A stretch of DNA of 21,933 bases, from positions 1 to 21,933 of IMG/VR virus record IMGVR_UViG_3300012928_000050. The stretch is one strand, 5' to 3'. A program made the position numbers and the translations under genes. Below the pieces are notes generated by a model, which ran no database searches, was not told where the DNA came from, and was given only the letters and a program-made list of their open reading frames with translations. Shown here in pieces: positions 1 to 21,933 of the stretch (the stretch's first letter is position 1; each line of letters starts with the position of its first letter). Origin of the DNA: a virus.

Positions 1-30
1 ATAACTTTTTATGAAAATGGTGAACAATAA
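1..30 (+). CDS. 3' end of an upstream gene (partial)
   Basis: The first 27 bases read as an open frame ending ITFYENGEQ, with a TAA stop at 28-30 that shares one base with the gp16 start (TAATG). Tight stop/start overlaps are the rule in this window, so this is probably the C-terminus of a real gene. In T4 the gene before 16 is gene 15 (tail sheath stabiliser/tail completion), which makes gp15 the natural guess, but nine residues cannot prove it. Confidence 0.45.
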   Translation: MTFYENGEQ

Positions 31-503
31 TGAGCAAATTGGAAGATAGTGTAAACGATATTTTAGGTATCGAAAAGAAAAGTACAGATGTAACCGTTTC
101 AGACTTTGAACAACCAGCACCTGTACCTAGAAAAATAGATGAGAATAAACCTCATGTTGACCAAGATTATGAAAATAGTAGAGAAAACTATTATAATCTT
201 ATTGACAAAGGCAATCAAGCAATTGAGGGTATATTAGATATTGCAAAAGAAGGCCAACACCCTAGAGCATATGAAGTTGCAGGTCAATTGATTGGGCAAG
301 TTGCACAAACGGTAGATAAACTACAAGACTTACAAAAGAAATTAAAAGATTTAAAAGAAGTGCCAAACAAGGCAAATACAAATATTAAAAATGCTTTATT
401 TGTAGGTTCGACAAACGAATTACAAAAAATGTTGAGGAAAAATGATGAAACTATTGAAGTCACAAAGACAAGTACCGAAGAAAAAGATATTTCAAATAAG
501 TGA
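30..503 (+). CDS. 16: Small terminase subunit, T4 gp16-like
   Basis: Probable small terminase, which recognises phage DNA and stimulates the ATPase of the large subunit during packaging. The 157 residues are close to T4 gp16 (about 164). The N-terminus is acidic and probably flexible, with a Pro-rich stretch near residues 28-37. The middle (about 65-120) is alpha-helical with heptad-like hydrophobic spacing, such as VAQTVDKLQDLQKKLKDLKE, as expected for the coiled-coil oligomerisation region. The C-terminus is charged. The start is fixed by the one-base overlap with the upstream stop. The identification rests on helical character, length and position two genes before gp17; small terminases diverge fast, so it relies on synteny more than on motifs. 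The last 62 bases are overlapped by the next gene. Confidence 0.8.
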   Translation: MSKLEDSVNDILGIEKKSTDVTVSDFEQPAPVPRKIDENKPHVDQDYENSRENYYNLIDKGNQAIEGILDIAKEGQHPRAYEVAGQLIGQVAQTVDKLQDLQKKLKDLKEVPNKANTNIKNALFVGSTNELQKMLRKNDETIEVTKTSTEEKDISNK

Positions 504-732
504 TTTAACTTATATTAAGTCAATGACACCTCTGCCTGAATTACTAAAAGGCGAAGAGTTAATCAATCCAATAGAAGTAATGAGACATGCTGTATCAAAG
601 ACACCAAGATATGGTGCCGGTGGTAAACCTTATACTGAAAAAGAATTTAGTGTATGGCGTGGTAGTCAGAGAGTACAGGCTGCTATAAAATTAGGTTATA
701 CACATATAGAGGGCATAGTAATTAATGATTGA
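442..732 (+). CDS. Small ParB-like (ParB/Srx-fold) protein inside the terminase operon
   Basis: A 96-residue basic protein. The C-terminal stretch WRGSQRVQAAIKLGYTHIEG (residues 72-91), followed by IVIND, resembles the core of ParB N-terminal domains: a G-x-x-R loop, an AA-x-x-LGY helix and a short beta strand. The upstream ELINPIEVMRHAV region fits the usual preceding segment. It starts inside gene 16, overlapping it by 62 bases in another frame. A GAGG at 434-437 serves ATG 442 or, with better spacing, ATG 445; ATG 523 would avoid the overlap but has no clear ribosome site. It overlaps the next gene by 8 bases. ParB-fold proteins bind DNA or nucleotides, and some phage members are nucleases or modification-linked, but only the fold is suggested here. 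A role in packaging would be inference from position. Confidence 0.6.
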   Translation: MMKLLKSQRQVPKKKIFQISDLTYIKSMTPLPELLKGEELINPIEVMRHAVSKTPRYGAGGKPYTEKEFSVWRGSQRVQAAIKLGYTHIEGIVIND

Positions 733-1282
733 TTTAGTGAATAACAAATATCAAGTTTTTGATAATTTAGTATCAAAAGAAACGCAAGATTATATTGAAA
801 GTATGTTGTTAGATGGTGATAATTTTCCTTGGTTTTTTAATGATACAAGTTGCAAGTTAGATGAAGAAGACCAAGGAATGCCTTTCTATGATTATATGCA
901 ATTTTCACATTCATTTGTATTAGACTATAAAGAAAACTCTTCTGCTAAAGGTTTAGTATTAGATAAATTATTAAAAGAAGTTGATATTAAAAATCAAGTA
1001 ATAAGAGCAAAGGCAAACTTAAAACCTATTGCTCCTATGGGAGATTTAGACAAACATAATAAACCTCACTATGACCAAAAAGAAGACCATTTTGTAGGTT
1101 TATATTATGTAAATGAAAGTGATGGAGATACTTGGTTGTTTAATGAAGATAAAGCAATGTTAGCAAGAATAAAACCAAGAAAGGGTAGATTACTTGTATT
1201 TGATGGCAATTTATTACATGCGGCTTCACATCCGTATTATGCAAAGAAAAGACTAGTAATAAACATAGATTTTAAAAAATGA
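725..1282 (+). CDS. 2OG-Fe(II) oxygenase, prolyl-4-hydroxylase-like, HxD type
   Basis: A 185-residue 2-oxoglutarate and Fe(II)-dependent dioxygenase. The double-stranded beta-helix signature is complete: H115-Y-D117 in KPHYDQ, a GLYYVNESDGDTWLFNE strand pair, the distal H165 in LLHAASH, and R176 about eleven residues later for the 2OG carboxylate. The family uses O2 and 2OG to hydroxylate proteins, nucleic acids or small molecules, and the substrate is not readable here. The N-terminal layout (a short strand, DNLVSKET, then a FPWFF segment) matches the oxygenases at 15881 and 21120, so these three look like paralogues. It sits between the ParB-like gene and gp17, with an 8-base overlap before it and an ATGA overlap after it. 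T4 has no oxygenase in this position. Confidence 0.88.
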   Translation: MIDLVNNKYQVFDNLVSKETQDYIESMLLDGDNFPWFFNDTSCKLDEEDQGMPFYDYMQFSHSFVLDYKENSSAKGLVLDKLLKEVDIKNQVIRAKANLKPIAPMGDLDKHNKPHYDQKEDHFVGLYYVNESDGDTWLFNEDKAMLARIKPRKGRLLVFDGNLLHAASHPYYAKKRLVINIDFKK

Positions 1283-2910
1283 GTACAGACGCATATCTAG
1301 GTAATCCTAATTTAAAAAAGGTAAACACACCTATTGAATTTACGAAAGAACAAATCGTAGAATATCAAAAGTGTGCTGAAGACCCTATTTACTTTATGGA
1401 AAAATATATCCGTATTGTATCTCTTGATGAAGGTCTAGTGCCTTTTAATATGTATGATTTTCAAAAACATATTGTAAGAACAATACACGACAATAGATTT
1501 ACAATATGCAAATTACCAAGACAATCAGGTAAATCTACAACAACCGTATCTTATCTATTACATTTTGCATTGTTTAATCCTAATTCAAACATTGCCATAC
1601 TTGCAAACAAATCATCTACTGCTAGAGATATATTAGGTCGTGTTCAACTTGCATATGAAAATTTACCAAAATGGTTACAACAAGGTGTTATAAACTGGAA
1701 CAAAGGTAATATTGAATTAGAAAACAAGTCAGTAATTGTGGCGGCTGCAACATCTTCAAGTGCTATTCGAGGTGGTTCTTATAATATTATCTTTCTTGAT
1801 GAGTTTGCTTTCGTTCCTGCTAATATTGCCGAAATGTTTTTTAGCGCAGTTTATCCTACCATATCTGCTGGTACAAAAACTAAAATGATTATTGTATCTA
1901 CACCTTATGGTATGAACCAGTTTTACAAATTATGGACAGACGCAGAGAATAAAAGAAATGATTATGTACCTATTGAAGTACATTGGTCAGAGGTACCAGG
2001 TAGAGATGAGGCATGGAAAGAAGCAACAATTAGAAACACCTCACCTGAGCAGTTTCAACAAGAGTTTGAGTGTGAATTTTTAGGTAGTGTTAACACATTA
2101 ATTAATCCTGCTAAGATTAAAAATATGGTCTTTCAACAACCATTACAATCTAATGGTGGTTTAGATGTATATGAGAAACCTGAAAAAGATAAAACATATG
2201 TAGCAATGGTTGATGTTGCTAGAGGTGTCACAAAAGATTATTCAGCATTTGTAGTAGTAGATATAACACAAATACCATATAGAGTTGTAGCAAAATTTAG
2301 AGATAATGAAATTAAACCTTTATTGTTTCCTCATAAAATAGAACAAGTGTGTAAGGCATATAATCATGCACATGTAATTGTAGAAACAAATGATTTAGGT
2401 CAACAGGTTGCAGAGGCATTGCAATTTGAATTAGAGTATGATAATCTATTAATGACTACACAAAGAGGTAGAGCAGGTCAAATATTAGGCGCTGGTTTTT
2501 CAGGAAGAGGGACTGGTTTTGGTGTTAAGATGACCAAACAAATTAAAAAAATAGGTTGTTCAAATATTAAATCATTAATTGAAGGAGATAAAATTGTAAT
2601 AAATGATTTTGATATGGTGGGTGAGATGTCTACCTTTGTAAAACGAGGTCAATCATGGCAGGCCGAAGATGGTAATACAGACGATTTAATGATGTGTTTA
2701 GTCATATTTGGCTGGTTATCTAATCAACCTTTTTTCAAAGAGATGACAGATACAAATGCTCGTCAAATACTATACGAGGAACAACAAAAACAAATAGAGC
2801 AGGATATGGCGCCGTTTGGTTTCGTAGATGATGGTATACCAGACCATGAGAAACCTGAAGTTGATGAATATGGTACACTTTGGCATCCGGTGACATACAA
2901 GAGGGATTAG
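1279..2910 (+). CDS. 17: Large terminase subunit (packaging ATPase/nuclease), T4 gp17-like
   Basis: Motor and nuclease that pumps DNA into the prohead through the portal. The N-terminal ATPase has the phage-type Walker A PRQSGKST (80-87, K85), Walker B IIFLDE (170-175) and coupling motif STPYG (207-211). The C-terminal RNase H-like nuclease supplies the metal ligands D312 (VDVARG), E369 (IVETND) and D468 or D469 (GNTDDL), matching the D/E/D triad of T4 gp17. At 543 residues it is shorter than T4 gp17 (610), mostly at the N-terminus. The start shares ATGA with the oxygenase stop, so translation is probably coupled. No catalytic residue is missing and the gene looks intact. Confidence 0.97.
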   Translation: MSTDAYLGNPNLKKVNTPIEFTKEQIVEYQKCAEDPIYFMEKYIRIVSLDEGLVPFNMYDFQKHIVRTIHDNRFTICKLPRQSGKSTTTVSYLLHFALFNPNSNIAILANKSSTARDILGRVQLAYENLPKWLQQGVINWNKGNIELENKSVIVAAATSSSAIRGGSYNIIFLDEFAFVPANIAEMFFSAVYPTISAGTKTKMIIVSTPYGMNQFYKLWTDAENKRNDYVPIEVHWSEVPGRDEAWKEATIRNTSPEQFQQEFECEFLGSVNTLINPAKIKNMVFQQPLQSNGGLDVYEKPEKDKTYVAMVDVARGVTKDYSAFVVVDITQIPYRVVAKFRDNEIKPLLFPHKIEQVCKAYNHAHVIVETNDLGQQVAEALQFELEYDNLLMTTQRGRAGQILGAGFSGRGTGFGVKMTKQIKKIGCSNIKSLIEGDKIVINDFDMVGEMSTFVKRGQSWQAEDGNTDDLMMCLVIFGWLSNQPFFKEMTDTNARQILYEEQQKQIEQDMAPFGFVDDGIPDHEKPEVDEYGTLWHPVTYKRD

Positions 2911-2926
2911 TGAGGTTTGCGTATCT

Positions 2927-2934
2927 TATAAATA
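2927..2934 (+). promoter_or_regulatory. T4-type late promoter TATAAATA before the tail sheath gene
   Basis: An exact TATAAATA, the -10 element read by gp55-directed RNA polymerase in T4-like phages, lies 17 bases after the gp17 stop. It would give gp18 a leader of roughly 105-110 bases. The same octamer stands before gp21 and gp22. Confidence 0.75.
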
Positions 2935-2979
2935 TCATTGAGGTAATTAAGTTTATCTTATGATAGATTTAAATATGGG

Positions 2980-3041
2980 CGTATGAATAATACGAAATTT
3001 GAAGTAAAAAAACTATTATTTAATTTGCAAATTAAAAGGAG
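2980..3041 (+). promoter_or_regulatory. Structured leader of the tail sheath gene
   Basis: Between the late promoter and gene 18 there are two dyads: CGTAT-gaata-ATACG at 2980-2994, and a perfect 18-base AT-rich palindrome at 3019-3036 (TTTAATTTGCAAATTAAA). The second directly abuts the ribosome site AAGGAG (3036-3041). As RNA it could form a 7-bp A-U stem with a TGCA loop next to the site. Whether it changes translation is unknown. Nothing in the leader looks protein-coding. Confidence 0.4.
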
Positions 3042-3048
3042 AACCTAA

Positions 3049-4962
3049 ATGGCATTTCAAGTATCACCAGGTGTTCTCGTACAGGAAAAAGACTTAACAA
3101 GAATTATTCCTGCCGTTTCAACATCTACTGGAGCTTTTGCTGGTAAATTCGCAAAAGGACCGTTAGATGAGGTAGTGACTATTTCTAGTGAACAAGAGTT
3201 AGTATCCGTATTTGGCAAACCAGACGCTGATAATTTCGAAGATTTTTTTAGCGCCGCTGCTTTTCTACAATACTCTAACGCTTTAAGAGTTGTCCGAGTA
3301 CAGAATTCATCTGTATCAAACGCTACCGAAAGTGGTTCAGCGTTTGTAATCAAAAATCTAACTGATTACCAAGATAACTATGCTGATGGTTCTGGTTCTG
3401 TTGGACAATGGGCTGCTAGAACAGCAGGCGCCCATGGTAACTCAATAGCGGTACATGTTTGTCCGTCTGCTCAAGCATACGAAGAATTAAACATAACAAC
3501 CGTTAATGACGCTTCAACAGCAACTGGAGATACGGTAGTAACCGTCACATCTGGCACAGGCATTGGTATTGGTGACATTGTTAACTTTGGCGATAATCAC
3601 GAATACAGAGTTATAAATGTTGCAACAAATGATTTAACAATAGTAAGAAAAAACGAACCTGATTATTTCGCAGCTAGCGATTCCTCTGGTCTTGTTGAAG
3701 CACTAACAAATGGTGCTCAAGTAAGAAGAAGATGGAAGTATTATGACCTAGTTAAGAAAGCACCAGGAACATCTACATTCGTATCACAAAAAGGTGGTTC
3801 AAATGATGAACTACACATTGTCGTAGTTGACGAAGATGGCGACATCACAGGAACAAAAGGTGATGTATTAGAAGTTTATGACGCATTGTCAAAAGCTTCA
3901 GACGCAAAACTTCCTCAAGGCGAAACAAACTATTACCCAACGGTAATTCAGAATAAGTCTAATCACATATTCTGGATGGACCACAACACAGGCGGTTCAA
4001 ACTGGGGTAATGCAGGTACTTCAACTTTCACAGCAGTTGCAGACCCTATTTCAGTATCACTTCAAAGTGGTTCAAATGGGAGTGCTTCAACAACTGGTCA
4101 GTTAAGAGTTGCATATGAGAAGTTTGCTGATACAGACACGGTTGATGTTGGACTTATCATAGGTGGTAAGTGTGACGCAACTCACATTGACAACCTTATT
4201 ACAATCGCAGAAAACAGAAAAGACGCAATAGCATTTGTGTCTCCTGAAAGAAGTGATGTACTTAATGTTGACGGAAGCACAGCAACATCTAATGTTGTTT
4301 CTTTCTTCAATGGTATCCGTTCATCTTCATATGTTGTATTCGATAGTGGATACAAATATATGTACGACAGATATAACGATATGTACAGATATATACCTTT
4401 AAACGGTGACATGGCAGGTCTAGCTGCACGAACTGATTTAATCGCAGACGCTTGGTACTCACCAGCAGGATTAAACAGAGGTGTTGTAAGAGGCGCTGTT
4501 AAACTTGCATACAATCCTACAAAAACACAAAGAGATGACCTTTACAGAGCTAGAGTAAATCCAGTAGCGACCTTCCCAGGTCAAGGTACGGTTTTATTTG
4601 GCGATAAAACAGGTCTATCAACTCCAAGTGCTTTTGATAGAATAAATGTAAGAAGATTGTTTATCGTATTAGAAAAGGCGATTGCTACGGCTGCTAAATT
4701 CCAATTGTTTGAATTCAATGATGAATTTACAAGAGCGAACTTTAGAAACATAATCGAACCTTTTTTAAGAGAAGTACAAGGTAGAAGAGGTGTCACAGAC
4801 TTTTTAGTAGTGTGTGATGAAACTAACAACACAGGTCAAGTAATAGACGCTAACGAATTCGTTGCTGAAATCTTTATTAAACCAGCGAGAGCAGTTAACT
4901 TTATTACTTTACAATTTATCGCAACCAGAACTGGTGTCAGTTTTGATGAAGTTGCAGGTTAA
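3049..4962 (+). CDS. 18: Contractile tail sheath protein, T4 gp18-like
   Basis: Main contractile sheath protein that polymerises around the tail tube and contracts on infection. It has 637 residues (T4 gp18: 659). The N-terminus (SPGVLVQEKD, then AGKFAKGPLDE and VFGKPD) is typical of myovirus sheath proteins. The C-terminal domain (FDRINVRRLF, LEKAI, REVQGRRGV, EIFIKPARAVNFI) is the conserved core that forms the handshake with neighbouring subunits. The middle (about 130-400) is Ser/Thr/Gly-rich and variable, as expected for the surface-exposed domains. It is preceded by AAGGAG and a late promoter. GAC-Ala codons are conspicuous here, with eight Asp-Ala pairs all written GAC-GCN. Confidence 0.97.
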   Translation: MAFQVSPGVLVQEKDLTRIIPAVSTSTGAFAGKFAKGPLDEVVTISSEQELVSVFGKPDADNFEDFFSAAAFLQYSNALRVVRVQNSSVSNATESGSAFVIKNLTDYQDNYADGSGSVGQWAARTAGAHGNSIAVHVCPSAQAYEELNITTVNDASTATGDTVVTVTSGTGIGIGDIVNFGDNHEYRVINVATNDLTIVRKNEPDYFAASDSSGLVEALTNGAQVRRRWKYYDLVKKAPGTSTFVSQKGGSNDELHIVVVDEDGDITGTKGDVLEVYDALSKASDAKLPQGETNYYPTVIQNKSNHIFWMDHNTGGSNWGNAGTSTFTAVADPISVSLQSGSNGSASTTGQLRVAYEKFADTDTVDVGLIIGGKCDATHIDNLITIAENRKDAIAFVSPERSDVLNVDGSTATSNVVSFFNGIRSSSYVVFDSGYKYMYDRYNDMYRYIPLNGDMAGLAARTDLIADAWYSPAGLNRGVVRGAVKLAYNPTKTQRDDLYRARVNPVATFPGQGTVLFGDKTGLSTPSAFDRINVRRLFIVLEKAIATAAKFQLFEFNDEFTRANFRNIIEPFLREVQGRRGVTDFLVVCDETNNTGQVIDANEFVAEIFIKPARAVNFITLQFIATRTGVSFDEVAG

Positions 4963-4979
4963 GGTAGAGGAGAAATAAA

Positions 4980-5507
4980 ATGGCAAACATTAACGACTTC
5001 AAAGCTAAACTTGCAGGTGGTGGCGCAAGAGCCAATCAGTTTAAGGTAACAATGCCTTTTCCTGGTTACGCACAAGTTGGCGGCGAGATAGAAGACCTTG
5101 CTTTCTTATGCAAAGCAACAGCATTACCAGGTATGTCAGTACCTAGTTTTAATGTACCTTTTAGAGGTAGAGCTGTTAAGATAGCAGGTGATAGAACAAT
5201 CGAAGACTGGAACATAACGGTACTAAACGATACAAATTTCAAATTAAGAAACGCATTTGAAAGATGGTCGAATGGTATAAACAACATGACAGACAACGAA
5301 GGATTAACAAATCCGGCGGACTATCAAGTTGACGCTTTCGTTGACCAGTTAGATAGAAACGGTGCAACTATAAAAAGTTATACGCTTAGAGGCGCATTTC
5401 CAACTATAATTGCTCCAATTGAGTTGACATATGACGAGGCTACAGCAATCGAAGAATTTGCTGTTACCTTTGCGTATCAATATTTTGAAACAAACACAAC
5501 TACTTAA
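4980..5507 (+). CDS. 19: Tail tube protein, T4 gp19-like
   Basis: Inner tail tube subunit that stacks as hexameric rings through which DNA passes. It has 175 residues (T4 gp19: 163). The start (MANINDFKAKL, RANQFKVTMPFPG) and the segment ALPGMSVPSFNVPFRGRAVK are the usual gp19 N-terminal region. EDWNITVLNDTNFKLRNAFERW is the conserved centre, and EEFAVTFAYQYFE is the closing beta strand of the T4-type tube. A strong ribosome site (AGGAG) sits 8 bases before the ATG. It lies 17 bases after gene 18 and is probably co-transcribed with it. Confidence 0.95.
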   Translation: MANINDFKAKLAGGGARANQFKVTMPFPGYAQVGGEIEDLAFLCKATALPGMSVPSFNVPFRGRAVKIAGDRTIEDWNITVLNDTNFKLRNAFERWSNGINNMTDNEGLTNPADYQVDAFVDQLDRNGATIKSYTLRGAFPTIIAPIELTYDEATAIEEFAVTFAYQYFETNTTT

Positions 5508-5513
5508 TAGTAT

Positions 5514-5521
5514 TATAAGTA
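5514..5521 (+). promoter_or_regulatory. Possible weak late promoter variant TATAAGTA before the portal gene
   Basis: TATAAGTA differs at one position from the late octamer and lies in the 32-base gap before gene 20, just before the ribosome site AAGGAG. The octamer is AT-rich, so a chance match is possible. Read-through from the gene 18 promoter could equally supply gene 20. Confidence 0.3.
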
Positions 5522-5539
5522 GTTTAAGGAGAATATATA

Positions 5540-7048
5540 ATGGCTGATTTATTTGGGTTTTCTATTACACGGAAAAAGCAACAGGCAGACCCGAAACAAA
5601 GCTTTACACAACCACAGGCGGATGATGGTACACAAACTATCGCCGCCGGTGGATATTTTGGTCAGTACCTTGACATGGAAGGTACTGCCAAGAATGAGCA
5701 AGACTTAATCCGAAGATACAGAGAAATTTCACTCCATCCGGAGTGTGACATGGCTATCGAAGATATTATCAACGAAGCAGTTGTATCTAACGAGATGAAA
5801 GAGGCAGTAAAGCTTAATTTGGATAACTTGCCTTACGGTAAAGATGTAAGAAGAAAAATCGAAAACGAGTTTAGTGAAGTATTAAGGTTGTTAAACTTTA
5901 GTACAAAAGGTCACGATATCTTTAGAAGATGGTATGTTGACGGAAGAGTTTATTATCATAAAGTAATTGATAGAGAAGAAACTTCCAGAGGTATTACTGA
6001 ATTAAGATATATTGACCCTAGAAAAATTAAGAAGATTAGAGAAGTAAGAAAGAAACGACCAGATGTTTCAACTCCTCATGGTCTTACGGTTGTAGATGAA
6101 TTCGAAGAATATTTTATGTACAACGAAAAAGGTGTCACGAATACGACATCTGGTGGTATTAAGATTGCCGTTGACGCAATTGCATTTGTACCATCTGGAT
6201 TAATTGACCAAAATAAGAACCAAGTATTATCTTATTTACATAAGGCAATTAAACCAACAAATCAATTAAGAATGATTGAGGACTCGGCAGTTATTTACAG
6301 AATTGCTAGAGCACCTGAAAGAAGAATTTTTAAGATTGATGTAGGTAATTTACCTAAAGTAAAAGCTGAACAATATCTACGAGATGTTATGGCAAGATAT
6401 AGAAATAAACTTGTCTATGACGCAAACACAGGTGAAATCAGAGACGACAGAAACTATATGTCTATGTTGGAAGATTTCTGGTTACCAAGTAGAGAAGGTG
6501 GTAGAGGCACATCTATTGATACTTTACCAGGCGGACAAAATTTAGGTGAAATACAAGATATAGAATACTTTAGAGCAAAACTTTATAGAAGTTTAAATGT
6601 TCCTGTAAGTAGATTAGAAGGCAGTCAAGGTTTTAATCTTGGCCGTTCTACTGAAATTACAAGAGATGAACTTAAATTTACAAAGTTTGTTCAAAGATTA
6701 AGAAAGAAATTTACAGAGTTATTTAACGACATACTGAAAACTCAATTAGTATTGAAAAAAGTTATTGCTGAAGAAGATTGGCATAATGTTAAAGAAAATT
6801 TAGCGTATGACTTTTTACAAGATGGTCACTTTGCAGAATTAAAAGATAGTGAGTTATTATTGGAAAGATTGAGATTGGCAAATGAAATGCGTGATTATGT
6901 TGGTAAATATTTTTCTGTGGAATATGTACGAAAAAATGTACTAAAACAAAACGAGAGAGAAATAGAAGACATTGACAATCAAATTAAGAAAGAGATTGAT
7001 GATGGTATTATTTCTGCTCCAACAGACGACTTAAATAATAAAATCTAG
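5540..7048 (+). CDS. 20: Portal vertex protein, T4 gp20-like
   Basis: Dodecameric portal at the unique capsid vertex. It nucleates prohead assembly, is the channel for packaging with gp17 and later joins the neck. It has 502 residues (T4 gp20: 524). The conserved N-terminal block (DLIRRYREISLHPECD, residues about 54-69, then MAIEDIINEAV) marks the gp20 family. The central blocks ELRYIDPRKIKKIREV and RNKLVYDANTGEIRDDR, and the tunnel-region helix before LNVPVSRLE, are also typical. The C-terminus is charged and helical (NEREIEDIDNQIKKEIDDG). It has a good AAGGAG site and lies 9 bases before the next gene. Confidence 0.96.
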   Translation: MADLFGFSITRKKQQADPKQSFTQPQADDGTQTIAAGGYFGQYLDMEGTAKNEQDLIRRYREISLHPECDMAIEDIINEAVVSNEMKEAVKLNLDNLPYGKDVRRKIENEFSEVLRLLNFSTKGHDIFRRWYVDGRVYYHKVIDREETSRGITELRYIDPRKIKKIREVRKKRPDVSTPHGLTVVDEFEEYFMYNEKGVTNTTSGGIKIAVDAIAFVPSGLIDQNKNQVLSYLHKAIKPTNQLRMIEDSAVIYRIARAPERRIFKIDVGNLPKVKAEQYLRDVMARYRNKLVYDANTGEIRDDRNYMSMLEDFWLPSREGGRGTSIDTLPGGQNLGEIQDIEYFRAKLYRSLNVPVSRLEGSQGFNLGRSTEITRDELKFTKFVQRLRKKFTELFNDILKTQLVLKKVIAEEDWHNVKENLAYDFLQDGHFAELKDSELLLERLRLANEMRDYVGKYFSVEYVRKNVLKQNEREIEDIDNQIKKEIDDGIISAPTDDLNNKI

Positions 7049-7057
7049 GAGGATTAG

Positions 7058-7360
7058 ATGAGTGAAAGTACGAACAAATTTATTGACGCATTAGCAAAAG
7101 GCGATAATGTAGCCGCTGGTGACGCATTTAAGGACGCTTTAAGAGATAAAGTGGCAGATAGTCTTGACGCAAAAAGACAAGAGTTAGCAGGACATATCTT
7201 TAATCAAAACCCGGAAGTAAATAATGGTGCGACTGAATTTTCAGACCCTAAACCAAATGTTGCTGACCCGGCACCTGAAACAGGTCAGGTAATTGATACG
7301 CAAGGAAACCAAATAGAGTTTACACCGAACAATGCAGAACCAGAAAGTCAAGACAAGTAA
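7058..7360 (+). CDS. Small prohead core protein candidate (gp67 position)
   Basis: A 100-residue charged protein directly after the portal, the place of gene 67 (prohead core) in T4. The N-terminal 50 residues are helical and Ala/Asp/Lys-rich (FIDALAKGDNVAAGDAFKDA, then LRDKVADSL and KRQELAGHIF). The C-terminal half is Pro/Asn/Glu-rich and probably disordered. Similar small proteins occur between portal and protease genes in T4-like marine phages. A role as a scaffold component cleaved by gp21 is inferred from position and composition, not from a motif. It has a strong ribosome site (AGGAGG) and overlaps the next gene by 29 bases. Confidence 0.6.
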   Translation: MSESTNKFIDALAKGDNVAAGDAFKDALRDKVADSLDAKRQELAGHIFNQNPEVNNGATEFSDPKPNVADPAPETGQVIDTQGNQIEFTPNNAEPESQDK

Positions 7361-7565
7361 TTACCTGTCAAAAGGTATAGATACTGAAACATTTAGAAGT
7401 TTGCCACCATTACATAAAAATGTGGTGACAGACTTCTTTAATACGGTAGAAGAAGATGGTAATGTAATTGATAGGGTAGAAAACGCTATTGATGTAGTTG
7501 CTAGTAAACATAATGTGAATACAGATATATTATATAATTACATAGAAAAAGAGGTAGGTATTTAA
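7332..7565 (+). CDS. Small protein in the gp68 prohead-core position, function unknown
   Basis: A 77-residue acidic protein. After about 15 residues of polar N-terminus it has two predicted helices (LPPLHKNVVTDFFNTVEE and VIDRVENAIDVVASKHNV) and a C-terminal DILYNYIEKEVGI. The only ATG lies inside the preceding gene, giving a 29-base overlap. Its ribosome site is weak, so translation may be coupled to the upstream gene. In T4 the gene between 67 and 21 is 68, a prohead core protein. This protein is shorter and I see no clear sequence match, so the assignment is positional only. Confidence 0.5.
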   Translation: MQNQKVKTSNYLSKGIDTETFRSLPPLHKNVVTDFFNTVEEDGNVIDRVENAIDVVASKHNVNTDILYNYIEKEVGI

Positions 7566-7802
7566 ATGGCATGGGTAGATATTCCAGGTTCAAATAGTGT
7601 GTGGCAATATGAAAATACTGCTACGGCGTCTAATACATATGCAAGTGCTCCAGGCACATACTCTGGTGGTGTAAGAACTTTCACACAACCAGGTACAGGT
7701 TTAGAAACTAAAGTATATGTAAGAACAAGAAAAAAAGGCGAAACAACTGAGCGTGGTGAACTATCTAAAACATTTTTTGACGCTACACATATAGGATTTT
7801 AA
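7566..7802 (+). CDS. Small probable virion structural protein
   Basis: A 78-residue protein beginning MAWVDIPGSNSVWQYENTA, rich in Ser, Thr, Gly and aromatic residues, with alternating polar/hydrophobic stretches that suggest beta strands. There are no Cys residues, membrane segments or catalytic motifs. Its ATG follows the previous stop immediately and is preceded by AGGTAGGT. It sits in the head-gene cluster and composition fits a capsid-associated or decoration protein, but I do not recognise a characterised family. Confidence 0.6.
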   Translation: MAWVDIPGSNSVWQYENTATASNTYASAPGTYSGGVRTFTQPGTGLETKVYVRTRKKGETTERGELSKTFFDATHIGF

Positions 7803-8198
7803 ATGGCAGACCAGATAACAACACAAACAATTGCTGACACCTCTGGTGTTAAGTATGTTACCAAAATGACAAATTTTTCAGACGGCACAGGCGAGAGTTT
7901 AGTCACAAAGGTAGACGCTTCAGCTACGACATTTATGAGTGAAGACGCAGAGAGAAAAATCAGTAAGATTTGGTACTCTATTAATACTACTAATCAAAAA
8001 TCAGCAGTAGAATTGTTGTGGGCTGGTACAGGTTCTAATCAAACTGCTGTTATTTTAAGTGGTAACGGATATTGGGACTTTAGAGAAGCAGGAGATGAGT
8101 TGAAAAACAACGCTACCGGCGCTACTGGAGATGTTCTATTATCGACAAGAAACTTTGCTAATGGCGACAATTACACAATTATTGTAGAGTTTAGATAA
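7803..8198 (+). CDS. Probable virion structural protein, beta-rich
   Basis: A 131-residue protein with the look of a compact beta-sandwich: alternating strands such as KYVTKMTNF, ERKISKIWYSI, KSAVELLWAG, AVILSGNGYWDF and DNYTIIVEFR separated by Gly/Asn/Thr-rich turns. No cleavage, catalytic or transmembrane motif is visible. It follows the 7566 gene with no intergenic base and is the last gene before the gp21 late promoter. A head-surface or decoration role is inferred from this context. I do not recognise a named T4 homologue. Confidence 0.6.
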   Translation: MADQITTQTIADTSGVKYVTKMTNFSDGTGESLVTKVDASATTFMSEDAERKISKIWYSINTTNQKSAVELLWAGTGSNQTAVILSGNGYWDFREAGDELKNNATGATGDVLLSTRNFANGDNYTIIVEFR

Positions 8199-8205
8199 AA
8201 AACCT

Positions 8206-8213
8206 TATAAATA
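8206..8213 (+). promoter_or_regulatory. T4-type late promoter TATAAATA before gp21
   Basis: An exact late octamer lies 8 bases after the 7803 gene stop and 20 bases before the gp21 ATG. An AGAGAGAG purine run at 8221-8228 is the likely ribosome site for gp21. Confidence 0.75.
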
Positions 8214-8232
8214 GTACAATAGAGAGAGAAAA

Positions 8233-8877
8233 ATGAAACTAATTTCTGAAGAAGTATCAAACGCCGAATATCTTGTTGAAGAGAAGAACGGTAAAAAAGA
8301 ACACAAAATTAGAGGTGTATTCTTACAATCTGAATTAAAAAACAGAAATGGTAGAGTGTACCCGAAAACGATTTTAGAGAGAGAAGTAAGTCGTTATAAC
8401 AGAGAATTTATCAATAAGAATAGAGCATTTGGTGAGTTAGGACATCCTGACGGACCAACGGTAAATTTGGAAAGAGTTTCACACATGATTACGAAACTTC
8501 ATCCAGATGGAAATAATTTTATTGGTGAAGCAAAAATTATGGATACACCATACGGTAAGATTGTAAAAAGTCTTATTGATGAAGGCGCTCAATTAGGAGT
8601 ATCTTCAAGAGGTATGGGTTCCGTAATACAAAAGTCCGATGGTAACTATGTAAAAGATGACTTTTACCTAGCGACAGCGGCCGACATTGTAGCAGACCCC
8701 TCTGCTCCAGACGCTTTCGTAGAAGGCATAATGGAAAACAAAGAGTGGGTATGGGATAATGGCGTATTAGTAGAAAAAGATATTGAAGCATGGAAGAAGT
8801 ATGTGGAGAACGCTAAACGAAACGCAATAGCAGAAGCTAAGGCGGATGTGTTTAAAAAGTTTCTTCAAAATCTTTAA
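8233..8877 (+). CDS. 21: Prohead maturation protease, T4 gp21-like
   Basis: Serine protease held in the prohead core that cleaves scaffold and capsid proteins after assembly and then itself. It has 214 residues (T4 gp21: 212). The probable catalytic residues are H71 in FGELGHPDG and S124 or S125 in LGVSSRGMGSV, spaced as in the herpesvirus-like phage protease fold. The strand GVFLQSELKNRNGRVYP and the block FYLATAADIVADPSAPDAFV are family hallmarks. The C-terminus is a charged helix (AKRNAIAEAKADVFKKF), a likely core-association tail. It has its own late promoter, which separates the timing or dose of protease and scaffold from the upstream genes. Confidence 0.95.
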   Translation: MKLISEEVSNAEYLVEEKNGKKEHKIRGVFLQSELKNRNGRVYPKTILEREVSRYNREFINKNRAFGELGHPDGPTVNLERVSHMITKLHPDGNNFIGEAKIMDTPYGKIVKSLIDEGAQLGVSSRGMGSVIQKSDGNYVKDDFYLATAADIVADPSAPDAFVEGIMENKEWVWDNGVLVEKDIEAWKKYVENAKRNAIAEAKADVFKKFLQNL

Positions 8878-8880
8878 TGT

Positions 8881-8888
8881 TATAAATA
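8881..8888 (+). promoter_or_regulatory. T4-type late promoter TATAAATA before the scaffold gene
   Basis: An exact late octamer lies 3 bases after the gp21 stop and 55 bases before gp22. The leader contains a perfect 16-base palindrome (AAAAACATATGTTTTT, 8905-8920) and the ribosome site GGGAG, which sits within GAGAATTCTC (8933-8942). This promoter probably drives gp22 and gp23 together. Confidence 0.78.
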
Positions 8889-8943
8889 TCTAATGAAAAA
8901 CAAAAAAAACATATGTTTTTAATTTTAAAAGGGAGAATTCTCA

Positions 8944-10173
8944 ATGGCCGATACAGAAACAAAAATTGAGGCGTTAGAACAAGAAGCGGTAGCTGAGGCG
9001 AATGCTCAAGCGGACGCTCCCAAGAAGAATGCTGTAGCGGCTGAACCTTCTCACATTGCAAAAATGAACAATGCTGAAGATTTAGGTCCAGCTGTTGTTA
9101 AACCAACAGACAGCAATCCTGACGCAACAAAAAAATCAAAAAAAGTTTCTGACCAAATTAGTGCAACGGCTGATAAAGGTGGTTCACCAGACACAGCAGG
9201 CAAACCTGATACGGATGCCGGCGTGACTAAAGTAGCTCACCCAGGTCAAAGTGCTAAAGTGGAAGAAACTGAAGCTTCAGAGGATAAAGACGCTGTAAAC
9301 GAAGGCGAAATGCCGGCTGGATTAAAGAAATATCTTGATAAGAAGGCTGACAAAAAAGACGAGAGCAAAGAAGATGAGAAATCAGACAAGAAAGACGAAA
9401 CTTACGGAATGAAAAAGGCGTCTTACAAAATGAATAAAGAAGAACTTGATACTCATATGGCTGCTCTAGTTGCTAACGAAGCAGATTTATCTGAAGAGTT
9501 TAAAACAAAAGCTGCAACCGTATTTGAAGCGGCGATACAATCTAAAGTAAAAGAAATCGCTGAAGAAATGGAAGCAGATTATAACACTAAATTTGAAGAC
9601 GAGAGTGCTAAAGCAAAAGCCGAATTAGTTGAAAAAGTGGATTCATACTTGAACTATGTAGTTGAAGAGTGGATGAAAGACAACGAAGTTGCTTTAGAAA
9701 GAGGAATCAAAGGCGAAATCGCTGAAGATTTTATCTCTGGTCTTAAAAAACTATTCGAAGACCACTACATTGATGTTCCTGATGACAAGTACAATGTACT
9801 TGAAGACCAGGCTTCTAAAATTGAAGAATTAGAGAAGAAACTCAATGAAGAGGTAGAGAAGAATGTTAACCTTGCGAAAGACAATGGCGAGTACACAAAA
9901 AAACAAATCGTAGCGGAAGCTGGCGAGAGTTTAACTGATACTCAAAAGGAAAAATTTGCGAAGTTAACTGAAGAGATTGAGTATTCAAATGCTGAAGACT
10001 TTAAAAACAAGGTAGAGACCGTTAAGGAATCATACTTTGCTGACAAGGCGAAAGCAGATGAACAATTAGATAATGTGGCGGCTGCAGGCGAGACTTCTAA
10101 CGAAGACTTGTCGAATGCTATGGCTGCTTACGCTGCCGCTATAAGCAAAACTAAAGATATTAAAATATCTTAA
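8944..10173 (+). CDS. 22: Prohead scaffold core protein, T4 gp22-like
   Basis: Major internal scaffold that shapes the prohead and is degraded by gp21. The sequence is very rich in Lys, Glu, Asp and Ala, has almost no aromatic residues in its first third, and is predicted to be mostly helical coiled coil from about 155 to 390 (for example LEDQASKIEELEKKLNEEVE). At 409 residues it is far longer than T4 gp22 (269). The extra length is a disordered, charged N-terminal region (about 1-155) with runs such as KKDESKEDEKSDKKDE. The C-terminal SNEDLSNAMAAYAAAIS may be the piece that contacts the capsid shell. The only Asp-Ala pair in the window written GAT-GCC lies here. Confidence 0.9.
   Translation: MADTETKIEALEQEAVAEANAQADAPKKNAVAAEPSHIAKMNNAEDLGPAVVKPTDSNPDATKKSKKVSDQISATADKGGSPDTAGKPDTDAGVTKVAHPGQSAKVEETEASEDKDAVNEGEMPAGLKKYLDKKADKKDESKEDEKSDKKDETYGMKKASYKMNKEELDTHMAALVANEADLSEEFKTKAATVFEAAIQSKVKEIAEEMEADYNTKFEDESAKAKAELVEKVDSYLNYVVEEWMKDNEVALERGIKGEIAEDFISGLKKLFEDHYIDVPDDKYNVLEDQASKIEELEKKLNEEVEKNVNLAKDNGEYTKKQIVAEAGESLTDTQKEKFAKLTEEIEYSNAEDFKNKVETVKESYFADKAKADEQLDNVAAAGETSNEDLSNAMAAYAAAISKTKDIKIS
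10154..10171 (+). repeat. Inverted repeat over the gp22 stop, before the gp23 ribosome site
   Basis: AAGATAT-TAAA-ATATCTT forms a perfect 7-bp stem with a 4-base loop, and its last base is the first base of the gp22 stop codon. It lies 15 bases before the GGGAG site of gp23. There is no T-run, so it is not a normal terminator. It may act as an RNA processing or stability element for the highly expressed capsid message, which is inference only. Confidence 0.4.
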
Positions 10174-10197
10174 GGAAATATAAAGGGAGAAAAAAAC

Positions 10198-11538
10198 ATG
10201 TATCTTTCAGAAACACATGAAAAAAAATGGCAGCCTGTTCTGGAGCATCCAGATTTACCAAAAATCGAGGATTCTTACAGACGAGCCGTCACATCAGTTA
10301 TCTTGGAAAACCAGGAAGCTGCTTTAAAAGAAGATAAAGCCTTCTTAAACGAAGCCGCTCCTACCAACTCAACTGGTTCTGGTGTTGCAAATTGGGACCC
10401 AATCCTAATTTCTTTAGTAAGAAGAGCAATGCCAAATCTTATTGCATACGATATCGCAGGTGTACAACCTATGACTGGTCCAACTGGACTTATCTTTGCA
10501 ATGAGAAGTAGATATACTTCACAAACAGGTGCTGAAGCTATGTTTGACGAAGCAGACACAGACTTTTCAGGTCGAAACGCTGCTGGTTCAAGCGTTGATG
10601 GTTTCTCATCTAGCGCAAACTCTGGCACAAACCCAGCTGTATTAAATGATGGTTCCCCAGGAACTTACACAACTGGTACAGCAATGACTACAGCGGCTGC
10701 TGAAGCATTGGGTGATGACAGCGGTAATCAATTCGCAGAGATGGCTTTCTCAATCGAGAAATCTACGGTAACTGCTAAATCAAGAGCTCTTAAAGCTGAA
10801 TACACTATGGAACTTGCTCAAGACCTTAAAGCAATCCACGGTTTAGACGCTGAGACTGAATTAGCAAACATCTTATCTGCTGAAATTCTTGCTGAAATCA
10901 ACAGAGAAGTAGTAAGAACTATTTACACTAACGCAGAAAAAGGAGCACAAACTGGTAATGTCACAACTGCTGGTATCTTCGATTTAGACACGGATTCTAA
11001 CGGTAGATGGTCAGTTGAGAGATTTAAAGGTTTAATGTTCCAAGTAGAAAGAGACGCTAACAGAATAGCACAAAGAACAAGAAGAGGAAAAGGTAACATC
11101 ATTATCTGTTCTTCAGATGTTGCTAGTGCGCTTCAAATGGCTGGTGTTCTTGACTATACACCTGCATTAAATAACAATCTTAATGTTGACGACACAGGCA
11201 ATACTTTTGCTGGTGTATTAAACGGCAGATATAAAGTGTACATTGACCCATACTCAGCTAATAGTGCTGCTAAGCAATACTATGTTGTAGGTTACAAAGG
11301 TACTTCACCATATGACGCTGGATTATTCTATTGTCCATATGTACCTCTACAAATGGTTAGAGCTGTTGGTCAGGATACTTTCCAACCAAAAATCGGTTTC
11401 AAGACTAGATATGGATTAGTTGCTAACCCATTCGCTGAAACTGGTGCGATTTCAGGTGCTGCTACAGCAGTAAATGACGCTGGTTCTGCTAACGCTAACA
11501 GATACTACCAAAGAGTGCAAATCGCAAACTTAATGTAA
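10198..11538 (+). CDS. 23: Major capsid protein, T4 gp23-like
   Basis: HK97-fold major head protein. It has 446 residues (T4 gp23: 521, with insertions absent from marine relatives). The segment NWDPILISLVRRAMPNLIAY followed by DIAGVQPMTGPTGLIFAMRSRY is the conserved N-terminal block. EYTMELAQDLKAIHGLDAE, then ELANILSAEILAEINREVV, is the spine region, and FKTRYGLVANPF is the conserved C-terminal block. A consensus gp21 site, LNE(52)|AAP, would remove a 52-residue helical prosequence. It has a strong GGGAG ribosome site and is followed directly by an intrinsic terminator. No gene 24 follows, as in cyanophages. Confidence 0.98.
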   Translation: MYLSETHEKKWQPVLEHPDLPKIEDSYRRAVTSVILENQEAALKEDKAFLNEAAPTNSTGSGVANWDPILISLVRRAMPNLIAYDIAGVQPMTGPTGLIFAMRSRYTSQTGAEAMFDEADTDFSGRNAAGSSVDGFSSSANSGTNPAVLNDGSPGTYTTGTAMTTAAAEALGDDSGNQFAEMAFSIEKSTVTAKSRALKAEYTMELAQDLKAIHGLDAETELANILSAEILAEINREVVRTIYTNAEKGAQTGNVTTAGIFDLDTDSNGRWSVERFKGLMFQVERDANRIAQRTRRGKGNIIICSSDVASALQMAGVLDYTPALNNNLNVDDTGNTFAGVLNGRYKVYIDPYSANSAAKQYYVVGYKGTSPYDAGLFYCPYVPLQMVRAVGQDTFQPKIGFKTRYGLVANPFAETGAISGAATAVNDAGSANANRYYQRVQIANLM

Positions 11539-11565
11539 TATCAGTTTGGTGTTATTACCAACATT

Positions 11566-11597
11566 CAAAAGGGGGCGAGAAATCGCCCCTTTTTTTT
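11566..11597 (+). terminator. Intrinsic terminator after the major capsid gene
   Basis: GGGGCGA (11572-11578) pairs with TCGCCCC (11583-11589) around a GAAA loop. A G-U pair and A-T pairs extend the stem into the flanking A-run and the run of eight T (11590-11597). A GC-rich stem, a GNRA tetraloop and a T-tract are the textbook arrangement. It lies 28 bases after the gp23 stop and ends the late head transcript. Confidence 0.92.
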
Positions 11598-11614
11598 GGC
11601 CTTCCTCCTGGATG

Positions 11615-11622
11615 GATAAATA
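11615..11622 (+). promoter_or_regulatory. Late promoter variant GATAAATA just before the 11628 gene
   Basis: GATAAATA differs from the late octamer only in the first base, a position known to be relaxed in cyanophages. It ends only 5 bases before the ATG, so the predicted transcription start would fall at or very near the start codon. Confidence 0.5.
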
Positions 11623-11627
11623 ATAGT

Positions 11628-12254
11628 ATGAGTACAACGAGAGCATACGATAGACAACCTACAAAAACAGATTACGCTGACCCTACAAAGTTTAAGTTTA
11701 GTATTCTAAAACTACCAAAGGTCGAGTATTTTTGCACAGCTGTAAATATACCTGGTGTATCAGTTGCTACAAGAGTACAACAATCACCATTGGCAGATAT
11801 ACCATTACCAGGTGAAAAGGTTGATTTTTCTGATTTAGAAATGACATTTTTAGTTGATGAAAATTTAGAAAATTATAGAGAAATACATGGTTGGTTAATG
11901 GGTCTAGGCTTTCCAAAAGACCATGCACAATCAAGAGAAGCTCTAGGTGCAGGTAGTGATAGATTTCCAACATCAAGTGGTTCAAATTTATCAAGTGACC
12001 CAGGCAAAACAAAATACGGAGCGACAGCCATAGGCGCTTTATTTTCAGACGCAACACTAACAATATTGTCAAGTAAAAACAATCCTGTTCAAGAAGTAAG
12101 ATTTTCTGATATGTTTCCTGTATCACTAACAGGATTACAATATAATCAACAAGCAACAGATGTGGATTATCTAACAGCAAGTGTTGTTTTTTCATATAAA
12201 ATTTACGAATTTGCTCAGATAAATTCATCAGCAACAACGATAGTTTCTTCTTAA
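11628..12254 (+). CDS. Tail-tube-fold protein of the gp19/gp54 type
   Basis: A 208-residue protein whose pattern matches T4 tail-tube-like proteins (gp19, gp54). It has FKFSILKLPKVEYFCTAVNI then PGVSV, a DFSDLEMTFLVDENLENYRE block followed by IHGWLMGLGFP, and a final DVDYLTASVVFSYKIYEF strand like the VTFAYQYFE end of gp19. The middle (about 100-140) is a Gly/Ser-rich loop. It is shorter than T4 gp54 (320), so a baseplate/tube initiator role is possible but not proven; a tail terminator or another tube-capping protein is the alternative. It stands between the capsid terminator and uvsY, with a late-type promoter. The ribosome site is poor (only GGATGG about 12 bases upstream). Confidence 0.7.
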   Translation: MSTTRAYDRQPTKTDYADPTKFKFSILKLPKVEYFCTAVNIPGVSVATRVQQSPLADIPLPGEKVDFSDLEMTFLVDENLENYREIHGWLMGLGFPKDHAQSREALGAGSDRFPTSSGSNLSSDPGKTKYGATAIGALFSDATLTILSSKNNPVQEVRFSDMFPVSLTGLQYNQQATDVDYLTASVVFSYKIYEFAQINSSATTIVSS

Positions 12255-12270
12255 AAACTTCGTTAAAAGC

Positions 12271-12299
12271 TTTACATTTTAAGGGTTTTATGATATATT
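12271..12299 (+). promoter_or_regulatory. Sigma70-like promoter before uvsY
   Basis: TTTACA (12271-12276), a 17-base spacer, then TATATT (12294-12299). The predicted start lies about 15 bases before the ATG, and the ribosome site GGAG (12312-12315) falls inside the leader. The stretch GCTTTACATTTTAA around the -35 repeats with one change before the last gene of the window. Confidence 0.7.
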
Positions 12300-12320
12300 A
12301 TTACTATAACTGGAGATATT

Positions 12321-12749
12321 ATGACACTAGACGAACTACAAGAAAAGATTGAGAAAGACATGAAACTCAACGATACCGAGTTAGACTTGGAATCGTTAAA
12401 GACACCTCAATTACATAACAAATATATGAAACAACTTAATAATTTTAAATTGTTATTGAGTAGAGCAGAGGCTGACTTAGCCACAATCAAAAAAGATAAA
12501 TGGGAATATTACACAGGCAAATCTGACCCACAGGTCTATGCTGATAAACCATTTAATTTAAAAATTTTAAAACAAGATGTTGACCAATATATACAATCAG
12601 ATGAAGAATATATAAAAGCAAAACAAAAAGTAGATTACTTATCTACAATAACAGATTATCTTGATAGAACAATAAGACAAATTTCAAATAGGACATTCAC
12701 TATAAAGAACGCCATAGAGTGGCGAAAGTTTACTAGTGGAGCTATTTAA
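12321..12749 (+). CDS. uvsY: Recombination mediator UvsY
   Basis: Small mediator that loads the UvsX recombinase onto single-stranded DNA covered by gp32. It has 142 residues (T4 UvsY: 137). The alignment to T4 is recognisable throughout: an N-terminal LDELQEKIEKD helix, ADLATIKKDKWEYYTGKSDP corresponding to the KARLDYYSGRGD region, and the C-terminal ITDYLDRTIRQI followed by NRTFTIKNAIEWRKF, equivalent to the IKSRGFAIKHIQDMRAF end. It is followed, with one shared base, by an oxygenase and then uvsW; T4 has uvsY next to uvsW without the insertion. It has its own sigma70-like promoter. Confidence 0.92.
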   Translation: MTLDELQEKIEKDMKLNDTELDLESLKTPQLHNKYMKQLNNFKLLLSRAEADLATIKKDKWEYYTGKSDPQVYADKPFNLKILKQDVDQYIQSDEEYIKAKQKVDYLSTITDYLDRTIRQISNRTFTIKNAIEWRKFTSGAI

Positions 12750-13351
12750 TGAGATACGATACTTTATTCCCTACACAAATACAAATTACAGACAACATTC
12801 TGGCTGATGGTGACAGACAGATTATATTGAATGATATTAACACAAAAAGAATGAACAGCTTTTCTAAAAACTGGCAATCAGAACCTAATTTAAATGAACA
12901 ATATTGTTATCAACCATTGGTTGACAAATTAGTATATCACACAGCAATGTATTTTGAAGAGATGAAATACAAATATGAAGGATTTAAAATTACTGATATG
13001 TGGGCAAATGTATTAGACCAAAACGAAATGCATAGACCACATGGCCATTCAAACAATATGTTAAGTGGTGTTTATTATGCAAAATCAGATAAAGGACATC
13101 CAGGTATTGTCTTTCAGGACCCTAGACCTCAAGTTGATATATTAGTACCTGAAATAAGAGAGTTTAAAAAAAATAATTCTTCAATATGGTCTTATGACGC
13201 TATTCAAGATAGAATGATATTATTTCCGTCATGGCTAAAACATTATGTACCTGTAAATGAAATAGATAAAGAAAGAGTAAGTATCTCTTTTAATATAATG
13301 TTTGACGGTAAACTTGGCCGTTCGGAAGACTTTCAATCAGCGAGATTTTAA
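12749..13351 (+). CDS. 2OG-Fe(II) oxygenase, PF13759-like (class with HxH motif)
   Basis: A 200-residue protein of the putative 2OG-Fe(II) oxygenase family common in marine T4-like phages. Key features are MWANVLDQNEMHRPHGHSNN followed by LSGVYY (H98 and H100), a FQDPRPQ strand, and ILFPSWLKHYVPVN with distal H165, then R176 in ERVSISFN for 2OG binding. In place of the usual HxD the motif reads H-G-H-S-N, so the third iron ligand is uncertain. The N-terminus (YDTLFPTQIQI) is typical of the family. It lies between uvsY and uvsW with TAATG stop/start overlaps on both sides. The substrate is unknown; protein or nucleic acid modification are both open. Confidence 0.85.
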   Translation: MRYDTLFPTQIQITDNILADGDRQIILNDINTKRMNSFSKNWQSEPNLNEQYCYQPLVDKLVYHTAMYFEEMKYKYEGFKITDMWANVLDQNEMHRPHGHSNNMLSGVYYAKSDKGHPGIVFQDPRPQVDILVPEIREFKKNNSSIWSYDAIQDRMILFPSWLKHYVPVNEIDKERVSISFNIMFDGKLGRSEDFQSARF

Positions 13352-14841
13352 TGACTTTAACCCGATATATTGTCATAGACAAAAAAGATGATGTCTATTT
13401 AAAGATTGAGGCAGATGATAATATTCGTAGAGAACTTGGTGAATACTTTACATTTGAAGTACCAGGTTTTAAATTTATGCCTCAATATAGAAACAGAGTA
13501 TGGGACGGAAAAATTAGACTATACTCGTATCAAACAGGCCAAATATATGTTGGTCTATATCCTTATATATTAGATTGGTGCGAAAAGAATGATGTACATA
13601 TCGTTGATGGTACTAAAATTAAAGAAACAAAGATTGATGAAAAACAATTAAACGGTTTCGTAAAGGCATTAAAGATACCTTTCGAAGTAAGAGATTATCA
13701 ACTAGAGGCATTTAAACATGGTATTAAAAGAAATAGGTGTTTATTACTATCTCCAACAGCCTCTGGTAAATCTCTTATTGTTTATATGTTGGTACGATTT
13801 TTCTCTATAAAAATAAAAGAGACAAAAAATAACAAAATTTTGATTATCGTACCGACTACCTCTTTGGTAGAACAATTAGCAAAAGACTTTGGTGACTATG
13901 GTTGGAATATAAAAAATGTACATAAGATATATCAAGGTCACGATAAAGAAACAAATAAAAAGGTTGTTATATCTACATGGCAATCTATCTATAATCTACC
14001 TAAAAAATGGTTTTCACAATTTGGTTGTGTGATTGGTGATGAGGCACACTTGTTTAAGGCAGTATCATTAACAAAAATAATGTCTAAACTTGTTAAGTGT
14101 CCTCATAGAATAGGTCTTACAGGTACATTAGATGGTACAAAAACACACAAATTAGTATTAGAAGGATTGTTTGGTTCTGTTAATAAGGTTGTATCAACAA
14201 CTGAATTACAAGAAAAGAAACAACTGGCGGATTTACAGATATATTGTTTAGTATTAAAACATGGTAAAGATGAAAGAAAACATGCACATGGTTTTAACTA
14301 TCAAGATGAGATGGATTATATAGTACAAAGTGACAAAAGAAATAAATATATAAGAAACCTTTGTGCTAATCTACAAGGTAATTCGTTATGTTTATTTCAG
14401 TATGTAGAAAAACACGGCAAAAATTTACATGAAATGATACAAAAAAAGGCGGCCGATAAACAAGTCTTTTTTGTATATGGAGGAATAGAAACAGATGACA
14501 GAGAAAAGATTAGAGAAATTACAGAGAAAAGTGATAACGCTATTATCGTTGCGTCTTACGGCACTTTCTCAACAGGTATCAATATTCGAAACTTACATAA
14601 TATTGTGTTTGCTTCTCCTAGTAAGAGCAGGATAAGAAACTTGCAATCTATTGGTAGAGGCTTAAGATTAAAAGATAATAATTCACACGCTACATTATAT
14701 GATATAGCAGATGACTTAACATATAATGAAAAAGAGAATTACACTCTCCAGCACTTCCGAGAAAGGATAAATATATACAATGAAGAACAATTTGATTATC
14801 AAATCCATAATGTGGAGTTAAATAACCATGCACCAAAATAA
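13351..14841 (+). CDS. uvsW: DNA/RNA helicase UvsW
   Basis: Superfamily 2 helicase that branch-migrates recombination intermediates, reverses stalled forks and unwinds R-loops, helping the switch from origin-dependent to recombination-dependent replication. It has 496 residues (T4: 503). The UvsW-specific N-terminal DNA-binding domain (1-105) contains FMPQYRNRVWDGKIRLY. Helicase motifs follow in order: RDYQLEA (114-120), Walker A SPTASGKS (134-141), DEAH (230-233), TGT (257-259), TGINIRNL (408-415) and QSIGRGLR (432-439). It is intact. It is translationally coupled to the preceding oxygenase (TAATG) and overlaps the next gene by 14 bases. Confidence 0.97.
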   Translation: MTLTRYIVIDKKDDVYLKIEADDNIRRELGEYFTFEVPGFKFMPQYRNRVWDGKIRLYSYQTGQIYVGLYPYILDWCEKNDVHIVDGTKIKETKIDEKQLNGFVKALKIPFEVRDYQLEAFKHGIKRNRCLLLSPTASGKSLIVYMLVRFFSIKIKETKNNKILIIVPTTSLVEQLAKDFGDYGWNIKNVHKIYQGHDKETNKKVVISTWQSIYNLPKKWFSQFGCVIGDEAHLFKAVSLTKIMSKLVKCPHRIGLTGTLDGTKTHKLVLEGLFGSVNKVVSTTELQEKKQLADLQIYCLVLKHGKDERKHAHGFNYQDEMDYIVQSDKRNKYIRNLCANLQGNSLCLFQYVEKHGKNLHEMIQKKAADKQVFFVYGGIETDDREKIREITEKSDNAIIVASYGTFSTGINIRNLHNIVFASPSKSRIRNLQSIGRGLRLKDNNSHATLYDIADDLTYNEKENYTLQHFRERINIYNEEQFDYQIHNVELNNHAPK

Positions 14842-15262
14842 CGAAGAAATAAAGATAATAAAATTAATAAATGGTGAAGATGTTATTTGTAAGATAACAA
14901 AAGGTAAGTCACAATTACCTGATAATGCTCCTCTATTGAGATTAGAAAAACCATTGTTAATTAAATATGTACCACAATTGTCGCCATTCGGCATAAAGGA
15001 TTATGTTGCATTGACGAAGTGGACTGCCTATACTCCTGATAAAATTATTACTATCCCTAAAGATAAAATAATGACTATCACAAATGCGAGTATAGAGATG
15101 ACAAATTCATATCACAAACTTTCGGCCGCCTACGACAAGGTTCCGACCGAAGTCCCCCCGAGTATGAAACTAAAAGACGAATTGCAAAGATTGAGTGAAG
15201 AAGAAAATGAAGAATTGAATGAAATATTTGATGAACACAACGACAAGAGAACTATACACTAG
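14828..15262 (+). CDS. Conserved small phage protein, possible Sm-like fold
   Basis: A 144-residue protein. The N-terminal part (EIKIIKLINGEDVICKITKG) resembles the first strands of Sm/LSm proteins (L-x-N-G-x-x-V). A middle block ending WTAYTPDKIITIPKDKIM could be the closing strands (I-x-I-P-x-x-x-I). The C-terminus (100-144) is a charged, acidic helix (LQRLSEEENEELNEIFDEH). Proteins of this type occur near gene 55 in T4-like marine phages, but I know of no assigned function. Sm-like folding would suggest RNA binding, which is inference. Bases 15121-15162 inside the gene are unusually GC-rich. Confidence 0.6.
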   Translation: MHQNNEEIKIIKLINGEDVICKITKGKSQLPDNAPLLRLEKPLLIKYVPQLSPFGIKDYVALTKWTAYTPDKIITIPKDKIMTITNASIEMTNSYHKLSAAYDKVPTEVPPSMKLKDELQRLSEEENEELNEIFDEHNDKRTIH

Positions 15263-15267
15263 CTTAA

Positions 15268-15345
15268 AGTCTGTCTTAAAGGCGCTACACCGCTATTATA
15301 CAGACCGAAGAAAGATTGTCAACCGTGGAATCGGCATTGACAATT
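15268..15345 (+). other. Two tandem potential hairpins between the Sm-like gene and gene 55
   Basis: The 112-base gap holds GTCTGT (15269-15274) facing ACAGAC (15300-15305), then ATTGTCAA (15315-15322) facing TTGACAAT (15337-15344). The second pair encloses CCG-tggaat-CGG. Read as RNA, the second would be an 8-bp stem, a 2-base bulge, a 3-bp stem and a 6-base loop. There is no pure T-run behind it, only TAAATTATATT, so a terminator is possible but weak. Its right arm is also the -35 box of the gene 55 promoter, so as DNA it could be an operator. Confidence 0.45.
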
Positions 15346-15365
15346 AAATTATATTAATATAAAAT
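15337..15365 (+). promoter_or_regulatory. Sigma70-like promoter before gene 55
   Basis: A consensus TTGACA (15337-15342), a 17-base spacer, and TAAAAT (15360-15365); TATAAA at 15358 is an alternative. The ATG of gene 55 is only 9 bases past the -10 box, so the transcript would have a very short leader or none. A promoter here fits early or middle expression of the late sigma factor. Confidence 0.65.
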
Positions 15366-15374
15366 GAGGATATT

Positions 15375-15884
15375 ATGGCCGCAAAAAAAGAACATTATGT
15401 CAACAACAAGGAATTCTTGGCTGCTATGGTCGAGTACAAAAAAGCTGTTGAACATGCAAAGAAGAAAAAATTAGACAAACCACCAGTTACCGATTATATC
15501 GGTGAGTGTTTTCTAAAGATAGCAAATCATCTATCATATAGACCTAACTTTATAAATTACACATATAGAGACGATATGATTAGTGATGGTATTGAGAATT
15601 GTTTACAATACCTAGATAACTTTAATCCAAAAACATCAAACAATCCGTTTGCTTATTTTACACAAATAATCTATTACGCATTTGTAAGAAGAATACAGAA
15701 AGAAAAGAAACAAACGGTTATCAAACAAAGAATGATTGCCGAGGCAAATTATGATGATATGACCTTGCAACCAGGAGAAGACAGAGAGTTTAGAAATCAA
15801 TTTACTGAATTCTTACAAAGAAATTTACCTTTAGAAGAAGATAAACTACCTACTAAAAAGAAGAAAAAAGCGAAGAAAAAATGA
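15375..15884 (+). CDS. 55: Late-promoter sigma factor, T4 gp55-like
   Basis: Sigma-family factor that directs host RNA polymerase to TATAAATA late promoters, normally together with the sliding clamp and gp33. It has 169 residues (T4 gp55: 185). The region-2-like core is clear: DYIGECFLKIANHLSYRPNF, then YRDDMISDGIENCLQYLDNF (64-83) and NPFAYFTQIIYYAFVRRIQK (90-109), corresponding to the core-binding and melting helices of sigma 2. The C-terminus differs from T4: a FTEFLQRNLPLEED segment (143-156) followed by a lysine tail (KKKKKAKKK) encoded by an A-rich stretch. The segment may be the clamp-binding motif, moved inward. It overlaps the next gene by ATGA. Confidence 0.93.
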   Translation: MAAKKEHYVNNKEFLAAMVEYKKAVEHAKKKKLDKPPVTDYIGECFLKIANHLSYRPNFINYTYRDDMISDGIENCLQYLDNFNPKTSNNPFAYFTQIIYYAFVRRIQKEKKQTVIKQRMIAEANYDDMTLQPGEDREFRNQFTEFLQRNLPLEEDKLPTKKKKKAKKK

Positions 15885-16372
15885 CCAAGTATGAAGTAAT
15901 AGATGACTTCTTACCTAAAGAGCAGTTTTCAATTATAGAAGGCGTGTTTATGGGTAAAGTTTTTCCATGGTTTTATGAACCTGGTGTATCAGCTAAATCC
16001 AAGGTTGACAAAAACAACATTTACATGTACCATCTAGTCTACCAAGACTGGCAACCTAATTCGCCACAATTTGATTTGTTGTTACCTTTGTTAATTAAAC
16101 TAGAGGCAAAAGCAATATCGAGAATAAAGGCAAACTTTTATCCTGGCACACCTGTACAACATGAACATGGTATGCATAGTGATTTTAAATGGCCTCATAA
16201 GGGGGCATTGTATTCCATTAACACATGTGATGGTTATACAAAACTAGAAGACGGAACAAAAATTAAAAGTGTCGCAAATAGAATGTTATTATTTGACGCA
16301 AGTAAACCACATACTTCAGCGACATGTACAGACGCAAACGCAAGGATTAATATAAACATTAATTATTTTTAA
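15881..16372 (+). CDS. 2OG-Fe(II) oxygenase, HxD type
   Basis: A 163-residue oxygenase with full ligands: H99-S-D101 in HGMHSDF, distal H144 in SKPHTS, and R155 in ARINININYF. Its N-terminus (YEVIDDFLPKEQFSII, then KVFPWFYEPGV) is close in layout to the 21120 protein (YKVIDNFLPEGYHNHL, FAWSYRPNI) and to the 725 protein, supporting a paralogous set in one genome. It lies between gene 55 and gene 47, ATGA-coupled to 55 and one base before 47. The substrate is unknown. Confidence 0.87.
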   Translation: MTKYEVIDDFLPKEQFSIIEGVFMGKVFPWFYEPGVSAKSKVDKNNIYMYHLVYQDWQPNSPQFDLLLPLLIKLEAKAISRIKANFYPGTPVQHEHGMHSDFKWPHKGALYSINTCDGYTKLEDGTKIKSVANRMLLFDASKPHTSATCTDANARINININYF

Positions 16373-16373
16373 T

Positions 16374-17420
16374 ATGAAGATAGCACTATTGAATGATACT
16401 CATTTTGGTTGCAGAAATGATAGTCCAGCATTTATGGAGTATCAGAATAGATTTTATGACAATCTATTTTTTCCGTACCTTATAGAAAATAATATAAAAA
16501 CACTTATTCATTTAGGTGATGTGGTTGATAGAAGAAAATTTATCAATCATAAAACAGCGTACAATTTTAAACATAAATTCTGGAACAGACTAGAAGAACT
16601 AGGTATTGAAACACATATTATACTAGGCAACCATGACACATATTATAAGAACACAAATGAAATAAACGCAATACAAAATTTAAACATTAATAAAGACGCC
16701 AAAATATATACAAATCCAACAGAGGTTAATATTGGCGATTTAGATATGTTATTCTTACCATGGATATGTGATGAAAATTATGATGATAGTATTCACGCAA
16801 TAGACACAACCAATTCACAAATATGCATGGGTCATTTAGAAGTAAAAGGTTTCGAAATGCACAAAGGCCATTTCAATGACCATGGTTTAGAAGGCAATCA
16901 ATTCAAAAGATTTGAAAGAGTAATGTCTGGTCATTTTCATAAAAAGTCAGATGATGGCCGTATCTATTATCTAGGTACACAATATGAAATGACATGGTCA
17001 GACTTTGGTTGTCCTAAAGGTTTTCACATATTCGATACATCAAATAGAGAACTAGAACATATTAGAAACCATGATGTTATATTTAAAAAAATTATATATG
17101 ATGATACAAAAGAAGATTATCTATTCAAAGAAATAAAAGAATATGATAGTTGTTTTGTAAAACTATTTGTATCTCAAAAAACAAACAATGATATGTACGA
17201 AAGGTTTATTGAAAGACTATACAATCAAATTAATTTACATGAATTACAAGTTGTTGAAGATATGTCAGATATAAACTCCTCTGTTAGAGAAGACATACTT
17301 GACCAAGGAGAAGATACATTGACATTTTTAGGTAATTATATAGACCAAGTAGAAACAGATGTTGACAAACAAAAATTAAAAGCATTTGCAAAAGAACTAT
17401 ATGTGGAGGCAAACGAATGA
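16374..17420 (+). CDS. 47: Recombination nuclease subunit gp47 (Mre11/SbcD-like)
   Basis: Nuclease subunit of the gp46/gp47 complex, which resects double-strand ends to make 3' single strands for UvsX and is the phage counterpart of Mre11-Rad50. It has 348 residues (T4 gp47: 339). The metallophosphoesterase motifs are all present: D8 and H10 (LNDTHFG), D49 (HLGDVVDRR), N86 and H87 (LGNHDTYY), H154 (CMGHLEVKG), and H187 and H189 (SGHFHKK). The C-terminal part (240-348) is the usual capping and Rad50-binding region. It is separated from gp46 by an oxygenase gene, to which it is ATGA-coupled. Confidence 0.97.
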   Translation: MKIALLNDTHFGCRNDSPAFMEYQNRFYDNLFFPYLIENNIKTLIHLGDVVDRRKFINHKTAYNFKHKFWNRLEELGIETHIILGNHDTYYKNTNEINAIQNLNINKDAKIYTNPTEVNIGDLDMLFLPWICDENYDDSIHAIDTTNSQICMGHLEVKGFEMHKGHFNDHGLEGNQFKRFERVMSGHFHKKSDDGRIYYLGTQYEMTWSDFGCPKGFHIFDTSNRELEHIRNHDVIFKKIIYDDTKEDYLFKEIKEYDSCFVKLFVSQKTNNDMYERFIERLYNQINLHELQVVEDMSDINSSVREDILDQGEDTLTFLGNYIDQVETDVDKQKLKAFAKELYVEANE

Positions 17421-18007
17421 GCGAAGTACATAATTTTGGTCCTATTGTTTATCAAACTAAAGTTGACCAATATATACTAGATTATTTAAAAAAAGAAGGT
17501 GATGAAATGGTTGCCGAAAGTAAAAGAAATTATAATCATAGATTAGCAGGTCATCTAAAAAATCAACATAGATTTAGTGAAGAAACTATACAATGGTTTT
17601 ATGGAGAAACTTATCAACATTTTCAAGATTATATAAGTGCTTTAGAAAAACATAAAGGTGTTATTTCAAGAGGTAGATTGCAATATAAAGCATTATGGAT
17701 AAACTACATGAAAGCAGGTGACTTTAATCCAGCACATGTACATTCTAACGATATATCATTTGCCTTATTTGTAGATGTACCAAAAAAAATACACGAAGAA
17801 ACATATACACACGAAGCTGATAGTGCTGTTCCAGGACATATATCATTTTTTTATGGTGAAGATAATAATTATTCAATAAGCAGTATGGCGTTTGCACCTC
17901 AAACTGGTGACATTTATATATTTCCTGCTAAGTTAAGACATTTTGTAGCGCCTTTTAAAAGTGATGTGACTAGAATATCATGTAGTGGTAATTTGGATTA
18001 TAAATGA
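17417..18007 (+). CDS. 2OG-Fe(II) oxygenase-like, HxH motif class
   Basis: A 196-residue protein with the arrangement of phage PF13759-like oxygenases: WINYMKAGDFNPAHVHSND (H107, H109, D112), a SFALFVDVP strand, GDIYIFPAKLRHFVAPF with distal H175, and R186 in VTRISCSGN. As at 12749 the first motif is H-x-H followed by S-N. H107 and H109 are well placed for iron, but a standard HxD is absent. The helical N-terminus (20-80) is longer than in the HxD class. It is inserted between genes 47 and 46 with ATGA overlaps on both sides, so it is probably made in proportion to the recombination nuclease. Confidence 0.8.
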   Translation: MSEVHNFGPIVYQTKVDQYILDYLKKEGDEMVAESKRNYNHRLAGHLKNQHRFSEETIQWFYGETYQHFQDYISALEKHKGVISRGRLQYKALWINYMKAGDFNPAHVHSNDISFALFVDVPKKIHEETYTHEADSAVPGHISFFYGEDNNYSISSMAFAPQTGDIYIFPAKLRHFVAPFKSDVTRISCSGNLDYK

Positions 18008-19719
18008 TAGTATTTAAAAAGATTAGATATCAAAATTTTTTATCAAGTGGTAATGTACCAATAGAGATAGATTTAGACAAAGCTTCTACTACTCTAATTG
18101 TAGGTACAAATGGTAGTGGTAAGTCAACACTATTAGACGCCTTATGTTTTGCATTATTTAATAAACCATTTAGAATAATTAAGAAAGAACAAATGGTCAA
18201 TACTATTAATAATTCAGAGGCCATAGTAGAAGTAGAATTTATGGTTGGTACAAAGAACTATATTGTAAGAAGAGGTATCAAACCAAATATCTTTGAGATT
18301 ATATGTGATGGTGAACAATTAAATCAAGACGCTAGTAGCATAGACTATCAAAAATACCTAGAACAAAACATAATGAAACTGAATTACAGGTCGTTTATTC
18401 AGGTGGTTATATTAGGGTCATCATCATACGAGCCGTTTATGAAGATGAAACCAAGATATAGAAGAGAAGTTGTTGAAGAGATACTTGATATCAGAGTTTT
18501 TGGCCTAATGGACTTGATTTTGCGTTCCCAACAAAGCGATTTACAAAAAAAGTTGACGGAGGTGAGGCACCAATGCGAGTTAATAAAGACCAAGTATGAA
18601 ACTGAAGCAAAATACTTAAAGTCTCTGGAACAGGCAGGTAACGACAACCAGACGGTAGCGCTAAAAAAGATAGAAGAAAATGATAAAAATAGACTAGAAT
18701 ATGAACAAAAACTACAAAAACTAAATGAAGAGATTGCCGTTAGTCAAAAAGAGTTAGAAGGCAAGGACAAGACTACAAACAAGTTAAAAGAGTTAAGTAA
18801 ACTTGAAACAAAGATAGAACAAAATGTATCTACACATAAAAAAACATTAAAGTTTTTTAAAGAAAATGATAATTGTCCTGTGTGTACTCAAAAGATAGAT
18901 GAGGAGTTTAAAGATAACAAATGCAAAGAAGAACACGGTACAATTTCCAAACTAGAAGGCGGTCTAGTCCAGCTCGTAGAAGAAATCTCCAAACAAGAAC
19001 AAAAAGTTTCTGCTTTCGACAAGGTTTCAAACAAAATATACGATATGAACCTGGAGATTGCCAAAATAAGCTCATCGCTAGAGAGTTTAAAGAAGCATAG
19101 TGACCAAATACAATCTGATTTAAACAAAAGAAATCAAACAGCAACTGATATAGAAGAAATTAAAGTTAACTTAAAACAAATGAAAGTTGATTTAAAAGAG
19201 GCTGAATTAAACCTAGACAAAGTACAAGAAGAAAAAGGTTATGTAGATGTATTAAGAGAAATACTTAATGACAAAGGTGCTAAAGCACAAATTATTCGTA
19301 AGTATGTACCAATTATGAATACACTAATTAACAAGTATTTACAACAAATGGATTTCTTTGTATCGTTTCATTTAGATGAAGAGTTTAATGAGACCGTCAA
19401 GTCAAGATTTAGAGACACCTTTAACTACAATAACTTTAGTGAGGGTGAAAAGATGAGAATAGACCTTGCTTTACTATTTACTTGGCGAGATATTGCAAGA
19501 ATGAAAAATAGTACAAACACTAATCTATTAATACTAGATGAAATATTTGATAGTAGTTTAGATGGCCAAGGTACAGATGATTTCTTTAAAATTATCAAAG
19601 GATTAGAAAGAGAAAATATTTTTATTATATCTCACAAAGGTGATATTATGTTTGATAAGTTTTCTAATATTATTAGATATGAAAAGTACAAGAATTTTAC
19701 GAGGTTAGTAAATGCCTAA
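18004..19719 (+). CDS. 46: Recombination ATPase subunit gp46 (Rad50/SbcC-like)
   Basis: SMC-like ATPase partner of gp47. It has 571 residues (T4 gp46: 560). Walker A GTNGSGKST (34-42) is followed by the Q-loop region (FIQVVILGSSSYEPFM). Two coiled-coil arms flank the zinc hook CPVC (291-294). The ABC signature NFSEGEKMR (477-485), Walker B LLILDE (508-513) and the switch His544 (IISHKGD) complete the ATPase. The arms are short, as in T4. Start and stop overlap neighbouring oxygenases by 4 and 8 bases. The gene is intact. Confidence 0.97.
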   Translation: MIVFKKIRYQNFLSSGNVPIEIDLDKASTTLIVGTNGSGKSTLLDALCFALFNKPFRIIKKEQMVNTINNSEAIVEVEFMVGTKNYIVRRGIKPNIFEIICDGEQLNQDASSIDYQKYLEQNIMKLNYRSFIQVVILGSSSYEPFMKMKPRYRREVVEEILDIRVFGLMDLILRSQQSDLQKKLTEVRHQCELIKTKYETEAKYLKSLEQAGNDNQTVALKKIEENDKNRLEYEQKLQKLNEEIAVSQKELEGKDKTTNKLKELSKLETKIEQNVSTHKKTLKFFKENDNCPVCTQKIDEEFKDNKCKEEHGTISKLEGGLVQLVEEISKQEQKVSAFDKVSNKIYDMNLEIAKISSSLESLKKHSDQIQSDLNKRNQTATDIEEIKVNLKQMKVDLKEAELNLDKVQEEKGYVDVLREILNDKGAKAQIIRKYVPIMNTLINKYLQQMDFFVSFHLDEEFNETVKSRFRDTFNYNNFSEGEKMRIDLALLFTWRDIARMKNSTNTNLLILDEIFDSSLDGQGTDDFFKIIKGLERENIFIISHKGDIMFDKFSNIIRYEKYKNFTRLVNA

Positions 19720-20296
19720 TTTTGAAAGATGGTGGCCTGAAACTATTGCCTTTGATTATTACACCAAAGATAAAGAATATCTTAATGTATTAGTTGATAA
19801 ATGTTATGAAATACAAAAGAGTGTAAAAAAAGGTGGTGAATTTTGGGAAAGTGATGTTTATAACACCATGATGAAACATGATTTAAGAAAAGAACCTGTA
19901 TTTAATAAAATTATTAAGTGGATTGATAATTCTGTATATGATTATTTGGCAGATTTAGGGTTACCATTTGCAAGGAACAATGTAGAACCAGAACTATCAT
20001 GGTTTAACATATATAAAAGAGGTGATTATCAAGAATACCACCACCATGCAGGTTGTATTGCTTCAGCAATCTTTATATTAAAATCAGGTGGTAATACGAA
20101 AATTAATTTTGAGAAACCTTTTCAAGAAATGATATTTTCTGAAACACCAACAGAAATACAATATGAAAGTGAAGACGCTAAATTAATTATTTTTAGAAGT
20201 CATGTTAAACATAGTGTAAGCAGACATGATTTTGATACAGATAGAGTTAGTTTAGCATTTAATTATAGGAGAACATATGACAGACACAATACCTGA
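19712..20296 (+). CDS. 2OG-Fe(II) oxygenase-like, HHH motif
   Basis: A 194-residue protein resembling the PF13759 class: SWFNIYKRGDYQEYHHHAG (H110-H112) then ASAIFIL, a C-terminal LIIFRSHVKHSV (H167) and DRVSLAFNYR (R178). The first motif has three histidines and no Asp at the +2 position, so iron binding by the usual HxD triad cannot be assumed. The fold and distal H/R pair are otherwise conserved. The N-terminus (FERWWPETIAFDYY) is the family's entry strand. It starts 8 bases before the gp46 stop and overlaps the deformylase by 20 bases. Confidence 0.78.
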   Translation: MPNFERWWPETIAFDYYTKDKEYLNVLVDKCYEIQKSVKKGGEFWESDVYNTMMKHDLRKEPVFNKIIKWIDNSVYDYLADLGLPFARNNVEPELSWFNIYKRGDYQEYHHHAGCIASAIFILKSGGNTKINFEKPFQEMIFSETPTEIQYESEDAKLIIFRSHVKHSVSRHDFDTDRVSLAFNYRRTYDRHNT

Positions 20297-20843
20297 ACTA
20301 AAATTAGTACCACCTACCGACCCTAGAGTACAATCAGCAATAGCACCTTATACAGACGAGGCGTTAAAAGAAGCTGGTTTTGAAAGTAGAAAACAATTGT
20401 CAGAGGCAATGTTTAATGCAATGGGAAAATATGGTGGTATAGGTTTATCTGCCAATCAAGTTGGTTTGCCCTTTAATATGTTTGTTATGGGTGGTCATCC
20501 ACAATTAAACAATGGTTTAAAAATGACATGTTTCAATCCTGTTATCATACAAGCGAGTGTAGATACAATTATGATGAAAGAGGGTTGTTTGACTTACCCC
20601 TACCTATTTTTAAATATTAGTAGACCTAGAAAGATTACTGCTAAGTATGAAGATGAAGAAGGTAATTTAAAAGAAGCTTCATTAGATGGTATGTTGAGTA
20701 GAATATATCAACATGAATACGACCATATGTTAGGCAGAAACTTTACAGAGTTAGTATCTAAATTTAAATTAGATATGGCAAGAAAGAAAGCCAGTAAATT
20801 AATTAAGAGGGCAACAAGGTATGCAAAAAACCAGAAGACTTAA
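20277..20843 (+). CDS. def: Peptide deformylase
   Basis: Metalloenzyme that removes the formyl group from the N-terminal Met of new proteins. It has 188 residues. All three motifs are present: GIGLSANQ (54-61, the GxGLAAxQ motif with one change), EGCLTYP (102-108, C104 metal ligand) and QHEYDH (145-150, H146, E147 and H150). The C-terminus is a basic helix (KKASKLIKRATRYAKNQK) rather than the bacterial extension. Phage-encoded deformylases are known from T4-like cyanophages and related marine phages, where they are thought to speed maturation of phage or host proteins. ATG 20277 is chosen because GGAG sits 6 bases upstream; it overlaps the preceding oxygenase. Confidence 0.96.
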   Translation: MTDTIPELKLVPPTDPRVQSAIAPYTDEALKEAGFESRKQLSEAMFNAMGKYGGIGLSANQVGLPFNMFVMGGHPQLNNGLKMTCFNPVIIQASVDTIMMKEGCLTYPYLFLNISRPRKITAKYEDEEGNLKEASLDGMLSRIYQHEYDHMLGRNFTELVSKFKLDMARKKASKLIKRATRYAKNQKT

Positions 20844-21126
20844 TAATGGTGAGTTAGTTAATGAGTTAAAAAAACCAATTAGTTTAACTATAAAAACTAA
20901 AGTACCTAAAAAGTGGAAAATAATTGATATGGAAACTGGTCAATCATATGTGGCGACAGGTAAAACAAAATTATATGAAATGTGGACACCTTGTAAAGAT
21001 ATAACAATAAAACAAAAAATAGATAATTTAGAAAAGAAATTAGATAAACATATAGAAGATATATGGACGGTGTATAAACCAATCAAAAAAATATTAGAAA
21101 AGTTAGAGAGATTTAAATTATGGTAA
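20821..21126 (+). CDS. Small basic protein, function unknown
   Basis: A 101-residue basic protein starting inside the deformylase gene (23-base overlap, preceded by AAGAGGGCAACAAGGT). The middle, KWKIIDMETGQSYVATGK (residues 31-48), looks like a compact beta hairpin. The C-terminal 40 residues form a charged, possibly coiled-coil helix (IDNLEKKLDKHIEDIW). I do not recognise the family. The 7-base overlap with the following oxygenase shows it belongs to the same operon. Confidence 0.6.
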   Translation: MQKTRRLNNGELVNELKKPISLTIKTKVPKKWKIIDMETGQSYVATGKTKLYEMWTPCKDITIKQKIDNLEKKLDKHIEDIWTVYKPIKKILEKLERFKLW

Positions 21127-21704
21127 AATATAAAGTTATAGATAATTTTCTACCAGAAGGATATCATAATCATTTATTCAATTTAATGACCAAAAGCGAA
21201 ACATTTGCATGGTCTTATAGACCAAATATATCACTTCACGACAAAGAAAATGATAGTTTACATGATTATGGTTTTAATCATATACTAGATGATAAATCTC
21301 CTTATCACTTATTATTTTATCCTTTATTATTACAAGGTTTAGATGTAGCAAAAACAATGAAACTGGCTATATCTAAAATATATAGAGCAAGAGCTGATAT
21401 GACAACTTATAGTGGTAAAGAACATACACATCCACCTCATGTAGATTTTACAGATATGTCACATATTAGTTGTGTGTATTATATAAATGATAGTGATGGC
21501 GATACTATATTATATAACGAAGAGTATGATTTTACCTGGCGTGGTCAAGATACATATAATGATAAGATAAAAAATCTAACAGAATTGTACAGATGTTCGC
21601 CAAAGGCAAACAGAGCTTTCTTTTTTAATGGTCTAAATCTACATACAGGACAATCACCATCTAAAAATAAGATAAGAACCATAGTAAATATGAACTACGC
21701 TTGA
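21120..21704 (+). CDS. 2OG-Fe(II) oxygenase, HxD type
   Basis: A 194-residue oxygenase with H107-V-D109 in THPPHVDF, the SCVYYINDSDGDTILYNEE strands, distal H175 in LNLHTGQSP and R186 in KIRTIVNMNY. The phrase YYINDSDGDTILYNEE is nearly the same as YYVNESDGDTWLFNE in the 725 protein, so the two are close paralogues, and the N-terminus matches that of the 15881 protein. A 21-residue insertion (about 138-158, RGQDTYNDKIK) before the distal His is particular to this copy. It ends the compact operon that began with gene 55. The substrate is unknown. Confidence 0.88.
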   Translation: MVKYKVIDNFLPEGYHNHLFNLMTKSETFAWSYRPNISLHDKENDSLHDYGFNHILDDKSPYHLLFYPLLLQGLDVAKTMKLAISKIYRARADMTTYSGKEHTHPPHVDFTDMSHISCVYYINDSDGDTILYNEEYDFTWRGQDTYNDKIKNLTELYRCSPKANRAFFFNGLNLHTGQSPSKNKIRTIVNMNYA

Positions 21705-21729
21705 CATTTTAACATTATTTTAGTAGGAT
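21701..21729 (+). promoter_or_regulatory. Sigma70-like promoter before the last gene
   Basis: TTGACA (21701-21706), a 17-base spacer and TAGGAT (21724-21729). The -10 box is a weak match and also serves as the ribosome-site-like AGGA. The -35 context GCTTGACATTTTAA matches the uvsY promoter context GCTTTACATTTTAA at 13 of 14 positions, which supports it as a real phage promoter class. Confidence 0.55.
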
Positions 21730-21735
21730 AACATT

Positions 21736-21933
21736 ATGACTTATTCGTGGAAAAAAGGAATGTCTATTGACGACCAATGGCAGAGTTGGCAAGAACACAA
21801 TCCGATAGACAAAATTGAAGCACCAGATACAGAAACATTAAAAGAGGCAGTTGTAAAAGACTTGTCTTATGTATCAGCCATGGATGTAAAAGAATATACA
21901 CTATATCAAAAATGGTGTGAGGTGCATGACAAA
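21736..21933 (+). CDS. 5' part of an unrecognised gene, cut by the window end
   Basis: An open frame of 66 codons from ATG 21736 to the window end, starting MTYSWKKGMSIDDQWQSWQE and rich in Trp, Asp, Glu and Lys. It has an AGGATA ribosome-site-like sequence 6-11 bases upstream and its own promoter. The visible part is hydrophilic and helical (DTETLKEAVVKDLSYVSAMD). I do not recognise it, and the rest lies outside the window. Confidence 0.65.
   Translation, partial: MTYSWKKGMSIDDQWQSWQEHNPIDKIEAPDTETLKEAVVKDLSYVSAMDVKEYTLYQKWCEVHDK

Follow-up and report, generated by a model that had tools for sequence, protein, structure and literature searches.

A stand-alone ParB/sulfiredoxin-fold gene between the terminase genes of Mosig-type pelagiphages

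Gene layout and translation start

A short open reading frame lies between the genes for the small and the large terminase subunits in a T4-like phage. Is it a genuine gene, what does it encode, and does DNA packaging depend on it? These questions are raised by a stretch of 21,933 bases (hereafter the window), which corresponds to the complete IMG/VR record IMGVR_UViG_3300012928_000050 and comes from a T4-like phage that is close to the pelagimyophage Mosig (87.8% identity in TerL). Four overlapping genes, all on the + strand, were found at its beginning: terS, encoding a T4 gp16-like terminase small subunit (30..503; phrog_445, E 3.7e-46; Pfam DNA_Packaging, E 1.2e-7); the stand-alone ParB/sulfiredoxin (Srx)-fold gene, encoding 95 aa (445..732) and hereafter called the ParB-fold gene; a 2OG-Fe(II) oxygenase gene (725..1282; Pfam 2OG-FeII_Oxy_3, E 3.3e-6), inserted between the ParB-fold gene, which it overlaps by 8 nt, and terL, which it overlaps by 4 nt; and terL itself, encoding a T4 gp17-like terminase large subunit (1279..2910; phrog_2, E 2.1e-74; Terminase_6N and 6C). 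The first sequence match in the window to ATAAATA, a T4-late-promoter-like core, is located after terL (2928..2934, + strand), so that the four genes look co-transcribed. This motif, which we take to be a late promoter from what is known of T4, occurs six times in the window, always on the + strand (2928, 8207, 8882, 11616, 14342 and 14767), i.e., less often than the 14.8 times expected by chance on both strands. Four of these sites are located between ORFs, upstream of the next ORF, as expected of T4-like late promoters.

A preliminary description of this DNA had reported an ORF at 442-732 (+ strand, 96 aa) preceded by a GAGG at 434..437. Both are indeed present, the GAGG being a possible ribosome site on the + strand, 4 nt before the ATG at 442 and 7 nt before a second ATG at 445, with which the first forms a tandem pair. 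The N-terminal MK found in 126 of 132 distinct relatives of the ParB-fold protein corresponds to ATG 445, and we therefore place the start at 445 rather than at 442. The overlap between the 3' end of terS and the 5' end of the ParB-fold gene (445..503, + strand, different frame), which had been given as 62 bases and does measure 62 when counted from ATG 442, is consequently better counted as 59 nt. Among the 198 loci with a complete ParB-fold ORF, the overlap was exactly 59 nt in 126 and ranged from 32 to 62 nt in 188, always in the same relative frame (2 mod 3); the frame, the start and the overlap, which the preliminary description had proposed to compare among relatives, are thus conserved. 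The ribosome site is not: of the 63 distinct stretches upstream of the gene in relatives, 9 contain a Shine-Dalgarno-like 4-mer, compared with 367 of 1980 sampled ATGs from the same loci. For this reason, we regard coupled translation of terS and the ParB-fold gene as no more than probable.

Distribution and selection

A single-sequence scan of viral contigs yielded 77 candidate stretches, 61 of which encode a relative, far more than chance would give, and in a profile scan of viral contigs at least 483 of 599 candidates were confirmed as relatives. The scan of genome contigs gave 32 candidates and no relative. Placement was determined for 204 of the 205 gathered loci, which include the window, all contain a match and were not de-duplicated by contig; the remaining locus (L060) was left out, as its ParB-fold gene reads as broken. 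The gene overlapped terS by at least 20 nt in 194 of the placed loci and was more than 50 nt away from it in 8, and in the last 2 no terS was present in the piece. Moreover, recruitment by terS alone gave at least 591 confirmed relatives, from which the best 80 were used, and the ParB-fold gene was carried by 76 of these 80 loci, a sample that may lean slightly towards carriers because one terS search pattern lies partly inside the overlap.

The segment 445..732 of the window is a genuine gene, and it is under strong purifying selection: outside the terS overlap, a median dN/dS of 0.15 was obtained from 592 pairs of 95-codon copies that share 80-97% identity. A spurious ORF, open merely through the real genes that overlap or adjoin it, would fit the constraint that terS imposes on the N-terminal 59 nt as well as the lack of conservation of the ribosome site. 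The low median was, however, obtained from the approximately 230 nt outside terS, and relatives located away from terS in the genome, of the type found in phage HTVC008M, keep an MKLLSAK-like start and a GYTHI end. On these two grounds the spurious ORF was rejected, with a probability that we regard as negligible.

Predicted fold

The encoded protein is predicted to be a complete, stand-alone ParB/sulfiredoxin (ParB-CTPase) domain. A ParB/Srx-fold core had been suspected in its C-terminus; the fold was recovered, whereas its extent was found to be larger, as the domain fills the protein according to the VIA alignments (residues 8-95 of the model). The AlphaFold2 model, calculated from 69 sequences with less than 90% mutual identity, reached a pLDDT of 95.2 and a pTM of 0.83.

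The best 50 of 121 Foldseek matches in the PDB comprised ParB, Noc, Srx, SbnI, SerK, KorB and PadC, together with other entries that are presumably of the same fold. The top ranks were occupied by Noc, ParB, sulfiredoxin, SbnI, KorB and SerK, with a best E-value of just 1.7e-3 and none at or below 0.001. In the VIA comparison, rows 1-32 were all ParB/Srx-fold entries (1vk1 and 2hwj being ones that we take to have this fold). The best matches were the free serine kinase SerK (Z 8.3; 74 aligned residues, 2.6 Å) and Arabidopsis Srx (Z 8.0; 69 aligned residues, 2.2 Å), tied with Noc and ParB (Z 7.8), given that Z values within 1 of each other count as tied and that a best Z of 7-8 is typical when no clear match exists. 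In BFVD, a 95-aa record with 68% identity and a TM score of 0.94 was found, followed by many ParB-like proteins.

At the profile level, and independently of the structural model, hhalign aligned the family with seven ParB_N domains at a probability of 92.8 and a score of 41.1, versus a maximum score of 21.6 in 100 column shuffles and 17.7 for the reversed control; the probabilities obtained with single ParB sequences (1.0 and 0.5%) were too weak to use. ParB-like PHROGs were weakly matched by 31 of the 37 members examined (best 3.8e-4, phrog_4715), and TIGR00180 by 9 of 37 (best 0.011). A sequence bridge was also found, leading from the family profile to AGE60372 of HTVC008M (1.2e-4) and from AGE60372 to a phage DNA methyltransferase, at its ParB-like start (3e-5). 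Profile sequence searches of the PDB returned nothing at E ≤ 10, neither PF02195 nor phrog_12047 matched on the window, and Pfam ParB_N (PF02195) gave no match at E ≤ 1 in any of the 37 members. Because of this last result, the protein is assigned to the same fold only and is not filed as Pfam ParB_N.

Conserved motifs and comparison with known proteins

Among the 132 distinct proteins, 82-110 aa in length, two motifs were found in every sequence: GxxR (GSQR in 104, GNQR in 16, GSSR in 7 and GSRR in 5) and G[YC]T[HY]IE. In the window, these correspond to GSQR (661..672, + strand), the P motif or phosphate-binding Box II, and to GYTHIE (694..711, + strand), located after the P-motif helix. The register of GxxR matches that of ParB Box II in hhalign. 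The base-contacting helix of the C motif (Box I), by contrast with its counterparts in known binders described below, comprises about four residues in the model (31-34), and an NPIEV-like stretch is kept.

In ParB, Box II reads GERR, with a Glu, and in sulfiredoxin the catalytic Cys lies in a GGCHR loop; the position of this Glu or Cys is occupied by Ser or Asn in the family of the window protein. A Cys in the GxxR motif was found in 0 of 132 distinct proteins, and identity with sulfiredoxin was rejected on this basis. SerK has a second domain, and its chains, 239-241 aa long versus 82-110 aa here, are far longer than those of the family; some of the SerK entries among the VIA matches carry a mutated catalytic Glu30. 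ParB, Noc and KorB have the same N-terminal domain as the window protein. This domain takes up the whole of the 82-110 aa, so that the HTH and the C-terminal dimerisation domain of ParB could not be accommodated, and the protein was therefore rejected as a canonical ParB. For the same reason, the DNA-binding factor put forward in the preliminary description is unsupported, at least as a DNA binder of the ParB type.

Phage proteins of about 100 aa that consist of the ParB-CTPase fold alone have been reported (PMC12704722, PNAS 2025; consulted in part), and the single-domain fold in phages is thus already published. These proteins resemble the family described here in their length, in consisting of the fold alone and in their GxxR P motif. 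That survey relied on PF02195, which detects 0 of 37 members of our family, and the latter differs in its reduced C-motif helix and in a gene kept between terS and terL. According to the same source, 11 of 28 purified ParB-CTPase-fold proteins bound an NTP, those binders that were tested needed the Arg of GxxR to bind an NTP, the C-motif helix of known binders comprises about 12 residues plus a loop, and NTP specificity is not predictable from sequence (PMC12704722).

As GxxR is invariant, NTP binding through this motif is plausible for the window protein; the ligand may differ from that of known binders, since only four residues of the C-motif helix are left in the model. We would expect NTP binding and no ParB-style sliding on DNA. 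With its eroded base-recognition helix, this minimal ParB-CTPase fold would be useful for the question of what sets NTP specificity in such proteins. Neither the family nor its location between the terminase genes, its conservation or its shortened helix was found in the literature, judged mostly by titles and the starts of abstracts; at that level, no ParB-like gene beside the terminase was found for pelagiphages or T4-like phages, and the part of PMC7029224 consulted contains no mention of 'ParB'.

Related proteins in HTVC008M

HTVC008M possesses two single-domain ParB/Srx proteins, AGE60372 and AGE60375, encoded two genes apart (6227-6553 and 7596-7949 of locus L221, i.e., KC465899.1 26226-26552 and 27595-27948). 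At the positions of GxxR and GYTHIE in the window family, they exhibit GHQR or GGRR together with GYTHI, and hhalign gives 95% for the AGE60372 family. Unlike the window gene, they are located in the baseplate region and not beside the terminase, and the AGE60372 family has more residues at the C-motif helix. The annotated start of AGE60372 appears to be 21 codons too late, as the sequence begins with MKLLSAK once extended upstream. A relative of AGE60375 was present at a separate place in 42 of the 44 loci (L224-L267) recruited with AGE60372, directly adjoining it in many of them. Both genes adjoin a 2OG oxygenase and a methyltransferase. Moreover, a third relative, AGE60490 (3518-4609 of L364, i.e., KC465899.1 125017-126108), encoded near Radical-SAM, methyltransferase and carbamoyltransferase genes, combines a weak glycosyltransferase-2-like N-terminus (E 0.01, below the cut-off) with a ParB/Srx-like C-terminus.

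AGE60372 matches the ParB-like parts of phage DNA methyltransferases, and its L225 copy matches a type II methyltransferase model of PADLOC (1.9e-5), which would be in line with a helper in anti-defence or DNA modification comparable to DndB or to ParB-methyltransferase proteins. For the window protein itself, however, PADLOC gave no match at E ≤ 1, and the location of its gene among the packaging genes suggests expression at a stage that would be late for anti-defence; such a role is improbable.

The same relatives are relevant to a second explanation, in which the window protein would be a small enzyme or partner domain of phage modification chemistry, serving a kinase- or NTP-dependent step with 2OG oxygenases, methyltransferases or glycosyltransferases, and its address in the terminase operon would be stable but incidental. 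The oxygenase and methyltransferase next to AGE60372 and AGE60375, the weak glycosyltransferase-like part of AGE60490 and the enzymatic nature of the closest folds by Z (SerK and Srx, within the tie of 1) are all consistent with it. What the neighbourhood of the window gene adds is described below.

The interval between the ParB-fold gene and terL

The space that separates the ParB-fold gene from terL is an insertion slot, often occupied by different 2OG-Fe(II) oxygenases. Among the 192 loci holding terL and a complete ParB-fold ORF, terL was within 60 nt of the ParB-fold gene in 149, which leaves no gene between the two, and in the rows listed without an insertion the end of the ParB-fold gene mostly overlaps the extrapolated start of terL by about 5-11 nt. 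A relative of the window oxygenase was detected by tblastn in 23 of the 205 loci, the window included. The inserted ORFs listed numbered 25 between the ParB-fold gene and terL (repeats collapsed) and 8 between terS and the ParB-fold gene (repeats not collapsed), of which 18 and 2, respectively, were scanned with Pfam. Fifteen of these 20 matched 2OG-FeII_Oxy_3, 12 of them above the curated cut-off; the other five were an aminotransferase, two carbamoyltransferase parts, one DUF6445 and one ORF with no match.

The frequency of 2OG oxygenases in this adjoining slot (15/20) would again agree with a part in modification chemistry. However, 149 of the 192 loci have terL within 60 nt of the ParB-fold gene, and the latter stays next to terS whether or not an oxygenase is present. 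In addition, genes of the 2OG type are spread through these phages (among the 63 features annotated in the first 50 kb of Mosig, 9 are named 2OG/Fe2OG oxygenase or phytanoyl-CoA dioxygenase), so that adjacency to an oxygenase weighs little. We hold this explanation to be possible and no more than tentative.

In L043, the slot also contains an aminotransferase, which may correspond to the ALA synthase described in such phages (PMC11480375, consulted in part). In L169, two similar ORFs (3391-4038 and 4320-4952) are located one on each side of the ParB-fold gene; both look GIY-YIG homing endonuclease-like by eye, and the scanned ORF (4320-4949) gave no Pfam match.

Absence in relatives and possible function

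Two cultured relatives lack the gene at this place: HTVC008M carries a phytanoyl-CoA dioxygenase and a tryptophan halogenase there, and Melnitz-3 carries an F5/8 type C domain gene. The family profile gave no match at E ≤ 1 in the genome of Melnitz-3, whose TerL is 66% identical. Concerning the 4 misses among the 80 terS-recruited loci, L353 ends before the place, and L349 (near 4480), L351 (near 4480) and L354 (near 3974) contain stubs, in which the start and 28-29 codons are kept and the core is absent. These stubs lie mostly inside terS and stop about at the start of terL, where the L349 contig ends. The ParB-fold gene is thus widespread in one lineage and dispensable for packaging, given that it is missing here in HTVC008M and Melnitz-3 and reduced to stubs in three close relatives.

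These absences bear on whether the protein is a nucleotide-gated regulator of the terminase, acting on the timing of the TerS hand-over, on initiation or on end cutting. The gene overlaps terS and, without an insertion, mostly the start of terL, it is kept in 76 of 80 terS-recruited loci, and its fold is a known NTP switch (PMC12704722, consulted in part), all of which would suit such a regulator. Its absence from Melnitz-3 and, at this place, from HTVC008M, the missing core in L349, L351 and L354, and the lack of an HTH, and hence of ParB-like DNA contact, nevertheless make this role unlikely. We also think it improbable that the protein is a ParB-fold nucleotide switch in the terminase operon of Mosig-type pelagiphages that forms a co-translated gate on T4-type packaging, in which GxxR would sense an NTP, the shortened helix would allow a new ligand and the protein would control the TerS-TerL hand-over. 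The role in pac recognition or genome-end processing raised in the preliminary description is a guess; position alone speaks in its favour, and against it stand the absence of the gene from this place in HTVC008M and Melnitz and its reduction to a stub in three close relatives.

We favour, with a probability of about 0.6, the interpretation that the window protein is a single-domain NTP-binding accessory that is co-produced with the terminase and not essential to it. It would bind an NTP through GxxR, would be synthesised when and where the terminase is, via overlapping and probably coupled translation, and would act as a small nucleotide-dependent accessory, i.e., a switch or an adaptor, on a late-stage partner, packaging as such having no need of it. 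The roles in modification chemistry, terminase regulation and anti-defence are readings of this partner and overlap with the favoured interpretation. A phage modification enzyme of the oxygenase, methyltransferase or glycosyltransferase type is a conceivable partner, and the terminase or the packaged DNA a slightly less likely one; otherwise, it would be something else. Natural stubs, together with a cultured phage, Mosig, allow a direct test for a nucleotide-binding accessory of T4-type packaging.

Annotation in Mosig and other phages

In the cultured Pelagibacter phage Mosig EXVC030M (MT647606.1), Mosig_00048 is 66.7% identical to the window protein over its full length and occupies the same terS-terL place, with no oxygenase inserted. 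It is annotated as a 69-aa 'hypothetical' protein (MT647606.1 35677-35886) whose start lies inside the conserved domain; the relative itself spans 95 to 96 residues. Relatives are frequent in viral contigs (at least 483 places), yet the gene is annotated as too short and without a name in Mosig and is missed by the standard ParB model.

The small ORF located before gp17 in the cyanophages P-SSM2, S-SZBM1 and DSL-LC02 was rejected as a homologue, as it shows no resemblance by eye; the family profile gave no match at E ≤ 1 in these three genomes. DSL-LC02 has a different, longer ParB-like protein, which matches PF02195.

Finally, the phrog_274 label 'DNA endonuclease V' was observed on proteins that match the Pfam 2OG-Fe(II) oxygenase, and it looks like a misannotation. 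AGE60368 and AGE60373 both match 2OG-Fe(II) oxygenase, the former weakly (E 0.022, below the cut-off).
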